Assembly: GCA_024398815.1 (NCBI GenBank)
Contig: JAKSIL010000011.1
Coordinates: 1-64,000 of the forward strand
Reading direction: 5' to 3'
Length of the DNA stretch: 64,000 nt
Origin: Fibrobacter sp.
Lineage (GTDB): Bacteria; Fibrobacterota; Fibrobacteria; Fibrobacterales; Fibrobacteraceae
The notes under the pieces: generated by a model
The model's input: only the letters and a program-made list of their open reading frames with translations
Databases searched by the model: none
Told to the model about the DNA's origin: nothing
Shown here: positions 1 to 64,000 of the stretch, piece after piece
Layout of the letters: every line of letters begins with the position of its first letter
Numbering within the stretch: the first letter of the stretch is position 1
Position numbers and translations under genes: made by a program

Positions 1-1626
1 TGGCGAACAGGCAACAATAGTGATTGCTCTTTAGGTTTGCGTGGTTGCACGAAGTTACGTGCGGATACCGTTGGACTAGGAAGTGATAAAGTGTGGTATA
101 CGTGCGAAAATAACACGTGGAGAAAATCAACGGACATAGAAAAAGATACGGCTACATGGGGTGAGAAATTTACAGAAGGAGATGTTCGTAATGGTTCTGT
201 GAATACCTCGTTCACCTATGTATTTAATGGTTCTAATTGGCGTCGAGGCACAATTTTGGATAGTTTGATGGTGAAAAATGGTGGTTTAGCATGCGCTGAA
301 AAGAAAAATACAACTAACGGAAAAATTGCTGTGTATAAGGATACGAGTAGTGTGAAAATTGGAAATCTTTACTACGTGTGCAGTAGTGGAACGGCGACTC
401 TTGCCGATACAACTTATAGATGGATGGTTGCGCCAAATGTTTATAACGATACCTATGAATCTCGTGGAGAATGTGCAAATGCTACGGATGGCGATTTGAT
501 GCAGGGTAGGATTTCAAATACAAAGATATATGTTTGTGACTTTAATGATTCAGATAAAGATGGAGAGAAGGGCTGGGAGTCTGCTTCTATGGTGGAATCA
601 GTGATAGGAGGTTGTCGCTCTCGTCAACAGGATTCAGTCGGACTTGCAAAAGGGGTGTATTATTATTGCAATGAAGGAACTTGGAGACTAGCCTCTACTC
701 TTGAATATGACACATATCATTGGAACGATACCATTGATGGTGCGTGGAAGAAAGGGAGTGTTGTAAACTCTAATATTTATGTGTTTGATGAAATAGAGGG
801 TGGCTGGCGTGCATCCACTACTGCGTTTGACATCTTGAGTATTGATGGATGCACTGTTAAGCGTCAACTGGAAAGGGCTAATATCTATGATGAAGATAAT
901 GAAACAAATCATTATTATACATGCTACAATAAAAAGTGGTATGACGGAAACGAATGGAGTTGGGATTTGCCGAAAGAAGCCTACTTGAATCCTAAAGTTG
1001 AGTATGATACAATTATTGATGCGCGAGATGGCAAAAGTTATAAAACGGTAAAAATTGGTGATCAAGTATGGATGGCGGAGAATTTGAACTATGCAGATAG
1101 CAATCAAACTCCGAGTTTAAAAGGTAAAAGTTGGTGCTATGACAATAATGAGAAATATTGTGAGGTTGCTGGTCGCTTGTACACTTGGGCTGCGGCTATT
1201 GATTCTGCACAAATTTATAAGGACACGGAACAAAAGTGCGGTTACAATAAGACTTGTGCGTTGACAGAACCTGTCAGAGGCGTTTGTCCCGAGGATTGGC
1301 ACTTGCCTAGTGTATCCGAATGGGAAACCTTGTTCGAATACGTGAGCGGTAGAAATGTGGCCGGTACCAAGATGAAATCTAGTATTGGCTGGAAAAATGG
1401 AGGTAATGGAACTGATATCGTCGGTTTTTCTGTTTTGCCTGCGGGCAGCAGGTACTACTATGGCTATTTCTACGATGCCGGCGACAACGCTGGTTTCTGG
1501 TCTGCCTCTCACAATAGCAACGACGCCTACTACATGTACCTAGACTACCTCAGCGAGAATGCCTACCTGGGCCTCAACGATAAACACGGTGCGTTCTCTG
1601 TTCGTTGTGTCAAAGACTCCGAATGA
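1..1626 (+). CDS. FISUMP-domain secreted protein, 5' end outside the window
   Basis: The reading frame is open from base 1, so the start and any signal peptide lie upstream; a TTG at 37 is internal. The last about 200 residues (about 1010-1623) form the Fibrobacter succinogenes major paralogous (FISUMP) domain, recognised by an opening 'DARDGKSYKTVKIGDQVWMA', then 'AENLNYA', 'GRLYTWAAA', 'CPEDWHLPS', 'FWSAS' and a final 'SVRCVKD'. Before it are several degenerate units of roughly 100 residues, each with a Cys, a 'VWYTC/VYYYC' strand, 'TWR' and 'GSV-N-x-IYVF'. The domain is common in secreted Fibrobacter proteins and its role is not established. Paired cysteines and aromatic strands suggest a beta-rich extracellular protein. 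Family assignment is firm; function is unknown. Confidence 0.9.
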   Translation, partial: WRTGNNSDCSLGLRGCTKLRADTVGLGSDKVWYTCENNTWRKSTDIEKDTATWGEKFTEGDVRNGSVNTSFTYVFNGSNWRRGTILDSLMVKNGGLACAEKKNTTNGKIAVYKDTSSVKIGNLYYVCSSGTATLADTTYRWMVAPNVYNDTYESRGECANATDGDLMQGRISNTKIYVCDFNDSDKDGEKGWESASMVESVIGGCRSRQQDSVGLAKGVYYYCNEGTWRLASTLEYDTYHWNDTIDGAWKKGSVVNSNIYVFDEIEGGWRASTTAFDILSIDGCTVKRQLERANIYDEDNETNHYYTCYNKKWYDGNEWSWDLPKEAYLNPKVEYDTIIDARDGKSYKTVKIGDQVWMAENLNYADSNQTPSLKGKSWCYDNNEKYCEVAGRLYTWAAAIDSAQIYKDTEQKCGYNKTCALTEPVRGVCPEDWHLPSVSEWETLFEYVSGRNVAGTKMKSSIGWKNGGNGTDIVGFSVLPAGSRYYYGYFYDAGDNAGFWSASHNSNDAYYMYLDYLSENAYLGLNDKHGAFSVRCVKDSE

Positions 1627-1757
1627 TCTTGCAAAACCTACGTCCCGAATGGTTTTGACCAAGTCCTTTCCAACCCTGCTTGTGCTAGGGCTTAAATTCC
1701 AACAACTGTTTGCAAAATGAACATTTTGAAAAAAACATAGCGAAACCTTTCATTTTT

Positions 1758-1766
1758 TGCTATATT
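1758..1766 (+). promoter_or_regulatory. Extended -10 promoter of the candidate small RNA
   Basis: TGC followed by TATATT (1761-1766) makes an extended -10 element. No good -35 lies 16-18 bases upstream; the nearest TTGAAA (1726-1731) is 29 bases away. Transcription would start near 1773. Confidence 0.4.
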
Positions 1767-1772
1767 AAACAC

Positions 1773-1867
1773 AGATGACAGGGTGACAGAGCCGCCACCT
1801 GAGAAAAAAAGAAAGCTCGTGAGATGACGCTGTTTCTTATATCAAGTAAGGAACGGCGCTTTTTTTT
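1773..1867 (+). ncRNA. Candidate small RNA of about 95 nt
   Basis: The stretch runs from the predicted start of the TATATT promoter to a strong intrinsic terminator, with no plausible reading frame. A first hairpin pairs CAGG-G-TG (from about 1778) with CACCTG near 1796-1801, with one bulged G. An A-rich linker and then the terminator hairpin follow. I compared it by eye with common riboswitch signatures and recognised none. It could instead be the attenuated leader of the downstream toxin-antitoxin genes, but those have their own promoter. Confidence 0.35.
1828..1867 (+). terminator. Intrinsic terminator of the candidate small RNA
   Basis: A 12-bp stem (1828-1839 with 1847-1858, two G-U pairs) closes a 7-base loop and is followed by eight T residues (1860-1867). 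Confidence 0.8.
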
Positions 1868-2004
1868 ATTTGCAAAAAGGAATCAAATGAGCGAAGTAAA
1901 ATTACGATTGTAGCACAAGTGTAATATGCACTCCGAAGTTCTGCGTAAGCAGACTTGCGCCTCTAGAAATGTACTGTTACGTCGCCCTCTCGCGTCCTTG
2001 TGAG

Positions 2005-2033
2005 TTGCCTTTCGCTTTGCATTTGTGTATATT
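2005..2033 (+). promoter_or_regulatory. Promoter of the toxin-antitoxin pair
   Basis: TTGCCT (2005-2010), a 17-base spacer and TATATT (2028-2033) make a good sigma-70-type promoter. The predicted start near 2040 leaves only the GGAGG site ahead of the ATG at 2053, so the longer upstream reading frame is not the antitoxin start. Confidence 0.65.
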
Positions 2034-2052
2034 TAAAAGCGGAGGCTCCGTA

Positions 2053-2289
2053 ATGTCATACGAAACCGTTATCGATCAGGTGAAATCTTTGCCGGAAAGT
2101 TCTCTGGAAGATGTGTCGAAGTACATCGAGTTTTTGCTGTATCAGCAGGAAAAGTATTCCATGGCTTCGCTGGTCGAGTCTGATGAAGTCTTTAATCAGA
2201 AAATGGAACAAGGGTACTCCGATGCTATTGAAGGCCGTGGAAGACCGTTGGACGAAGTTTTTGCAGATTTGAAGAAGCAGTTCGCCTAA
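2053..2289 (+). CDS. Antitoxin of a type II toxin-antitoxin pair (DUF2281-like)
   Basis: A 78-residue acidic protein. The ATG at 2053 is chosen because a GGAGG site lies at 2041-2045 and the promoter start falls near 2040. The N-terminal half ('VKSLPESSLEDVSKYIEFLLYQ') resembles small DUF2281-type antitoxins, in which a Leu-Pro-Glu segment starts a helix ending in FxxFLL. The C-terminal half, with 'GRGRPLDEVFADLKKQF', would be the toxin-binding tail. It overlaps the toxin start by one base (TAATG), the usual translational coupling. The likely role is to neutralise the next protein and, with it, repress the shared promoter; this is inferred from position and family pattern. Confidence 0.75.
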   Translation: MSYETVIDQVKSLPESSLEDVSKYIEFLLYQQEKYSMASLVESDEVFNQKMEQGYSDAIEGRGRPLDEVFADLKKQFA

Positions 2290-2600
2290 TGGGTTATAAG
2301 GTAATTATTTCCGAACAGGCGGAATCGGACCTGAAGAGTATTTATTCGTACATAAGCGACGAATTGAAATCTGAAAATAGTGCCGAAAGAATTACCCTGC
2401 GATTACATAATGCAATGGCGAGTCTTACGACGATGCCGAAACGTTTTCAGGTGTACCCAGTGGAACCATGGCAATCGAGAGAAGTTCGTTCTGTGCCAGT
2501 GGGAAATTACAATCTTTTTTATTTAGTTAAAGATGATGATTGCGAAGTTTGGATAACTCGTGTTGTTTACGGAAAGCGTGACTTCAAAAATATTTTGTAA
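2289..2600 (+). CDS. RelE/ParE-family toxin
   Basis: A 103-residue basic protein with the RelE/ParE layout: an N-terminal strand ('YKVIISEQAESDLKSIYSYI') leading into a helical hairpin, then 'REVRSVPVGNYNLFYLV', and a final strand 'VWITRVVYGKRDF'. ParE members poison gyrase while RelE members cut mRNA on the ribosome; the sequence alone does not say which. The Arg and Tyr in the last strand ('RVVYGKRD') are typical of the superfamily. It is translationally coupled to the antitoxin and followed by the regulator gene 12 bases later. Confidence 0.85.
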   Translation: MGYKVIISEQAESDLKSIYSYISDELKSENSAERITLRLHNAMASLTTMPKRFQVYPVEPWQSREVRSVPVGNYNLFYLVKDDDCEVWITRVVYGKRDFKNIL

Positions 2601-2612
2601 ACTTTTAGTCCC

Positions 2613-4142
2613 ATGTCTACGCCGCAATCTAAAATTCAAGAACTAGAACTGCTCTACAAGATCAGTTCCATTTTAAACCAGAGCCTGGATTTCGAGGATG
2701 TGGCGCACCCCGTTCTTGAAGTCCTGGAATCTGCAATGGGCGTACAGCACGCCACCCTTACTTTGTACAATCGCCACACGGGCGAAATTTCTATTGAAAT
2801 TGCAGAAGGCTTGAGCAGCCGTCAGGCCAGCAAAGGTCGCTATAAAGTGGGCGAGGGCGTCACAGGTCGTGTGGTCGAAACCGGCAAGCCCATCATCATC
2901 CCTTCCGTCGCCAAGGACCCTAACTTTTTGGACCGCACTGGCCGCGGAAAAGATGAAAACCGCGCTTTCCTCTGTGTGCCCGTGATTATGGAGCACGAGG
3001 TGGTTGGCGCCTTGAGCGCCGACGTGCAGAATCCGGTCGAAGAGCAACTTCCCGAAAAACTTCGTCTGCTCGAAATTATAGCGCAGATGCTCGCCGCCGC
3101 CGTAAAACTCCGCCGCCAGGCCCGTGAAGAAAACGAAATCCTCAAGGCCGAAAACGAGCGCATGGCCATGGAACTCAAGGACCGTTTCCATCCCGACAAC
3201 ATCATTGGCCGCGCTCCGGAAATGCAGCAGGTCTACATGCAAATAGACCAGGTGGCCAAAAGCCCGCTGCCGGTTTTAATCGTGGGCGAGGTGGGCACGG
3301 GCAAGGGTCTTGTTGCAGAAGCTGTCCATTTCCGCAGTGACCGCAATTTAGGGCCGTTCGTGCGCGTGCATTGCGCGTCGCTTCCGGAATCGGTTTTGGA
3401 CCGTGAACTTTTTGGAAGCGAAAAGGGCGCCTTGGTTGGCGTTGTGAACGAGGCTCCAGGCCGCGTGGAACAAGCCGAGGGCGGCACTTTGTTCCTCGAC
3501 GAAGTCGCGGAACTTTCTCCGAATTTACAGATAAAGTTGCTTCGCCTTTTGCAACAGGGCGAAATTGAACGCGTGGGCGCGCGCTTCCCCAAGAAGGTGA
3601 ACGTGCGCGTGATTTGCGCGACCACGAAGAACTTGCAGCAGATGGTTTCCGAGGGCACTTTCCGCGAAGACTTGTATTACCAGCTGCACATTGTGCCGAT
3701 TTACGTTCCTGCCTTGCGCAAACGCCGCACCGATATTGTGCTGCTGGCCGATTCCTTTGTGGAACACTACAGCCACGTGGTCGGCAAGAATGTTCGCCGC
3801 CTAGCTCGTGGCACCATCGAAATGCTTATGAGTTACCCGTGGCCCGGTAATGTCCGCGAACTTGAAAATGCCATTGAACGCGCTGTTCTTGTGGCCGATG
3901 GCGACGTGATTTATCCGCATCACTTTCCACCGACTATCCAGACCGACGAAACGAGCGGAACCCCTGTGAGCGGAAACCTGAAACTCATGGTGGAAGCGTA
4001 CGAACGCGACATCATCTGCGATGCCCTCAAGAGCGCGAAAGGCAAGGTGGCTGCTGCCGCCCGCGCCCTTTCTACGACGCCGCGAATCCTGGCTTACAAA
4101 ATCAAGCAGCTGGGAATCGACGAAAACGAATACAAAAAGTGA
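2613..4142 (+). CDS. GAF / AAA+ / Fis-type transcriptional regulator, NifA-like
   Basis: A 509-residue protein with an N-terminal GAF sensor (about 25-165), a coiled linker, an AAA+ domain (about 195-430) and a C-terminal Fis-type helix-turn-helix (about 460-505). Overall it resembles NifA-type enhancer-binding proteins. Walker A is 'GEVGTGKG' (225-232, usually GESGTGKE) and Walker B is 'GGTLFLDE' (290-297), so ATP binding looks intact. The sigma-54 contact loop, normally GAFTGA, reads 'GALVGV' (272-277), which lacks the Phe and Thr needed to remodel sigma-54 holoenzyme in studied members. It may therefore regulate by another route. The ligand of the GAF domain and the target genes are unknown. 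No strong ribosome site is visible before the ATG. Confidence 0.88.
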   Translation: MSTPQSKIQELELLYKISSILNQSLDFEDVAHPVLEVLESAMGVQHATLTLYNRHTGEISIEIAEGLSSRQASKGRYKVGEGVTGRVVETGKPIIIPSVAKDPNFLDRTGRGKDENRAFLCVPVIMEHEVVGALSADVQNPVEEQLPEKLRLLEIIAQMLAAAVKLRRQAREENEILKAENERMAMELKDRFHPDNIIGRAPEMQQVYMQIDQVAKSPLPVLIVGEVGTGKGLVAEAVHFRSDRNLGPFVRVHCASLPESVLDRELFGSEKGALVGVVNEAPGRVEQAEGGTLFLDEVAELSPNLQIKLLRLLQQGEIERVGARFPKKVNVRVICATTKNLQQMVSEGTFREDLYYQLHIVPIYVPALRKRRTDIVLLADSFVEHYSHVVGKNVRRLARGTIEMLMSYPWPGNVRELENAIERAVLVADGDVIYPHHFPPTIQTDETSGTPVSGNLKLMVEAYERDIICDALKSAKGKVAAAARALSTTPRILAYKIKQLGIDENEYKK

Positions 4143-4239
4143 TTTAACCTTGTAAATCGCCGTTTTCTTTTGGGTTTCGTCTATCGCCTCTGGACTAAAT
4201 TCTATCTTTCTGCCCGAAAAAAATTAAAAAGGAAAAACT

Positions 4240-5457
4240 ATGCAATTCCGTCCTGTTAAAGAACAGCTTGAAATTTTGATGCGCGGCGTTATCGAAATCG
4301 TCCCGCAGGAAGAACTCGAAAAGAAGCTTCAGAAGTCCTACGAAACGGGCAAGCCTCTCCGCATCAAGTTGGGCGTCGACCCGACCGCTCCGGATGTTCA
4401 CTTCGGCCATACCGTCGTGATGCGCAAACTCCGCCAGTTCCAGGACCTCGGCCATACGGTCGTTCTCATCGTGGGTGACTACACCGCCCAGATTGGCGAC
4501 CCGAGCGGCCGCAACAAGGCCCGTCCGCGCCTCTCTCACGAACAGGTTCTTGAAAACGCCAAGGAATACCAGGAACAGTTCTTCAAGGTTGTTCGTCGCG
4601 ACCAGGTGGAAATCCACTACAATGGAGAATGGTTCTCTAAGCTCCCGTTCAGCAAGGTCACGGAACTCATGGGCCAGTTTACGGTTGCCCAGATGCTCGA
4701 ACGCGAAGACTTCCACAACCGCTACACTGCAAACCAGTCCATCAGCCTGCACGAATTCATGTACCCCATGATGCAGGGCTATGATTCCGTCGCTATCCAG
4801 AGCGACGTGGAACTGGGCGGTACTGACCAGAAGTTCAACGTGCTCCGTGGTCGCGACTTGCAGATTTTCGAAGGCATGGAACCGCAGATTGGCATGTTCA
4901 TGCCTATCCTCCTCGGCACCGACGGCAAGGTCAAGATGTCCAAGTCCATCGGCAACTACGTGGGCCTCAATGAAGCCCCGGACGTGATGTACCACAAGAT
5001 TTACAGCCTCGCCGACAACCTCATCGAGAACTGGTTCGAACTCCTCACAGAAAAGCCTCTTTCCGAAGTGAAGCAGATGGTTGCCGACATCGCCGAAGGC
5101 AAGATGAACCCGAACGAAGCAAAGCACATCCTCGCGATGGACATCGTGACGCAGTACTACGGCGCCGAAGCCGCCGAAGCCGCTGCCGCCAAGGAAAAGG
5201 AAATCCATAGCGGTAACGCCATCCCGAGTGACGCAGCGGAATGCTCCGTTGCGGCAGGCACCTACGGTGCCCTCGACCTCCTGGTGGAGGTCAAGGCCTT
5301 CGCCTCTAAGGGCGAAGCCCGCCGCATGGTCCAGAACGGCGGCGTGAAAATTGGCGGTGAAAAGCTCGCCGACCCGCAGTCCCAGATTGAAATCAAGGGC
5401 GGAGACCAGATGGTCATCCAAGTGGGCAAGCGCAAGTTCTACAAGGTGAACTTCTAA
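4240..5457 (+). CDS. tyrS: Tyrosyl-tRNA synthetase
   Basis: Class I aminoacyl-tRNA synthetase that charges tRNA-Tyr in the cytoplasm. The 405-residue protein has the HIGH-type motif 'HFGH' (54-57), the KMSKS loop as 'KMSKS' (232-236), and a C-terminal S4 RNA-binding domain (about 340-405, 'EARRMVQNGGVKIGGEK'). Motif spacing and length fit the TyrZ-like subgroup. An AAGGA site precedes the ATG. The sugar-kinase gene follows after 17 bases and may share the transcript. Confidence 0.96.
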   Translation: MQFRPVKEQLEILMRGVIEIVPQEELEKKLQKSYETGKPLRIKLGVDPTAPDVHFGHTVVMRKLRQFQDLGHTVVLIVGDYTAQIGDPSGRNKARPRLSHEQVLENAKEYQEQFFKVVRRDQVEIHYNGEWFSKLPFSKVTELMGQFTVAQMLEREDFHNRYTANQSISLHEFMYPMMQGYDSVAIQSDVELGGTDQKFNVLRGRDLQIFEGMEPQIGMFMPILLGTDGKVKMSKSIGNYVGLNEAPDVMYHKIYSLADNLIENWFELLTEKPLSEVKQMVADIAEGKMNPNEAKHILAMDIVTQYYGAEAAEAAAAKEKEIHSGNAIPSDAAECSVAAGTYGALDLLVEVKAFASKGEARRMVQNGGVKIGGEKLADPQSQIEIKGGDQMVIQVGKRKFYKVNF

Positions 5458-5474
5458 ATAAATTCGGTTGGTGT

Positions 5475-6431
5475 ATGGCTCAGGAAACCCTAGTTCTCGG
5501 ATTGAACCCGGCTTGGCAGCGTCTGATATTCTTGGACAAGTTCACGCCGGGCGAGGTTCACCGCATTTCCAAGGTTGAAGAATACGCTTCGGGCAAGGGA
5601 ATCAACTGTTGCCGAGTGTTGCAGCGCCTGGGCGGATCTCCGGTGCTCATGCACTTTTTGGGCTCCGAACACGGTACGCACATCTTTGACGAACTGTCGG
5701 CCTGTCAGCTGCCCCAGGCTCCTGTGTGGATTAAGGAACCGACCCGAATTTGCACGACCATTGCGAGCGGTGGCGACGCGACGGAACTGATTGAACCGTC
5801 TCCGGTGCTTACCGTGACCGAGAACCAGGATTTCATCCAGACTTTGAACGATTACTGGGGCTCTACGCAGCGCGTGGCCCTTTGCGGTTCCTTTCCGCAG
5901 GGCTTCGACGTGAATCTCATAAACGCCCTTGATTTTAGCGGAAAGAAAATTTTTATCGACGCCATCGAAGATATCGACTGCTGGCTGCAGAAGGGCGTGG
6001 AACTGTTGAAAATCAATATCCAGGAATATTGCAAGCTCCTTTCTCGCCTAGGCATTCCTCAGGTGACTTCCAGTCCGCAGTTCTGGAAGATGACGGCTTC
6101 CTCGGTCCTTGAAAAGCTCCCGATAAAGAACCTGGTCATCACCGACGAAGATGCTCCTGTGCGTGCGTTCCGTCTGGTCGAAAAGAAGTTCCAGGGGCTT
6201 ACCCTCCAGCCGCCTGCTATCGAAGTGCAGAACGACGTGGGCGCAGGTGACTCTTTCTTTGCCGGTTGGCTGTATTGCGATGGTCAGGAGATGAGCTTTG
6301 AAGACAGCCTGGTGAAGGCGACTGCTGTGGCCGTTGCCCGTTGCGAGGTCGAACGCCCGTGGCAGCTTAGCCTTGAACGCGTGACCGAACTTGAGGAATC
6401 TCTCAAGTCCCAGGTCGAAAGAATCGAGTAA
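5475..6431 (+). CDS. PfkB-family carbohydrate kinase, 1-phosphofructokinase-like
   Basis: A 318-residue ribokinase/PfkB-fold kinase. The N-terminal sugar-binding part is seen as 'LGLNPAWQRLIF' and 'EYASGKGINCCRVLQRLGG' (PfkB signature 1). The C-terminal catalytic part has 'NDVGAGDSFFAGWLY' (about 253-267) with the catalytic Asp259 in GAGDS. The N-terminal pattern is closest to 1-phosphofructokinase and tagatose-6-phosphate kinase, but no transport or sugar-specific gene lies nearby, so the substrate is not settled. It sits between tyrS and mqnB, and the next start is 17 bases after the stop. Confidence 0.85.
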   Translation: MAQETLVLGLNPAWQRLIFLDKFTPGEVHRISKVEEYASGKGINCCRVLQRLGGSPVLMHFLGSEHGTHIFDELSACQLPQAPVWIKEPTRICTTIASGGDATELIEPSPVLTVTENQDFIQTLNDYWGSTQRVALCGSFPQGFDVNLINALDFSGKKIFIDAIEDIDCWLQKGVELLKINIQEYCKLLSRLGIPQVTSSPQFWKMTASSVLEKLPIKNLVITDEDAPVRAFRLVEKKFQGLTLQPPAIEVQNDVGAGDSFFAGWLYCDGQEMSFEDSLVKATAVAVARCEVERPWQLSLERVTELEESLKSQVERIE

Positions 6432-6447
6432 ACAGGCGGTTGTTTCG

Positions 6448-7095
6448 ATGAACGATACCCTTGTCGCCTTTGCCTCCAAGCAGGAGTTCAGCGGTGTGTT
6501 TCCGCACTTGACGGCGACTGTCGCCACGACTTCGCCTTATTCCATCGACAACAGGTTCGATGTTTGCGTTTGCGGCGTTGGAATGGTGGAATTCTCGGCG
6601 AATTTGGCATATTTCTTGGCAAAGGGCGGTTACAAGCGCGTGGTGCAGGTCGGCATCTGTGGCGTTTATCCGAATCGCGATTTTCAGGTGGGCGAGGTTG
6701 TTCGTGTGGATGCCGACGCTCTGGGCGATATGGGCGTGCAGACTCGTGAAGGCCACTTTGTGCCTTGGCACGATGTTTACGGTGAAAAGCTCGTCTATTC
6801 CGGCGAATCCCCGCGTGCGCTTTCGCTTGCCCTCGCTTCGATTCCGTCGGCTGTCGGGGTTACGGTGAGTTGTTGCACGGGTACGCGTTATTTGGCGCTT
6901 CGTCGTGGCGGCATGTTCAAGGCCGATGTCGAAACCATGGAAGGGGCCGCCTGCTTTGCCGTTTGCAAGCGTTTTGGCGTGCCGGCCTACCAGTTCCGTG
7001 CCATAAGCAATGTAGCGACCGATCGCGACACTTCTACGTGGAAAGTTCCCGAAGCCCTCGCTGCGCTCAAGTCGCAGGTGTTAGACGTCTTGTAG
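6448..7095 (+). CDS. mqnB: Futalosine hydrolase
   Basis: Predicted to cleave futalosine to dehypoxanthine futalosine plus hypoxanthine in the futalosine route to menaquinone. The 215-residue protein has the nucleoside-phosphorylase-like fold signs 'VGMVEFSANLAYFL', 'QVGICGVYPN' and, near the C-terminus, 'VETMEGAACFAVCKRFGVP', where the Met-Glu contacts the ribose in this superfamily. The ATG at 6448 is preferred over an in-frame start at 6391 that would overlap the kinase gene. mqnD lies 96 bases downstream, which supports mqnB over the related MTA/SAH nucleosidase. Confidence 0.85.
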   Translation: MNDTLVAFASKQEFSGVFPHLTATVATTSPYSIDNRFDVCVCGVGMVEFSANLAYFLAKGGYKRVVQVGICGVYPNRDFQVGEVVRVDADALGDMGVQTREGHFVPWHDVYGEKLVYSGESPRALSLALASIPSAVGVTVSCCTGTRYLALRRGGMFKADVETMEGAACFAVCKRFGVPAYQFRAISNVATDRDTSTWKVPEALAALKSQVLDVL

Positions 7096-7146
7096 CGGTT
7101 GCGGAAGTTTTGCGCCGGAATCGCTGAACCCCAAAAACGTCGATAT

Positions 7147-7176
7147 TTGATTCAAGGCGAATAATTTGTTTGTAAT
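7147..7176 (+). promoter_or_regulatory. Possible promoter of mqnD
   Basis: TTGATT (7147-7152), an 18-base spacer and TGTAAT (7171-7176) lie just before a GGAG site and the mqnD start. The match is moderate. Confidence 0.3.
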
Positions 7177-7191
7177 CTTGGAGTACTGGAT

Positions 7192-7983
7192 ATGAAGCTC
7201 TCTCTTGGAATTTCCACTTGCCCGAACGACACATATATATACGAGGCCCTCGTAGCGGGTCTCGAAGGCTCCCCGTTCGAGTGGGATGTCCACTTTGCCG
7301 ATGTGCAGACGCTGAACGAGATGATCATCGCCGGTGAACTCGATGTCGCGAAAGTGAGCGCCCAGATTTACCCCAAGGTGAAACATGAATATACTTGCCT
7401 GGGTTGTGGCGGCGCCATTGGATATGGCTGTGGCCCTCTCTTGCTTTCTTCGGATAGCGACGAGTTCAATCCCGAATGCGTCACGGTGCTCCCGGGCGCG
7501 AACACGACGGCGGCGCTCTTGTTCAAGTTCTGGTACGGTCGGGAATTTGGCGGTTCTGCGAAGGTCGAGTACGCTTTGTTCGATGAAGTGTACCGCAGGC
7601 TTGTCGCCGGCAAGGCTCCGCAGGGCGTCACCATTCACGAGCACAGATTTACGTGGAAGTGTGATAAACTTCACATGTTGCAAGATCTCGGCGCCTACTG
7701 GGAAGCGGCGACCGGCGCTCCCATTCCACTTGGAATCGCCGTCGCTCGCAACAAATTCCAGGGCGAAACGATTGCAAAAATTGAATCCGAAATTCGCCGT
7801 AGTTTGTTCGAAGCGCGCAAAAGAAATCACTTGATAACACCTTTTATTGCCCAAAAAGCACAAATTGAAGACCCCGAAGTCATGGAAAAACACATAAAAA
7901 TGTTCGTGAACGACTTCTCCGAAAATGTGGGGGAAGCGGGAAATTTGGCTTTAAACCGACTTTGGGCCCTCGCAAATGGTTGA
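7192..7983 (+). CDS. mqnD: 1,4-dihydroxy-6-naphthoate synthase
   Basis: Converts cyclic dehypoxanthine futalosine to 1,4-dihydroxy-6-naphthoate, the ring product of the futalosine pathway. The 263-residue protein has a periplasmic-binding-protein-like fold, with the diagnostic N-terminal 'LGISTCPNDTYIYEALV', then 'ELDVAKVSAQIYPKV', 'GCGGAIGYGCGPLLLS' and 'LPGANTTAALLF'. A GGAG site lies before the ATG. With mqnB upstream and menG-ubiX-ubiA at 34.6-36.9 kb, the window holds two separate parts of the pathway; mqnA, mqnC, mqnE and mqnL are not in it. Confidence 0.93.
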   Translation: MKLSLGISTCPNDTYIYEALVAGLEGSPFEWDVHFADVQTLNEMIIAGELDVAKVSAQIYPKVKHEYTCLGCGGAIGYGCGPLLLSSDSDEFNPECVTVLPGANTTAALLFKFWYGREFGGSAKVEYALFDEVYRRLVAGKAPQGVTIHEHRFTWKCDKLHMLQDLGAYWEAATGAPIPLGIAVARNKFQGETIAKIESEIRRSLFEARKRNHLITPFIAQKAQIEDPEVMEKHIKMFVNDFSENVGEAGNLALNRLWALANG

Positions 7984-8111
7984 TAAACTGTTGATTTCTT
8001 CATTTTTTTTGTAATAATCTGTAAATGTAAATGCAATTTTACAAAACGGCGGATTTTTGCGAAAAACTTTATTTATTTTCCAAAAAGCATCTTTTTTTGG
8101 AGAGTTTGCTT

Positions 8112-8312
8112 ATGAGCTTAGTTAACGACCTCGATCAAGAAGTAGAGAACTTCAAGCGTGAATACGAGAAGTTCGAACGCGGCAACAAGTCTGCTGGTAC
8201 TCGTGCCCGCAAGGTTCTGCAGGACATCAAGAAGACCTGCCAGGAAATCCGAGTTACAATCCAGGGAGTAAAAAAGGAGGAGGAAAAGTCTAACCTTCCC
8301 CCCTCGAATTGA
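8112..8312 (+). CDS. Small histone H1-like (Hc1-type) protein
   Basis: A 66-residue charged helical protein. The ATG at 8112 has a GGAGA site 10 bases upstream and is preferred over an in-frame start at 8031. The core 'FERGNKSAGTRARKVLQDIKKTCQEI' matches the N-terminal helix pair of Chlamydia Hc1-type histones (a -GNK-A--R-R- pattern). The Lys/Ala-rich DNA-compacting tail of Hc1 is absent; the protein ends soon after 'KKEEEK'. It may be a nucleoid protein or a protein-binding relative. The gene is monocistronic, between a T-rich leader and a likely terminator. Confidence 0.7.
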   Translation: MSLVNDLDQEVENFKREYEKFERGNKSAGTRARKVLQDIKKTCQEIRVTIQGVKKEEEKSNLPPSN

Positions 8313-8322
8313 CATCTAGACC

Positions 8323-8353
8323 CAACGGGAGGTGCCGGTTGAACTTTTTTTTT
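8323..8353 (+). terminator. Likely terminator after the histone-like gene
   Basis: An imperfect hairpin (8323-8329 with 8335-8341, one G-G mismatch) is followed by a run of T residues from 8345. Confidence 0.5.
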
Positions 8354-8385
8354 ACGCGAAAAAGACCTTTTTTCGCAAAAAACGT

Positions 8386-8414
8386 TTGACTAAAGCCTTT
8401 AATGAAGGTATATT
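8386..8414 (+). promoter_or_regulatory. Strong promoter of the envelope operon
   Basis: TTGACT (8386-8391), an exact 17-base spacer and TATATT (8409-8414) make a near-consensus sigma-70 promoter. The predicted start near 8421 leaves a leader of about 78 bases with GGAG at 8483-8486, just ahead of the ATG at 8499. Confidence 0.8.
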
Positions 8415-8498
8415 CCCACTTGAGTTTATATTTGTCGATTTTGGCAAACTATAAGTTTAACGAATTTAAGTGTTCTATGATTGGAGAAACGTAGCAGT

Positions 8499-10016
8499 AT
8501 GACCCTAAAGAAACTGGTCTTAATTACGGCCGGGGCTTTGCTTCTTTCCGGAACCGCCATGGCAAGGAATATCAACGTGCCTGGCGATTTCTCAACGATT
8601 GCAGATGCTCTCGGAAATGCGGATGCTGGGGACACAGTCCTTGTCAAACGCGGAACCTATAACGAAAACATCACCCTCATCATGGGTGTTGTGCTCAAGG
8701 GCGAAGACCCTCTGACAACCATCATCGATGGTGGTCGTAGAGGTCCGACCGTCATGGGTACTTCGGGCGCCGAAATGTCGCACTTCACAGTGAGGAACGG
8801 TCTCGAAGGTATCCTTTGCGAAAACGCCGCCCCTTACATCCACCATTGCTATGTGCTTGATAACCACGCCACGGGCATTGGCGCGTTCATCTCGCTCCCC
8901 TGGCTGCGCAACAACGTCGTGTACGGCAACCGCTGGTCCGGCATCCTCGCTTGGGGTGCTAAGTCCCTGGATGCTTACATCGAACAGAACGTTGTGCTTC
9001 GCAACGGCTACTCTGGCCTTGCGTTGAAGGGACCGACCAACGTGGTCGCCCGTAACAACATCTTCATGGAGAACCACTACTACGGTGTGTTCGCCGACCC
9101 GGCCGCCGGCCAGACGAAGGTGGAGTACAACAACATCTACAAGAACTACTACCCGTTCAACCAGTTCATCAAGGTGAACCGCACTAACGTTTCCCTTGAT
9201 CCGAAGTTCATCAACCACTCGCTCTCCAAGCCGAACTTCTTCTGCCAGTCTACCTCGCCGATGCTCAAGCGTGGTAAGGGCAAGCTCGATATCGGCCTTA
9301 CTGCTACCGAAGTGGTCAAGGAAGAAGAAGCCGTTGAAGAAAACCGCAACCCGGATACCGATGCCGATGGCCTTTGCGATCCGTGGGTTTCCGAAGAAGG
9401 ATTCTCCGACAAGTATGCTTCTGTTTGCACTGGCGTCGACAACTGCCCTGAAGAAGCCGAAGACTTCGATGGTTACCAGGACGACGATGGCTGCCCGGAT
9501 GCCGACAACGACCGCGACGGTCTCTGCGATCCGTGGGTCGAAGCCAAGGGTATGTTCGCTAACTTTGCTCACGTCTGTAAGGGTGTTGACCTCTGCCCCG
9601 AACAGCCGGAAACTCAGAACAGCTTCAAGGACGATGATGGTTGCCCGGACGAAGTTCCGCAGCCGCCTAAGAAGGTGTTCGTTCTCGAAGGTGTGAACTT
9701 TGAATCTGGTAAGGCTACCATTACTCCGGACTCCTACATCTCCTTGATGAAGGTTGTCGACATCATGGAAACCTTCACCGAAGCTACGTTTGAAATTGTC
9801 GGCCATACAGACAACGTTGGCGACAAGGACAAGAACTTGCAGCTCTCTGCCGACCGTGCAGCCGCTGTGAAGAACTTCCTTGTTGAAAAGGGCATTGCTG
9901 AAAGCCGTATTGTCACGAGCGGTAAGGGTGACACCCAGCCGGTCGCTTCTAACAAAACCCCCGAAGGGCGTGCGCAGAATCGTCGTATCGAATTCATCCG
10001 CACGGATATCAAGTAA
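8499..10016 (+). CDS. OmpA-family outer-membrane protein with N-terminal beta-helix
   Basis: A 505-residue exported protein. The ATG at 8499 follows GGAG by 12 bases and gives a clean signal peptide (about 1-22, ending 'SGTAMA'). Residues about 25-250 read as a right-handed beta-helix with repeated short strands and N/G turns ('YNENITLIMGVVLKG', 'NNVVYGNRWSGILAWG'). Residues about 285-395 hold two Asp-rich thrombospondin type 3-like calcium repeats ('DADGLCDPW', 'DRDGLCDPW', 'DDDGCPD'). The last 110 residues are an OmpA peptidoglycan-binding domain ('VGHTDNVGDKDKN', 'LSADRAAAVKNFL', 'GRAQNRRIEF'). It would sit at the outer membrane and hold peptidoglycan. It heads the operon with TPR and motor genes; OmpA and TPR proteins of this type are abundant in Fibrobacter outer membranes. 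Confidence 0.88.
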   Translation: MTLKKLVLITAGALLLSGTAMARNINVPGDFSTIADALGNADAGDTVLVKRGTYNENITLIMGVVLKGEDPLTTIIDGGRRGPTVMGTSGAEMSHFTVRNGLEGILCENAAPYIHHCYVLDNHATGIGAFISLPWLRNNVVYGNRWSGILAWGAKSLDAYIEQNVVLRNGYSGLALKGPTNVVARNNIFMENHYYGVFADPAAGQTKVEYNNIYKNYYPFNQFIKVNRTNVSLDPKFINHSLSKPNFFCQSTSPMLKRGKGKLDIGLTATEVVKEEEAVEENRNPDTDADGLCDPWVSEEGFSDKYASVCTGVDNCPEEAEDFDGYQDDDGCPDADNDRDGLCDPWVEAKGMFANFAHVCKGVDLCPEQPETQNSFKDDDGCPDEVPQPPKKVFVLEGVNFESGKATITPDSYISLMKVVDIMETFTEATFEIVGHTDNVGDKDKNLQLSADRAAAVKNFLVEKGIAESRIVTSGKGDTQPVASNKTPEGRAQNRRIEFIRTDIK

Positions 10017-10030
10017 AGGAGTGAGAGACG

Positions 10031-12370
10031 ATGCGTACTAGTTTTATCAAAACGTCCGTCCTTGGTCTTGCTGTTGCAACAAGCTGCTTGTTCGCTGAAG
10101 CAACCTACTCTCCGCATAAGTACCAGCAGAACGACTGGTTCGCCGAATTTGGTGGCAACACCTCCATGTATGTGAACCCGGCTGGCATTTCTGAAACGGA
10201 CCAGCTGGAATTCAGCGCTGCCTTCTTCAGCTCCATTAGCGGCGAAGCCAGCCAGGAATACGTCAGCTTGACTTTCCCCATGGACTACAAGCATACGCTT
10301 GGCTTCTCGTTCTTCGAGAACGGTGCCTCCATTGATGGCGGCAAGTCCTATGGCGAATATTCCTTCATGTTCGGCTATGCATACAAGTTAATGCAGTTCC
10401 TCTCCTTGGGTGTCGACCTCTCTGTGTTGTACATCAACCAGTTCGATGACCTCAAGCAGATCACTCTCGGCGCCGACGTGGGCATCAACTGGAACCCGCT
10501 CGCTTCTTCCAAGTACGGCTACCTGTTGGTTGGCCTTGCTTTCCAGAACGCTCTGCAGCCTGCTGTTAGCACTGCCGAAGCTGATGACTCCTTCAAGTTC
10601 GTTCTCATGACCGAAAGCGAAGCTTACAAGATTCCTTCCAACCTGAACTTCAGCTTGTTCTACCGCGGATTGAATCGCGCTCTCGAAGCCAAGGCCGAAC
10701 TTTCCATCATCGACGTTATCCATGATAGCGACGAAGGTGGCGACGGCATGAACATCGAAGAAAGCTTCACCTTGACCTACTACCTCTCCCCGCACCTTGG
10801 TGTCCGTCTTCGCTTCACGAAGGAAGGCTACCCGGTCGCCGGCGCTACGGTCAACGTCAAGGACGTGAGCATCTTCCGTTACCTCGCTCTTGACCTCGAA
10901 ATGTCTCACGATGACCTTTATGCCAAGAAGAACCGTGGCTTCATCTGGGCTGTCAAGCTCACCAGCCGCTTCGGTGACACTCGTGAAGAGAAGATTGGCG
11001 AAGAACGCTACCGTCGTTTGAAGATCGAACCTGAAAACGACTACCGCTACGCCATGCGTCTTTACTTGAACCGTGAATTCTTGAAGGCTGCCTACGCCTT
11101 CGGTAAGGTGCAGACAAAGTATCCGGCCTTCCACTTGGTTGACCAGGCTGCATTCTACAAGGCAAAGTCTTTCGAAAACCTCCGTATGCACAAGGCTGCT
11201 AAGGCCGTGTACGAAGACGCTATCAAGCGCTATCCGCAGAGTGACCAGCGCGCCAAGTACCACTTCCAGTTGATGAACATCGACTATAAGGAAGGCAAGT
11301 ACACCGAAGCTATGGCCAAGTACCAGAACATCGCCCAGAAGTTCGGCGATACCGACGTGAAGGCTGACGCCGACTACGTTGCTGGTCAGATCAAGTTCGA
11401 ACAGGGCCTCTACCAGGAAGCCGTCGACCTGCTCTCTGCAATTCTTCCGGGTAACGCGAACTACTTCTACGCCCGTTACACCATGGGTATCGCCTACAGC
11501 CGTATGGGCAAGTGGGACGAAGCCGAAAACTGCTTCCGCGACATTACGGAACAGCCGGTTTCCAACCAGTCCGAACGTGACTTGCAGGATGCCGCCCGCG
11601 TGAAGCTCGGCCATATCTTCTTCTCTGGCGAAAAGCCCGACATTGCCGGTGCCGCCCAGATGTACGGCCAGGTCCAGCCCGGTTCTCCGGTGTACGACGA
11701 AGCTATGCTCGGTATCGCATGGTCCTTCCTGAAGGTTAACAAGCCCGATGACGCCATGAAGCCGGCCCAGTGGATTATCAACAACCTTCCGGAATCCTTC
11801 CTCGTGTCTGAAGCTTACCTCGTGATTGGTTACTGCCACTTCATGAAGAAGGACTACAACGGTGCTGCCAAGGCCCTTGAACAGGCTGAAAAGCGCACTG
11901 AACAGCCGGTTGTGTCTGTCGCCGCTCGCGACAGTGCCCGTCAGGCTTACGATGCAATGCAGACTGAATTTGACTCCGTTCAGGTTCAGGCTTTGGATCT
12001 CGCTCGCCAGCTCCCCACGCCCCGTGTGGAAAGCAAGCGTGAAGCCTTGCAGCCTTCTTTCGACAAGGCTAACCAGTCTATCGAAGACTACGCTGCGTTT
12101 ACTCAAAAGTCCATCCAGAGTGACCGCTTCGAATCCAACCGTAAGCGTATCCTTGAAGATGCCGGCTTTACTTTGGCTACTGTGAAGACGAAGATGAGCC
12201 AGGGCGGTGCTTCTTCCGAAGCTGCTCAGGAACTCGAATCCTTGGAAGACGATCTTGACGACGGCCTCGGCGACGATATGTCTTCTGGTGGTGACGCCGG
12301 TAGCTCTGGTGATAGCGGCGACGCTGGCGACAGTGGCATGGACGACTTGGGAGATGATCTGGGAGAATAA
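10031..12370 (+). CDS. Outer-membrane barrel protein with C-terminal TPR repeats
   Basis: A 779-residue exported protein with a signal peptide (about 1-23). Residues about 30-310 alternate aromatic and polar residues like a porin or PorV-type barrel, opening with 'EFGGNTSMYVNPAGIS'. The NPA motif near the N-terminus is typical of PorV/FadL-like barrels. From about 330 it turns into TPR-type helical repeats ('FGKVQTKYPAFHLVDQAAFYKA', 'YEDAIKRYPQSDQRAKYHF'). The last 45 residues are Asp/Gly/Ser-rich and acidic. It starts 14 bases after the OmpA gene with an AAGGAG site. A role as an outer-membrane anchor of a trans-envelope complex is inferred from the neighbouring ExbB/ExbD genes, in the manner of the Glt complex of Myxococcus. 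Confidence 0.8.
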   Translation: MRTSFIKTSVLGLAVATSCLFAEATYSPHKYQQNDWFAEFGGNTSMYVNPAGISETDQLEFSAAFFSSISGEASQEYVSLTFPMDYKHTLGFSFFENGASIDGGKSYGEYSFMFGYAYKLMQFLSLGVDLSVLYINQFDDLKQITLGADVGINWNPLASSKYGYLLVGLAFQNALQPAVSTAEADDSFKFVLMTESEAYKIPSNLNFSLFYRGLNRALEAKAELSIIDVIHDSDEGGDGMNIEESFTLTYYLSPHLGVRLRFTKEGYPVAGATVNVKDVSIFRYLALDLEMSHDDLYAKKNRGFIWAVKLTSRFGDTREEKIGEERYRRLKIEPENDYRYAMRLYLNREFLKAAYAFGKVQTKYPAFHLVDQAAFYKAKSFENLRMHKAAKAVYEDAIKRYPQSDQRAKYHFQLMNIDYKEGKYTEAMAKYQNIAQKFGDTDVKADADYVAGQIKFEQGLYQEAVDLLSAILPGNANYFYARYTMGIAYSRMGKWDEAENCFRDITEQPVSNQSERDLQDAARVKLGHIFFSGEKPDIAGAAQMYGQVQPGSPVYDEAMLGIAWSFLKVNKPDDAMKPAQWIINNLPESFLVSEAYLVIGYCHFMKKDYNGAAKALEQAEKRTEQPVVSVAARDSARQAYDAMQTEFDSVQVQALDLARQLPTPRVESKREALQPSFDKANQSIEDYAAFTQKSIQSDRFESNRKRILEDAGFTLATVKTKMSQGGASSEAAQELESLEDDLDDGLGDDMSSGGDAGSSGDSGDAGDSGMDDLGDDLGE

Positions 12371-12419
12371 TCCCGGGTCTTTTCCCGTTTTAAAAGAAAC
12401 TATAGGTGGATAGAAAACG

Positions 12420-15400
12420 ATGAAAAAATTTCTGCTTGTGAGTGCAATCATTTGTGCTCTTGTAGGCAACTCTTTTGCCGCATCCGACCCGTGTAAAGAT
12501 AAAGTCGCTGAAGCAAAGAAACTGGCGGCTAAGTGCAAATCTTATAAGAAGGGCTCCTCTGATTTCAAGAAGTGCGCCGCCTCTTATAAGGTCTTGAAGA
12601 ACCAGGCCGACCAGGCCTGCCGCTCCGGCGGTCTCGATGAAAATGGCATGCGTGGTGCCATTGCTCAGTGGGAAAAACAGGTCAACAACTGTAAGGGCAA
12701 GCAGAACAAGCGTTGCGCTTCCGCCCTCCAACAGCTCGGCCACTATCAGTTCCAGCTCGAAGAAAAGCTGTTCCTCGATAAGCAGGCCCAGTACGAAGAA
12801 GATGTGGCATGGTGCGCCGACCGCGATAACAAGCCGGAAAAGTGCGCTAACATCGATCAGTTCCCCAAGGCCGATCACCAGAAGTCCCTTGGCTACTTCC
12901 TCGAGTACATCGACAAGTATCCGAAGGAAGACAAGACTCCTGTGGTGCTCTACCAGGCAGCTGCCGTGCAGGAAGCCAGTGGCGAAGACGACAAGGCCTA
13001 CAAGCTCCGTATGCAGCTTGTCAAGGACTTCCCGGACAACGGCCTCGTTCCGAAGGCTTGGCTCCGTATCGCTGAATACCACTTCATGAACCGTAAGTTC
13101 CGCGATGCCGTGGGTGCTTACAAGAAGGTGACCGGCTTCGAAAACCTCACGGGTAAGGAAGCCGCCCTCGCCATGTACCACTTGGCAGAATCTTACTATA
13201 ACATCGCTGAATACGAAACCGCTGCTATCAAGTACTACGATTACATCATCGGTGCCGATAAGGGTAAATATCCGAACGACTTGCGCGCAGAAGCTATGGA
13301 CTTCATGGCTGCATCCTTCTCTGACTTGGAAGGTGGTGGTGTCCAGGAAGCTGAAGCTTTCTTGAAAGACAAGAAGGTTCCGTTCAAGGATTCCGTGTAC
13401 TATCGTATCGGTATGAAGAACAAGGACCATGACCGTAACGAAGAAGCCGTGCAGTCTTTCAAGCGCTTGATGGAAATCAACCCTGACTATATCGACGCTC
13501 CTCTTGCCGATATTGCCATGATTGAAATCTTCATCGTCCAGCAGAAGTTTGAAGACGCTCAAAAGCATCGTTACACAGTAGTGAAACGTTATGACCGCAA
13601 CTCTTCCTGGTACAAAAGAAACCAGAAGTATCCGGAATCTGTGAAGAACGCCGAAATCGCCATCCGTGGCGCTATGCTCGACATTCCGCAGTATCACCAT
13701 GCCCGCGCAGCCAAGCTTACCAAGGAAGGTGACTTGGAAGCCGGCAAGAAGCAGTATGCAGAAGCCATCAAGGCTTACGAAGCATTCCTGAAGCGCTATG
13801 CCAAGGAACCGACCTGGGATGAATACAAGGTGCATATCAACTTGGCTCTCGTGTACCAGGAAATGGGCCAGAGCGCCAACGCCGCCAAGATGTTCAACTG
13901 GATCGTCGATACCGATACTACCCGTTACGGCCGTCGTCCGATGGGCTCCGAAGCTCTCCTGAAGAAGGAAGAAGCTGGCTATAACGCTGTTCTCATGATG
14001 GACCAGGCTCGTGAAACCGCCAAGAAGAACAAGGCCAATGACGATGCCGTCAAGGCTTACAGCCTCCCCGAAACGAAGGCTTACTTCGCCCAGGTCGACA
14101 AGTACATGGCTAAGTTCGGTAGCAACAAGGAAGCCGCAGAACTTGCTTACAACGCTGCCATCGTCCATTACGATGCCAAGCAGTACAAGACCGCTGTTAC
14201 CGTGCTTCGTGAACTTCGTACAAAGTATCCGAACCACCAGTACATTTTGCTCATCAGCCGTATGCTTGCCCAGTCCCTCCTCGAATCCGACCAGCTCGAC
14301 GAAGCTTTGACTGAATTCGAATGGCTCTACAAGCAGTACCACGATGTGAAGGCCACCAAGAACGACTCCATGGCCAAGGAAATCGAAAAGGCTATCGCAG
14401 CCGTGCTCTTCCAGAAGGCTGAAAAGGCTGTGAAGAACAAGCGCTACGAAGAAGGTGCCGTTGCTTACTTGGCCCTCGTGAAGCGCTATCCGCTCGTCTC
14501 CTTCGCCGACAAGGCCGTGTTCGAAGCCGGTGTTGCTTACGAAAACGCCAACCAGTACGACAAGGCTGCCGAAACCTTCATGGTGCTCCCCAAGTCTTAT
14601 TCTTCGTCCGCACTCACCATCAAGGGTGTGCTGCGTGCCGCTAGCAACTACAAGAAGGGTGGAAAGCCGCAGCAGGCTGCCCAGACGTTCTTGTTCATTA
14701 CGAACAACTTCCCGAAGGATTCCATGGCCTTCCAGGCAATCGGTTTCGCTGCCCAGACCTACGACTCCATTCCGGATAAGAAGAACGCCGCTGTTACCTT
14801 TGAAATCGCCTACAAGCGTTACCATGACGACGAAAGAACTCCGAGCTTCCTCTATAGCGCCTGCTTGAGCTACGATGAAGCCAAGATGACCGACGAAGCC
14901 ATCCGCTGCTCCAAGGACCTCGTTCGCGACTATCCGAAGAGCACCTACGCTCTCGATGCCGCCTTCTCCATTCCGCTGGCTTATGCCAACGCCAAGAAGT
15001 GGGATCTCGCCGCTCAGGAATATCACACCTTCCTCAAGATGTACACCGAAGACAAGGAAAAGCTGATTGCCGCCTATATCGGTGCAGCCCGTGCCTACAT
15101 GGAACTCAAGGAAGAAGACAAGGCTGTTGAAGACTACCGCAAGACTCTCGAAGCCTACGACAAGTTCGGTCTTCAGATCAAGAACGCCGACCCGGCCGTT
15201 CCTGCTGAAGCTGCGTTCTACCTTGGTGAACATGAATTCAAGAAGATGGAACCTGTTGTGCTGAAGGGCAAGGAAAAGGAAAAGGCCAAGATCATCAAGG
15301 GCTTGGTTGAAACCCTCCAGAAGGCTATGGGCCATTACTCCAAGTCTGCATCTTACGCTTCTGAAAAGTGGACCTTCCGTGCCACCAACCGCATGGGTAT

Positions 15401-16277
15401 GCTGTTCGTGACCATGGCTGCTAAGATCCGTGAACAGGAACTTAACGGCAAGAAGGAAGAAGAACGCTTTGCTGAACGTATCGGTATCGTCCAACAGCTT
15501 CCGACCTATTACGAACAGGCTCAGCCGATCTTCAAGAAGAACATCGACCTTGCTCGTGACCAGGGCTTCTACAACAAGGACGTGATTGAAGCTGAAGAAG
15601 GCTACATTGAAATGTACTACCAGAGCGCCGCAGTTTATGTGGAAGTGGCTGACGCTTTCGCTAACTCTCCGCTGCCGGACTCCGCTGCAATCGTCAAGGA
15701 ATATGTTGAATACGAAGGTGCCGTCAAGGAAGACGCCATTGAAATGGCTCACGAAGACTTGGAAGCCTATCGTGAAGAATTGAATGGCCGTTCCGATGCT
15801 GCTAAGCAGGCTGCAATCCCGGTTTGCCAGACTGGTATCAAGGCTTCTGCTTACTACGGTATCGACAACCAGTGGACCGCTAAGTTGTTCGAAACTTTGA
15901 AGTCTCTTGACGAAACTAACGAAGTTCTGAACACCAAGATTGAAAAGTTTGACCCGTCTACCTTGTTCGCCGACCCGGCTTACTTCAAGATGAAGGCACG
16001 TCTCGAACAGATTGCTAAGTCCGAAGTCATGACGAAGGACGAACAGCTCGCTACTTACCAGGAAATCGTCAAGGAAGCCAAGGCCGAAAACGAAAAGCTC
16101 AAGGCTGAACTTGCCGACCTCCAGAAGCAGTTGAGCGCAGCTTCCGCTCCTGCAGCAATGGATTCCATGGATGATTCTATGGGTGACAGCGCCGCAGAAC
16201 CTGCTGCTGAACCGGCTCCTGCGAAGAAAGCCCCTGCAAAGAAGGCTTCTTCCAAGAAAAAGGGTAAGAAAAAGTAG
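12420..16277 (+). CDS. 1285-residue periplasmic TPR protein
   Basis: Signal peptide about 1-20 ('ALVGNSFAAS'), then a mature N-terminus with several Cys residues (C24, C38, C48, C61 region). From about 110 to 1040 the protein is almost continuous TPR-like helical repeats, with hallmarks such as 'FLEYIDKYPKEDKTPVVLYQAA' and 'YLALVKRYPLVSFADKAVFEAG'. A long helical segment follows, then an Ala/Lys tail ('APAKKAPAKKAS', last 20 residues) of positive charge that could touch peptidoglycan or acidic partners. It resembles the very long periplasmic TPR proteins of gliding and adhesion machines. It lies 49 bases after the barrel-TPR gene and probably links that protein to the inner-membrane motor. 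Confidence 0.85.
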   Translation: MKKFLLVSAIICALVGNSFAASDPCKDKVAEAKKLAAKCKSYKKGSSDFKKCAASYKVLKNQADQACRSGGLDENGMRGAIAQWEKQVNNCKGKQNKRCASALQQLGHYQFQLEEKLFLDKQAQYEEDVAWCADRDNKPEKCANIDQFPKADHQKSLGYFLEYIDKYPKEDKTPVVLYQAAAVQEASGEDDKAYKLRMQLVKDFPDNGLVPKAWLRIAEYHFMNRKFRDAVGAYKKVTGFENLTGKEAALAMYHLAESYYNIAEYETAAIKYYDYIIGADKGKYPNDLRAEAMDFMAASFSDLEGGGVQEAEAFLKDKKVPFKDSVYYRIGMKNKDHDRNEEAVQSFKRLMEINPDYIDAPLADIAMIEIFIVQQKFEDAQKHRYTVVKRYDRNSSWYKRNQKYPESVKNAEIAIRGAMLDIPQYHHARAAKLTKEGDLEAGKKQYAEAIKAYEAFLKRYAKEPTWDEYKVHINLALVYQEMGQSANAAKMFNWIVDTDTTRYGRRPMGSEALLKKEEAGYNAVLMMDQARETAKKNKANDDAVKAYSLPETKAYFAQVDKYMAKFGSNKEAAELAYNAAIVHYDAKQYKTAVTVLRELRTKYPNHQYILLISRMLAQSLLESDQLDEALTEFEWLYKQYHDVKATKNDSMAKEIEKAIAAVLFQKAEKAVKNKRYEEGAVAYLALVKRYPLVSFADKAVFEAGVAYENANQYDKAAETFMVLPKSYSSSALTIKGVLRAASNYKKGGKPQQAAQTFLFITNNFPKDSMAFQAIGFAAQTYDSIPDKKNAAVTFEIAYKRYHDDERTPSFLYSACLSYDEAKMTDEAIRCSKDLVRDYPKSTYALDAAFSIPLAYANAKKWDLAAQEYHTFLKMYTEDKEKLIAAYIGAARAYMELKEEDKAVEDYRKTLEAYDKFGLQIKNADPAVPAEAAFYLGEHEFKKMEPVVLKGKEKEKAKIIKGLVETLQKAMGHYSKSASYASEKWTFRATNRMGMLFVTMAAKIREQELNGKKEEERFAERIGIVQQLPTYYEQAQPIFKKNIDLARDQGFYNKDVIEAEEGYIEMYYQSAAVYVEVADAFANSPLPDSAAIVKEYVEYEGAVKEDAIEMAHEDLEAYREELNGRSDAAKQAAIPVCQTGIKASAYYGIDNQWTAKLFETLKSLDETNEVLNTKIEKFDPSTLFADPAYFKMKARLEQIAKSEVMTKDEQLATYQEIVKEAKAENEKLKAELADLQKQLSAASAPAAMDSMDDSMGDSAAEPAAEPAPAKKAPAKKASSKKKGKKK

Positions 16278-16296
16278 CGGTAAAAACAATTTTACG

Positions 16297-16320
16297 GGGA
16301 ACCTAGTTCATAGGGTTCCC
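16297..16320 (+). other. Hairpin between TPR gene and motor genes
   Basis: GGGAACC (16297-16303) pairs with GGTTCCC (16314-16320) around a 10-base loop, followed only by TTATTCTT. It is too weak in T residues for a full terminator and may set the level of read-through or mRNA stability. The 199-base gap also holds a weak promoter-like pair, TTGAGG (16336-16341) and TAAATA (16358-16363), so the motor genes may be transcribed separately as well. Confidence 0.4.
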
Positions 16321-16476
16321 TTATTCTTTAGGGCTTTGAGGACGATTACATAGTGAGTAAATAAAGTTTTACAGCTTGGAACCTACAAAAACGCTCTAAA
16401 AAAAATAAATATGAACAAAGAATTTCTAAAACTAAAACAAAAAACCTCAAAAACTCAATATAAGGAGTAACTTAAA

Positions 16477-17097
16477 ATGGGAAAAATGCTTGAATCCTTC
16501 AGCCCGGAATCTGATGGTTACCAGTTCATGTGGATCATTCTGGTCGTGTTCATGATCGGTCTTGGTTTCACTATCGAACGTATCGTCTACATCATGGTGA
16601 AGAGCTCTAAGGGCCGCGCCAAGTTCCTCGCTGACTTCGGTAAGCTCGTCAGCTCTCAGCAGTACGATCAGGCCTTGAGCCTCGCCAATGCTACCAACCT
16701 TCCGATCGCTCGCATCATGTCCGCTATCGTCAGCAACCGTGCTGGTGGCCGCGACCAGATGCAGTGCGCTTGCGACGCTGTGTTCCTGACTGAAGCTCCC
16801 CGTCTGACTCGCTACGTTTCCATCATCTCCGTTATGGCTTCCATCTCTACGTTGCTCGGACTTATGGGTACGATTTATGGTCTGATCTACACCTTCGACG
16901 CTGTGGCTAACAAACCGGCTTCTGAACGTGCTAAGGCCCTTTCCGATGGTATTGCTATCGCTATGGGTACTACGCTCCTCGGACTTCTCTCCGCTGTGCC
17001 TCTTCTGGTGCTCGTCGGTATCCTCAACATGAACTCTGAACGCCTCATCCAGGAAATGGAAGAAAAGGGCCTCAAGATCATTAACTCCCTCTCGTAA
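16477..17097 (+). CDS. MotA/TolQ/ExbB-family proton channel protein
   Basis: A 206-residue inner-membrane protein with three membrane segments (about 18-38, 115-140, 158-182), matching TolQ/ExbB/AglR length and topology. The family signature is in 'LLGLMGTIYGLIYTF' and 'DGIAIAMGTTLLGLLSAVPLLVLV', including the polar Thr residues that line the proton path. AAGGAG lies 9 bases before the ATG. Its partners are the two ExbD-like genes directly downstream. It would use the proton-motive force to drive the trans-envelope complex. Confidence 0.93.
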   Translation: MGKMLESFSPESDGYQFMWIILVVFMIGLGFTIERIVYIMVKSSKGRAKFLADFGKLVSSQQYDQALSLANATNLPIARIMSAIVSNRAGGRDQMQCACDAVFLTEAPRLTRYVSIISVMASISTLLGLMGTIYGLIYTFDAVANKPASERAKALSDGIAIAMGTTLLGLLSAVPLLVLVGILNMNSERLIQEMEEKGLKIINSLS

Positions 17098-17138
17098 TCA
17101 ACAATAGAGAGTTAAACTTAAACTGGAGTTAATAAAAC

Positions 17139-18035
17139 ATGGCAAAAGAAGTTAAGAAACCAGGAAAAGTCGAAGAACCGGACTTGCTGCCGGCGATGGG
17201 CTTGTTCACTATTCTTATTCCTATGCTTTTGTCTATGACTGCATTCTCCAAGCTTGCCATTGTCGAAGTCAACCTGCCCGAACGCAGTATGATGAACATC
17301 GACAACGAAACTCCTCCGGAGCCGGACCAGCAAGCATTGAACTTGTCCCTCGCGATTACCGGCGATTATCTCGTTATCGGTGCCCGCGGTGGTTTCCAGC
17401 CGAACGTCTATTTCAAGGAAATGTGGACGTTCCGTTGCAAGTCCGATGCTAAGCTCGTTACCTACGCTGTGGACGATGTCAAGGCAACTGTAGAAAGTGG
17501 ACATGGACCGAAGTGTAAAGATGGTTCTGAGATGGATAAAGAGAAATATCTTTATGAAATCGAGAACATCGAACTTTGGGCTATCAACAAGGAATCCGAA
17601 GAAGATCCGGGCAAGGTTATCTGGGCTCTGTACTCCAATGGTGGCAGTGCTGAAGAACCGGCCGCTGATAGTGCCTACGTAGACGGCAATAACAACTTCC
17701 TTGCACTTCCGGGTGAAGGCAACCTTGGACTCACTCCTCCTCCGGCCCTCAAGAAGCCGAGCGCTGGTGTGGCCCTCGCTACCCTTACTCCGAACTCTGC
17801 TCGTACGCTCAAACCGGATGTGGCTGCTAAAAACATGATCTATCCGCTTTCCGCTTACGACCTGATTGCTAAGGACTTGATTGCTATCCATACGCAGTTT
17901 ATTGACCTTGAAGACGTTGATAACATTATCATCGTTGCTAACGATGATACTCAATTTGACAAGATCATTCAGCTCATGGACCGTTCCAAGGAAGCTGGAT
18001 TCACCAAGATCAATCTTGCTAAGTTGGGAGGTTAA
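17139..18035 (+). CDS. ExbD/TolR-like protein lacking the channel aspartate
   Basis: A 298-residue single-pass inner-membrane protein: basic N-terminus, membrane segment about 19-36, then a long periplasmic domain whose last 70 residues ('YPLSAYDLIAKDLIAIHTQF...') match the ExbD/TolR fold. In ExbD/TolR the membrane segment carries one essential Asp. Aligned with the next gene, that position is Gly21 here ('PAMGLFTIL') against Asp21 there ('SMMDMMTII'). The periplasmic insert of about 150 residues, including a Pro-rich stretch near 205, is longer than usual. It may form an asymmetric pair with the second ExbD protein, giving structure while the partner handles protons. Confidence 0.82.
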   Translation: MAKEVKKPGKVEEPDLLPAMGLFTILIPMLLSMTAFSKLAIVEVNLPERSMMNIDNETPPEPDQQALNLSLAITGDYLVIGARGGFQPNVYFKEMWTFRCKSDAKLVTYAVDDVKATVESGHGPKCKDGSEMDKEKYLYEIENIELWAINKESEEDPGKVIWALYSNGGSAEEPAADSAYVDGNNNFLALPGEGNLGLTPPPALKKPSAGVALATLTPNSARTLKPDVAAKNMIYPLSAYDLIAKDLIAIHTQFIDLEDVDNIIIVANDDTQFDKIIQLMDRSKEAGFTKINLAKLGG

Positions 18036-18037
18036 TC

Positions 18038-18532
18038 ATGGCTAGAAGAACTCGTAAATATAGCGAAGACGTACCTTTCTCCCTCACTTCCATGATGGAC
18101 ATGATGACCATTATTCTGGTGTTCATGATCAAGAACTTGGATGCTGAAGGTCAGTTGCTCACCCAGGCCGAAAACTTGATTCTGCCGATCTCCACCTCGA
18201 AGATCCAGCCGAAGACAGTTTCTCTGACTGTGGTGGTCGACGCCAACTACGTTATCGCCGATAATGAACAGGTGGTTCCGACCGCCGACGTGCTCGCTCA
18301 GGAAGACTTGCTTGTCGCCAAGCTCGATGAAATCCTGAAGGACCGTCGCGCCATCGAACAGGAACACGCTCTCAAGATGGGCCTTCCTGCCGATGAAGCC
18401 GGTAACATCATTGTCCAGATCGACAAGAATATCCCGTACGATGCGATGTATAAGGTGATGGCCACCTGTGGCTTCTCCGGATACACGAATATCGCATTCG
18501 CCGTGATGGAAAAGAACGGCGGGGAGGAATAA
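18038..18532 (+). CDS. ExbD/TolR-family biopolymer transport protein
   Basis: A 164-residue single-pass protein. The N-terminal membrane segment 'PFSLTSMMDMMTIILVFMI' keeps the family's essential Asp (D21). The periplasmic part contains the ExbD-type fold, ending 'MYKVMATCGFSGYTNIAFAVM' near the C-terminus. It starts 2 bases after the previous stop, with the AGGAGG-type site inside the upstream gene end. With the ExbB-like protein it should form the proton-conducting stator. Confidence 0.93.
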   Translation: MARRTRKYSEDVPFSLTSMMDMMTIILVFMIKNLDAEGQLLTQAENLILPISTSKIQPKTVSLTVVVDANYVIADNEQVVPTADVLAQEDLLVAKLDEILKDRRAIEQEHALKMGLPADEAGNIIVQIDKNIPYDAMYKVMATCGFSGYTNIAFAVMEKNGGEE

Positions 18533-18534
18533 TT

Positions 18535-19470
18535 ATGGCTAAGAAAAAACAGCAAGTAGATCCGTTAGTAGCGTCCCTCATGCCGGAATCCGACAAGAAG
18601 ATGGGTGCTATCGCCGGTATCTCCGTGATTGTTGCTCTTGCAATCTCTCTTTGGGCTTCCATGTACGAAGCTGTGGTCGACGAAGTGATCTTCGAAGAAT
18701 CTGCAGCCGAGAACCTTTCTGCATCCATGGTCATGGATGAAAAGAAGGAAGAGAAGAAGGAAGAGAAGAAGAAGGAAGAGCCGAAGAAGCCTCGTAAGAA
18801 GGCCGGTGGCGGTGGTAAGCCGCGTGGTAAGGGTCAGCCCAACGCTCCGCAGACTCGCGGCGTGCTCAAGCTCCTTACTGCACAGACCAAGAACGCCAGT
18901 GCTGCTGCTTACGACCTCATGAAGAACCAGAAGTTCACTAAGGACATCGATAAGGTTCTTAAGGACGTGGCAGGCCTCCAGACTACGGGTAAGACCGTGC
19001 TCGGTGGTCGTCGCGGTAAGGCTGACGGTGGCTTCAACGAAGGTTATGCCGAAGGTGGTTCCGGTGGTATCGGTGACGGCCTTGCAGGTCTTCTTGGCGG
19101 TGGTGGCGGTGGTATCGCTACCAAGGCTAAGGGTTCCATCAAGACTCCGTCTGAACGCGATATCGACATGGGCGCCGGTGGTGGTTCCCGTTCCGCTGCA
19201 GACATCATGAAGGTTGTCCGTCAGCGTACTCCGGGTCTCCGTCACATCTATAACAAGTTCCTGAAGAAGAAACCGGGATTCCAGGGTAAGGTTACCTTGA
19301 AGTTCACGATTGCTCCGGGTGGCGAAATCATCAGCATTTCCATTGCTTCTTCCACCACTGGTTACGGCGAATTTGATGGCGAAATCAAGACCGCTGTGAG
19401 CCGCTGGAAGTTCAGCAAGGTGAAGTCTGGTAACACGACGGTAACCATTCCGTTCACGTTCTCCGAATAA
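18535..19470 (+). CDS. AgmX/TonB-type energy-transducing protein
   Basis: A 311-residue protein with one N-terminal membrane segment (about 24-42), a Lys/Glu stretch (about 68-85), Gly/Lys-rich low-complexity regions (about 88-105 and 180-195), and a C-terminal domain (about 225-311) of the AgmX/PglI type. That domain shows 'LRHIYNKFLKKKPGFQGKV', 'FTIAPGGEI' and final 'AVSRWKFSKV...IPFTF', the plan shared with TonB C-termini. It would span the periplasm and pass force from the ExbB/ExbD motor to outer-membrane partners. It is the last gene of the operon, 2 bases after the second exbD, and a strong terminator follows. Confidence 0.88.
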   Translation: MAKKKQQVDPLVASLMPESDKKMGAIAGISVIVALAISLWASMYEAVVDEVIFEESAAENLSASMVMDEKKEEKKEEKKKEEPKKPRKKAGGGGKPRGKGQPNAPQTRGVLKLLTAQTKNASAAAYDLMKNQKFTKDIDKVLKDVAGLQTTGKTVLGGRRGKADGGFNEGYAEGGSGGIGDGLAGLLGGGGGGIATKAKGSIKTPSERDIDMGAGGGSRSAADIMKVVRQRTPGLRHIYNKFLKKKPGFQGKVTLKFTIAPGGEIISISIASSTTGYGEFDGEIKTAVSRWKFSKVKSGNTTVTIPFTFSE

Positions 19471-19502
19471 TCTTCAGAACTCCGCATTTTTGTGCGAAAA
19501 AG

Positions 19503-19532
19503 GGCTCGGTGAAAAAACCGAGCCTTTTTTTT
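19503..19532 (+). terminator. Strong intrinsic terminator ending the motor operon
   Basis: Perfect 8-bp stem GGCTCGGT/ACCGAGCC with a 6-base loop, followed by eight T residues (19525-19532). Confidence 0.9.
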
Positions 19533-19541
19533 ATTTTTCTG

Positions 19542-19570
19542 TTGCGTTTTCGCTAGAATAAAACTAACTT
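19542..19570 (+). promoter_or_regulatory. Promoter of the barrel gene
   Basis: TTGCGT (19542-19547), a 17-base spacer and TAACTT (19565-19570) lie right after the operon terminator; AGGAG precedes the ATG at 19601. Confidence 0.5.
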
Positions 19571-19600
19571 TAAGGTAGAATTTTCAATAGGAGTCTTGTA

Positions 19601-20890
19601 ATGAACTTGAGATCAGCTGTCGCAGTAGGCGTTGCTTTCGGAATTCTCGGCGTAGGTTCCGCTTTTGCAACTTTCGCTCGCATTGAATCCATGGGCAAGA
19701 ACACTACTTACATCATGGACGATGTAAGCATTTTCGACAACCCGGCGAACATCAATCTTTATCCGAATTACTTGATTGGTGAATTCGGACCTTATACCGA
19801 GGACGTGCCTGCTGGTACGAACCAGGATCCGATGCATCCGAACTTCGGTGGCATCTTCTCCATCTCTCTCGGTGACGAAAACAATCCGGACCCGCGTCTC
19901 TCCATTGGCGGTCTCTTCGGTCGCGTTTCTGAACTCGCCATGTACTTGCCGACTCGCGTTGTTGGCGACAACGTCAAGGACACTTCTGCTGTGCCCGAAA
20001 CCGTGACGAACTTCGATGGCTTCTTGGGCGGTACGCTTTCTAACGGCGACGCTTGGGGCTTGCATGTTTACATTGCTCACCAGGATGGTGGCGACGTCAC
20101 TCCGAGTGGTGACTACCAGGTGAGTAGCGGTTCCTACGCTTCTATCGTCCAGGCAGACGGTGGCTTGAACCTCCAGTTCGGTGGCAACATCGACTTCGAG
20201 TTCAGCTTCGGCTTGGCCCGCATCCAGTACGGTCCGGATCACAAGAACTTCTTCGATGACGGCGACTTCTCCTTCTTGGCAAAGTCTCGCGCCTTCTTCA
20301 CTCTCGAAGCTCTCGATGGTGAATTGGTGCCGGCATTCTCCATGAAGTTGATCGATGCCCCGGGGATTGACAACAAGCGCACGCAGGCCGGTCTTGGCAT
20401 CAACGTCGCTCTCGACCGTGGCTTCTTCTGGTTGGGCGCCGACTTCATCTGGGACATGTTCAAGACTCATGATTGGACATTCGACTACACGACTGGCGAA
20501 TCCATCTACAACTCTCAGGGCGACGACGATCCCGCTTGGGACAAGCGCACCGAGGTCGGTGGTATGATCAGCTTCGGTATCGAACGTAACATCTGGTGGG
20601 ATTGGTTCGTCATCCGCGTTGGCGGTCAGAAGTCCATCCTCTATACGGAATGCAACCAGAACGAAAAGAACGAAGGCAAGTCCGGTGTCTGCATTGATGA
20701 CGGCACCTTCTTCAGCACGAACCCGTTGGCCGATGGCACTGCCAAGGACCACGTTGGCTTCGGCTTCGGTGTGAACATCGAAGAAAAGTTGAAGATCGAC
20801 GTGACTGTTGCTGAAGACCTCCTGTTCCGCAACCCGTTCCAGGGCGAAGGACGTCTGTTCTCCCGCATCTCCGCCACCTACTCCTTCTAA
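19601..20890 (+). CDS. Predicted outer-membrane beta-barrel protein
   Basis: A 429-residue exported protein with a signal peptide (about 1-23, 'GVGSAFA'). The mature start 'RIESMGKNTTYIMDDVSIFDNPANINLYPNYLI' (in two parts: an 'ESMG' turn and an 'NPANI' motif) recalls barrel proteins of the PorV/FadL type. The rest alternates aromatic and small residues and ends 'RISATYSF', a typical C-terminal strand with a terminal Phe recognised by the BAM machinery. It has its own promoter and terminator, so it is a separate unit just after the motor operon. Substrate and partners are unknown; a link to the motor is inferred from position only. Confidence 0.75.
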   Translation: MNLRSAVAVGVAFGILGVGSAFATFARIESMGKNTTYIMDDVSIFDNPANINLYPNYLIGEFGPYTEDVPAGTNQDPMHPNFGGIFSISLGDENNPDPRLSIGGLFGRVSELAMYLPTRVVGDNVKDTSAVPETVTNFDGFLGGTLSNGDAWGLHVYIAHQDGGDVTPSGDYQVSSGSYASIVQADGGLNLQFGGNIDFEFSFGLARIQYGPDHKNFFDDGDFSFLAKSRAFFTLEALDGELVPAFSMKLIDAPGIDNKRTQAGLGINVALDRGFFWLGADFIWDMFKTHDWTFDYTTGESIYNSQGDDDPAWDKRTEVGGMISFGIERNIWWDWFVIRVGGQKSILYTECNQNEKNEGKSGVCIDDGTFFSTNPLADGTAKDHVGFGFGVNIEEKLKIDVTVAEDLLFRNPFQGEGRLFSRISATYSF

Positions 20891-20915
20891 TCTCTATCCG
20901 CAATTTGGATAAAAA

Positions 20916-20941
20916 AGACCAGCTGAAAGGCTGGTCTTTTT
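20916..20941 (+). terminator. Intrinsic terminator after the barrel gene
   Basis: AGACCAGC (20916-20923) pairs with GCTGGTCT (20930-20937) around a 6-base loop, extended by A and T runs; T residues follow. Confidence 0.85.
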
Positions 20942-20954
20942 GTATCTTTGAAGT

Positions 20955-21320
20955 ATGAAGAAAATTTTTGCTTTAATTATTTTGTCTGTAATCGCGTTGT
21001 GCGGTTGCTCCGAACGCCCTGATCGTATTGAAAAGAAGCTCGAAGGCTACCTGCAGGAAGACTTGAAATTCATGGTGGCGGAGACCATGCGCGCTTCTGG
21101 CAAAAGCGGCTTGAGCGAAGAACCCTATTACCGTGTAAAGGATTTTCGTTTGTTTGACGGTGCCGCGGCAGAAATCTATTCGGCCTACGCCGAGGTGGAC
21201 TTCTTCATTTACAAGGACATCGCCATGCACGAGAAGCGCAAGTACCGTTACGACGCTGTCGGCAGGCATTGGGACCGCTATTTCAAGGAACTTCGATTTG
21301 GCAAGGATTCGATTCCCTAG
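20955..21320 (+). CDS. Small lipoprotein of unknown function
   Basis: A 121-residue protein with a lipoprotein signal: 'MKKIFALIILSVIALCGCSE', with the lipobox Cys at residue 18. The mature part is charged, mixed alpha/beta, with 'YYRVKDFRLFDGAAAEIYSAYAEV' and no recognised family. It lies between the barrel terminator and mreB and has a weak ribosome site. It may be in the same transcript as the rod-shape genes, as only 70 bases separate it from mreB. Confidence 0.7.
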   Translation: MKKIFALIILSVIALCGCSERPDRIEKKLEGYLQEDLKFMVAETMRASGKSGLSEEPYYRVKDFRLFDGAAAEIYSAYAEVDFFIYKDIAMHEKRKYRYDAVGRHWDRYFKELRFGKDSIP

Positions 21321-21390
21321 TGGTCACGCTTTTTTTCTGAAATACTATATTTTTTTTGTGTGAGTCAAATTTTTTAGGAAGGGTACCACT

Positions 21391-22413
21391 TTGTTCGGTC
21401 TTTTTTCTTGTGATATCGGTATTGATCTTGGCACGGCAAACACTCTTGTCCACGTGGCCGGCCAGGGAATTGTAATTAACGAACCTACGGTGATTGCTGT
21501 GGACAGCAAGAACAACCGTGTTTCGGCTATCGGTTTCGAAGCAAAGAAAATGCTTGGCCGTACTCCGGGTGAAACCCGTGCCGTGCGCCCCATGCGCGAT
21601 GGCGTGATTGCCGATTTCGAGTTGGTGGAAACTTTGTTGCAGACCTTCATCAAGCGCGTGCAGAAGTACCCGCTGTGGATGGTGAAACCTCGTGTGGTAG
21701 TCGGCGTGCCCAGCGGCATTACCGAAGTTGAAAAGCGCGCTGTGATTGACGCCGCTCGCCAGGCCGGTGCCAAGGAAGTTCACTTGGTTCACGAACCTAT
21801 GGCCGCTGCCGTGGGCATGGGCATTCCTGTCGAAGATCCTGTGGGCAACATGATTGTGGATATCGGCGGTGGTACGTCTGACATTGCCGTCATCGCTTTG
21901 AACGGCACTGTTTGCAACGCTTCTGTGCGCGTTGGCGGCGACGAGATGGACGAAGCCATTGTTCGCTACCTGCGCACTATGTACAACCTCCAGGTTGGCG
22001 AAAGCACTGCCGAACAGATCAAGATTCAGATTGGCTCTGCAAGCCCGCTCGAAGAAGAACTTACTATGGATGTGAAGGGTCACGACTTTATTGCCGGCAT
22101 GCCTCGCACCATGACTATCAGAAGCGAAGAAATTCGCGAAGCCTTGAACGAACCTGTGACTGCGATTATCGAAGCGGTGAAGCAGGCGTTGAGCATGACT
22201 CCGGCTGAACTCTCTGCCGATATTTACGACAAGGGTATCATCATGACCGGTGGCGGTTCTCAGCTCCGCGGCTTTGACGAACGCATCCGCAAGGAAACGG
22301 GACTTTCCGTGAATGTCATCGACGAAGCCCTGGTCTGCGTTTGCAAGGGCGCAGCCCGCATTCTCGAAGATCTCGACAAGTACCGTCCTGTATTGATTGC
22401 TTCTTCTAATTAA
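21391..22413 (+). CDS. mreB: Rod-shape actin homologue MreB
   Basis: Cytoplasmic actin-like ATPase that guides lateral wall synthesis. The 340-residue protein has the phosphate 1 motif 'DIGIDLGTANTLV', phosphate 2 'DIGGGTSDIAVI' and adenosine motif 'MTGGGSQLRGFDERI'. The start is TTG at 21391, placed 8-9 bases after AGGAAGG; no in-frame ATG or GTG fits. It heads a five-gene operon with mreC, mreD, mrdA and rodA, all tightly packed. Confidence 0.97.
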   Translation: MFGLFSCDIGIDLGTANTLVHVAGQGIVINEPTVIAVDSKNNRVSAIGFEAKKMLGRTPGETRAVRPMRDGVIADFELVETLLQTFIKRVQKYPLWMVKPRVVVGVPSGITEVEKRAVIDAARQAGAKEVHLVHEPMAAAVGMGIPVEDPVGNMIVDIGGGTSDIAVIALNGTVCNASVRVGGDEMDEAIVRYLRTMYNLQVGESTAEQIKIQIGSASPLEEELTMDVKGHDFIAGMPRTMTIRSEEIREALNEPVTAIIEAVKQALSMTPAELSADIYDKGIIMTGGGSQLRGFDERIRKETGLSVNVIDEALVCVCKGAARILEDLDKYRPVLIASSN

Positions 22414-22436
22414 TCGAATCGCTACACCGTAGATCG

Positions 22437-23264
22437 ATGCTAAGGGCTTTTCGCTTTATTGTCGAACTGTTTACTCAAAGACATGGCGTTGTCGCTTTTG
22501 TCTTTTTCTTGATGCTCGGCTTTTTGATGCGACAGGCTCCGAACTTTGTTCGCGAGAACATTGTCTCTACGGCGCTGGGCTCGGTGTTCTATCCGGCCCA
22601 GATGGTGATTTCTTCGATAAATTCCTTCAGGTCCGTAGTTAGCGAAAACGAACAGCTGAAAGAAGAGAATGCTCGCTTGAGGCAGGAAACCTACTATGCC
22701 AGTGAGGCCCTGCAAGAACTGGCTAGACTGCACACCTTGGTCCGCTTTGACGACAAGTGGGATTTTCCCATTGTGACGTCGCGCGTGGTGGGCCACAATC
22801 CCGGTCGCTTCCTTACGACGCTTGTCATCAATCGAGGGACGAATCACGGCGTGAAAGAGAATATGCCCGTGTTTTCGATGAAAGGTCTTGTGGGCAAGGT
22901 GACGAAAGCGAGCTACACGCATTCCCGTGTGCAGTTGCTGGTGGATCCGAATCTTAAGTTGTCTGTAATCGAGAAGAAATCGCGCATTGTAGGCTTTCTC
23001 GAATCTGTGGACGGTCGTATGCTTACGGCGATGATTCCGACTCATGCAGGCGTGAAGGAGGGCGATACTCTGGTGACTTCGGGCCTTGGCGGAATTTTTC
23101 CGAAGGGGATTCCTGTTGGCACGGTGAAGGCCGTTCGCAAGGCTGACCTCGACGTGATGCGTTCCATGGATGTCGTGCCTTTCCAGGAATTTGCGGCCCT
23201 CGAAGAAGTCTTTGTGATGGAAAAGGAACCTGAATGGATTATCCAGGAGCTGCTCGATGAATAG
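22437..23264 (+). CDS. mreC: Rod-shape protein MreC
   Basis: Bitopic inner-membrane protein that activates the elongasome. The 275-residue chain has one N-terminal membrane helix (about 18-34), a coiled coil (about 60-105, 'SENEQLKEENARLRQE'), and the beta-rich periplasmic domain ('TLVINRGTNHGVKENMPVFS', 'GLVGKVTKAS'). It starts 23 bases after mreB and overlaps mreD by 8 bases. Confidence 0.95.
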   Translation: MLRAFRFIVELFTQRHGVVAFVFFLMLGFLMRQAPNFVRENIVSTALGSVFYPAQMVISSINSFRSVVSENEQLKEENARLRQETYYASEALQELARLHTLVRFDDKWDFPIVTSRVVGHNPGRFLTTLVINRGTNHGVKENMPVFSMKGLVGKVTKASYTHSRVQLLVDPNLKLSVIEKKSRIVGFLESVDGRMLTAMIPTHAGVKEGDTLVTSGLGGIFPKGIPVGTVKAVRKADLDVMRSMDVVPFQEFAALEEVFVMEKEPEWIIQELLDE

Positions 23265-23745
23265 TTTCAAGTGGATAAAGGTTCTTTTGCTGTTCGTGTT
23301 CTGCTTTATTTTGCAGACCACGGTTTCGGAATGGTTGCAGATTTTTGGCGCCGGTCCCGATTTCGTCATCATCCTGATTGTGTCGGTCGCTATCAAGCAC
23401 GGCCCTGCTGCCGGGTGCCTGTGGGGATTCCTGGCGGGCTTTACGCAGGATGTGTACGCTCCTGTGGAATGGCTTGGCGTGCATTCGATTTCGATGACGG
23501 TTCTTGGATTTGCCGTGGGGCAGCTTGAAGAAAAGTTCCTGACTTTGAATTTGCCGACCAAGGTGGCTGTCCTTGCCATTGGATTCTTTGCTTGCGACTT
23601 GATTTACTTTGTCTTGACTGGTCTTGAAAAGGATGTGGTGATGAACCTGTTCTTGTCAAAAACTGTTCCCGAGTGCTTGTATACGGTTGTAGTGGGGGCT
23701 GTTGTATTCCACTTGTCGTCGGGGCGCCAAAAGAAGAATGTATAG
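23257..23745 (+). CDS. mreD: Rod-shape protein MreD
   Basis: A 162-residue integral membrane protein with about five hydrophobic segments, including 'FVIILIVSVAIKHGPAAGCLWGFLAGFTQDV', which carries the conserved G-x-x-x-G-F--G---D pattern of MreD. The start overlaps the end of mreC by 8 bases and its stop overlaps the start of mrdA, so translation is coupled. Confidence 0.93.
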   Translation: MNSFKWIKVLLLFVFCFILQTTVSEWLQIFGAGPDFVIILIVSVAIKHGPAAGCLWGFLAGFTQDVYAPVEWLGVHSISMTVLGFAVGQLEEKFLTLNLPTKVAVLAIGFFACDLIYFVLTGLEKDVVMNLFLSKTVPECLYTVVVGAVVFHLSSGRQKKNV

Positions 23746-25582
23746 CGCAAACGAAAACGGCGAATCCCAGACAAAAAGCTGGAACGTCCTGGTGTTCATG
23801 GGCGCTGTAATTTTGTTCTTTACCATATTGCTCGTGCGCCTTTATTCGCTGCAGTACACTCATTACGATGAGAACATGCAGCGATCCGAAAACAACCGCA
23901 TACGCAAGGTGGAACTGGTCGCCGAACGCGGCTACATTTACGACCGCAATGGCGTGATGCTTGTGCGCAACAGGCCTTCGTACCAGATAGCCCTTTCGGC
24001 TATGGGACTTCCCCGCAAAAAGGCGGACCGCGATTCCGTTTTCAACAGGCTGCTCCGCATTACCGACAAGGATGGCGTCCGCATTTTCGACTCCCTTTCG
24101 GTGGATACAGCTTTTCAGCGCAGCCGTTGGATCAAGAACAGGCCGATCCGCTTTTACGAGGACGCCTCTACCGAACAGGTGGCGCTCATAGAGGAACATT
24201 CGTCGGAACTCCCGGGCGTTATCACGGTCATCGAGTCCCGCCGTGAATACCCCTATGGGACTCTTGCATCGCACGTGCTAGGCTATACGAGTGAAATTTC
24301 CGAAGAACAGTTGAAACTTCCCGAATACGAAAACTACTCTCAGGGCGACCGCATTGGCCAAAAGGGGCTGGAGCAGGGCTACGACCAGGAATTCCGTGGC
24401 AAGAACGGTGTAAAGCTGGTGGAAGTCAATGCTTCGGGCCGAGAAATCGGAGTCGTGGACGGCGTTGAAGGCATGGCGCCTGTTCCTGGCCTTCACCTGG
24501 TTTCGACAATCGACCTCAAGTTGCAGAAGGTTGCCGAGGAAGCCATTCCCGACAGTGCCAAGGGTGCCCTGGTGGCCATCGACCCGAGAAACGGTGAAAT
24601 CCTCGCCATGGTCAGCTCGCCCCGTCTGGACCCGAATATCTTTTCGTTGAAAAGGAAGGAACGCAACAAGGGATGGGCGCAGGTGGCGCTCGATGCCATG
24701 CACCCGCTGACCAACCGCGCTATTTCGGGAACGTATACGCCGGCATCCGTCTTTAAGCTCGTGACGGCTGGCGCAGGCCTCGAAAACGGGATTCTCTCGG
24801 AATCGAAATACTATTCCAAACCGTGTACGGGGGGCTACCAGTACGGTTCCCGCTACCAGAAATGCTGGGGTACCCATGGCAACTTGAACGTGGTCCATGC
24901 GATTAGGCTTTCGTGTGACGTGTTCTTTTACCAGGCGGGCCTCGATATCGACATGGCGCGTATCAACGAGTTCGGTCGCCGCTATGGTTTAGGCGAAAAT
25001 CCGCTTGGCATAGACATCCCTGGCGAAAAGGGTGGCTGGCTTCCGGATTCTGCCTCGTTCAATGCCAAGAACAAGCGCTTGGGCTGGCGTTGGGCCAGGG
25101 GCCTTATACTGAACCTCTCCATTGGCCAAGGGCAGCTGGTGACGCCTTTGCAGCAGGCCGTGCTTGTAGGGTCCTTGGCAACGAACAAGGGCGTTTACAA
25201 GCCTCACTTGATGAAGGAACTCCGCAAGTCCGACGGAACGGTGGTCAAAAGGTTCGAACCCGAAATCATACGTCCGGGCAACATGAAGCCAGAAACTCAC
25301 AGGGTGCTCATGGCCGCCATGGATTCCGTGGTGAACCATCCGGGCGGAACGGGCAAACGTGGCGCTGTTCCCGGAATCCGCGTGGGCGCAAAGACCGGTT
25401 CGGGCGAATGGAAAAAGGGCGAAAAGACGCACGCCTGGTATGCTGCCGTGGCTCCTCTCGACAATCCTGAAATCGCTGTAGCCGTAATCATGGAAGCCGC
25501 TGGCGGCGGTGGCGCCGTTTCGGGCCCCATCGCGCGGAAGGTGCTGATGGCGTATTTTGGCAAGGAGGACGAGCCGAAATGA
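23738..25582 (+). CDS. mrdA: Penicillin-binding protein 2, elongasome transpeptidase
   Basis: A 614-residue class B PBP that cross-links peptidoglycan during elongation. It has an N-terminal membrane anchor (about 18-38), a dimerisation domain, and a transpeptidase domain with SxxK as 'SVFK' (337-340, the Ser is the acyl-enzyme nucleophile), 'SCD' (392-394) and 'KTG' (552-554). The ATG at 23738 overlaps the mreD stop; an upstream in-frame start at 23702 lies inside mreD and is less likely. rodA overlaps its end by 4 bases. Confidence 0.95.
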   Translation: MYSANENGESQTKSWNVLVFMGAVILFFTILLVRLYSLQYTHYDENMQRSENNRIRKVELVAERGYIYDRNGVMLVRNRPSYQIALSAMGLPRKKADRDSVFNRLLRITDKDGVRIFDSLSVDTAFQRSRWIKNRPIRFYEDASTEQVALIEEHSSELPGVITVIESRREYPYGTLASHVLGYTSEISEEQLKLPEYENYSQGDRIGQKGLEQGYDQEFRGKNGVKLVEVNASGREIGVVDGVEGMAPVPGLHLVSTIDLKLQKVAEEAIPDSAKGALVAIDPRNGEILAMVSSPRLDPNIFSLKRKERNKGWAQVALDAMHPLTNRAISGTYTPASVFKLVTAGAGLENGILSESKYYSKPCTGGYQYGSRYQKCWGTHGNLNVVHAIRLSCDVFFYQAGLDIDMARINEFGRRYGLGENPLGIDIPGEKGGWLPDSASFNAKNKRLGWRWARGLILNLSIGQGQLVTPLQQAVLVGSLATNKGVYKPHLMKELRKSDGTVVKRFEPEIIRPGNMKPETHRVLMAAMDSVVNHPGGTGKRGAVPGIRVGAKTGSGEWKKGEKTHAWYAAVAPLDNPEIAVAVIMEAAGGGGAVSGPIARKVLMAYFGKEDEPK

Positions 25583-26832
25583 GTACCGGAAGATTTTTGG
25601 ACAAGTCCTTGAAGTTTGACTGGGTGTTCATGATTGTGACTCTCGCTCTGATGACGAGTGGGGTTGTCTTGGTGTATTCGGCCACGTCGAACGAAGACGT
25701 CGTTTTTTACGAGTCCTTCTGGTTTAAGCAGATTGTGTATTTTTGCAGCGGCATTTTGCTTGCCGCGGGTATTGTGTTCTTGAAAATCCATTGGCTGAAG
25801 CGCATAACGGTTCCGTTTTATGCTGTGGCGTTGATTTTGCTTTGCGTGGTGCTGTTCTTTGCGGGTGACGTTGTGAAGGGCGCCGGTCGTTGGATTGACC
25901 TTGGTTTCTTGAAGTTGCAGCCTTCCGAGTTTGCAAAGATTGCGTACCTCTTGACGATTTCGTATTGGCTTTCCAAACATCCTGTTAGTTTATTTAAAAT
26001 CAAATCCTTCGCAATGCCTTTTGTCCTCTTTATCGTGCCGTTTGCGCTTGTGCTGAAACAGCCCGATTTGAGTACGGCGCTCGTCTTTATCGCCGTCACC
26101 TACGTAGGGTTCTTTTTTGCAGGGCTGACCCTTACCGACATGTTCCTTTTGGCAAGCCCCGTATTTTCTGTGCTGTTCTCGCATTCGCAGACGATGGCGT
26201 TCCAGATTCTGTGGGGGCTTCTGATATGCGCGGTCGTGTTCGCACTTGTGCGTCGCAGGTTGCCCAAGGTCTTGACGGTTGTGTTCCTTGCGGCGAACAT
26301 TTTGGCGGGCTATGCCAGTTCGATGGCGTGGAACATGCTTGAACCGCACCAGCAGAAGCGCGTGAACACTTTCCTCGACCCGATGAGCGACCCTCTTGGC
26401 GATGGTTACCAGGTGCTGCAGTCTTTGACGGCCATCGGTTCCGGTGGACTGACAGGCAAGGGTTTTGGAAACGGTACGCAGACGAACTTGGCGTTCTTGC
26501 CCGAGGAACACACGGACTTCATCTTTAGCGTGCTTGGGGAACAGTTCGGATTTGCGGGGTGTGCGTTCATCCTGCTTCTGTACGCCATATTCCTGTGGCG
26601 CGCGTCGTCCATCTGCAAGCTTTATTCCGACCCGTTCATTACGCTCGTTACCATGGGCGCCTGTACGATATTCCTGTTCCACATCATCGTGAACATCGCC
26701 ATGACGGTCGGGCTCATGCCCGTGACAGGGCTTCCGCTGCCGTTCCTGTCGTACGGCGGTTCGTTTGCGCTTACTTGCATGGTCTTGGTGGGCGGTTTGA
26801 TGTGCATGCGATACCAAGGGCAGCGCGAGTAG
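25579..26832 (+). CDS. rodA: Peptidoglycan glycosyltransferase RodA
   Basis: SEDS-family membrane polymerase that works with the PBP2 upstream. The 417-residue protein has about ten membrane segments and the family motifs 'KGAGRWIDLGFLKLQPSEFAK', 'PDLSTA', 'GSGGLTGKGFGNG', 'LPEEHTDFIFSVLGEQFGF' and 'GLPLPFLSYGGS'. It overlaps mrdA by 4 bases (ATGA) and ends the rod-shape operon. Confidence 0.96.
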   Translation: MSTGRFLDKSLKFDWVFMIVTLALMTSGVVLVYSATSNEDVVFYESFWFKQIVYFCSGILLAAGIVFLKIHWLKRITVPFYAVALILLCVVLFFAGDVVKGAGRWIDLGFLKLQPSEFAKIAYLLTISYWLSKHPVSLFKIKSFAMPFVLFIVPFALVLKQPDLSTALVFIAVTYVGFFFAGLTLTDMFLLASPVFSVLFSHSQTMAFQILWGLLICAVVFALVRRRLPKVLTVVFLAANILAGYASSMAWNMLEPHQQKRVNTFLDPMSDPLGDGYQVLQSLTAIGSGGLTGKGFGNGTQTNLAFLPEEHTDFIFSVLGEQFGFAGCAFILLLYAIFLWRASSICKLYSDPFITLVTMGACTIFLFHIIVNIAMTVGLMPVTGLPLPFLSYGGSFALTCMVLVGGLMCMRYQGQRE

Positions 26833-26882
26833 CTTGTAAACAAAAAATTTCGTACAATCCGGTAACAGTTTTGCCGAAAAAT

Positions 26883-26909
26883 CCGTCTTTATAGAAAAAG
26901 GCGGTTTTT
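26883..26909 (+). terminator. Intrinsic terminator of rodA abutting the comF start
   Basis: CCGTCTTT (26883-26890) pairs with AAAGGCGG (26897-26904), one G-U pair, followed by five T residues that run straight into the comF ATG at 26910. A-tracts upstream extend the stem. Confidence 0.7.
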
Positions 26910-27635
26910 ATGCAGATATTTAAACGAGTTTCCGATTTTGTGTTCGGCATGGAATGCCTCGGCTGCGGTTCTTCGTCGGAGTCGCTGGACCCGTGGCTTT
27001 GTCCGTCGTGCCGTGCGAAACTGTTGCAGGAGGCGAAGTTCGCCGCTTTCCCGAGGGACGATGTCGTTTGTCTTTTCCCCATGCGCGGGATTACGCGAAA
27101 GCTTGTGCACGCCCTCAAGTACAAGAACCTTTCGGGGGTGGCGTCGTACTTGGTGAACCGGTCTTCCCTGGTTAACGGCGGCGAGGCGTCCATTGCGCTT
27201 GGCGTTTACCAGAAGCCGTTTTATTTCGTGCCGGTCCCTCTCCATCCGTCGAGGTATAGGGAACGTGGCTACAACCAAGCCGAAAAGATTGCCGCAGCAC
27301 TTGCTAATGCTACGGGGGGCATGGTCTGTCGATGGCTTTCCCGAACCAGTTTCCGTGTTTCGCAGACGAAACTCTCGAAGGAAATGCGCGAGTGGAATGT
27401 GGCGGGAGCCTTTGTCCCGCGATTTATCCGCCAAAAGCCGAAGGTCGGGACTGTTTTTGTTGTGGACGATGTGTTTACCACAGGGGCGACCACAGGGGCC
27501 TGTATGGCAGCCTTGGAAGAGGCGGTCGGGCTGAACGTGAGGGTCTGTACGCTACTTTACGAGGAACCGGTCACGGCGATCATGGATTTTGTCGCCGACA
27601 ACCAGGTCGAGTGGGATGCTGAAGGCCGGAAATAA
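26910..27635 (+). CDS. comF: ComF-family phosphoribosyltransferase-like protein
   Basis: A 241-residue protein with the ComF layout: an N-terminal Cys cluster ('CLGCGSS...LCPSC', likely a zinc knuckle) and a type I phosphoribosyltransferase domain with 'VPVPLHPSRYRERGYNQA' and the PRPP loop 'VFVVDDVFTTGATTGACM'. ComF proteins support DNA uptake in naturally competent bacteria, but many non-competent species keep the gene, so competence is not shown here. The ATG at 26910 follows the rodA terminator hairpin directly, leaving no normal ribosome site; a later in-frame ATG at 26949 would cut into the Cys cluster. Confidence 0.9.
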   Translation: MQIFKRVSDFVFGMECLGCGSSSESLDPWLCPSCRAKLLQEAKFAAFPRDDVVCLFPMRGITRKLVHALKYKNLSGVASYLVNRSSLVNGGEASIALGVYQKPFYFVPVPLHPSRYRERGYNQAEKIAAALANATGGMVCRWLSRTSFRVSQTKLSKEMREWNVAGAFVPRFIRQKPKVGTVFVVDDVFTTGATTGACMAALEEAVGLNVRVCTLLYEEPVTAIMDFVADNQVEWDAEGRK

Positions 27636-27660
27636 AAAAACACCGATTTCTCGGTGTTTT
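27634..27660 (-). terminator. Terminator of tRNA-Ser, also facing comF
   Basis: AACACCGA (27639-27646) pairs with TCGGTGTT (27651-27658) around a 4-base loop. On the minus strand a run of T residues follows (A residues at 27634-27640 on the plus strand). On the plus strand only a short T run follows, so it may stop comF transcription weakly. Confidence 0.75.
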
Positions 27661-27661
27661 A

Positions 27662-27742
27662 CGGAGGAAGAGGGACTCGAACCCCCAAGCCTTACGGCGG
27701 CGGTTTTCAAGACCGCTGACTTACCAATTAGCCTATTCCTCC
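27662..27742 (-). tRNA. tRNA-Ser (UGA)
   Basis: 81 nt, class II. Acceptor stem GGAGGAA/TTCCTCC with discriminator G, anticodon loop CTTGAAA giving UGA, a long variable arm with a GCC/GGC stem, and the T-loop TTCGAGT. The CCA end is not encoded. Confidence 0.95.
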
Positions 27743-27756
27743 TGGGAACGCAGCAA

Positions 27757-27785
27757 AGAATAAAAAAGATAGCGCTTTTCGTCAA
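27757..27785 (-). promoter_or_regulatory. Promoter of tRNA-Ser
   Basis: On the minus strand TTGACG (27785-27780), a 17-base spacer and TATTCT (27762-27757) lie just upstream of the tRNA. Confidence 0.7.
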
Positions 27786-27791
27786 CTTGTT

Positions 27792-27820
27792 TTGCATTTT
27801 TTACAAAGAATAGTTATCTT
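27792..27820 (+). promoter_or_regulatory. Promoter of the GAF/HD-GYP gene
   Basis: TTGCAT (27792-27797), a 17-base spacer and TATCTT (27815-27820). The predicted start is near 27826-27828, one to three bases before the ATG at 27829, which would make a leaderless mRNA. Confidence 0.5.
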
Positions 27821-27828
27821 TATTGTGT

Positions 27829-29082
27829 ATGGATACGTGTGAACAGAATCTTGCAAAAAATTTAGCTGCGTCCGATTCTCAGGATTCGGATAGGATTCTT
27901 GGGCTGTTGTTCTCTTATATGCCCAAGATTGCGGCTGAACGCAAGATGCAAAATCTTTTGGTCCTTATGGCTGACCTGGGCCGGTTGTTGGTGAGCGCCG
28001 ACCGTTGCTCGTTGTGGCTTATTGACGGGGAGCGCAACGAATTGTGGACGAAGGTCGCCCATGGTGTAAGCGAACTCAGAATTCCTATAAATGCAGGCTT
28101 TGTCGGGCATTCCGTAAAGACTGGCGAAGCCCTTTTGATTGAAGACGCCTACAAGGACGAACGCTTCGACCGTCGCAGCGACGAAAAAACGCACTATCGC
28201 ACCACGTCGGTGATGACCGTGCCCTTGATGGACGGTTCCGGCAAGGTGATGGGTGTGTACCAGGCCATCAACAAGCAAGGCGTCAATTCGGTGTTTTCAA
28301 GCCAGGATTTGGAAAGGCTTGCCCTAACGGCTGTTTATTCGGCGAAGACCATCGAGTCTGCTCGCTTGACGGCGGAGCTGGAAGCTTCCAAGGACGAACT
28401 TGAAGCGACCCAGGAAGAGCTGATTCATATTTTGGGTGACGTGTCTGAATCCCGTAGCCGTGAAACGGGCGACCATATTCAGCGTGTGGCGCAGATTTCG
28501 TACAAGCTTGCTCTTTACTACGGCCTTTCCGAAGATGAGGCTCGTCGTATTCGTTTGGCGGCTCCCATGCACGATTTGGGCAAGGTGGGCATTCCCGATG
28601 CCGTGCTCAACAAGCCCGGTCGCTTTACCGACGAAGAATACGAAATCATGAAGTCCCACGCTATCAAGGGCGAACAGACTTTGCGCAAGTCCAAGCGCGA
28701 ACTTTTGGTGTTTGCTGCGACGCTTGCCGGTTCGCACCATGAACGCTGGGATGGCAAGGGCTACCCCAAGGGCCTCAAAGGCGAGGAAATCCCTCTGGCC
28801 GGTCGAATCTGTGCCGTGGCTGACGTCCTGGACGCTCTGTCGAGTCCGAGGTGCTACAAGCCCGGTTGGCCCGAAGAAAAGGTCAAGGAAGAGTTCATCA
28901 AACAGCGCGGAGCGCAGTTCCAACCGGAACTGGTGGATGTCCTTATTGAACACTGGGACGAAATGTTTGACTGCTTCCGCCAGGCCCGTGCCGAAATGGA
29001 AGCGGCGAGGGCTGCAGAGGCCGCGACGATGCTTGCTGAAGCCAAGGCTGCCGAAGAATCCAAATGCTCTGGCGCCTCGTAG
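27829..29082 (+). CDS. GAF / HD-GYP domain protein, predicted cyclic-di-GMP phosphodiesterase
   Basis: A 417-residue soluble protein. A GAF domain (about 35-185, 'DRCSLWLIDGERNELWTKVA', 'TGEALLIEDAY') is followed by a short coiled coil and an HD-GYP domain (about 205-400). The metal-binding HD is 'HDLGKVGIPD', and the GYP motif is in 'HHERWDGKGYPKGL'. All signature residues are present, so hydrolysis of cyclic di-GMP (or a related dinucleotide) is expected. No receiver or membrane segment is seen. No ribosome site lies before the ATG; GTG at 27823 is an alternative start. The tail is Ala/Glu-rich. Confidence 0.9.
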   Translation: MDTCEQNLAKNLAASDSQDSDRILGLLFSYMPKIAAERKMQNLLVLMADLGRLLVSADRCSLWLIDGERNELWTKVAHGVSELRIPINAGFVGHSVKTGEALLIEDAYKDERFDRRSDEKTHYRTTSVMTVPLMDGSGKVMGVYQAINKQGVNSVFSSQDLERLALTAVYSAKTIESARLTAELEASKDELEATQEELIHILGDVSESRSRETGDHIQRVAQISYKLALYYGLSEDEARRIRLAAPMHDLGKVGIPDAVLNKPGRFTDEEYEIMKSHAIKGEQTLRKSKRELLVFAATLAGSHHERWDGKGYPKGLKGEEIPLAGRICAVADVLDALSSPRCYKPGWPEEKVKEEFIKQRGAQFQPELVDVLIEHWDEMFDCFRQARAEMEAARAAEAATMLAEAKAAEESKCSGAS

Positions 29083-29115
29083 GAACGCCTCCGCTTTTCC
29101 ACCACTTTTTAGAAG

Positions 29116-29144
29116 ACGGGACCCCTGGCGGGCCCCGTTTTTTT
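29116..29144 (+). terminator. Intrinsic terminator of the GAF/HD-GYP gene
   Basis: ACGGGACCC (29116-29124) pairs with GGGCCCCGT (29130-29138), one A-C mismatch, followed by seven T residues. Confidence 0.8.
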
Positions 29145-29150
29145 GCAAAT

Positions 29151-29182
29151 AAAAAAGAAAACCCTCGATTTTCATCGAGGGT
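29151..29182 (-). terminator. Terminator of tRNA-Phe
   Basis: ACCCTCGA (29161-29168) pairs with TCGAGGGT (29175-29182). On the minus strand it lies just after the tRNA 3' end and is followed by a T-rich run. Confidence 0.8.
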
Positions 29183-29187
29183 CTTCG

Positions 29188-29260
29188 TGGTTCCGATTGG
29201 AATTGAACCAACGACACGCGGATTTTCAGTCCACTGCTCTACCAACTGAGCTACAGAACC
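29188..29260 (-). tRNA. tRNA-Phe (GAA)
   Basis: 73 nt. Acceptor GGTTCTG/CGGAACC with discriminator A, D-loop AGTTGGTAGA, anticodon loop CTGAAAA giving GAA, T-loop TTCAATT. No encoded CCA. Confidence 0.96.
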
Positions 29261-29275
29261 ATTTAAGTAAAGCCA

Positions 29276-29304
29276 AAAATAGAAGATGTTGTGAGATTTG
29301 TCAA
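29276..29304 (-). promoter_or_regulatory. Promoter of tRNA-Phe
   Basis: On the minus strand a consensus TTGACA (29304-29299), a 17-base spacer and TATTTT (29281-29276). Confidence 0.75.
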
Positions 29305-29429
29305 GGGTAAATAGAATATTACCAATGTTTTTTTGTTCTTTTGCTAAATTTCACATAGATTTATGAGTGGGTTATCAGGGTGTGGCCTTTTATTTAAAAG
29401 GTCGTTGGACTTTTTTTAAGGTGGTTGTC

Positions 29430-31931
29430 GTGCGCCAATTGAATTTTTTGATGAAATCCCTCTGTGCGGGTTTCGTAACGCTAGGTTTTGTAGCCTGTTC
29501 TGATAGCAGCGGTTCCATTTCTGCTCCAAAAGCCGGAGACCAGTCGTCGGGTGTCGTTTTCGATACCGTCAAGACGGTTGACGAGAAGACGGGTGAAACG
29601 ATTATCACTATCGATACGCTTCAGACGAAACAGGACACCGTTCGCCATATCGACGAGAAGGGCGATACTATTTACGTGGTTGAAAAAATTGTGATTCCGA
29701 AGGATACGTCGCTTCGTTGGGTGGGTAATTCCGCATTGCTCATTACCGAGATAAGCCCGATGAACATGGACTTCTTGGATGAAGACGGAGAAGATCCGGC
29801 GTGGATTGAAATTTACAATGCTGGCGAGACTTCGGCGAACCTCAAGGGCTATACGCTGCGCAAGAGCCTGGACGACGACGCCAAGAAGTTCAAGTTCGAT
29901 GACGAACTGATTGCCGCCAAGTCCTTTAGAATCGTATTCTGCGACAAGAAGGATTATGCCAACTCGGACAGAGGCGAAGATAACGAACTTGCGCACTATC
30001 GTACGCATACCAGCTGGAAGTTGAACAAAGAAGGCGGAACCGTTTATCTTGTGGATATGCACAACGGCATCCGCGATTCTGTCCAGTATCCGGAAGTGCA
30101 GCCGGGCGTGAGCTGGGGTATTATTGACGGTGGCGCCTGGAGGTTCTTCGAAACGCCGACTCCGGAAGCTCCGAATACAAAAACGACGGCTTCATCTGAA
30201 CTTGACCCCAATGTGAACATGGATGGTCTCAAGGCCGGCTTCTACAACGATGCGATTACGATCAAGGCTCCGCAAGTTGAAGAAGGCGTGAAGGTGCGCT
30301 GCACCACGAATGGTTCTGAACCGACAAAGGATTCCGAAGTCTTCAGCGATTCCAAGAGCATTTCCGAGAATACCGTGCTGCGTTGCGCAGGCTTCAAGGA
30401 TGGCGCCATTACGAAGAAAGTAACGACGAAGACGTTCTTTGTTGGTGAAACGGTCAATATGCCGGTAGTGGCCATTAGCGTCGACTCGGTGTTCTTCAAG
30501 GAACATTATGTGCCTAAGGATAGATGCGGAAGTTCCGACCCTAAATCCTGCCCCGATGGTTTGATGGAAGATATTGAATTCCCGGTCCATGTCGAATACT
30601 TCTCCAAGGGAAGTCAAAATGGAGGCAACGGACCGGATTGGGAAGTGGATGCCGGTATTTCTTTGATGGGTGGCTGGAGCCGTGTGAACGACAAGAAGTC
30701 TGTCGCTGTTGTTATGCGCGAAGAATATCAGGATGGCAAGATTGATTACCCGCTTTTTGAAACCCGCAAGGAAACCAACAGCAAGTTCAGGGGTTTCAAT
30801 CTTCGCAACAACGGAAACCGTTTCGTCAGTGACTACATGGAAGATGCCGTAGGCGGTGCAGTCCTTGAAGGAAGCGGTGTCGACTATCAGCGTAGCCGTC
30901 AGGTGGTCGTGTTCTACAATGGTAGGTATTGGGGCATTCACGACATGCGCGAACGCTACAATCGTCATTATGTAGAAACTAATTACGGCATTGATGCGAA
31001 CGAAGTGACCATGATTAAGCACTTGGGCGGCTTCGATGCCATCTCCGTGAGCAGCGGCGATAGCCTGTTGTATGTGGACTTGTTGAACTTTGTCGGTGAT
31101 AACGACTTCGGCGGAGAAGATGAAACCTCCAAGGCCAATTATGACATGGTGAAGACTTTGGTGGACGTGGGCAATTTTGCCGACTACATGGCCGCTGAAA
31201 TCTTCTACAAGAATGGTGACTGGCCGAACAACAACGTGCGCGCCTGGCGTACTATCGATAGGCCTTGGAAGTTCATGGTGTATGACCTGGACCATGGCTT
31301 TGGATGGAAGTGGGGCGTGAACAATGGCGAATTCGACGCGAACTCCACCAACATGTTCAGCTGGATCAAGAAGGGCGGCGGAAACAAGCCGTGCAAGGAC
31401 AAGGGATGCTTTGCAAACCTTTACATCAAGCTTATCAAGAACCCGGATTTTGAACGTCTGTTCCTGAACCATTCTGCCGTGATGTTCAATAGCTATGTCA
31501 ATGGTTCGAATGTGGAAAAGGCTGTTTCGAAGGTTGTTGCGTCTTTGGACGAAAGCGAAATGGAACGCGATATCAAGAAGTTCCCGCGTAATGACTATCC
31601 GGATGGATTCAGCAAGAGTGGCTCTTCGCTTGTTTCTTGGGCTAAGGATCGCGACGCCTCCGTGCTGAAGGACTATGCTGAAGAATTCGGCTTGAGCGGA
31701 AACATGATCAAGGTGACGATTTCCGCTGACGGCGGCGAAGTCATGATGGACGACATGCACCTGCCTGGCCAGGGCAGCTTCTCGGGCAAGTTCTTTGAAG
31801 GCGTGGACATGATGCTTACGGCTGTGGCTGCGGAAGGAAAGACTTTCACGGGTTGGAGCGATGGCGTGAAGGATAATCCGCGCCTGGTTTCCCCGAAGGA
31901 CGGCGATTCCTTCAAGGCTACCTTCAAGTAA
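29430..31931 (+). CDS. CotH-kinase lipoprotein, copy 1
   Basis: An 833-residue predicted lipoprotein. The GTG at 29430 is chosen because AAGGTGG lies 5 bases upstream; an ATG at 29451 also works, and the lipobox 'GFVAC' follows either. Domains in order: lamin-tail domain (about 82-190, 'LLITEISPMNMDFLDEDG', 'WIEIYNAG'), a chitobiase C-terminal-like beta domain (about 240-330, 'VKVRCTTNGSEPTKDS'), CotH kinase (about 330-760) with 'NGDWPNNNVRAWR' and 'FMVYDLDHGFGW', and an InlB-type beta repeat at the C-terminus ('GKTFTGWSDGVKDNPRL'). CotH proteins are atypical kinases, shown to phosphorylate spore coat proteins in Bacillus; the Asp residues of the 'DLD' motif fit the metal site. The substrate here would be extracytoplasmic and is unknown. 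It is a close paralogue of the next gene. Confidence 0.87.
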   Translation: MRQLNFLMKSLCAGFVTLGFVACSDSSGSISAPKAGDQSSGVVFDTVKTVDEKTGETIITIDTLQTKQDTVRHIDEKGDTIYVVEKIVIPKDTSLRWVGNSALLITEISPMNMDFLDEDGEDPAWIEIYNAGETSANLKGYTLRKSLDDDAKKFKFDDELIAAKSFRIVFCDKKDYANSDRGEDNELAHYRTHTSWKLNKEGGTVYLVDMHNGIRDSVQYPEVQPGVSWGIIDGGAWRFFETPTPEAPNTKTTASSELDPNVNMDGLKAGFYNDAITIKAPQVEEGVKVRCTTNGSEPTKDSEVFSDSKSISENTVLRCAGFKDGAITKKVTTKTFFVGETVNMPVVAISVDSVFFKEHYVPKDRCGSSDPKSCPDGLMEDIEFPVHVEYFSKGSQNGGNGPDWEVDAGISLMGGWSRVNDKKSVAVVMREEYQDGKIDYPLFETRKETNSKFRGFNLRNNGNRFVSDYMEDAVGGAVLEGSGVDYQRSRQVVVFYNGRYWGIHDMRERYNRHYVETNYGIDANEVTMIKHLGGFDAISVSSGDSLLYVDLLNFVGDNDFGGEDETSKANYDMVKTLVDVGNFADYMAAEIFYKNGDWPNNNVRAWRTIDRPWKFMVYDLDHGFGWKWGVNNGEFDANSTNMFSWIKKGGGNKPCKDKGCFANLYIKLIKNPDFERLFLNHSAVMFNSYVNGSNVEKAVSKVVASLDESEMERDIKKFPRNDYPDGFSKSGSSLVSWAKDRDASVLKDYAEEFGLSGNMIKVTISADGGEVMMDDMHLPGQGSFSGKFFEGVDMMLTAVAAEGKTFTGWSDGVKDNPRLVSPKDGDSFKATFK

Positions 31932-31956
31932 CGCGTAATTCGCGAATTGCTTTTTG

Positions 31957-31985
31957 ATGCACGGATGAATTTCCGTGCATTTTTT
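31957..31985 (+). terminator. Intrinsic terminator between the CotH genes
   Basis: ATGCACGGA (31957-31965) pairs with TCCGTGCAT (31972-31980) around a 6-base loop and is followed by T residues to 31985. A TATATT box (31987-31992) follows at once and may be the -10 of copy 2. Confidence 0.85.
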
Positions 31986-32012
31986 GTATATTGTTGTTGG
32001 AGGAATACCGCC

Positions 32013-34535
32013 ATGTGTAACTTGCTAAAAAGCCAATTTGGAATCCTGTGTGCAATCGGTTTTGCTTTGGTTGTTGTGTCAGGATGTTCTTCGGATGATT
32101 CCAGTACATCTGCCGATGAACAGAATGCTTCTGTTCTGGACGATGCTGCGAACAATGACGGTAATCCCGGCGATGTAGGCGATGAACCTCCTGTGATAGG
32201 GGGCTCTCCGGATGATTCGAATGGCGATACTTTTATTGTCACTCATCCGGATGTCGATGAAAAGGGCGATACGATAATTGTTATTGATACGATTCACAGG
32301 CCGGTCGACACGAGTTTGCACTGGGTGGGTAATTCCGCGTTGGTCATTACGGAAATAAATGCCTTGAACCTGGACTGGCTTGACGAAAATGGCGACGACC
32401 CGTCGTGGGTTGAAATTTACAATGCTGGCGATGCGGTGGCGAATTTGAAAGGCTATGCCTTGCTTGAAAACAAGAAGACGTCCAGCAAGTGGATTTTTGG
32501 TGACGAATATGTCCAGCCGAAGTCCTTTAGAATAGTTTTCTGCGACAAGAAGAACATCACGACCTTGCCTGAAGGTTCTTCCGACAAAGATGGCTTGCAT
32601 CCTCGCACGCATACAAACTGGAAAATGGATAAGGATGGCGGTACCATCTATTTGATCGACCCGTATTACGGTATTCGCGATTCCGTAGACTATCCGGAAT
32701 TGAAACCGGGAATGAGCTGGGGTATTGTGGATGGCGGTGCCTGGAGGTTCTTCGACAAGCCGACTCCCGAGGCTCCAAACAACCAGTCTACTGCGTATGA
32801 TGAACTTCTTGAACCGGCAGACATGGGTTCCATCAAGTCCGGCTTCTATAGCGAGCCGTTTACCATTAATCCGCCTAGCCTTGATGCTGGTGTCAAGATT
32901 CGTTGCACGACGAATGGTTCTGAACCGACGAAGGACTCCCAGGAATTCAATTCGCCAATTTCGATTGACCATAGCATGGCTTTCCGTTGCGCCACTTTCA
33001 AGGACGGAGCCTTGACAAAGGATATTGTCACAAGGACGTTCATTGTCGGGGAAGAAGATGTAAACATGCCTATTGTCGCCATCAGTGTGGATTCCAGCTT
33101 CTTCAGGGAACATTACATTAAAACGAATTGCGATGCTCCTAGTGGATGTTCTGATAGCGCAGGTCTCTATGCTGAAGTGGAGATGCCAATCCACGTTGAA
33201 TATTTTGAAAACGGTTCCAAGACAAAGGGCTCTACTTGGGAAATGGAGGCGGGCATTACTTTGATGGGTGGCTACAGCCGCTTGAACGACAAGAAGTCGG
33301 TCTCTATCCGAATCCGCGAAGAGTACGAGGACGGCAGCATCAATTATCCGTTGTTCGAAACCCGCAAGGGCGTGAACGATAAGTACAGGTCGTTCAACTT
33401 GCGCAACAACGGTAACCGCTTCGTGAGTGACTATATCGAAGATGCCATGGGAGGCGCTATTCTCGAGGGAAGCGGTCTGGATTACCAACGCAGCCGTCAG
33501 GTGGTCGTATTCTACAACGGACACTACTATGGCATTCATGACATGCGCGAACGTTTCAATAAGCATTACATAGAAACGAACTACCAGATTGAATCGAATA
33601 CAGTGACAGTCGTGAAGCATCTCGAAAAGGATGTGACAGAAAGCGATGGCAACATTCAGGGCTATATGGACATGCTGCATTTTGTGGCGACAAACGATTT
33701 CAGCGGTGAAAATAATGCAAAGTACGAAGAGGCGAAAACTTTGCTCGATGTCGGAAATCTTGCCGACTACATGGCTGCAGAAATTTATATGCACAATGGC
33801 GACTGGCCGAACAACAACGTGCGCGCCTGGCGCAGCATAGATCAACCGTGGAAGTTCATGGTTTATGACCTTGACCACGGCTTTGACTGGATGTGGGGCG
33901 TGAACGGCGGTGAATTTGATCAACATACCGAAATGTTCCCCTGGATCAAGAAGGGCGGCGGAAACAAACCTTGCAAGGTTGAAGGGTGCTTCCCGAACCT
34001 TTACATCCAACTTATCGAGAATCCGGACTTCAAGCGTATGTTCATCAACCGTTCCGCTGTGATGTTCCATGACTACACGAATGCGGCCAAGGTTGAGAAG
34101 ACTGTTGACGCTATGGTTGCGACAATTCCTGAAAGCGAAATGGAACGCGATTTGGCAAAGTTCAAGCAGAATGAAAAGTACTACACCAACTCCTGTGGCG
34201 ATGGATTCAGCAGGACGGGCTCCTGCCTCAAGAGCTGGGCTCAGGAACGCGATTCCAAGGTCATCAGCGAGTACAAGGAAGAATTCGGCGTGAGCGACTT
34301 GATTTCTGTGAAGATCAAGGCTAACGGCAATGGTGTTGTTCTTATGGAAGGCATGACGCTTCCGGGAAACGCTCCTACGAATTACTCTGGCAAGTTCTTC
34401 GGCGGTGTTCAGATGCAGCTGATGGCAGTTCCTACGGATGGCGCCGTGTTTACCGGCTGGGACGATGGCGATAAGGAGAATCCGCGCATTGTCTCTCCGA
34501 CGGACGGTGTAACTTATACAGCAAACTTCAATTAG
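32013..34535 (+). CDS. CotH-kinase lipoprotein, copy 2
   Basis: An 840-residue predicted lipoprotein with ATG at 32013, preceded by GGAGG at 9 bases; the upstream frame to 31947 crosses the terminator and is not used. The signal ends in a lipobox 'VVSGC' with Cys near residue 25. It has the same domain order as copy 1: a linker of Asp, Gly and Pro, lamin-tail domain ('LVITEINALNLDWLDENG'), chitobiase-C-like domain ('VKIRCTTNGSEPTKDS'), CotH kinase ('NGDWPNNNVRAWRSID', 'FMVYDLDHGFDW') and an InlB-like end ('VFTGWDDGDKENPRI'). Long identical stretches in the kinase part show a tandem duplication, while signal and linker regions differ. The extracytoplasmic target is unknown. Confidence 0.87.
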   Translation: MCNLLKSQFGILCAIGFALVVVSGCSSDDSSTSADEQNASVLDDAANNDGNPGDVGDEPPVIGGSPDDSNGDTFIVTHPDVDEKGDTIIVIDTIHRPVDTSLHWVGNSALVITEINALNLDWLDENGDDPSWVEIYNAGDAVANLKGYALLENKKTSSKWIFGDEYVQPKSFRIVFCDKKNITTLPEGSSDKDGLHPRTHTNWKMDKDGGTIYLIDPYYGIRDSVDYPELKPGMSWGIVDGGAWRFFDKPTPEAPNNQSTAYDELLEPADMGSIKSGFYSEPFTINPPSLDAGVKIRCTTNGSEPTKDSQEFNSPISIDHSMAFRCATFKDGALTKDIVTRTFIVGEEDVNMPIVAISVDSSFFREHYIKTNCDAPSGCSDSAGLYAEVEMPIHVEYFENGSKTKGSTWEMEAGITLMGGYSRLNDKKSVSIRIREEYEDGSINYPLFETRKGVNDKYRSFNLRNNGNRFVSDYIEDAMGGAILEGSGLDYQRSRQVVVFYNGHYYGIHDMRERFNKHYIETNYQIESNTVTVVKHLEKDVTESDGNIQGYMDMLHFVATNDFSGENNAKYEEAKTLLDVGNLADYMAAEIYMHNGDWPNNNVRAWRSIDQPWKFMVYDLDHGFDWMWGVNGGEFDQHTEMFPWIKKGGGNKPCKVEGCFPNLYIQLIENPDFKRMFINRSAVMFHDYTNAAKVEKTVDAMVATIPESEMERDLAKFKQNEKYYTNSCGDGFSRTGSCLKSWAQERDSKVISEYKEEFGVSDLISVKIKANGNGVVLMEGMTLPGNAPTNYSGKFFGGVQMQLMAVPTDGAVFTGWDDGDKENPRIVSPTDGVTYTANFN

Positions 34536-34561
34536 TCGCTTCGGGATAGCGAAGTTTGAAG

Positions 34562-34588
34562 CGGTCGCCTTTGCGGGCGGCCGTTTTT
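34562..34588 (+). terminator. Intrinsic terminator after CotH copy 2
   Basis: CGGTCGCC (34562-34569) pairs with GGCGGCCG (34576-34583), one T-G pair, followed by five T residues. Confidence 0.85.
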
Positions 34589-34617
34589 GCATGTGGTAAA
34601 TTTCTATCTTGCGGAAT

Positions 34618-35424
34618 ATGATTAGCCCTGTGCGAAAGATGTTCGATGGCATTGCGAGCCGTTACGATTTTCTGAACCACTTTTTGAGTTGTGGCCAGGA
34701 TGTGCTTTGGCGCAGGGCGTGTTGCAGGGAACTGCGACATGCGCTGAAGAACGGGGACCGCGCTCTTGATGAGAACTGCGCTGGCGAAAAAAACTGCATC
34801 GGCGATAAAAAATGTGCTAGCGATAAAAACTGCGCCGCGGTTCGGCTGCTGGATTTGTGCGGTGGTACGGGCGATTTCGCGGTCACGTTCGAGAAGTTTT
34901 GCGGCAAGCCTGCAAAGGCGATTCTTGGAGATTTTTCGTATGGTATGCTGCGAGGTGCCGCAGGTAAAAAGACTTCGGCCGCTCCTGTGCAACTCGATGC
35001 CATGAAGATGCCTTTTGCCGATAGTCAGTTCGACGTAATTTTGAACGGCTTTGGCATGCGCAATTTGCCGGATGCACGAGGCGGTTTGCAGGAATCGTTC
35101 CGCATATTGGATAACGGCGGCTACCTTTGCGTGCTGGAGTTTTTCTCTCCGCGGAATGTGTTCAACAAGTTCTTTTACAAGGTGCTGGCGCCGCTTTTTA
35201 TCCCTGTGATGGGAGCGTTCTTTAGCGGTAAGCGCGAGGCTTACGAGTACCTCGTGAATTCCATTATCCGCTTCTTGCCGGTCGATGAATTCTGCAGGCT
35301 GGCGGAAGAATGCGGCTTTGAAGTGAAGCGCGTGAAAATGTTCGATGGCGGGATTTCGTTCGGCGTGTTTTTACAGAAACCGCAGAAGGCTGCGGATGCG
35401 TCGCAGGGGAGTGTCGCCCGATGA
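34618..35424 (+). CDS. menG: Demethylmenaquinone methyltransferase (UbiE/MenG family)
   Basis: SAM-dependent C-methyltransferase for the last step of menaquinone synthesis. The 268-residue protein starts 'MISPVRKMFDGIASRYDFLNHFLS', which fits the UbiE N-terminus once the ATG at 34618 is used. The SAM motif I is 'LLDLCGGTGDFAV', motif II 'FDVILNGFGMRNLPD', and 'ILDNGGYLCVLEFF' follows. Between the N-terminal helices and motif I sits an odd insert of about 24 residues made of four copies of a hexapeptide with Cys (34771-34842). The stop overlaps the ubiX start by 4 bases, so menG, ubiX and ubiA form an operon. Confidence 0.93.
   Translation: MISPVRKMFDGIASRYDFLNHFLSCGQDVLWRRACCRELRHALKNGDRALDENCAGEKNCIGDKKCASDKNCAAVRLLDLCGGTGDFAVTFEKFCGKPAKAILGDFSYGMLRGAAGKKTSAAPVQLDAMKMPFADSQFDVILNGFGMRNLPDARGGLQESFRILDNGGYLCVLEFFSPRNVFNKFFYKVLAPLFIPVMGAFFSGKREAYEYLVNSIIRFLPVDEFCRLAEECGFEVKRVKMFDGGISFGVFLQKPQKAADASQGSVAR
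34771..34842 (+). repeat. Four tandem 18-base units coding a Cys hexapeptide inside menG
   Basis: Four in-frame units translate as ENCAGE, KNCIGD, KKCASD and KNCAAV. The units have diverged at several bases, so the expansion is not recent. It lies in a loop before the SAM-binding motif. Confidence 0.85.
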
Positions 35425-35981
35425 GCCGTTTTGTTCTTGGTGTGACCGGGGCGAGTGGCGCCATCTATGCAACGCGCGCGGCGATGCACTTGAAGCGATT
35501 GGGACATTCTGTGTCGCTGGTTGTTTCGGCCCCTGGTCGCGAAGTCGTTGAATTCGAAGGTCAAAAATCGCTGTTTGATTTTGCTGACGAAGAATTCAAT
35601 GTGGATGATTTTTTTGCGGAATGTGCGAGCGGTTCCAGCGATTACGCGGGAATGGCTGTTGTGCCTTGCTCCATGGGAACGCTTGGTCGCATTGCTGCGG
35701 GAACGTCCGATAACTTGCTGGTGCGTTCTGCCGACGTGTGCCTCAAGGAGCGCCGCCCGTTAGTGATTGTACCGCGCGAGATGCCGTACAACTTGATCCA
35801 CATCGAGAATATGGAACGCGTGACGCGCGCGGGCGCCGTGGTGATTCCCGCTTCGCCGCAGTTCTACAGCAAGCCTGCGACGATTGAAGAACTCGTGGAT
35901 ACCGTTGTGGCGAAAATCTTGAAGCACTTGGGAATTCCGCAAGGACAACTGAGCGAAATCGCGAAACCCTGGAATAACTAA
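35421..35981 (+). CDS. ubiX: UbiX-family flavin prenyltransferase
   Basis: Makes prenylated FMN, the cofactor of UbiD-type decarboxylases. The 186-residue protein has the family signs 'GVTGASGAIYATRAAMHL', 'VVPCSMGTLGRIAAGTSDNLL' and 'RRPLVIVPREMPYN', with the conserved Glu and Arg of the active site. In the futalosine pathway the UbiX homologue (also called MqnM) serves the UbiD-like decarboxylase MqnL, which is not in the window. It overlaps menG by 4 bases and lies 5 bases before ubiA. Confidence 0.93.
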   Translation: MSRFVLGVTGASGAIYATRAAMHLKRLGHSVSLVVSAPGREVVEFEGQKSLFDFADEEFNVDDFFAECASGSSDYAGMAVVPCSMGTLGRIAAGTSDNLLVRSADVCLKERRPLVIVPREMPYNLIHIENMERVTRAGAVVIPASPQFYSKPATIEELVDTVVAKILKHLGIPQGQLSEIAKPWNN

Positions 35982-35986
35982 ACTCT

Positions 35987-36880
35987 ATGCTTAAGACGAT
36001 TCTCGAATTTGGTCACATGGTGCGATTCAGCCACTCGCTTTTCGCACTTCCGTTTGCCATCGGTTCCATGTGGGTGGCGGCTGACGGTTTTCGCGGAATG
36101 TCGGCTGCGGCTACTGCGAAACTTGTGCTTTTGATTCTTGGATGCATGGTGACGGCGCGCAACAGCGCCATGAGTTTCAACCGCATTGCCGATGCGAAAA
36201 TCGACGCGGAGAATCCGCGCACGGCGAGGCGCCATTTGCCGAGTGGTAGACTCAGCAGGCGTTCCGTATGGGCGTTTCTCGCGTTTAATGGAATTCTGTT
36301 CGTGGCATTTGCGTGGCTCTTGCAGCCGCTCGCTGGCGCCTTGGCTGTGCCTGTGTGGCTTGCGCTACTTTCGTATTCGTACTGGAAGCGCTTTTCGTGG
36401 CTTTGCCATTGGTTCCTTGGATTTTCCATCGGCATGAGCCCGCTGGGCGCGTGGATTGCCGTGCGCGGTGAATTTGCCGTGTTCCCGATTTTCTTGATGT
36501 TCATTTTGATGCTGTGGATGGGCGGTTTCGACATCATTTACGCCACGCAGGATATGGAAATGGACCGCAAGCAGGGTTTGCATTCCGTGCCTGCGCGTTT
36601 TGGAATCGAGAAGTCCTTGCGCATTGCGCTTGCGAGCCATATTGCGATGCTTGCCCTGTGTGTGGGCTTTGGAATTTTCTGGAGCATGGGATGGGTCTGG
36701 TGGACCGTGACTGGCCTTATGACCGCTGCCGTGCTGTACATTCATCTGTTCCGCAAGTCGAACGACTTGGATGCCATGAACCGCGATTTCTTTTTGGCGA
36801 ATGTCGCCATAAGCGTCTTGGTGATGGTGGGCCTTTTCGTGTGGATTTGCCTTGGAGGAAACGTCGATGCCCTTTACTAG
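35987..36880 (+). CDS. UbiA-family prenyltransferase, menaquinone type (MqnP-like)
   Basis: A 297-residue membrane protein with about eight segments. The first Asp-rich motif is 'NRIADAKIDAENPRTARR' (N-x-x-x-D-x-x-x-D) and the second 'DMEMDRKQGLHSVP', both binding Mg-diphosphate in this family. The neighbours menG and ubiX and the mqnB and mqnD genes elsewhere in the window point to prenylation of 1,4-dihydroxy-6-naphthoate, the MqnP role. 4-hydroxybenzoate prenylation (ubiquinone) is unlikely in an anaerobe with the futalosine route. Confidence 0.9.
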   Translation: MLKTILEFGHMVRFSHSLFALPFAIGSMWVAADGFRGMSAAATAKLVLLILGCMVTARNSAMSFNRIADAKIDAENPRTARRHLPSGRLSRRSVWAFLAFNGILFVAFAWLLQPLAGALAVPVWLALLSYSYWKRFSWLCHWFLGFSIGMSPLGAWIAVRGEFAVFPIFLMFILMLWMGGFDIIYATQDMEMDRKQGLHSVPARFGIEKSLRIALASHIAMLALCVGFGIFWSMGWVWWTVTGLMTAAVLYIHLFRKSNDLDAMNRDFFLANVAISVLVMVGLFVWICLGGNVDALY

Positions 36881-37097
36881 CAAACGCCCCGATGGAAAAT
36901 TTACGAATGCGGACAAAGTAAAAATGTTCCAGCAGATGGGCTCCGTGGCAGCGGTAATCGCTCTCGCCTTGATTATCCTGATTGAGTCGGGCTATGCGGG
37001 CGCGCAGATGGAACTGGCCAATATGGGACTCACCGCCATGATTGTGGTTCTTGCGGTATCGCTCATTGGCAGCATGTACTTCAAGAATAAAAAGTAA
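36867..37097 (+). CDS. Small two-pass membrane protein
   Basis: A 76-residue protein. The ATG at 36867 has GGAGG about 8 bases upstream, inside the end of ubiA, so the genes overlap by 14 bases. Two hydrophobic segments (about 31-46 and 55-71) follow a polar N-terminus 'MPFTSKRPDGKFTNADKVKM'. No family is recognised. Coupling to the menaquinone genes suggests a membrane accessory role, which is inference. It ends 2 bases before the convergent birA gene. Confidence 0.75.
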   Translation: MPFTSKRPDGKFTNADKVKMFQQMGSVAAVIALALIILIESGYAGAQMELANMGLTAMIVVLAVSLIGSMYFKNKK

Positions 37098-37099
37098 TA

Positions 37100-38020
37100 T
37101 TAGATTTCAAGATCGGCGGAGTACACGGTCTGTACTTCACCATCGTCTGTTTTAAAGAGCAGGCTACCGTCGGGATTCATGTCAAGGATGCATCCCGATT
37201 TTTTTATGGAACCTTCGCCGCTGTTGCGGTTCGCGTCGGTGCAGTTGTTGTTGACGACGATGGTGCCGCGGCATCCGATGAACTGGTCCATTTTGCGCCA
37301 GGCGTTTACCCACGGCGAAATCCCGAAGGCCTTGAATTGTCCGATGGCGCGCTCGAGGCTTGCGACGAGAGCGCGGAGCAGTTTTTCGCGGTTGATTTGC
37401 TTTTTGAAAATCGCTTTGAGCGTGGTGACGCTGCGGCCCAGGTGCGCGTAGTCGGCGGGGTCGCTGTTCACGTTGATGCCGACTCCGAGCGAGAGCGCGG
37501 GCTTTCTTTGCGGTGCGGTAGTGGCGCAACTCGCGGTGCTGCTCGCGGGGGTGGCTGCAGAATTGGATTGCGCTGGAACGAAAACGATTTCGGCGAGGAT
37601 TCCGCAGAATTTGCTTTTGCCGAACAGGATGTCGTTTGGCCACTTGACGGTGATGCGTTCGCCGTTATCGCCGGCAGGCGCGCCGTTTGACTGTTCGCCC
37701 ATGGCGTTGAATACTTCTGCAAAAGTCAGTGCCGTCACTTGCGTAATCTGCGCAAAACTGTTGGGCGCAATTCCATCGAGCGGTACGAGAATGTTGAAGT
37801 AGAGGTTTTTGCCGGCGGGGGAGTCCCAGGTGCGTTCGTGTCGCCCGCGGCCGGCCGATTGCGAATCGGCGACGATGAGCGCGCCTGGAGCGATGTCGCC
37901 AGCGACGGCCTTCGTCTTCATCAAACTGTGGGTGCTTTCGATTTGCGGAAATAGAAATGCCGTCGCGGATTCAAAACCGCTCAGTTTCCAATGTTCAAAC
38001 GGAATTTCGCTAGAAAACAT
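37100..38020 (-). CDS. birA: Biotin--[acetyl-CoA-carboxylase] ligase, no DNA-binding domain
   Basis: Attaches biotin to biotin-dependent carboxylases. The 306-residue form starting at ATG 38020 begins one base after the upstream stop; a longer frame to 38170 overlaps that gene. The biotin-AMP loop is 'SAGRGRHERTW', then 'KWPNDILFGKSKFCGIL' and 'LGVGINVN'. It lacks the N-terminal helix-turn-helix of E. coli BirA, so it should be an enzyme only. Two low-complexity inserts sit in loops: 'GEQSNGAPAGDNGE' (about 108-121) and an Ala/Ser/Thr-rich stretch (about 149-175). Confidence 0.92.
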   Translation of the reverse strand: MFSSEIPFEHWKLSGFESATAFLFPQIESTHSLMKTKAVAGDIAPGALIVADSQSAGRGRHERTWDSPAGKNLYFNILVPLDGIAPNSFAQITQVTALTFAEVFNAMGEQSNGAPAGDNGERITVKWPNDILFGKSKFCGILAEIVFVPAQSNSAATPASSTASCATTAPQRKPALSLGVGINVNSDPADYAHLGRSVTTLKAIFKKQINREKLLRALVASLERAIGQFKAFGISPWVNAWRKMDQFIGCRGTIVVNNNCTDANRNSGEGSIKKSGCILDMNPDGSLLFKTDDGEVQTVYSADLEI

Positions 38021-38021
38021 G

Positions 38022-38462
38022 CTACTCTTCGTCCTGCTTTTCTTGCAGTTCTCTGAGAGCTTCTTCGGGGAAGATATTGAAGTATTCCCGCTTTTTGTCT
38101 TCGAACAGTTGCAACATGCGTTCTTGTTCAAATTGCTCGCGGTCGATGTTCTGCATAAAGAATTCATCACGCGCGAAATCGCGGGTGGTCATCAATTTTT
38201 TGATGTCTTCGGAAAGGTCGACATTGTCCCACAATATGTAGTACGACTGCACATCGAGGCTTCCGAAAATGTCGACGTTCAGCATTATGGAGTTGCTTTT
38301 GCTGGAATCGACCAGTTCCACCTTGGATTCACGTTTTTCGGGCCTAAAAATATCAACGTCGCTTACTGGCTTGGAAATGTCCTGAGCCCACAACCCAGAA
38401 ACCATCATCCCGGAGAGGATGAAGAATCCAGAAATAGTCCCATTTAACAACCTAAACGCCAT
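38022..38462 (-). CDS. Exported protein of unknown function
   Basis: A 146-residue protein with a signal peptide (about 1-26, 'MMVSGLWAQD') and a charged mature part, mostly helical at the C-terminus ('REQFEQERMLQLFEDKKREYF'). No family is recognised. It lies just upstream of birA on the minus strand. A promoter-like TTGCTT / TTATAT pair is seen upstream (about 38480-38510). No clear ribosome site precedes the ATG at 38462. Confidence 0.65.
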   Translation of the reverse strand: MAFRLLNGTISGFFILSGMMVSGLWAQDISKPVSDVDIFRPEKRESKVELVDSSKSNSIMLNVDIFGSLDVQSYYILWDNVDLSEDIKKLMTTRDFARDEFFMQNIDREQFEQERMLQLFEDKKREYFNIFPEEALRELQEKQDEE

Positions 38463-38543
38463 TGCTATAAATATAAATTCAAGTTATGCCAAAAAGCAAG
38501 GTGAATGCAAAACCATGTGAGCAAATATCCAAAATTATGCACG

Positions 38544-39551
38544 CTAAATCGCAAGCGGCATCCAAGGTTTGACCACATTGATGGATGTTAACTTGTTCTG
38601 TCTTGCCCTGCGAATGGCTGCTGCGGCAATCATGGCTCCGTTGTCTGTACTCAGGCTACGGTCGGGCACGCAAAAACGGATTCCGTGCCGTGAACAGTAA
38701 TCTTGCAAACGGGTGCGCAACCATGCGTTGGCGCTTACACCGCCTCCCATGACCAAGGTTTTCATCTTAGTCTTTTTGAGGGCGTTCACGGTCTTCTGAA
38801 CGAGACTTCCGACAATGGCGTCTTCCAAGGAGGCGCAGATGTCACCCAGGTTCGTCTGAATGAACTCGGGGGCGTGCGTCTCGGTGTAGCGAAGCACGGC
38901 GGTCTTTAAACCGCTAAATGAAAATTCGCAGCTGTCGTGCGTGTTCAGCGCCCGAGGAAATTCAACGAATTTGCGATTCTTGCCTGCGCCGAGACGGCTA
39001 ATGGTGGCGCCTGCGGGGTACTTGAGGCCTAGCAGCTTTCCGCATTTATCAAACGCTTCGCCGGCGGCATCGTCGCGTGTGCGGCCGATGCTCGTGTACT
39101 TGAAGCCGGGTTCTTCCATCACCAGTTCGGTGTGGCCGCCTGAAACCGTAAGCGTCAAAAAAGGAGGTTCTATATCCGGGTTGCTAAGCCATGCTGCAGC
39201 CAAGTGCCCTTCCAAATGGTTCATGCCGTAGGCGGGAATCTGCAAATCGCGGGCGAGGCCTTTTGCAAAACTGGCGCCCACGAGCAGCGGTCCCATCAGG
39301 CCCGGACCCGTGGTATAGGCGATGGCGTCAATGTCCTTGAGCTCGATGCCCGCTTCTTTTACAGCGGCTTCTGCAATGGGCGCAATCTTCTGGAGATGGG
39401 CTCGTGCGGCAATTTCCGGGACGACGCCTCCATAGAGGGCGTGTTCGTCGATTTGGCTGTAAAGCGGGTTCGAAAGAACTTTGAGAGGGTTGTCTTGCAA
39501 AATAGCGCAGGCGGTTTCGTCGCAGCTGGATTCAATTCCAAGCCAAATCAT
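38544..39551 (-). CDS. tsaD: tRNA threonylcarbamoyladenosine synthase subunit TsaD
   Basis: Transfers threonylcarbamoyl to A37 of ANN-decoding tRNAs, with TsaB and TsaE, which are not in the window. The 335-residue protein has 'GIESSCDETACAIL', the metal-binding 'NHLEGHLAAAW', 'SGGHTEL' and 'GGGVSANAWLR'. Its ATG overlaps the stop of the ybbR-like gene by 4 bases. trmO, which methylates the product of this pathway in some tRNAs, is at 60.0 kb. Confidence 0.96.
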   Translation of the reverse strand: MIWLGIESSCDETACAILQDNPLKVLSNPLYSQIDEHALYGGVVPEIAARAHLQKIAPIAEAAVKEAGIELKDIDAIAYTTGPGLMGPLLVGASFAKGLARDLQIPAYGMNHLEGHLAAAWLSNPDIEPPFLTLTVSGGHTELVMEEPGFKYTSIGRTRDDAAGEAFDKCGKLLGLKYPAGATISRLGAGKNRKFVEFPRALNTHDSCEFSFSGLKTAVLRYTETHAPEFIQTNLGDICASLEDAIVGSLVQKTVNALKKTKMKTLVMGGGVSANAWLRTRLQDYCSRHGIRFCVPDRSLSTDNGAMIAAAAIRRARQNKLTSINVVKPWMPLAI

Positions 39552-40588
39552 TCCTCGTCCTCCTCGTCTTCCTCTTCGCCGTAGTCTTCGTTCGTTTTGT
39601 TCGTTTCTGAAGAGGCCGCCGGCTTTACAACTTTCTTGACAAGAGAAACCTTGTCAGGAATAATCTGCGTCGCCTTTATGGACATTTCGCGATTGACGTT
39701 TGTGTTCAGCTTTAGCTTGACGGTGGGGGGCAGACTGTCGACGTCTTCGATGGCGAAACGGTTGTATTCGATAAACAGTTCCACGTTTTCGTTTGTCATG
39801 GAATCAAGAACGCGCTCTCCTCCGGTAATTTCTATGTCGACGGAGTCAGGTACGAGTTTCGCTGAGCCTTTTTCGTAAATGCCTATGAGCTGTACCGGAA
39901 TTTTCTCGAACTTTTTCGTCGCGATTTTTTGCACGTCGACGATAATCGAGATGCTGGAATCGCTCGGCGTCACGTAGGCGGGGAAGAGGTCGAAGTTCAA
40001 GGGGATGGTGTATTTTTTGCCGGTCTTGAGTGTATCGAAATCCAATGAATCGGTGGGAATTTCAATCATGCGGGTGAGGGCGTTCCTTGCGCCAGAAACA
40101 GTGACGAATTCAGGAGAAAGCTTGGGCTCGTCGCTCAGCAGGTAGCCTGCCGCCGTATTGAATGTGACGTTGGAGCGTACGGGGATGTTTCTTTGGATGC
40201 GGGTGTCCAGTTCGAGGTCGATGAACATGAGCTGGTTGTCGGGTTCCACAAATTTGATGTTCGGATAATTTTGTGCAACGAAGTTCTTGGCGGTGACGTG
40301 CTTGCGGGTCGCGCCCAGTTCCGCATTCTGCAGGTCGAGGACGATGGATGCGACCGATGAATCGCCCGTTCTGAGTCGGGAGCGGAATCGCATGAGGTCA
40401 AAGGCCTCGCCTTCGACTTTTACCTGGAGGGTCTGGGGCGGCTTCGAGGCCACGGCCAGCATTTCGGGGAGCTTTACGAGTCGAACGGGCAGCTCGACAG
40501 TGACTTGGAATGAGTTTAGCGACATTACGTAGAGCCATAGTGCTATGGCGAAGATGAACGCAGTAATCTTTAATCCAATGTGTTTCAT
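39548..40588 (-). CDS. YbbR-domain protein with acidic tail
   Basis: A 346-residue protein with one N-terminal membrane segment ('GLKITAFIFAIALWLYVMS', about 5-23) and several YbbR-type beta repeats outside ('VTVELPVRLVKLPEML', 'IPVRSNVTFNTAAGYL'). In Firmicutes YbbR (CdaR) regulates the diadenylate cyclase CdaA; here no cdaA lies next to it. The last residues 'EEDEEDEE' form an acidic tail. ATG at 40588 is chosen over a start at 40645 because it directly precedes the membrane segment. Confidence 0.85.
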   Translation of the reverse strand: MKHIGLKITAFIFAIALWLYVMSLNSFQVTVELPVRLVKLPEMLAVASKPPQTLQVKVEGEAFDLMRFRSRLRTGDSSVASIVLDLQNAELGATRKHVTAKNFVAQNYPNIKFVEPDNQLMFIDLELDTRIQRNIPVRSNVTFNTAAGYLLSDEPKLSPEFVTVSGARNALTRMIEIPTDSLDFDTLKTGKKYTIPLNFDLFPAYVTPSDSSISIIVDVQKIATKKFEKIPVQLIGIYEKGSAKLVPDSVDIEITGGERVLDSMTNENVELFIEYNRFAIEDVDSLPPTVKLKLNTNVNREMSIKATQIIPDKVSLVKKVVKPAASSETNKTNEDYGEEEDEEDEE

Positions 40589-40633
40589 AATTGCCCCATA
40601 AAGAACATCAACAAAAATAATTATATTCGGAGC

Positions 40634-41521
40634 GTGTTCGGACAACTCGGTTATTTAATAGCAGAATCTTTTCGTGGGTGGCGTCAGCAGCGTACGGTGA
40701 TTTTGCCGTCGCTCATAACGATTTTCCTATGTTCGCTGCTCCTTTCATCGTCTTTGGTGGCTCTCGGGGGCGTTTTCCGCGTGCTGGCCGCCGAAAAGAA
40801 ACTGTACACGGTGGAGGCTTTCTTGCCGGAATCCGTGCCTCAGGATTCCTTGAAAACCATTCAAAATCGGTTGGAAAGTACTAAGCATGTGGGTTCGGTG
40901 GAATTCGTGAGTGCCGATTCTGCATTGGCCGATTTCCGTAGGCACTTCAACGGTGAAATGCTGGACCTTGTGGACGATAATCCCTTGCCGCCGTTTTTCA
41001 GAATATCCATGGATGAGTCTAGCCGGAACCCTGCGGACTTGACTGAACTCAGGAACATGTTGCGACGTGAGGGAACGTTTGAAGAAGTTCAGGCTCCTGT
41101 GGAATGGGTCGAGAAGATTTCGGCCTGGAAGTTCAGGATGATTTTTTGGCCGATTTGCTTGAGTGTGCTTTTGTTGGTGACATTGTCGCTTATCATTTGC
41201 AACTCGGTCAGGCTTTCGCTTTTAAGCCGCAGACTGCTTGTCGAAAACATGAAATACGCGGGAGGGAGCTATTACTTTATCGAGTTCCCGTTCGTGCTTG
41301 AAGGCTTGATGCAGGGCTTTGTCGGTTGCGGACTTTCTGTAGCGCTTTTGGCCGTCGTGCTGAATTCCGTAACGCAGGCAGTCCCCATGCTTGGGGAATA
41401 TTTGGGGAACTTCGGATTCCTGTTTGCATTGATTGTCATTATGGTAAGCGCACTGTCGGCGTATTTCAGTTATCGCACCGTGCGAGGCTTTTTGCAGATG
41501 GCCCGTAACGAACAGGATTGA
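40634..41521 (+). CDS. ftsX: FtsX-family cell division permease
   Basis: A 295-residue protein with the FtsX layout: one membrane segment (about 23-45), a periplasmic domain ('AEKKLYTVEAFLPESV', 'VEFVSADSALADFRRHF') and three segments at the C-terminus ('ICLSVLLLVTLSLIICNSVRLSLLSRR'). It has no ATPase partner gene (ftsE) beside it. The following gene encodes an EnvC-like protein, so the pair should relay a signal to amidases at the division site. The start is uncertain: GTG at 40634 fits the protein family, but its GGAG lies only one base away, and an ATG at 40580 is an alternative. Confidence 0.88.
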   Translation: MFGQLGYLIAESFRGWRQQRTVILPSLITIFLCSLLLSSSLVALGGVFRVLAAEKKLYTVEAFLPESVPQDSLKTIQNRLESTKHVGSVEFVSADSALADFRRHFNGEMLDLVDDNPLPPFFRISMDESSRNPADLTELRNMLRREGTFEEVQAPVEWVEKISAWKFRMIFWPICLSVLLLVTLSLIICNSVRLSLLSRRLLVENMKYAGGSYYFIEFPFVLEGLMQGFVGCGLSVALLAVVLNSVTQAVPMLGEYLGNFGFLFALIVIMVSALSAYFSYRTVRGFLQMARNEQD

Positions 41522-41524
41522 TTT

Positions 41525-42769
41525 ATGCGCCTGTTCAATGTCCGCTGGATTGTCTTCTTGGTCTGCCTGCTTGTCGGGTTTTCTATGGCTGCGCCCAAAA
41601 AGACGGATGCACAGATCAAGGAACAAAAAACGGCTCTGAAAAAACTGGAGACGGACCTCGCCAAAAAACGTGAGGAACTGGCCCAGATTGAAAGTGAAGA
41701 AAAGGGTGTGCTCAACACGATATCCCTTATAGACCAGAACTTGAACCAGACCCGCAACTATATCGGCGAACTCGCCAAAAGCGAAGTGATGGTTCAGCGT
41801 GTGCTGGTCCAACTGGCCCATGATATCGATTCCCTGGATGCAAAGATAAAAGTTCGTAAGGAAACCATGAAAAAAAGGATACGGACTTTATATGTAAACG
41901 GCAGGAACAGCGAAGCCCAGGCTCTTTACAAACTGATGACGCAAGAAGGGAATCCTGATCGACAGGCGTACTGGGTTCATCATATACTGTACAACGACCT
42001 CCAGGAAGTCAATCTGTTGAAGCGTCTCGTGAGCGAACGCGATGAAAAAAAACAACAGGAAATGGCTCACCTTTCCGACCTTTCGACCTTGCGCAACAAG
42101 AAGGCCGCCGAAGAAAAGGGACTCGTGAGCCAAATGAGCGGCCAGGAACGCATGCTTACAAGCCTCAAGCACGATAAGGAAATGCAGCACAGGGCTCTCC
42201 AGGAATTCGAACGCAACCAGAAAACGATGCTCGCCCTTATAAAGAAACTCGAAGAAAAGAGAAAGAAGGAAATCGAGGCCGCGAAGAAGGCCGAGGCCGA
42301 ACGCAAAAAGAAAAAAGACAAAAAGAAGCCGGAAAAAGAAATTACAAAGCCGAAGAAGACGATTGCCACGAGCGTCAAGGGCCCCAAGTGCATGCCGCTC
42401 GAGGGCGAAATCATAAGCCAGTACGGCTTGCAGGAGCATCCGGTGCTGCATATCGCCACCCGCAATCTGGGCATTGAAATTCGAGGCAAGCGCGGTGGAA
42501 TGGTGCGTGCCGCCGCTGCCGGTACGGTGGTGATGGTTTCCGAAATTGATGGGCGCGGCCCGTCGGTGATTGTGGAACACGAGGGTGGAACATATTCCGT
42601 GTACGGACATTTGCGCTCGATTCGCGTAAACGAGGGCAAGGAAGTGCGTAATTGCGAAGAAATTGGCGAAGTCGGCGATATCGCTTCGTTAAATGGAATT
42701 AAATTGTATTTCCAAGTTAGCGAAGGCACCCAGACGGTTGACCCGCTACAGTGGTTGAAACAGAAATGA
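41525..42769 (+). CDS. envC: EnvC-like amidase activator with inactive LytM domain
   Basis: A 414-residue exported protein: signal peptide (about 1-22), a long coiled coil (about 25-260), a Lys/Glu-rich linker and a LytM/M23 domain (about 300-414). In active M23 peptidases zinc is held by His and Asp in HxGxD and by HxH. Here the first is 'NLGIEI' and the last is 'LYFQV', so the zinc ligands are lost, as in EnvC and NlpD, which activate amidases instead of cutting. It begins 3 bases after ftsX and its stop overlaps holB. Confidence 0.9.
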   Translation: MRLFNVRWIVFLVCLLVGFSMAAPKKTDAQIKEQKTALKKLETDLAKKREELAQIESEEKGVLNTISLIDQNLNQTRNYIGELAKSEVMVQRVLVQLAHDIDSLDAKIKVRKETMKKRIRTLYVNGRNSEAQALYKLMTQEGNPDRQAYWVHHILYNDLQEVNLLKRLVSERDEKKQQEMAHLSDLSTLRNKKAAEEKGLVSQMSGQERMLTSLKHDKEMQHRALQEFERNQKTMLALIKKLEEKRKKEIEAAKKAEAERKKKKDKKKPEKEITKPKKTIATSVKGPKCMPLEGEIISQYGLQEHPVLHIATRNLGIEIRGKRGGMVRAAAAGTVVMVSEIDGRGPSVIVEHEGGTYSVYGHLRSIRVNEGKEVRNCEEIGEVGDIASLNGIKLYFQVSEGTQTVDPLQWLKQK

Positions 42770-43887
42770 TAGAGTATCGCTTAAAGGGACCTGCTTCCCA
42801 GGAACGTCAAAGAATACGCCTGATGTCGGCGCTGCGTGAAAACCGTTTCCCGCAGTCGATTCTCATAGACGGTCCTTCGGGAATTGGCAAAAAGGCGTTG
42901 GCCATTGAAATTGCCAAGGCACTTTTGTGTACAGATCCGGATATGCGCCCGTGCGGTCATTGCTTCGGATGCAAGATGGCCGCCGATGCCGGGGCTACCG
43001 ACAACTGGGTGTTCCCTATGATAAGCGCAGAAGCGAATGCCAAGAGTTCGTCCGAGGTTTCTTCCAGGAGCACGGCGAAGACCGTCCAGGATTACAAGCT
43101 TTCCTATATCCAAAAGATTTTTGAGAACCCCTACAGCATTGAAATATTCGATGCCGCTGCCGAAATATCGGTAGGCCTTATCCGTACGTTGTCGGATTCC
43201 TTCGCCCTTAAAAACGACCGTGTGCGCGTGGTTATCATCGCCGAAGCCGACCGCATGAACGAGGCGGCTTCGAACGCTTTCTTGAAGACGTTGGAAGAAG
43301 TCCCTGCCAATACCTACTTTATTTTGACCACGTCGTCCCGTGAAAAAATGCTGCAGACTAATCGCAGTCGTTGCCTCGCTTTGCATCTGTTGCCGCTTTC
43401 CGACGAAGAGGTTCGCAGCGAGGCCGTTCGCATCATGGGCGATGAAGCCGAAGATTCGATAGACGACGATATCGTGGGCCTTGCCGTAGGTTCGCCGGGG
43501 AAGGCGATTTACTATGCGAAAAGCGGAAACGAAATTTTCAATCTTGCGTCGAAGTTCTTGAGCCTTTCGCTTCAAAACGCTTATTACGAATTGTTCGAAC
43601 TGCTGGACGATGCAAAAATCAAGGAAGTTGTCGATGCGGTCCATTTGCTGGAAGTGCTGTCGTTCCTCATTGCCGACTTGATTCGCAGGCAGACCGGAGC
43701 AAACATTAGAATTCCGAATACGACATCCCAGATCAGTTTGGAGGCGCATCCGGGCATCGACGTAGTGGCCTTGAACAAGGCTTTGACCGATGTGCAGGAA
43801 ACGATTTCCAGGGCCTTTGCCCGCCGAACCCCTGTTGCCATTCTGCTGCAGGCTCTTGCAATTAAGTTATTCGAAGGTTACAAGTGA
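42766..43887 (+). CDS. holB: DNA polymerase III clamp-loader subunit delta prime
   Basis: A 373-residue AAA+ clamp-loader protein. It has the P-loop 'GPSGIGKKALAIEIAKAL', a zinc-binding cluster 'CTDPDMRPCGHCFGC', the sensor region 'NEAASNAFLKTLEEVPANTYFILTT' and the 'RSRC' arginine-finger motif. The pattern fits the delta prime subunit, though short DnaX-like proteins look similar. It overlaps envC by 4 bases and recJ by 1 base. Confidence 0.87.
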   Translation: MIEYRLKGPASQERQRIRLMSALRENRFPQSILIDGPSGIGKKALAIEIAKALLCTDPDMRPCGHCFGCKMAADAGATDNWVFPMISAEANAKSSSEVSSRSTAKTVQDYKLSYIQKIFENPYSIEIFDAAAEISVGLIRTLSDSFALKNDRVRVVIIAEADRMNEAASNAFLKTLEEVPANTYFILTTSSREKMLQTNRSRCLALHLLPLSDEEVRSEAVRIMGDEAEDSIDDDIVGLAVGSPGKAIYYAKSGNEIFNLASKFLSLSLQNAYYELFELLDDAKIKEVVDAVHLLEVLSFLIADLIRRQTGANIRIPNTTSQISLEAHPGIDVVALNKALTDVQETISRAFARRTPVAILLQALAIKLFEGYK

Positions 43888-45623
43888 TGGAAAACTTGAT
43901 TGCATCTACATTGTCGCAGGAATTGAAAATTCCGCACTTGGTGGCGAGACTCCTTGTTTCGCGCGGCATAAAGAATGTTGTAGATGCCGGTCGTCTTTTT
44001 TGCGGTAGTGATGACGATATTCTCGATCCGATGCTCATTCTCGGAATGGACCATGCTCTCGAATGGATTTTGAAAGTCCGCGAGCTTCATGAAAAGGTTT
44101 TTATTTTCGGTGATTACGATCTTGACGGAATGTCTTCGGTGACGCTTTTGACTCGCGGCCTCAAGGAAGTCGGCATCGAGTCAGAATGGCGCTTGCCGAA
44201 CCGCTTCGGCGATGGCTACGGCCTTTCGGTTTCGGCGGTAGACGAAATGTACAGCGCAGGGGCGCGGTACGTAATTACCGTGGACACGGGAATTACCGCA
44301 AATGCCGAAATCGCCCATGCCAAGGAACTTGGCATGGCTGTGATGGTCATGGACCATCACCAGCCAAGCGGTGACGGGCTTCCGATTTGCGACGTGCTTC
44401 TGGATCCGCATCAGGATGGCGATACCTATCCCAATTCCGAACTTTGTGGTGTGGGTGTTTCGTACAAGTTTATTTGCGCCCTTTATGCAAAACTGGGCAT
44501 GCCGACTCCCAAGAAATTCCTGGATCTCGTAGCCCTCGGAACGCTTGCAGACCTAGTGCAGATGACTCCCGAAAACAGGCGCTTCACAAGAGTTGGCCTT
44601 CGCACATTGCAGCACAGTGCCTGGCCCGGAGTGCAGGCGATGTATGCTTCGCTTATGAAGGACGGGAGTTCCGTGGGCGGCATCGACGTGATGTACAAAA
44701 TGGCTCCGCTGTTGAACGCCCCTGGGCGAATGGAACGCCCCGACCCCGCGCTGAAACTGCTTCTTTGCGACAACAAGAGCGAAGCTCCGGCCTTGCTTGC
44801 CGAACTCAAGAACTGGAACTCCAGCCGCAAGCAGAAGGAAGCCGAGATTACCGAAATGGCCATGGAACAGGTTCGGCTTGTTTATGGCGAAACGGTGCCC
44901 ACCGTTATTGTGGTGGGTGGCGAAAAATGGCATGTGGGCGTCATCGGAATTGTGTCGGCCAAGTTGGCCCAGGAATTCGGTCGCCCTGCAGCCGTGCTTT
45001 CCATCGACGATGGCATGGCGCACGCCAGCGCCCGCGCCGTACCCGGATTCAACTGGCACAAGGCTTTGTTTGAAAGCCGTGAACTTTTCGACCGGTGGGG
45101 CGGTCACGCCAATGCGGCGGGCTTCTCGCTCCCCGCCGATAAAATCGACGAACTCCGCGTCCGTCTCGCGGCTTCGGCTAAAGATCAAGGCTATACGGGC
45201 GAAGCCGTTGTTACCGACGAAGCTCATGCCTACGATATCAAGGTTTCTTTGAGGGAACTGTTTGTCTCGCCCGATTTCGCTTCGAGCTTGTCTAAGGAAG
45301 ATCGGCCTAAGTGTGCTGCAGGTGCCGAACTCTCCGTGCTTGATTTCTTTGATATGATGGAACCCTTTGGCGGCAATTTCCCGTATCCGACGTTCAGGGC
45401 CGACAATGTCAAGGTTCATCGGGTTAGGGAGTTGCGTGGCGGACACTTGCAAATGGAAGTGTCGCAGGCGGGCAGCCGTTCGTATTCGGCGATTGCTTTT
45501 GGCCTTCGCAAGTGCAAGTCCATTGTCGGCGCAAACCGCAGTGTCTCCATTGTCTTTGAACCCACCTGGAATTACTACAACGGACGAAAGTCTATGCAGC
45601 TTTGTATCAAGGCCATTGAATAG
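43887..45623 (+). CDS. recJ: Single-stranded-DNA-specific exonuclease RecJ
   Basis: 5'-3' exonuclease for recombination and mismatch repair. The 578-residue protein has the DHH-family motifs 'FGDYDLDGMSS', 'TVDTGITA', 'VMDHHQP' and the DHHA1 motif 'WGGHANAAGF', all with their metal-binding Asp and His residues. The ATG at 43887 overlaps the holB stop; a GTG at 43884 is also possible. Confidence 0.95.
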   Translation: MENLIASTLSQELKIPHLVARLLVSRGIKNVVDAGRLFCGSDDDILDPMLILGMDHALEWILKVRELHEKVFIFGDYDLDGMSSVTLLTRGLKEVGIESEWRLPNRFGDGYGLSVSAVDEMYSAGARYVITVDTGITANAEIAHAKELGMAVMVMDHHQPSGDGLPICDVLLDPHQDGDTYPNSELCGVGVSYKFICALYAKLGMPTPKKFLDLVALGTLADLVQMTPENRRFTRVGLRTLQHSAWPGVQAMYASLMKDGSSVGGIDVMYKMAPLLNAPGRMERPDPALKLLLCDNKSEAPALLAELKNWNSSRKQKEAEITEMAMEQVRLVYGETVPTVIVVGGEKWHVGVIGIVSAKLAQEFGRPAAVLSIDDGMAHASARAVPGFNWHKALFESRELFDRWGGHANAAGFSLPADKIDELRVRLAASAKDQGYTGEAVVTDEAHAYDIKVSLRELFVSPDFASSLSKEDRPKCAAGAELSVLDFFDMMEPFGGNFPYPTFRADNVKVHRVRELRGGHLQMEVSQAGSRSYSAIAFGLRKCKSIVGANRSVSIVFEPTWNYYNGRKSMQLCIKAIE

Positions 45624-45631
45624 GCCGTTAT

Positions 45632-46129
45632 ATGGTCAAGCGAAATTTCCCTCTTATCGTCCTTTTCTTGATTTTTGCAGGCCTGCTCTATTTGATGGTT
45701 GGCATGCCGCGGTATATTCCCGAACCGCCTCCGATTATTGAACAGCAGCCGGTCGATGGACCGAGCTTTAGTGGCCGCGTGGTGATGCCGAATTTAGATG
45801 ACATCTACGTTCTTGAAAATTCTGCGGGCGTCGATTTGCAGAAACTTGAAAAGTTTTTGCAGGGCCGTGCCGCAGGGCTCCATTATCTTGCTTCGGAACA
45901 TTATAGACAGTTGAAAAAGAAGGACCGCGAAGACATCGTGGTGGGAATTCGCATGACGCTTGATTCCCTTGGCGTGTTCCATTTTGACGAGTTCGTTTTT
46001 TCGGATACCGAAGATGCCAAGTTCAAAGCGAAACTTGTGGACCATATAAATTATTTTTGGCGGTATCCAAGATTGTCGTCTGGCAAGCTTGTTTTCTGGA
46101 TACCCGTTCGCTGGCTCGCGAAGTATTGA
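45632..46129 (+). CDS. Membrane-anchored protein with AgmX/TonB-like C-terminus
   Basis: A 165-residue protein with one N-terminal membrane segment (about 7-24), a short Pro-rich linker ('IPEPPPIIEQQP') and a C-terminal domain with 'RAAGLHYLASEHYRQLKKKDREDIVVGIRMTLDSLG' (in parts) ending 'FWRYPRLSSGKLVFWIPVRW'. The pattern of a helix with L--Y, a strand with V-I-MTLDS-G, and a final WRYP--SGK--FWIPV matches the AgmX-type domain of the protein at 18.5 kb. It could work with an ExbB/ExbD motor encoded elsewhere. It is 8 bases after recJ. The assignment is by eye. Confidence 0.6.
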   Translation: MVKRNFPLIVLFLIFAGLLYLMVGMPRYIPEPPPIIEQQPVDGPSFSGRVVMPNLDDIYVLENSAGVDLQKLEKFLQGRAAGLHYLASEHYRQLKKKDREDIVVGIRMTLDSLGVFHFDEFVFSDTEDAKFKAKLVDHINYFWRYPRLSSGKLVFWIPVRWLAKY

Positions 46130-46142
46130 TGGCGGTGCGGCC

Positions 46143-46170
46143 TTGAATCCGCACGCCCTGTCGGATTCAA
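46143..46170. other. Perfect inverted repeat between convergent genes
   Basis: TTGAATCCG (46143-46151) and CGGATTCAA (46162-46170) form a 9-bp stem with a 10-base loop. There is no T run on either side, so it may be a factor-dependent stop or an RNA-stabilising hairpin. Confidence 0.55.
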
Positions 46171-46185
46171 TCGCCTTGTCGGCAA

Positions 46186-46611
46186 TTAACCCTTGAGAAT
46201 CTGGAGCAGCTGTTCGGCACGCTTTTCGATAAGGATGAAGGCTTCGAACATACGGGCTTCGCGCCACTTGGTGAGGTACTTGGCGCGCCATTCCGTTGCG
46301 ACCTGGTCGGCGGATTCCGAGGCGTCTTCGTTGCGGTACCAGACTTCCTTCGTGATTTCCTTGATCATGTCGCCCATTTCGGCGGCCGGCTGCAGGGAAC
46401 CCTTGCAAAGGAGCAGGGCACGAAGGTTGTCCAGAAGAATTTCGTCGGTGGGATTTTCGGAATCGTCACGGGCGCAGTCCCAGATTTCGCCGCGATGGCG
46501 CTCTGTCCAGCCCATAAGGTGCTGTTCTGTCTTTTGCAGTTCGCCCTTGGCGAGCTTTTCTTCCACCGCTTCGCGCGGGTAATAGATGCTGTTGGGGTAA
46601 AATTCAATCAT
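46186..46611 (-). CDS. Protein of unknown function, likely cytoplasmic
   Basis: A 141-residue helical protein starting at ATG 46611 ('MIEFYPNSIYYPREAVEEKL'); an in-frame TTG at 46623 is less likely. It has no signal peptide or membrane segment. 'QHLMGWTERHRGEIWDCA' and 'TEWRAKYLTKWREARMFEAF' are the most distinctive stretches. I do not recognise the family. Confidence 0.65.
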   Translation of the reverse strand: MIEFYPNSIYYPREAVEEKLAKGELQKTEQHLMGWTERHRGEIWDCARDDSENPTDEILLDNLRALLLCKGSLQPAAEMGDMIKEITKEVWYRNEDASESADQVATEWRAKYLTKWREARMFEAFILIEKRAEQLLQILKG

Positions 46612-46630
46612 TACCGGCCTCAAAATTTAA

Positions 46631-46713
<83 letters not shown>

Positions 46714-46758
46714 AGGTGTGCGCCCCTAATATAATAATTTTTTGCTAGATTGCACAGC

Positions 46759-47295
46759 ATGAAACGAACTTTGATTATCGCATCCCTTGCATTTTGTGCC
46801 GCAAGCTTCGCCTACGACGGCGACATGGACGTTTATCACGAGCTCAAGGAAGAGCTTGCGCTTATTCGCGACGGCTACGTGGCGAGCATCAACATGGCCA
46901 TGGAAGACGCGCAGAATTCCGACCCTGCCGGATGGTTCAAGGCCCGCGACAGTGGCGAGGCCGAAGACTGGGACGACATCGAATACACTCCGCCCGAGAA
47001 ATCTTCGCTCCCTCATGTGGACATCGAGGAAATCCCCTATGGCTTTAAAATCATGGCGAAGCACGATGCCTACGTGGTCAACGCCACCGTGCGCGTTGTG
47101 ACGCGTGACTCCGACATCTTTTACGACGTGACCTTCCAGAAGGGCTCGAACGCCCCCGGCAAGGAAATCTTCGGCGAAGTGTTCCGCAACGACCGCAAGG
47201 TCTTTTACGACAATTCCACGCCCTGCAAGCGAGCTTCGGTCACTTGCATCGATGGCTACTCCCGCGGAACCTTGGGCAAGTCGCAGAACAAGTAG
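46759..47295 (+). CDS. Secreted or periplasmic protein of unknown function
   Basis: A 178-residue protein with a signal peptide ('[18 protein letters not shown]', cut near residue 18) and an acidic mature part. The ATG at 46759 is chosen over one at 46750 for its proper signal start. Strands such as '[24 protein letters not shown]' and two Cys near the end ('PCKRASVTC') suggest a small beta fold with a disulphide. No family is recognised. Confidence 0.7.
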
Positions 47296-47336
47296 CGGTT
47301 TCGATTGCCGTTTCGGCAGCTCGGCTTCCCAGCGAT

Positions 47337-47363
47337 TAATTAACGCAAAATCTGCGTTAATTA
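47337..47363. repeat. 11-bp perfect inverted repeat upstream of the pilin operon
   Basis: TAATTAACGCA (47337-47347) and TGCGTTAATTA (47353-47363) with a 5-base spacer. It has no T run, so it is more like an operator or an RNA hairpin than a terminator, and lies about 80 bases before the predicted -35. Confidence 0.6.
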
Positions 47364-47441
47364 GGTCTTTTGGGGACTATTTTTCCCGTGTCCGGGCGTT
47401 TTGTTGTCTTTTAATCACATTGGAACATCCTCTGTAAACAT

Positions 47442-47470
47442 TTGTAAACCGCTTGAAGGCGATTTAATAT
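47442..47470 (+). promoter_or_regulatory. Possible promoter of the minor-pilin operon
   Basis: TTGTAA (47442-47447), a 17-base spacer and TAATAT (47465-47470). An alternative -10 TATATT lies at 47470-47475. Confidence 0.4.
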
Positions 47471-47485
47471 ATATTCAATTAAAAG

Positions 47486-47509
47486 CACTCCCCGACAAGG
47501 AGTGGTTTT
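47486..47509 (+). other. Leader hairpin ahead of the pilin operon
   Basis: CACTCC (47486-47491) pairs with GGAGTG (47499-47504), flanked by AAAA and TTTT that extend the stem. The short T run could make it a weak attenuator. It would form in the leader, about 50 bases before the first pilin start. Confidence 0.4.
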
Positions 47510-47560
47510 ATGCTAACTTTAAGATATTCAAAGAGTTAACTTGTGCGCAGGAGATGTTGT

Positions 47561-48106
47561 ATGATTGAGAGGCTTCGTGAAAAGAAGGGATACACCCTTG
47601 TTGAGGTGTTGACGGTGGTGTCAATCATGGGCATTTTGTCTGCTATGGGCGTAGTGGGGTTGACCGGCGCTATCGAAAACTCGAAGCAGAAGGATGGCGC
47701 CATGAACGTGACTGAATTCCTGGCATCCGTTGCGGCGCAGTCGGTGCGAATGTCGGAAATGGTTTGTGTGAAGAAGGATGGCGCGAGCGGCCTTGTCGCT
47801 TACGCCTGCCCGAACGGAGCCAAAGGCGATGCAGGCGACGTTGTCGACCGCATAAAGTTTGACGATATTTTTACGATCGGTTGCCCCGAAGGCGTGACGA
47901 GCAGCCTGGATGGCGACGATTGGCTCAAGGATGATGGTGTCGCAGTATTCAAGCCGAAAACAGGCCTTGCCGCATACCCTGCGGAAGGTTTCGTGTGCCT
48001 GACGTATAAGGGCGGGAATGGCTACAGTGCAGCCGTTAAGACGGAATCGAACAACAAGCTTGTTTGGATGAAGCGTTCGTCCAATCAGGATTGGGCGCAT
48101 AGGTAG
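47561..48106 (+). CDS. Type IV pilin-like protein (FimU/GspH class)
   Basis: A 181-residue prepilin. The short leader 'MIERLREKKG' ends in Gly, then the mature helix 'YTLVEVLTVVSIMGILSAMG' with Glu at position 5, as required for assembly. The globular part has four Cys ('MVCVKKDG', 'YACPNG', 'IGCPEG', 'FVCLTY'). An AGGAGA site precedes the ATG at 47561 by 6 bases. First of four pilin-like genes that run in order FimU-, PilV-, PilW- and PilX-like. Confidence 0.85.
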   Translation: MIERLREKKGYTLVEVLTVVSIMGILSAMGVVGLTGAIENSKQKDGAMNVTEFLASVAAQSVRMSEMVCVKKDGASGLVAYACPNGAKGDAGDVVDRIKFDDIFTIGCPEGVTSSLDGDDWLKDDGVAVFKPKTGLAAYPAEGFVCLTYKGGNGYSAAVKTESNNKLVWMKRSSNQDWAHR

Positions 48107-48112
48107 GTTGTT

Positions 48113-48580
48113 ATGAGATTGAGTTTGTTTAAAAATAAAAAGGGAATCGGCATTACGGAAGCGCTTGTCGCTGCCGCGGTCCTCGGCTTTTTGTATGTGG
48201 CCGTATTGAATTTAAACAGCGGTAACCACCAAGCCATGCTGCGACTCCGCAGTAGGGACGCCGCCGTTGAAGTGGCCCAGGTTGTTCTGGACTCACTCAA
48301 GAAGAACGGACTCTCCATGCTGCAGTCCAGCTACGATGCCGACACGACATTTACAGGCCTTACCTACAAGAAGTATTGGGCTCGTCAGTATGGCAATGAT
48401 TCTTCGGCCATCGACTACGATACGGAACTGACTGTCTTTGCGGATAAGAACTTTGAGTCGGACGCTTCGTCGCTTTACAAGGAACAGAAAGTCGTATATG
48501 CAAAGATGGTGAACGTGAAGGTCAGTTGGCAATTTAACGGGTCTACGCAGTCCATCAACGTATCCGATGTGATTCGCTAA
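48113..48580 (+). CDS. Type IV pilin-like protein (PilV/GspI class)
   Basis: A 155-residue prepilin. After 'MRLSLFKNKKG' the mature helix 'IGITEALVAAAVLGFLYVAV' carries Glu at position 5. The small globular domain ends 'VSWQFNGSTQSINVSDVIR'. It starts 6 bases after the first pilin gene. Short size and position match the PilV/GspI subunit of minor-pilin sets. Confidence 0.82.
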   Translation: MRLSLFKNKKGIGITEALVAAAVLGFLYVAVLNLNSGNHQAMLRLRSRDAAVEVAQVVLDSLKKNGLSMLQSSYDADTTFTGLTYKKYWARQYGNDSSAIDYDTELTVFADKNFESDASSLYKEQKVVYAKMVNVKVSWQFNGSTQSINVSDVIR

Positions 48581-48601
48581 ATTGGAGAGGGTGGAAGTTC
48601 T

Positions 48602-49972
48602 ATGATGATGTGGAAAGACCATAAGCAGATGACGGGAACGGCTGTAGCGAAAGCCGGTTTTACCTTGATGGAATTGATTGTCTATATCGCCATCGCAGGG
48701 ATTGTCGCAGTCTTGGCGGGTCAGGCCTTTAGCGACAGCACCAAAATGCGCGTGCGTACCGAGAGCATGATCGAGGCGAATGAAGCCTCGGGCGAAGTGG
48801 CTCAGCTGATGAGGCGTGACCTTTCTTTCATCGGTGCGAAAAATGCGAAGAATGTCGCCGGTGCTGCCGCTGGTGTTGCGGGCGCTGCGGGAGCGGCTGG
48901 TGCTGGTGGTGATAACGATGCCTTTACGAGTTATTCCGAAGTCTATATGGATCCGGAAGGCGGGGATTCGTCTTCGTATACTCTGACGAAGGGCGCACCA
49001 TACGATGCGATTACCATGAGGCGCCTGCGCTACAATGACGACGGAAGCTACGGTTCCATCGAAGAAATTACCTGGCGCGTCAACGAAAAGAATTTGGTTA
49101 GAAGCTGCAGGACCATGCAAGGAACTCCGGATGAAAGTTGCCCGGGCGAAAATGGCAGTACGGTAACCATTGCGACGGGCGTTGAAAATTTTAAAATTGA
49201 AGAAGCCCTGCCTAGGACGGATGGAGAAGTGGTGCATATCAATATGCTGCCGGCTGCGGACGAATCGAATGATTTCCGTTTTGTTTCCCGGTTTGGTGAT
49301 GGCAATTTCAGCCCTGTAGAAACGGATCCTGTGGGTGGCGGACCGATCGTCACTCTCCGCGGTTTTTCCACTAATTTCGACAGGCATACTGGCAGATACG
49401 AGGATAATCCCGAAAACATGAAGCTGAACCAGGTGTTCCTGGCTGAAGCGAACAATGCAGAAGGCTCTTGGCAGACTTTGTGCAAAAGCGTCGATTTGCA
49501 TGCAGACTCCGCATACGAGGTTTCTTTTTCGATGCCCGACAACGGTGAAAACGTAAGTCGCATGTTCTGCCCTGGTCGCGACCACATGTCCGTTGGTTTC
49601 CGCTACATGGAGAATGGCGACGAAGTTCCGTTCTTGAAGGATTTTCTGTTCTTCCCGCCGACGGGTGCCGGCGACGACCTTGGCGTTCGCAAGATGCGTT
49701 TCGTGCCCTCTAAAGACGCCGAGAAAGTCTGCCTTGCTTTCACGTTCGTTAGCTTCTCGCCGATTACGGCCGCGGGCTCCGTACGTTTTGAAAACGTGAA
49801 GCTCAAGAGGGTTTCGACATCGGCATTTGAATTCAACGAGACGGGAACCGTTGCGTCGAACATCAAGAAGTATGTGAAGGCGTTGAGGGTGACGTTTAAA
49901 AAGTTGGTCAATGGCAATGGCGCGATAAACTCGTTTGTAATCCCGATTCCGAGCAATGGAACGGCGGATTAG
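48602..49972 (+). CDS. Type IV pilin-like protein (PilW/GspJ class)
   Basis: A 456-residue prepilin-like protein. After 'AKAG' the mature helix 'FTLMELIVYIAIAGIVAVLA' has Glu at position 5. The ectodomain is larger than usual for PilW/GspJ, with an Ala/Gly-rich stretch near 85-108 and a jelly-roll-like middle ('DLHADSAYEVSFSMPDNG', 'VRFENVKLKRV') similar to a carbohydrate-binding sandwich. A middle region 'LAEANNAEGSWQTLCKSVDL' fits that idea. It starts 21 bases after the previous gene with GGAGAGG upstream. Confidence 0.8.
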   Translation: MMMWKDHKQMTGTAVAKAGFTLMELIVYIAIAGIVAVLAGQAFSDSTKMRVRTESMIEANEASGEVAQLMRRDLSFIGAKNAKNVAGAAAGVAGAAGAAGAGGDNDAFTSYSEVYMDPEGGDSSSYTLTKGAPYDAITMRRLRYNDDGSYGSIEEITWRVNEKNLVRSCRTMQGTPDESCPGENGSTVTIATGVENFKIEEALPRTDGEVVHINMLPAADESNDFRFVSRFGDGNFSPVETDPVGGGPIVTLRGFSTNFDRHTGRYEDNPENMKLNQVFLAEANNAEGSWQTLCKSVDLHADSAYEVSFSMPDNGENVSRMFCPGRDHMSVGFRYMENGDEVPFLKDFLFFPPTGAGDDLGVRKMRFVPSKDAEKVCLAFTFVSFSPITAAGSVRFENVKLKRVSTSAFEFNETGTVASNIKKYVKALRVTFKKLVNGNGAINSFVIPIPSNGTAD

Positions 49973-49985
49973 TGAGGAGGAAGTT

Positions 49986-52900
49986 ATGTTCTTGAATAAA
50001 AAAGGTGTATCCATAGTAGCGGTTCTTCTCTTCATGATGGTTGCAACCATCGCAGGAACTGCGGCGTTCAAGTGGCTGACTTCCGAAGGGCGGTCGTCGG
50101 CATCGCGTATGGCTCAACAGTCGGCGTACAGTGCGGCAATGGCTGGCATTGACAACGCCCGCGCATGGATGACAAACAACGGCCATGACGTTGGTGGCCT
50201 TGTCCGCCAGTATTTCGAGGGTGGCAAGAATCCCATTCTTCTGGACAACGTTCTGTCGCAGGGGGATGTTGGTCGCAATTATCATGTGTGGTTGACTGGT
50301 GTGGATGCCTCCAGCGCTCGCTACAAAATGAAGATTCTTTCTAAAGGATGGAAAGCTCAGGATTCTACGAGCTCGTACAGGGCTGTGGCTATTTTGGAAG
50401 TATCGGGACTTTATCGAGTGGCTCTTCCGGTGCAGCAGGCTCGCGTCAGGGCTCTGCCGTTTAACTACACGTATTTTGGCGGCACGATGAAAAACCATGG
50501 CACAGCGAACCTTACGTCTGTGCTTATCAACGGTAACTGGGAAGGCAACCCGAACCATGTCGGCGAAAACTTTATCGTGACGGGAAACGCCCAGCTGTCG
50601 GGTAATGATATCGACATTGGTGGTACGGCCTGCATTGGCGGAAATTTGAATGTCGACAACGGTATGGATGTCACGGACATTTATGTTTATGGAGAAACGA
50701 AAAATTTCGGCATGAAGACAAGAGGTGTGAGCAACAACGCCTTTTTCGATGGCCCAGTCACCCAGGGGAACAAGGGTGGTGTCCGTATTGGCGGTAACTT
50801 GACTTCTACGAACATTATCAATACGCACCAGGGCGCCGGTTCGTATTACTTCACGGTAGAAGGCAACATGTGCCTCGAAGATACGGCTCAGGTTCGCATA
50901 GGAGCGGCCCAGACGAACGGAGCGGCAACGGGCAATGCCCAGTTTGCTGTGCCCTTTACGGTCAAGGGCGATGTGTGGATTCCGATTCACAACAGTTTCT
51001 TTAACGTGTCTTCGAAAAACAACTCTACATTGGAAGATTTCTCGTCGGTTTACAATATGATTCTGCTTGGCGATAATTCGAATTCCAAACTTTACATCGC
51101 CGACGGGCATCCGTATGCAGACTATAAGAATATGAGAGATGCCAAGAGCTTCATAGAAACGAATGGAATGAACAAGACGAATACGACGGGTGAAAAGTGG
51201 ACTGGCGAAAAATACAGTCCGTATGTCTATGTCCCTCAAAAAGACGACATGTACTACTTCTACTATGTGGAACCCGGCATCACGGATGTTGATTTTGTGA
51301 AAACTGCCGATAATCTGGCCAGGTACTATGTCGGTGGGCAACCGATTCGTAATAACATGCGTAACGAGACTAACGAGTACCATTACGGCTCTGGCGTACC
51401 CTATAAAAAGTCTCCGTATTGCAAACTCGGAAATGAGCAGCGCCCCGAATGCCATGTGGCGCCGTGGTTCCAGTCAAAGGGAACGCTTTCGAACAATATG
51501 AGCGAATCCAACAAACCGGAGTGCGCAAAAGCGGTCAAGGATGTTTGCGACGCTACCTGGGAAAAACGCCCTGGTTGCGACGGTTCCAAGTTCTTTGTGC
51601 CCGACATGATTAAGACTGCCTATGACGTGTTCAAGGACTATGCCAACAAGGGTTGTGCAGCCAACATCACCAAGTGGGGTGGAAACGTTGCCCGTCAGTT
51701 GAACGACTGCTATTCAAAAATGCTGGAAAGCGAAGATTCCCGTAAGAACAATCTGTACAATGGCTACCTTGTCGTCAATATTACGAGCTTTGAAGATTCC
51801 GGCGATGAAACTTACCTCAACGGGCGCTTTATCGTGATTATTTCTGGTTCTCCGACTACGATGAAGTTGCCGCCGACTCTTGATGAAGAAGAGCAGAAGG
51901 GCTACGTGTTCATGTACGTGAAGGAACGCATGTTGCAGAACGCCCAGATAATGCCCGCAAAAGACCAGGCTGGTGTCAACTACAATTACTTCATTTATAC
52001 TTTGAGCAATCTTGGCGGTGGCGCGGAAAATCCGAATTATGACCCCGTCAGGTGCCAAGCAGAGTGCTGGGTTCCAGCGTGGAATTCCTATGACTACAAC
52101 TGCCAGCAAAAATACTGCAGAAAATCGACGGGCGACCAGAAGGTGATGTTCAACAATGCTACACTGCATGGTTCCTTCTATGCCGTGGCTGAAAAGTGTG
52201 CCAAGATTCCGGATTTGATGTTGAAGTCCTCCGTAAGCAATGAAGAAATGGTGGCCGACATGACCGACAACTTGATTATCTGTCCCATTGACCAGCAACA
52301 TTGTGGTGGTATTCGCGATCCAGGGGACGGTAATAATGGTGGGAATAATGGAGGCAATGGCGGAAATGGAGGCAATGCCGGTGGCGCCGGTGGTGCTGGT
52401 GGTAACGCTGGCGGTAACAATGGCGGATTTGACTCGTACTACGTAGCCATGGCAACGCAGTTGGATGTTTCTCTGGTTTCGCAGTACGAAGCCGAAGAAC
52501 GCCAGCCTCAAGTCTATGACGAAGTGACGCCGTCGTATGTAGTTTTGCCGCGAATCATTTACATTACCCAGGATCCTGATGGAACGCTTTCCGACTATTT
52601 CAGCGTGGTTAATGTCAATGGCGGCAATGTCGAGAAGGAAATGCAAAATGTCACTTGCGAAGGAAACATTGCCACTACCGGTGAATTGCGACTGAATAAT
52701 GGGGATTTCATTCCGGAAGACCATTACAAGTGCGAATACACCCCGAGCGAAGGCGATTACGGAACGGTGCCGTTCTACCTTGTGGTAAATGGCTTGAAGG
52801 ATGCAACAGCAGATGTAAGCTTTGTCGAAGATGATGTCGAAGTTGAGTCCGGCACGACGAAAAAGGTTTCTGTAAGTCTTTCGCCGGTCAATAGTGGAAA

Positions 52901-55900
52901 TGAGGCGATGTTTGACGTGTCGGTCTCTCAACCGCCCTCAGGATGGACTATCACTCCGGCTGCTAATGTGGAAGTGCGTGGAGGAGGCGCTGGTGGCAAG
53001 ACCTTCTACAAGGTTATTGCTCCGATTAGCCAGGACGGCACTGTCAAGGATTTGTTCACTGTGACATTATCGTCTGATGCGGTTGCAGGAAATCTCTATT
53101 TCCAGCTGTCGTCTCCTTATAGCGCATGCTTGCCGGTGGACCCGAAGTACGCGAGGTTGTACAAGGTGGGCGATGCGACTGTCGTGCGCAGTGACCTGAA
53201 GACGTATTGTAACCTTTACAAGGAAGTTTGTGAAGAAAAGGGATACGATACGAAGAAAAATATCCCTGATTGCAACGACGGTGGGCTGTTGTCGACTTCT
53301 GTGGAATGGGTACGCGCTCAAGGAGACGAGTGCCATGAGCAGGCTCTCAACGAATCCTGGAAGTGCAAAACGTCTGCGTTGATAAAACTGTCGTCGGATA
53401 ATACCGGTGTTCCTGCGTATTGCGAGGTCATTATTCCTACGGAGAACAACAGCGTCGATAATCCGACAAGCGACCAGACGTATACACTTTATGCATCGGT
53501 GAAGAAAAAGAAATTCCCGGTGAAAGTCGATTTGGATGGTGCCCAGGACCCGAAAACTGCTGTTGTCGTGAAGTTCATCAGCGGCGAACGCGCTGGAGAA
53601 ACGGAGAAGTGCACTGCCGAGGATGCGAAAAAAGACTTGTGCGTTTATCAGGTCTATGCGGGTGACAGGCTGGAACTTTCTCACGAAGACAAGGGCGATG
53701 ACGAAAACCTGTTCAGTTATTGGACATGTTCCGGAACCAACTGTCCCGACGAAAATACCTATTACGCAAATATTTCCGTTTGGTCTTATCCGATTATTAC
53801 GGGAGACAATAAAATTATCGCCAATTTCAATAAGCATGACGAGCATTGCTTCTACGAAGACTTTGACGGGATGACGGCGTTCTGTGGCCCCGGTCAAACG
53901 CACTGCATAGATACTTGCAGGACTGTTCTTTCGAAGGGAGAGATTTGTGCAGCCAACGATGGAGCACAGGGCGGCGCTGCCGACTGGCTGATGGCGTTCA
54001 ATAATGCCAAGAAGGGCGATGCGCATCTGAAACCTCCTAAATTCAGTGAAGAAGGTGGTATCTATACCGAAAATACGAATAATGCGAACAACCAGAATGG
54101 AACCCAGTCCGTGATTTTCAGTTCCAGGGACGCAGGCCCGTATGGTGAAATGACGGCCATGTTCAATACGACTATCCTTAAAAAGGCGAATGGTAATGAC
54201 TTCTTGAATACGGGTCTTGTGTTTAGAGGAAAAATTGATGGGAGTAATTCTGAGTTCCTTATTTTGAACGTGTTCGGTGTGGGTAGCGAATCTAGTGCGC
54301 CGCTCTATGCGCGTGTGTGTAAAGTTGTTGGTCACAGCATTAACAACTACAATTCCGGGGATTGCCAAAATACGAGAATCTTTGGCTTGACGGTCTCGCC
54401 TACGGATATGGTGAAGATTTCCTTCACGCTTTCGGAAACAGATATCATGAGTCTTACGGCGCAAGTTGGCTCGTCAAAGGCGTATGCGACATTTGACTTG
54501 AGTCGGTACAATACAAATGATGAATTCCATAGACATGTCGGTTTCGACTTGTCGGACAAGGCTCTTTCGTTGTATGATATTGGCTGGCAGTCCAGTTCGT
54601 ATACTGAAAACTGCTTTGACGTTCCGACGGTCATGTGTTCGTTCAAGGCTAACTATATTGGCGGTCGTGTTCCGTTGGACGAAGATGTTTCTCCGTGGGT
54701 GGGCGTTTCCAGCTGGTTTGAAAGCAATAACTGCACTAAACTGTACTACTACAACGGTTGTGACAACAGTACGTCTTTGGAATATTGCAGTGGAATTATG
54801 ACGACGAAGAATCTTGAACTTCGCGACTCCATTTACCATTTCACAGAGAGAGGACAACATGGCGGTGCGACCAAGGATGCTAAAATCAAGATGAGCTGCC
54901 CGGGAACGCAGTCCAGCCTGGAGCTTTCAAATATGCTGTATAGCTGTGGTACTTTCTTTGTTGGGAATCAGGATAACTGCTCAGAACACGTTAGCATTTT
55001 GTCTGACACGAAACGCAGTAGCGGAACTACGGATATGGTTATCCCCGTGGGTGATGACCCGCTTCACGCAAAACGCAAAAATTTCCGCGGGGCAGAGCTC
55101 GTCATTGACGTGGAGTTCTATACAGCAGGAGACATTGAAGTGTTTATGGTTTCGGAATCGGGTATTGGTTCTCGCAAGGAAAGCTTGCCGGCCATGATTT
55201 CGGAGAGTGGAAGGCATTCTCTGAATGTCGATGTCTTGTCCAATGTGAATGGGTTCGATCCGGGCTCTGTCAAGGAAATTGTGATTCGCAATTCGGGCGC
55301 GTCCTTTGACGTGAAATATATTGCGACTCAGTGCCCGTATGTGTTGGGTATCGAATGCGGCATGCCAAAATTTAATCAGAGCTCGGGTAAGTGGGAATTC
55401 TCGACGCAGTTGTCGGGGGTAGCTTCGGCGACTTGCGATGCGACTTCTGCCCTGGGCGACAAAACGGGAGTCAAGTGCTCGAGCTATCAGAACTGGTCGT
55501 TCGGTTACGAAGGAAAGACGACACAGGAACTTCTGGACAAGATGAATAGTGAGGGACTTGAACCGGTGAAATTCAAAGTGGAAGCCTCTGTCAATGGTAA
55601 CACTGCAGAATGCGAAGTGACGTCAAATAATATTGAACCGATGAAGGACATTGAATGTAGTGTCGCTGGCGAGTCTGTGACACAGGGATCCGGAGTGCCG
55701 TCGTTCAAGTTTAAGATAGATTCTGGCACTTGCCCTGAAACGGGATGCCCTTACACGGTGACTTTTGGAGGCGTAGAAGTTCTTAATGCTTCGGCAAGGT
55801 CTGGTGAAGAGCAGACCGTGTCGGCACCCAATAACTCCAGCGGTAACGCTTTGTCTGTAGGTAGCTATACCTACAAGGTGGAAAGCTATGGAAAATCTTG

Positions 55901-57491
55901 TTCAAGGTCGGTAAAAGTGGTAAAACCGGAAGGACAGGCGCCGACTGGTGTCACTTGCAATGTTGACAATTCAGGGTCGCTTACTGCAAATATCACCAAT
56001 CCGGACAATGTGACATACAGTTATGCATTTGCCGTACATGATGGCATCGGCAACAGTTTGTCGACACCGCAGACAGGTACGTCGAATGCGACTTCGTTGA
56101 CATTTACCGAGGCCCCGCCCAATGCCGCTGGCACGTATAAGTATGTACTCAGCATACAGTATAACGGCAGCAAGCAGGAATGCGCTCCCGCTTATACCGT
56201 CAGCAATCCGATATCGGCAACTTGCCCGTCTTCGACAATAGAAGTGGACGAAGGTTCAAGTGTGCCGGCTAGTGTGACGACGGCTGGTTGCGAGTCTGGA
56301 TGTACGTACAAAGTTTTGACATCGGGTGGACTTGAAAAAACGAGCGGTTCGATTAGCAACAATCAGGCTTCGTTCTCCTTTAGTGATGTGAATGCTTCGG
56401 GCGAAAATACCTACACCTTCAAGGCGACAAGAACCAGTGACAGCAAGACTGCGGAATGCCCGATAAAAGTAGATTTTATATCTACAACGGGAGATTGCCA
56501 TTGCACTTGTTCCAGTGGATGCAGTCATGTGATTACCTCTGGATGGAATTCGGGCAATACAAGCGGTTGCTACTTTACAAAGACGGGTGATTTTGTTGGC
56601 CCCTATGCGGGTTCCAAGGTGAGCATTAACGGAAGGGATTTTGTGGATACTCATGTTGGCTGGAGTGATGTTGCAAACGTTCCTAAAGTGGATGGAGGTT
56701 GGTATATCCAGTTTAAGGATTTCCGTTCGGGCGCCAATGCTGATTTTGATGGTGGAACTCCGAATTGTGCCGGAGGCTCCGATCCTACGCCGGAAAGCAG
56801 CGCTAGTGTCGCAAGTTCGAGTGCCGCGGCCGGCTGTCATTGCTCGGATTACTGCTCTACTGGGTGCGGTAGCTTGCAGACTAATGGCGGCAATGGCGGT
56901 GGTGGCTCCGTAAGCAATGCGTTCTGCTTGTTCACGACGAAGGTCCTTACCATTAATGAAAACAATGATAAGTACCCGATATACGTTAATGGAATTAGAA
57001 CATACTATTGCGATGGCGAATCGTCTTGTGCCACCAGCATTAGAAACCATAACGTGCCTAAAGTGGATGGAGGCTACTATATCCAAGTTCCCCAGGCTGG
57101 TGAATGGATTAAGGTTACCGGAACTTCCGGCACGCAACCTGATTGCTCTGCTGGAATTGGTGGCGGTTCCGATGAATCTAGCTCCAATTCGGGTTCTGGT
57201 TCTGCTTCCGGTACTGGAGGGAATGCACAAAAGATTGATAATTGGAGTAATGGAGTAACTCTTAATCCGGGTGTTTATGATGTTTCCCAGTGCAACAATT
57301 CCGGTTCTGGTGCGCGTCAGATGCAAATTTATTCGACCGTTTCGAACTGCTGGAGCCTTGTGTCGACAGCTTCTGGTACGGGATATTGGAACAATAGAAG
57401 CGGAAATTGCGATGGTCAAGCAACCGTTACGTTCCCGACTCGTGTGACGGTTCCTGAAGGCACTACTGTGAATTTGAGAGGCTGCTGGTAG
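49986..57491 (+). CDS. Giant PilX/GspK-like protein with multidomain ectodomain
   Basis: A 2501-residue protein. The ATG at 49986 follows GAGGAGG. The N-terminus 'MFLNKKG' and helix 'VSIVAVLLFMMVATIAG' look like a prepilin, but position 5 is Ala instead of Glu, as in tip subunits GspK/PilX. The first 790 residues include a PilX-like part and a beta-helix-like stretch (about 165-300). A Gly/Asn-rich linker follows (about 778-815). Later parts include an InlB-like repeat (about 1170-1285, 'YWTCSGTNCPDE'), a LamG-like beta sandwich (about 1285-1540), three Ig-like units (about 1888-2168), two Cys-rich repeats (about 2168-2387) and Ser/Gly linkers. It is rich in Cys throughout. The likely role is a surface adhesin at a pilus tip; this is inferred from order and domains. 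Substrate is unknown. Confidence 0.8.
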   Translation: MFLNKKGVSIVAVLLFMMVATIAGTAAFKWLTSEGRSSASRMAQQSAYSAAMAGIDNARAWMTNNGHDVGGLVRQYFEGGKNPILLDNVLSQGDVGRNYHVWLTGVDASSARYKMKILSKGWKAQDSTSSYRAVAILEVSGLYRVALPVQQARVRALPFNYTYFGGTMKNHGTANLTSVLINGNWEGNPNHVGENFIVTGNAQLSGNDIDIGGTACIGGNLNVDNGMDVTDIYVYGETKNFGMKTRGVSNNAFFDGPVTQGNKGGVRIGGNLTSTNIINTHQGAGSYYFTVEGNMCLEDTAQVRIGAAQTNGAATGNAQFAVPFTVKGDVWIPIHNSFFNVSSKNNSTLEDFSSVYNMILLGDNSNSKLYIADGHPYADYKNMRDAKSFIETNGMNKTNTTGEKWTGEKYSPYVYVPQKDDMYYFYYVEPGITDVDFVKTADNLARYYVGGQPIRNNMRNETNEYHYGSGVPYKKSPYCKLGNEQRPECHVAPWFQSKGTLSNNMSESNKPECAKAVKDVCDATWEKRPGCDGSKFFVPDMIKTAYDVFKDYANKGCAANITKWGGNVARQLNDCYSKMLESEDSRKNNLYNGYLVVNITSFEDSGDETYLNGRFIVIISGSPTTMKLPPTLDEEEQKGYVFMYVKERMLQNAQIMPAKDQAGVNYNYFIYTLSNLGGGAENPNYDPVRCQAECWVPAWNSYDYNCQQKYCRKSTGDQKVMFNNATLHGSFYAVAEKCAKIPDLMLKSSVSNEEMVADMTDNLIICPIDQQHCGGIRDPGDGNNGGNNGGNGGNGGNAGGAGGAGGNAGGNNGGFDSYYVAMATQLDVSLVSQYEAEERQPQVYDEVTPSYVVLPRIIYITQDPDGTLSDYFSVVNVNGGNVEKEMQNVTCEGNIATTGELRLNNGDFIPEDHYKCEYTPSEGDYGTVPFYLVVNGLKDATADVSFVEDDVEVESGTTKKVSVSLSPVNSGNEAMFDVSVSQPPSGWTITPAANVEVRGGGAGGKTFYKVIAPISQDGTVKDLFTVTLSSDAVAGNLYFQLSSPYSACLPVDPKYARLYKVGDATVVRSDLKTYCNLYKEVCEEKGYDTKKNIPDCNDGGLLSTSVEWVRAQGDECHEQALNESWKCKTSALIKLSSDNTGVPAYCEVIIPTENNSVDNPTSDQTYTLYASVKKKKFPVKVDLDGAQDPKTAVVVKFISGERAGETEKCTAEDAKKDLCVYQVYAGDRLELSHEDKGDDENLFSYWTCSGTNCPDENTYYANISVWSYPIITGDNKIIANFNKHDEHCFYEDFDGMTAFCGPGQTHCIDTCRTVLSKGEICAANDGAQGGAADWLMAFNNAKKGDAHLKPPKFSEEGGIYTENTNNANNQNGTQSVIFSSRDAGPYGEMTAMFNTTILKKANGNDFLNTGLVFRGKIDGSNSEFLILNVFGVGSESSAPLYARVCKVVGHSINNYNSGDCQNTRIFGLTVSPTDMVKISFTLSETDIMSLTAQVGSSKAYATFDLSRYNTNDEFHRHVGFDLSDKALSLYDIGWQSSSYTENCFDVPTVMCSFKANYIGGRVPLDEDVSPWVGVSSWFESNNCTKLYYYNGCDNSTSLEYCSGIMTTKNLELRDSIYHFTERGQHGGATKDAKIKMSCPGTQSSLELSNMLYSCGTFFVGNQDNCSEHVSILSDTKRSSGTTDMVIPVGDDPLHAKRKNFRGAELVIDVEFYTAGDIEVFMVSESGIGSRKESLPAMISESGRHSLNVDVLSNVNGFDPGSVKEIVIRNSGASFDVKYIATQCPYVLGIECGMPKFNQSSGKWEFSTQLSGVASATCDATSALGDKTGVKCSSYQNWSFGYEGKTTQELLDKMNSEGLEPVKFKVEASVNGNTAECEVTSNNIEPMKDIECSVAGESVTQGSGVPSFKFKIDSGTCPETGCPYTVTFGGVEVLNASARSGEEQTVSAPNNSSGNALSVGSYTYKVESYGKSCSRSVKVVKPEGQAPTGVTCNVDNSGSLTANITNPDNVTYSYAFAVHDGIGNSLSTPQTGTSNATSLTFTEAPPNAAGTYKYVLSIQYNGSKQECAPAYTVSNPISATCPSSTIEVDEGSSVPASVTTAGCESGCTYKVLTSGGLEKTSGSISNNQASFSFSDVNASGENTYTFKATRTSDSKTAECPIKVDFISTTGDCHCTCSSGCSHVITSGWNSGNTSGCYFTKTGDFVGPYAGSKVSINGRDFVDTHVGWSDVANVPKVDGGWYIQFKDFRSGANADFDGGTPNCAGGSDPTPESSASVASSSAAAGCHCSDYCSTGCGSLQTNGGNGGGGSVSNAFCLFTTKVLTINENNDKYPIYVNGIRTYYCDGESSCATSIRNHNVPKVDGGYYIQVPQAGEWIKVTGTSGTQPDCSAGIGGGSDESSSNSGSGSASGTGGNAQKIDNWSNGVTLNPGVYDVSQCNNSGSGARQMQIYSTVSNCWSLVSTASGTGYWNNRSGNCDGQATVTFPTRVTVPEGTTVNLRGCW
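56492..57150 (+). repeat. Two Cys-rich repeats in the giant pilin-like protein
   Basis: Two units of about 95-105 residues start 'CHCTCSSGC' (56495) and 'CHCSDYCSTGC' (56833) and both contain 'VPKVDGGWYIQ/VPKVDGGYYIQ' and end in Pro-x-Cys. They are joined by a Ser/Ala linker ('SSASVASSSAAAG'). At DNA level the CCTAAAGTGGATGGAGG core is identical in both. Confidence 0.75.
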
Positions 57492-59816
<2,325 letters not shown>

Positions 59817-59828
59817 GCTGCGCTTTGT

Positions 59829-59915
59829 GGATCCCGTTCGGGGGCTTTGCCCCCTCCAGGATGACTGCAAAAGACAACGTCACCCTGGAGCGCAGCAACG
59901 GGGTCCAGGATGATG
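59829..59915. repeat. Pair of REP-like palindromic elements after icd
   Basis: Two related quasi-palindromes: 59829-59865 with a GGGGGC-TTT-GCCCCC hairpin, and 59879-59915 with TCACCCTGGA pairing with TCCAGGATGA. Both end in TCCAGGATGA, and the reverse of the first resembles the start of the second (GTCAT/CCCTGGAG...AACGGG). This is the look of a dispersed REP-type intergenic repeat; genome-wide copies cannot be checked here. Confidence 0.6.
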
Positions 59916-59927
59916 TAACCGACTGAA

Positions 59928-60004
59928 CCTCGAACTTCGCACCTCGAGCCTCATACCTCATACCTCATACCTAATAACTCATAACTCATAACTCATAACT
60001 CATA
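59928..60004 (+). repeat. Heptanucleotide tandem repeat upstream of trmO
   Basis: Eleven 7-base units in exact register: three degenerate ones, then CCTCATA three times, CCTAATA once and ACTCATA four times, followed by a partial unit that runs into TATAATG at the trmO start. The units become more uniform toward the gene. Confidence 0.85.
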
Positions 60005-60010
60005 ACTATA

Positions 60011-60787
60011 ATGTCTCCTATCGGTACGTTTTTCGGCGAAGCGAACTACAAATACGACGTCCCTCGTCAAGGGCGCCTGTTTGCAGGGCATCCGGGGCGT
60101 ATCGAACTTGCGCATGGGCGGAACTTCGAGACGGCGCTTCGCGATTTGGAAGGCTTTGAACGCATCTGGGTGATTTTCCTGTTCCATGAAAACGAAGGCT
60201 GGCGCCCGACGACGCGTCCGCCTGTGCCTGCTCCGGGCAAGGAACGCATAGGCACGTTCGCAAGCCGCAGCCCTTACCGGCCGAATCCGATAGGTCTCAG
60301 CTGTGTGCGTCTTTTGCGAATCGAAGGCCTTACTTTGTATGTGGACGAAGCGGATTTGCTGAACGAAACTCCGATTCTCGACATCAAGCCGTACATTCCG
60401 ATGGCCGACGCCTTCCCGGAAGCGAAAGCGGGCTGGGTCGATGAACAGATAAAAGAATCTTGGACTGTTGAAACAACACTTGCTTTTGAAGAACAGAATC
60501 AGTGGCTGCGCAAGAATTCGGAATTTGACCTTTTGAGTTTTGCACAAGTGCAACTTCGTCGAGGTCCTTTCGATGACAGCCGCTGTCGTGTTGCCGTAGA
60601 TGAAAATTTCTGCACGGGAACGCTTGCCTATCGTACTTTCCGCATCGATTTTTCGTACAATTTGGAATATAGGCAAATTACGTTATTGGCTGTTCGAAGC
60701 GGCTATTCTGCTGAGGATTTGGCCGATTCCGATGATAAATATGGTGATAAATCACTACACACGGATTTTTTAGCCGCATTCTATTAG
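60011..60787 (+). CDS. trmO: tRNA (N6-threonylcarbamoyladenosine(37)-N6)-methyltransferase TrmO
   Basis: Methylates the t6A made by the TsaD pathway in certain tRNAs, using SAM in a beta-barrel fold. The 258-residue protein has the family marks 'PRQGRLFAGHPGRIEL', 'LEGFERIWVIFLFHENEGW' and 'GTFASRSPYRPNPIGLS', and in the C-terminal extension 'LDIKPYIPMADAF'. The ATG at 60011 overlaps a perfect TATAAT; no ribosome site is visible because the heptamer array reaches the start. Confidence 0.9.
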   Translation: MSPIGTFFGEANYKYDVPRQGRLFAGHPGRIELAHGRNFETALRDLEGFERIWVIFLFHENEGWRPTTRPPVPAPGKERIGTFASRSPYRPNPIGLSCVRLLRIEGLTLYVDEADLLNETPILDIKPYIPMADAFPEAKAGWVDEQIKESWTVETTLAFEEQNQWLRKNSEFDLLSFAQVQLRRGPFDDSRCRVAVDENFCTGTLAYRTFRIDFSYNLEYRQITLLAVRSGYSAEDLADSDDKYGDKSLHTDFLAAFY

Positions 60788-60846
60788 AAATTTGAAAATT
60801 GAGTGTATATTATTCCATATACGGATAGCGAAAAGGTTGTACGAAT

Positions 60847-63800
60847 ATGGATATGTTGATGTTGAATAGCTATGCGGCGGTTTCGTTTGTAATCGTTGTG
60901 TTTACGCTTTGGGCGATTGCTCGTATTTGGAAATTGGGTGCGGCAGGAAAATGTTTGTCTGTTGCTGGCATTTGGGCTATTGTTAGCGTTGTCAGTTATT
61001 TTGTTCGTGTTATGAGCGGTAGCGTGTCTGTGTTTTCGTGGATGACCACGGTACACTTGATAAGCATTGATTTTGCGTTGTACTTTTTCGCGGCTTACAT
61101 TCTTTATTATACGGAATTCAAGGAAGTAAAGAAAGTTGAAATTGCGAAGAAGATTTTCCAGGTAGTCATCGCCATCGATGTCGTGGCTCTTTTAATCAAT
61201 CCGTTTTTTAATGTTGTTGTCGATTTCGTTTTCAGGGACCCGGTGCCGCTCTATTCTAAAATCACGTATGGCAGCGAACATTTCTTGTATTTTATGCACA
61301 TTTCGATTGCCTATGCGTTGATTGCGTCTGTTTTGGCTTTGGTGAGCGTGCGCATTCGCTTGACGCCGAAGGAATTTAGAAAGCAATACACCACGACATT
61401 GGTCGCTTTGTCGATAATATTGTTGGCAAATTTCTGTTCCGTATTCATCTATGGAAATCGCGGCTACCTGAACTATTCCGTGACCGCTTATTGTTTGATG
61501 TTCGATTTTATGTATCTGTTCGTGTACCGTTTGTCAAAGTACATTATGCTGGCGTATTACAAGGATAGCGTTTTTGAAAATGTGGACCAGGCCATAGTCT
61601 TGTTCGACTACAACGATAGATTGCTTATAAAGAATACGAAGGCAATGAAACTGCTTTCGAATGTGAATTTTGAAAGAGGCTTGATGCGCCCGAAGTTCGA
61701 GGAACTGTGCAATGTTGCTCTTGGCTCGGAAACGGATTTGGACACAGCGATGGTTCAGAACTTTGTCAGCACTCCGTTTGGAGAACTTCCGTGTCGTTGC
61801 GATTTTAGAAGAATGAAAAATACTGATGGTCAGCTTTTGGGCTATTTGTATGTATTTTCTGATATCGGCTTTGAAACGGATTCCCTTACGGGTTTCCATA
61901 ATTGGAGTGGCTTTAAAAATTTTGCAGAAGAAAATCTGAATCGGTTCACGACTCCATTGACAGTTGTGGTTGCGGATATCAATAACTTGTCTACGATAAA
62001 TAGCGTAAGCGGCCGTGATAAAGGGGACCAGATTCTCAAATCGTTTGCTGAGGTCTTGAAAAAGACATTTTCGGGAAATTCGTATTTTGTTCGCGGTGAA
62101 AATGCGGAATTGATTGTGATTTGCCTCGATATGAGTTTTGCATTGATTTCCGAAAAAATGGATTATGTTCAGGCGGACTTCAGTGGGCATTTCTTGTATG
62201 TCGTTCAGCAGACCGATGATGGCCGGACGGATATTTTGGCGGCTGTCGAAAATGCAGAAAAAACGTTACGGCAAAAGAAAATGCTCAACAGCAAATCAAA
62301 GCATTCCGAAATCTTGAATGCCATGAAAAAAATGCTGAGGGAATACAATAGCGACGCTGACGCTCAAGTGAAAAGGATGCAGTTGATTTGTCAGAAATTG
62401 GGTGAACGCGTTGGGCTTGTGGATAACCAGCCGAGTGAACTGCAACTTTTGTGTGTGCTCCATGATGTCGGTAACATTGGCATTCCTCGTGAAATACTCA
62501 ATAAACCCGACAAGTTGACTCCGGAAGAGTGGAAAAAAGTCCAGACGCACCCGGCTAGGGGCTCGCAGATTGCGAAAAGTTCCAAGAACTTCGCGGCTGT
62601 GGCCGATGCCATTTTACACCATCACGAGCGCTGGGATGGCAACGGGTACCCTGACGGATTGCGTTGCGAATCAATTCCGCTTTTGTCCCGTATTTTTGCC
62701 GTGGTGGATTCCTATGATGCCATGACGCATAAGCGCTCCTTTAGGCCAGCCATGTCAAAAGACGTTGCCATCGCAGAGCTTCGCGCGTGTGCCGGCACTC
62801 AGTTTGATTCGTCCATCGTCGCTGATTTTTTGGCCGTCTTGAAAAAGCTCGAAAATGACCCCGAATATGTTGAATTGGAAAAAAACGAAAAAGAAGGGAA
62901 GGTGGATTCCGGTGAATTTACTCTCAATGCGATGGCTTCGTCAAATGGAGGCCTTGGTGGAGAGAAACTCAGTGAACGCCATGTCCACTCCATTCGCTAC
63001 AGCCGCTACATATTGGATGCGAAGAATAACGTGGTGTCTGTTGACAATATGTTCGAAGTGATGACCGGCTATTCTAGGGAACACATTCGCGAATATGGGC
63101 TTTCGCAAATGGACTTGATTCCGCAAGAGGACCAGACGGAATATTTGTGCCTGTTGTCTGAAACCATCGCCAACAATCCGATTGCGTATTTCGAACACCG
63201 CATGAGATGCAAAAATGACACGAATATTTACGTGTTTTGCATTGGAAAACTTTTTTACGATTCCGCCGCTCGTGAAACGCGAACGGAAATCATCATTCAC
63301 GATTGCTCAAATACCTATGCCATGAAAATGCTTGCCATGGACGAAAAGGCCAAAGGCGAAAAACAGCGGCAGAGCTGGGAAAATATGTACCGCAAGGATG
63401 CGCTCACCGGGCTTTTGACAAGGTCTGCGTTCCAGAGTGATGTCGAAGAGAAATTGCTTGACGACAATGTCCGCGTGATGTTCCTGATGATTGACGTTGA
63501 CGAGTTTAAACAATACAACGACACGTTCGGCCATAGGGCCGGCGACAATTTCCTGGTCCTGGTATCCCAGGCAATCCAGAGTGCGCTCCGTGGAAGCGAT
63601 TTGGCGTGCCGTATGGGGGGCGATGAATTTGCTGCAGCACTGTTCTTTAAGCGAGAATGCCAAACTGAATTTATGTGTAAACGCGCCCAGCAGATATACG
63701 AAAAAGTGGCGTCGATGATAGTCAAAGAAAATGATAAAGGCTCCATTTCGATGGGAGCCGCAATAGCCGAAAACAAGGATGAGTCTTTTGTTCAGTTGTA

Positions 63801-63882
63801 CGAATCTGCTGACAGGGCTTTGTACAATTCCAAGAACGAAGGCCGTGGCCGATTAAGTATCGGAAATGCCGTCAACCAGTAA
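60847..63882 (+). CDS. 7TM / degenerate GGDEF / HD-GYP / PAS / GGDEF signalling protein
   Basis: A 1011-residue inner-membrane protein. Residues about 1-225 hold about seven membrane segments (7TM-type sensor). A short PAS-like part precedes a degenerate GGDEF (about 335-470) with 'VRGENAEL' near 413 where GGDEF should be. An HD-GYP domain follows (about 505-660; 'HDVGNIGIPREI', 'HHERWDGNGYPDGL'), then a PAS (about 715-815) and an intact GGDEF (about 835-1005): 'DALTGLLTRSAF', 'DVDEFKQYNDTFGHRAGDNFL', 'RMGGDEFAAAL'. An inhibitory RxxD site ('RGSD') lies five residues before GGDEF. It could both make and break cyclic di-GMP. Asp in 'AGD' argues against the cGAMP-type (Hypr) variant. Confidence 0.9.
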   Translation: MDMLMLNSYAAVSFVIVVFTLWAIARIWKLGAAGKCLSVAGIWAIVSVVSYFVRVMSGSVSVFSWMTTVHLISIDFALYFFAAYILYYTEFKEVKKVEIAKKIFQVVIAIDVVALLINPFFNVVVDFVFRDPVPLYSKITYGSEHFLYFMHISIAYALIASVLALVSVRIRLTPKEFRKQYTTTLVALSIILLANFCSVFIYGNRGYLNYSVTAYCLMFDFMYLFVYRLSKYIMLAYYKDSVFENVDQAIVLFDYNDRLLIKNTKAMKLLSNVNFERGLMRPKFEELCNVALGSETDLDTAMVQNFVSTPFGELPCRCDFRRMKNTDGQLLGYLYVFSDIGFETDSLTGFHNWSGFKNFAEENLNRFTTPLTVVVADINNLSTINSVSGRDKGDQILKSFAEVLKKTFSGNSYFVRGENAELIVICLDMSFALISEKMDYVQADFSGHFLYVVQQTDDGRTDILAAVENAEKTLRQKKMLNSKSKHSEILNAMKKMLREYNSDADAQVKRMQLICQKLGERVGLVDNQPSELQLLCVLHDVGNIGIPREILNKPDKLTPEEWKKVQTHPARGSQIAKSSKNFAAVADAILHHHERWDGNGYPDGLRCESIPLLSRIFAVVDSYDAMTHKRSFRPAMSKDVAIAELRACAGTQFDSSIVADFLAVLKKLENDPEYVELEKNEKEGKVDSGEFTLNAMASSNGGLGGEKLSERHVHSIRYSRYILDAKNNVVSVDNMFEVMTGYSREHIREYGLSQMDLIPQEDQTEYLCLLSETIANNPIAYFEHRMRCKNDTNIYVFCIGKLFYDSAARETRTEIIIHDCSNTYAMKMLAMDEKAKGEKQRQSWENMYRKDALTGLLTRSAFQSDVEEKLLDDNVRVMFLMIDVDEFKQYNDTFGHRAGDNFLVLVSQAIQSALRGSDLACRMGGDEFAAALFFKRECQTEFMCKRAQQIYEKVASMIVKENDKGSISMGAAIAENKDESFVQLYESADRALYNSKNEGRGRLSIGNAVNQ

Positions 63883-64000
63883 TTTCGTGATGGCTTCTTC
63901 GCTGCCCATTTTTGATTTGTCTGTAATATCTCGGCCGAATGTTTTGTGCCAGTCAAAGCTGGTGGGCACAAGCCAATCAAATGCGGGCCAGGGGCGGATG
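63853..64000 (-). CDS. C-terminal end of an unidentified protein, start outside the window
   Basis: The minus-strand frame from the right edge is open for 48 codons and stops at 63853-63855 (TTA on the plus strand). It reads 'RPWPAFDWLVPTSFDWHKTF', then 'GRDITDKSKMGSEEAITKLL' and ends 'ISDT'. The composition looks like real coding sequence. It converges on the signalling gene and overlaps its last 30 bases. The family is not identified from this fragment. Confidence 0.6.
   Translation of the reverse strand, partial: IRPWPAFDWLVPTSFDWHKTFGRDITDKSKMGSEEAITKLLVDGISDT

What the first reader, a model, noticed from the sequence alone, without database searches (positions are those of the whole stretch)
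47561..57491. Minor-pilin operon ending in a 2501-residue PilX-like tip adhesin candidate
Four pilin-like genes run in the order of known minor-pilin sets (FimU, PilV, PilW, PilX). The first three carry Glu5 in the mature helix; the fourth has Ala5, as in tip subunits. Its ectodomain is about ten times larger than normal PilX/GspK and carries beta-helix, InlB-like, LamG-like, Ig-like and Cys-rich modules with Gly/Asn and Ser linkers. In other bacteria the tip adhesin is a separate PilY1. Here the tip pilin and adhesin seem fused, possibly for binding plant fibre.
Basis: partly seen in the sequence, partly recalled or inferred. Interest (0 to 1): 0.85.

Follow-up and report, generated by a model that had tools for sequence, protein, structure and literature searches.

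The report
Giant swappable pilus-tip proteins in Fibrobacter
Bacteria of the plant-fibre-digesting family Fibrobacteraceae carry a type IV pilus whose tip subunit appears to have grown into a giant, probably adhesive arm of about 2,000 to 3,200 amino acids with a highly variable end, travelling with one partner gene as an exchangeable cassette, which offers a testable answer to how these bacteria grip plant fibre.

Summary
A FimU-PilV-PilW-PilX-type operon (47561-57491) ends in a 2,501-residue pilin that has Ala at mature position 5, good ribosome-binding sites and a terminator just downstream. It is not a one-off. Relatives of this giant occur in nearly all Fibrobacteraceae genomes: 76 of 80 in the genus, 1-4 copies each, 72 complete examples of about 1,930-3,200 aa. 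In 84 of 84 testable cases a Glu5 PilW-like gene lies directly upstream; the giant never has Glu5. In many genomes FimU-PilV stay at the recJ locus while one to three PilW-giant cassettes sit elsewhere, so the tip cassette is a separable unit. AlphaFold models residues 8-830 as a pilin plus a large beta-solenoid, closest to cellulose-binding tapirins (Z 15.7) and the pilus-tip receptor ComZ (Z 12.5). A ConA/lectin-like domain and an Ig/Fn3-like stalk follow. The scaffold is conserved to about residue 2160; the C-terminal head is hypervariable and mosaic, even between near-identical proteins. Best reading: a giant modular type IVa pilus tip adhesin of PilX/ComZ type with interchangeable heads. 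Ligand binding, tip location and export are untested. Fused adhesive pilins are already known, so this is a new variant of a known kind.

The parts
47561..48103 (+). FimU/GspH-type minor pilin (PilH-like), Glu5, 181 aa
   Evidence: N_methyl 26 bits, over cut-off; GspH profile weak; conserved family A6
48113..48577 (+). PilV/GspI-type minor pilin, Glu5, 155 aa
   Evidence: weak GspI/ComGE match; family A5 found in 97 of 111 Fibrobacteraceae genomes
48602..49969 (+). PilW/GspJ-type minor pilin, Glu5, 456 aa; the obligate upstream partner of the giant
   Evidence: N_methyl over cut-off, GspJ weak; PilW-like gene directly upstream of 84 of 84 giants
49975..49980 (+). Shine-Dalgarno AGGAGG for the giant, just after the PilW stop codon
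   Evidence: sequence
49986..57491 (+). giant PilX/GspK-type modular pilin, 2,501 aa, stop codon included
49986..50006 (+). class III leader MFLNKKG (cleavage expected after Gly7)
   Evidence: sequence; conserved in A1/A2
50007..50435 (+). pilin module: long alpha-1 helix and three long beta-strands; most conserved part of the family
   Evidence: AlphaFold DSSP H3-71, E90-100, E106-116, E123-139; mean pairwise identity 0.53 against 0.05-0.25 elsewhere
50454..52298 (+). beta-solenoid module with long loops (residues 157-771), tapirin/ComZ/ice-binding-like
   Evidence: VIA-align Z 15.7 to 4wa0, 14.8 to 6n2b, 12.5 to 6qvi
52329..52424 (+). Gly/Asn-rich disordered linker (residues 782-813)
   Evidence: pLDDT below 50
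52428..52472 (+). 15-residue strand (residues 815-829) that may return to and close the pilin sheet (inference)
   Evidence: DSSP strand E808-822 in the model; conservation rises again at 807-906
52476..53888 (+). conserved beta-rich region 831-1301 (not modelled; possible Ig-like and InlB-like repeats)
   Evidence: alignment A7; scattered weak Pfam hits
53898..54605 (+). ConA/L-type-lectin-like domain (residues 1305-1540)
   Evidence: similar to Aap A domain 8deo, Z 9.1, 184 aligned, 4.3 A
55347..56486 (+). stalk of tandem Ig/Fn3-like beta-sandwiches (residues 1788-2167)
   Evidence: Foldseek and VIA matches over model residues 485-866
56487..57488 (+). hypervariable C-terminal head: two Cys-rich modules, Ser/Gly linkers and a terminal module ending in W
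   Evidence: conservation collapses after about residue 2160; mosaic between close relatives
57520..57546 (+). intrinsic terminator (11-bp stem, T-rich tail) ending the operon

Best explanation
The giant is the Glu5-less cap (PilX/GspK position) of the minor-pilin complex that primes a type IVa pilus. FimU-PilV-PilW-giant assemble first, the pilus grows beneath them, and the giant's beta-solenoid, lectin-like domain, Ig/Fn3 stalk and variable C-terminal head stand out at the tip as the adhesin. It probably grips plant-fibre polysaccharides while PilT-driven retraction pulls the cell in. PilW plus giant form an exchangeable tip cassette on a common FimU-PilV base, and the head diversifies by segmental exchange. 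Shown here: gene content, linkage, conservation, mosaicism and predicted folds. Inferred: assembly order, tip location, adhesion and ligand.
For: Class III leaders in all four genes; Glu5 in the first three and Ala5 in the fourth; across 84 giants position 5 is T, A or V, never E, and the partner always has E5. AlphaFold (pLDDT 85) gives a long helix, three long strands and a solenoid matching ComZ and tapirins. T4aP genes in the same genome: PilM, PilO, PilQ, PilB with a c-di-GMP motif, PilC, two PilT. The genome's two other secretin loci have their own K-type proteins of ordinary size (412 and 321 aa), leaving this set as the likely one for the T4aP. FimU-PilV separated from one to three PilW-giant cassettes. 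PilW and giant pairwise distances correlate at r 0.69, and nearest neighbours agree in 47 of 74 cases. Abrupt head replacement between near-identical giants.
Against: No experiment. Fold similarity to tapirins and ComZ is not sequence homology: Foldseek gave no match at E<0.001 and the PDB sequence search did not list them. The head could not be modelled (pLDDT below 50 over most of it). Assignment to the T4aP rather than a T2SS-like system is by elimination in an 86% complete genome. The giant would have to pass the secretin. Published F. succinogenes expression data show only modest pilin induction on cellulose (PMC4668043).
Confidence: 0.68

Rival explanations
1. It is the tip (GspK-like) subunit of a type II secretion pseudopilus or an accessory filament, and the large ectodomain recruits or threads secreted enzymes rather than serving as an adhesin on a long pilus.
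For: Profiles for genes 1-3 look as much like GspH/I/J as like pilins, and NF037980 GspK matches weakly and in one relative at 1.5e-4. Fibrobacter secretes many enzymes (own knowledge).
Against: A separate system in the same genome already has its own ordinary K-, I- and J-like pilins beside its ATPase, with a secretin nearby, and a third locus has a 321-aa K-like protein. A 2,500-aa cap with a hypervariable head fits a surface ligand better than a conserved secretion job.
Confidence: 0.14
2. It is a tip DNA receptor for transformation, as ComZ is in Thermus.
For: ComZ is among the best fold matches (Z 12.5, 240 residues) and has the same plan of a GspK-like pilin with a beta-solenoid and a neighbouring partner pilin (PMC6561018).
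Against: Another 1,700 residues of lectin-like, Ig-like and variable modules follow, with nothing comparable in ComZ. A hypervariable head is not expected for DNA binding. A third, small filament locus (L140) is a better candidate for DNA uptake.
Confidence: 0.08
3. The variable head is driven by phage or by other organisms rather than by plant fibre: it is a recognition or evasion surface for pilus-tropic phages, kin or protists.
For: Hypervariable, mosaic heads fit diversifying selection. Two loci in the same genome resemble filamentous prophages, a phage type that often uses pili.
Against: No direct link between these prophages and this pilus. A head may vary because fibre ligands vary. It can be true together with adhesion.
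Confidence: 0.1

Closest known systems
ComZ of Thermus thermophilus (PDB 6qvi; PMC6561018)
   Same: GspK-like pilin with a large beta-solenoid, partner pilin gene next door, argued to sit at the pilus tip as a receptor; third-best fold match (Z 12.5)
   Different: ComZ is far smaller (about 507 residues in the solved chain), binds DNA, and lacks the lectin-like, Ig/Fn3 and variable C-terminal modules; no multi-cassette arrangement is described in the passages read
Tapirins of Caldicellulosiruptor (PDB 4wa0, 6n2b; reviewed in PMC7142884)
   Same: best fold match to the solenoid (Z 15.7 and 14.8); beta-helix cellulose adhesins of cellulolytic bacteria; genes next to a type IV pilus locus (own knowledge)
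   Different: no detectable sequence similarity in the PDB search; much smaller; not known as pilins as far as could be read here
Modular adhesive pilins PilB and PilC of Streptococcus sanguinis (PMC8179133, PMC9934059)
   Same: adhesive modules (vWA, ConA-like lectin) grafted on a pilin, placed at the tip by modelling
   Different: small, bimodular, monoderm; the survey of modular pilins used the Glu5-type N_methyl signature (IPR012902), so Glu5-less PilX-type giants fall outside it
FimU/PilV/PilW/PilX plus PilY1 tip complex of diderm T4aP (PMC7541494, PMC10191384)
   Same: same four-gene order and a cap subunit without Glu5
   Different: PilX is small and the adhesin is the separate PilY1 protein; no PilY1 found here (control did not ring)
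PilV shufflon of IncI plasmids (own knowledge)
   Same: pilus-tip adhesin with an exchangeable C-terminal segment
   Different: no recombinase or silent cassettes seen next to the giants; variation here is between strains and species

Membership tests
PilX/GspK (K-type) tip minor pilin | class III signal peptide, hydrophobic helix, no Glu at mature position 5 | tested here: met
   A5 in the window; T/A/V in 84 of 84
PilX/GspK (K-type) tip minor pilin | last gene of an H-I-J-K (FimU-PilV-PilW-PilX) set | tested here: met
   window order and conserved operons
PilX/GspK (K-type) tip minor pilin | scores above the curated PilX_N or GspK cut-off | tested here: inconclusive
   window PilX_N 13.1 of 25.5 bits, GspK 13.4 of 130; 25 of 63 relatives match PilX_N at E<0.01
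PilX/GspK (K-type) tip minor pilin | located at the filament tip | not testable with these tools
   needs imaging or proteomics
ComZ-type pilin with inserted beta-solenoid | beta-solenoid carried by the pilin fold | tested here: met
   AlphaFold model and 6qvi Z 12.5, 240 residues; return of the chain to the pilin sheet is inferred from DSSP only
ComZ-type pilin with inserted beta-solenoid | DNA binding and competence | not tested
   no experiment
Tapirin | tapirin beta-helix fold | tested here: met
   4wa0 Z 15.7, 298 aligned, 3.9 A; ice-binding proteins follow at Z about 11
Tapirin | sequence homology to tapirins | tested here: inconclusive
   profile A2 against PDB sequences lists no tapirin at E<=1
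Tapirin | binds cellulose | not testable with these tools
   needs a binding assay
Modular pilin in the sense of PMC8179133 | N-terminal pilin module with extra non-pilin modules | tested here: met
   models and fold matches
Modular pilin in the sense of PMC8179133 | N_methyl (GFxxxE) signature used in that survey | tested here: not met
   no PF07963 hit in the giant
PilY1/PilC tip adhesin | PilY1 beta-propeller PF05567 in the giant | tested here: not met
   no hit
PilY1/PilC tip adhesin | separate PilY1 elsewhere in the genome | tested here: inconclusive
   0 of 168 phylum genomes, but no control genome rang either

The most novel reading that the evidence does not exclude
Fibrobacteraceae have replaced the PilX plus PilY1 tip of the type IVa pilus by a family of giant pilins delivered as exchangeable PilW-giant cassettes on a shared FimU-PilV base. 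Their mosaic, rapidly replaced C-terminal heads set substrate specificity, making the retractile pilus a main adhesin of the most important rumen cellulose degraders.
Probability: 0.35. Interest if true: 0.87.

Novelty: new variant of a known kind. Interest (0 to 1): 0.73.

Why it matters
Cellulose degradation by Fibrobacter needs close contact, and the adhesin question is old. The F. succinogenes genome paper saw only a few pilin genes and thought the pilus set incomplete (PMC3079729), later work counted standard T4P genes (PMC4704652), and none of the papers read here describes these giants. If right, the family supplies a concrete, deletable adhesin, explains how a thin pilus could grip crystalline fibre, shows how far a tip pilin can grow (to about 3,200 residues), and gives an evolutionary system of swappable tips and heads in gut ecosystems that matter for feed use.

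Tried and rejected
Chance ORF: rejected by full-length homologues. Plain membrane anchor: rejected by the predicted long strands after the helix. PilY1 fusion: no PF05567 in the giant. Pfam and PDB sequence searches on the middle and C-terminal parts gave only scattered weak hits. Foldseek alone gave nothing significant for the N-terminal model; the viral structure library gave nothing significant either. A shared C-terminal Trp was considered as an export signal: 30 of 73 complete giants end in W, so it is enriched but not universal. Silent C-terminal cassettes (a shufflon) downstream were considered: the window's next gene, 97 bases on, is isocitrate dehydrogenase, and none were seen in the loci read. 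PilY1 absence could not be proved because no control genome rang. F. succinogenes S85 itself was not found among the loci fetched. The GspK pilin fold was not listed by the aligner, whose list was filled by the solenoid.
Full report
What is there. On the + strand, four ORFs with class III prepilin leaders follow each other: 47561-48103, 48113-48577, 48602-49969 and 49986-57491. Each is preceded by a purine-rich ribosome-binding site; the last has AGGAGG at 49975-49980, right after the PilW stop. An 11-bp-stem terminator at 57520-57546 closes the unit. The first three mature sequences carry Glu5; the fourth begins VSIVA, that is, Ala5. The fourth is 2,501 residues long. Profiles place genes 1-3 with GspH/GspI/GspJ-type pilins, weakly, and 25 of 63 relatives of the giant match PilX_N. 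The neighbours are housekeeping genes: ftsX, an M23 peptidase, a DNA polymerase III delta-type subunit and recJ upstream, isocitrate dehydrogenase downstream.

How general it is. A profile of the giant's first 500 residues finds relatives in 102 of 168 genomes of the phylum. Nearly all strong hits are in the window's own family (Fibrobacteraceae by the named loci). Within the genus 76 of 80 genomes have a strong hit, and the other four are at most 81% complete. There are one to four copies per genome; the window's genome has one. Named records include Fibrobacter succinogenes MAGs, F. intestinalis ATCC 43854 and many Fibrobacter MAGs from rumen, horse and other herbivore guts. Seventy-two complete giants range from 1,933 to 3,195 residues. 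In all 84 cases with enough upstream sequence a 400-500-residue Glu5 pilin of PilW type sits directly upstream, and the giant has T, A or V at position 5, never E.

Cassettes. Many genomes have PilW-giant pairs without FimU-PilV beside them, in tandem or divergently. A PilV profile shows that these genomes keep one PilV elsewhere, for example G104, G105, G060, G069, G077 and G087. Reading those places in G104, G105, G060 and G077 shows PilV (with FimU evident in G105 and G077) next to recJ, the same neighbourhood as in the window, while the PilW-giant cassettes lie elsewhere, in some genomes beside what looks like pheS. So a FimU-PilV base and a PilW-giant tip are separable genetic units, and one base can serve one to three tips. 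PilW and giant evolve together (distance correlation 0.69 with the pilin module; nearest neighbours agree in 47 of 74).

Architecture. AlphaFold with 63 sequences models residues 8-830 at mean pLDDT 85: a long N-terminal helix, three long strands, a beta-solenoid, a disordered Gly/Asn linker and a last 15-residue strand. The structural aligner ranks two tapirins first (Z 15.7 and 14.8), then the Thermus pilin ComZ (Z 12.5), then ice-binding proteins (Z about 11). ComZ is a GspK-like pilin with a beta-solenoid inserted in its sheet, argued to be a tip DNA receptor that binds its neighbour PilA2 (PMC6561018); the anatomy here looks the same up to about residue 830. Tapirins are cellulose adhesins with a beta-helix (PMC7142884). 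This is similarity of fold: no sequence link was found. The second model (residues 1302-2501) is confident to about residue 2167. Residues 1305-1540 resemble the lectin-like A domain of Aap (Z 9.1), and residues 1788-2167 are tandem Ig/Fn3-like sandwiches. The InlB-like claim rests on one weak match in one relative.

The variable head. Conservation holds to about residue 2160 and then collapses. The C-terminal parts, 0-744 residues, are built from a limited set of small, often Cys-rich modules in different combinations. Pairs of nearly identical giants differ abruptly there: L068/L069 are 98-100% identical up to residue 1800 but 47% in the head; L118/L119 go from 100% in the pilin module to 34%. 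At DNA level the replaced blocks are flanked by similar sequence on both sides, in L118/L119 with 94-100% identity resuming downstream. This is the pattern of segmental exchange. The last module also occurs in Ser-rich, lipoprotein-like proteins of the genus, so modules circulate among surface proteins.

Which machine. The genome encodes PilM, PilO, PilQ, a PilB with a c-di-GMP-binding motif, PilC and two PilT. Two further loci carry their own secretin and their own K-type pilins of ordinary size, 412 and 321 residues. Only seven N_methyl pilins were detected in all. By elimination the window's set belongs to the retractile type IVa pilus; this is inference from an 86% complete genome. PilY1 was not detected in 168 phylum genomes, but no control genome rang, so its absence is not proved.

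Mechanism. In type IVa pili the four conserved minor pilins form the tip complex that primes assembly, capped by the subunit lacking Glu5, and PilY1 sits on top (PMC10191384, PMC7541494). Here the cap itself is enlarged into a modular arm. The simplest account is that PilW-giant caps a FimU-PilV base, the solenoid and lectin-like domain plus the variable head bind fibre, and retraction brings the cell to the surface. The genes, the linkage, the predicted folds and the variability are shown; tip location, export, ligand and role in adhesion are inferred.

Against what is known. Fusions of adhesive modules to pilins are known (PMC8179133, PMC9934059), and ComZ has the same plan of pilin plus solenoid, so the kind is not new. 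New are the size, the PilX-type position in a diderm four-gene set, the exchangeable PilW-giant cassettes and the mosaic head, in a family whose adhesion to cellulose is a long-standing question (PMC3079729, PMC4668043, PMC6851124). None of the papers read here describes these giants.

Limits. Most relatives are MAGs. Repetitive heads are prone to mis-assembly, although the flanking identity in L118/L119 argues against it. Fold matches show no function. The region 831-1301 was not modelled, and most of the head could not be.

Noticed in passing
G000 contigs C22 (L141:7909-13035) and C38 (L142:9158-14478): Two loci that look like filamentous (inovirus-like) prophages: a Zot-domain ATPase (Pfam E 1.9e-12 in L141), a weak secretin-like gene and a 580-aa secreted protein in the adsorption-protein position. 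A pilus is a likely receptor for such phages.
   Followed up: partly
L163:70-1866, L164:264-1739: The giant's terminal module (about residues 2372-2501, ending in W) also ends Ser-rich, lipoprotein-like surface proteins in other Fibrobacter genomes.
   Followed up: partly
L172:6155-6619 (G101): A PilV-like gene left at the recJ-type locus has lost the Glu5 motif (SFGIAAIL), while a second PilV travels with PilW and a giant elsewhere; it looks like relocation with decay.
   Followed up: no
L109, L132, L133: Contigs binned as Bacteroidales or Paludibacteraceae MAGs carry Fibrobacter-type giants; most likely binning contamination.
   Followed up: no
L116:10001-12244: A giant cut to 742 residues by a stop codon; possible pseudogene or assembly error.
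   Followed up: no
window:46750-47295: A small secreted protein ([18 protein letters not shown]...) just upstream of the operon; a similar gene lies upstream of FimU in G069 (L171:8254-8844). Possible accessory factor.
   Followed up: no
G000:C15 (L059:10358-12304): The pilus extension ATPase PilB carries an MshE-type c-di-GMP-binding motif, so piliation may be under c-di-GMP control.
   Followed up: no
G000:C15 (L140:16502-19976): A third, small filament locus with secretin, a 321-aa K-like protein (weak DUF7305) and small pilins; possibly a DNA-uptake or unknown filament.
   Followed up: no
complete giants, C-termini: 30 of 73 complete giants end in Trp, often as C-x(2-3)-W; more than expected by composition, cause unknown.
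   Followed up: partly
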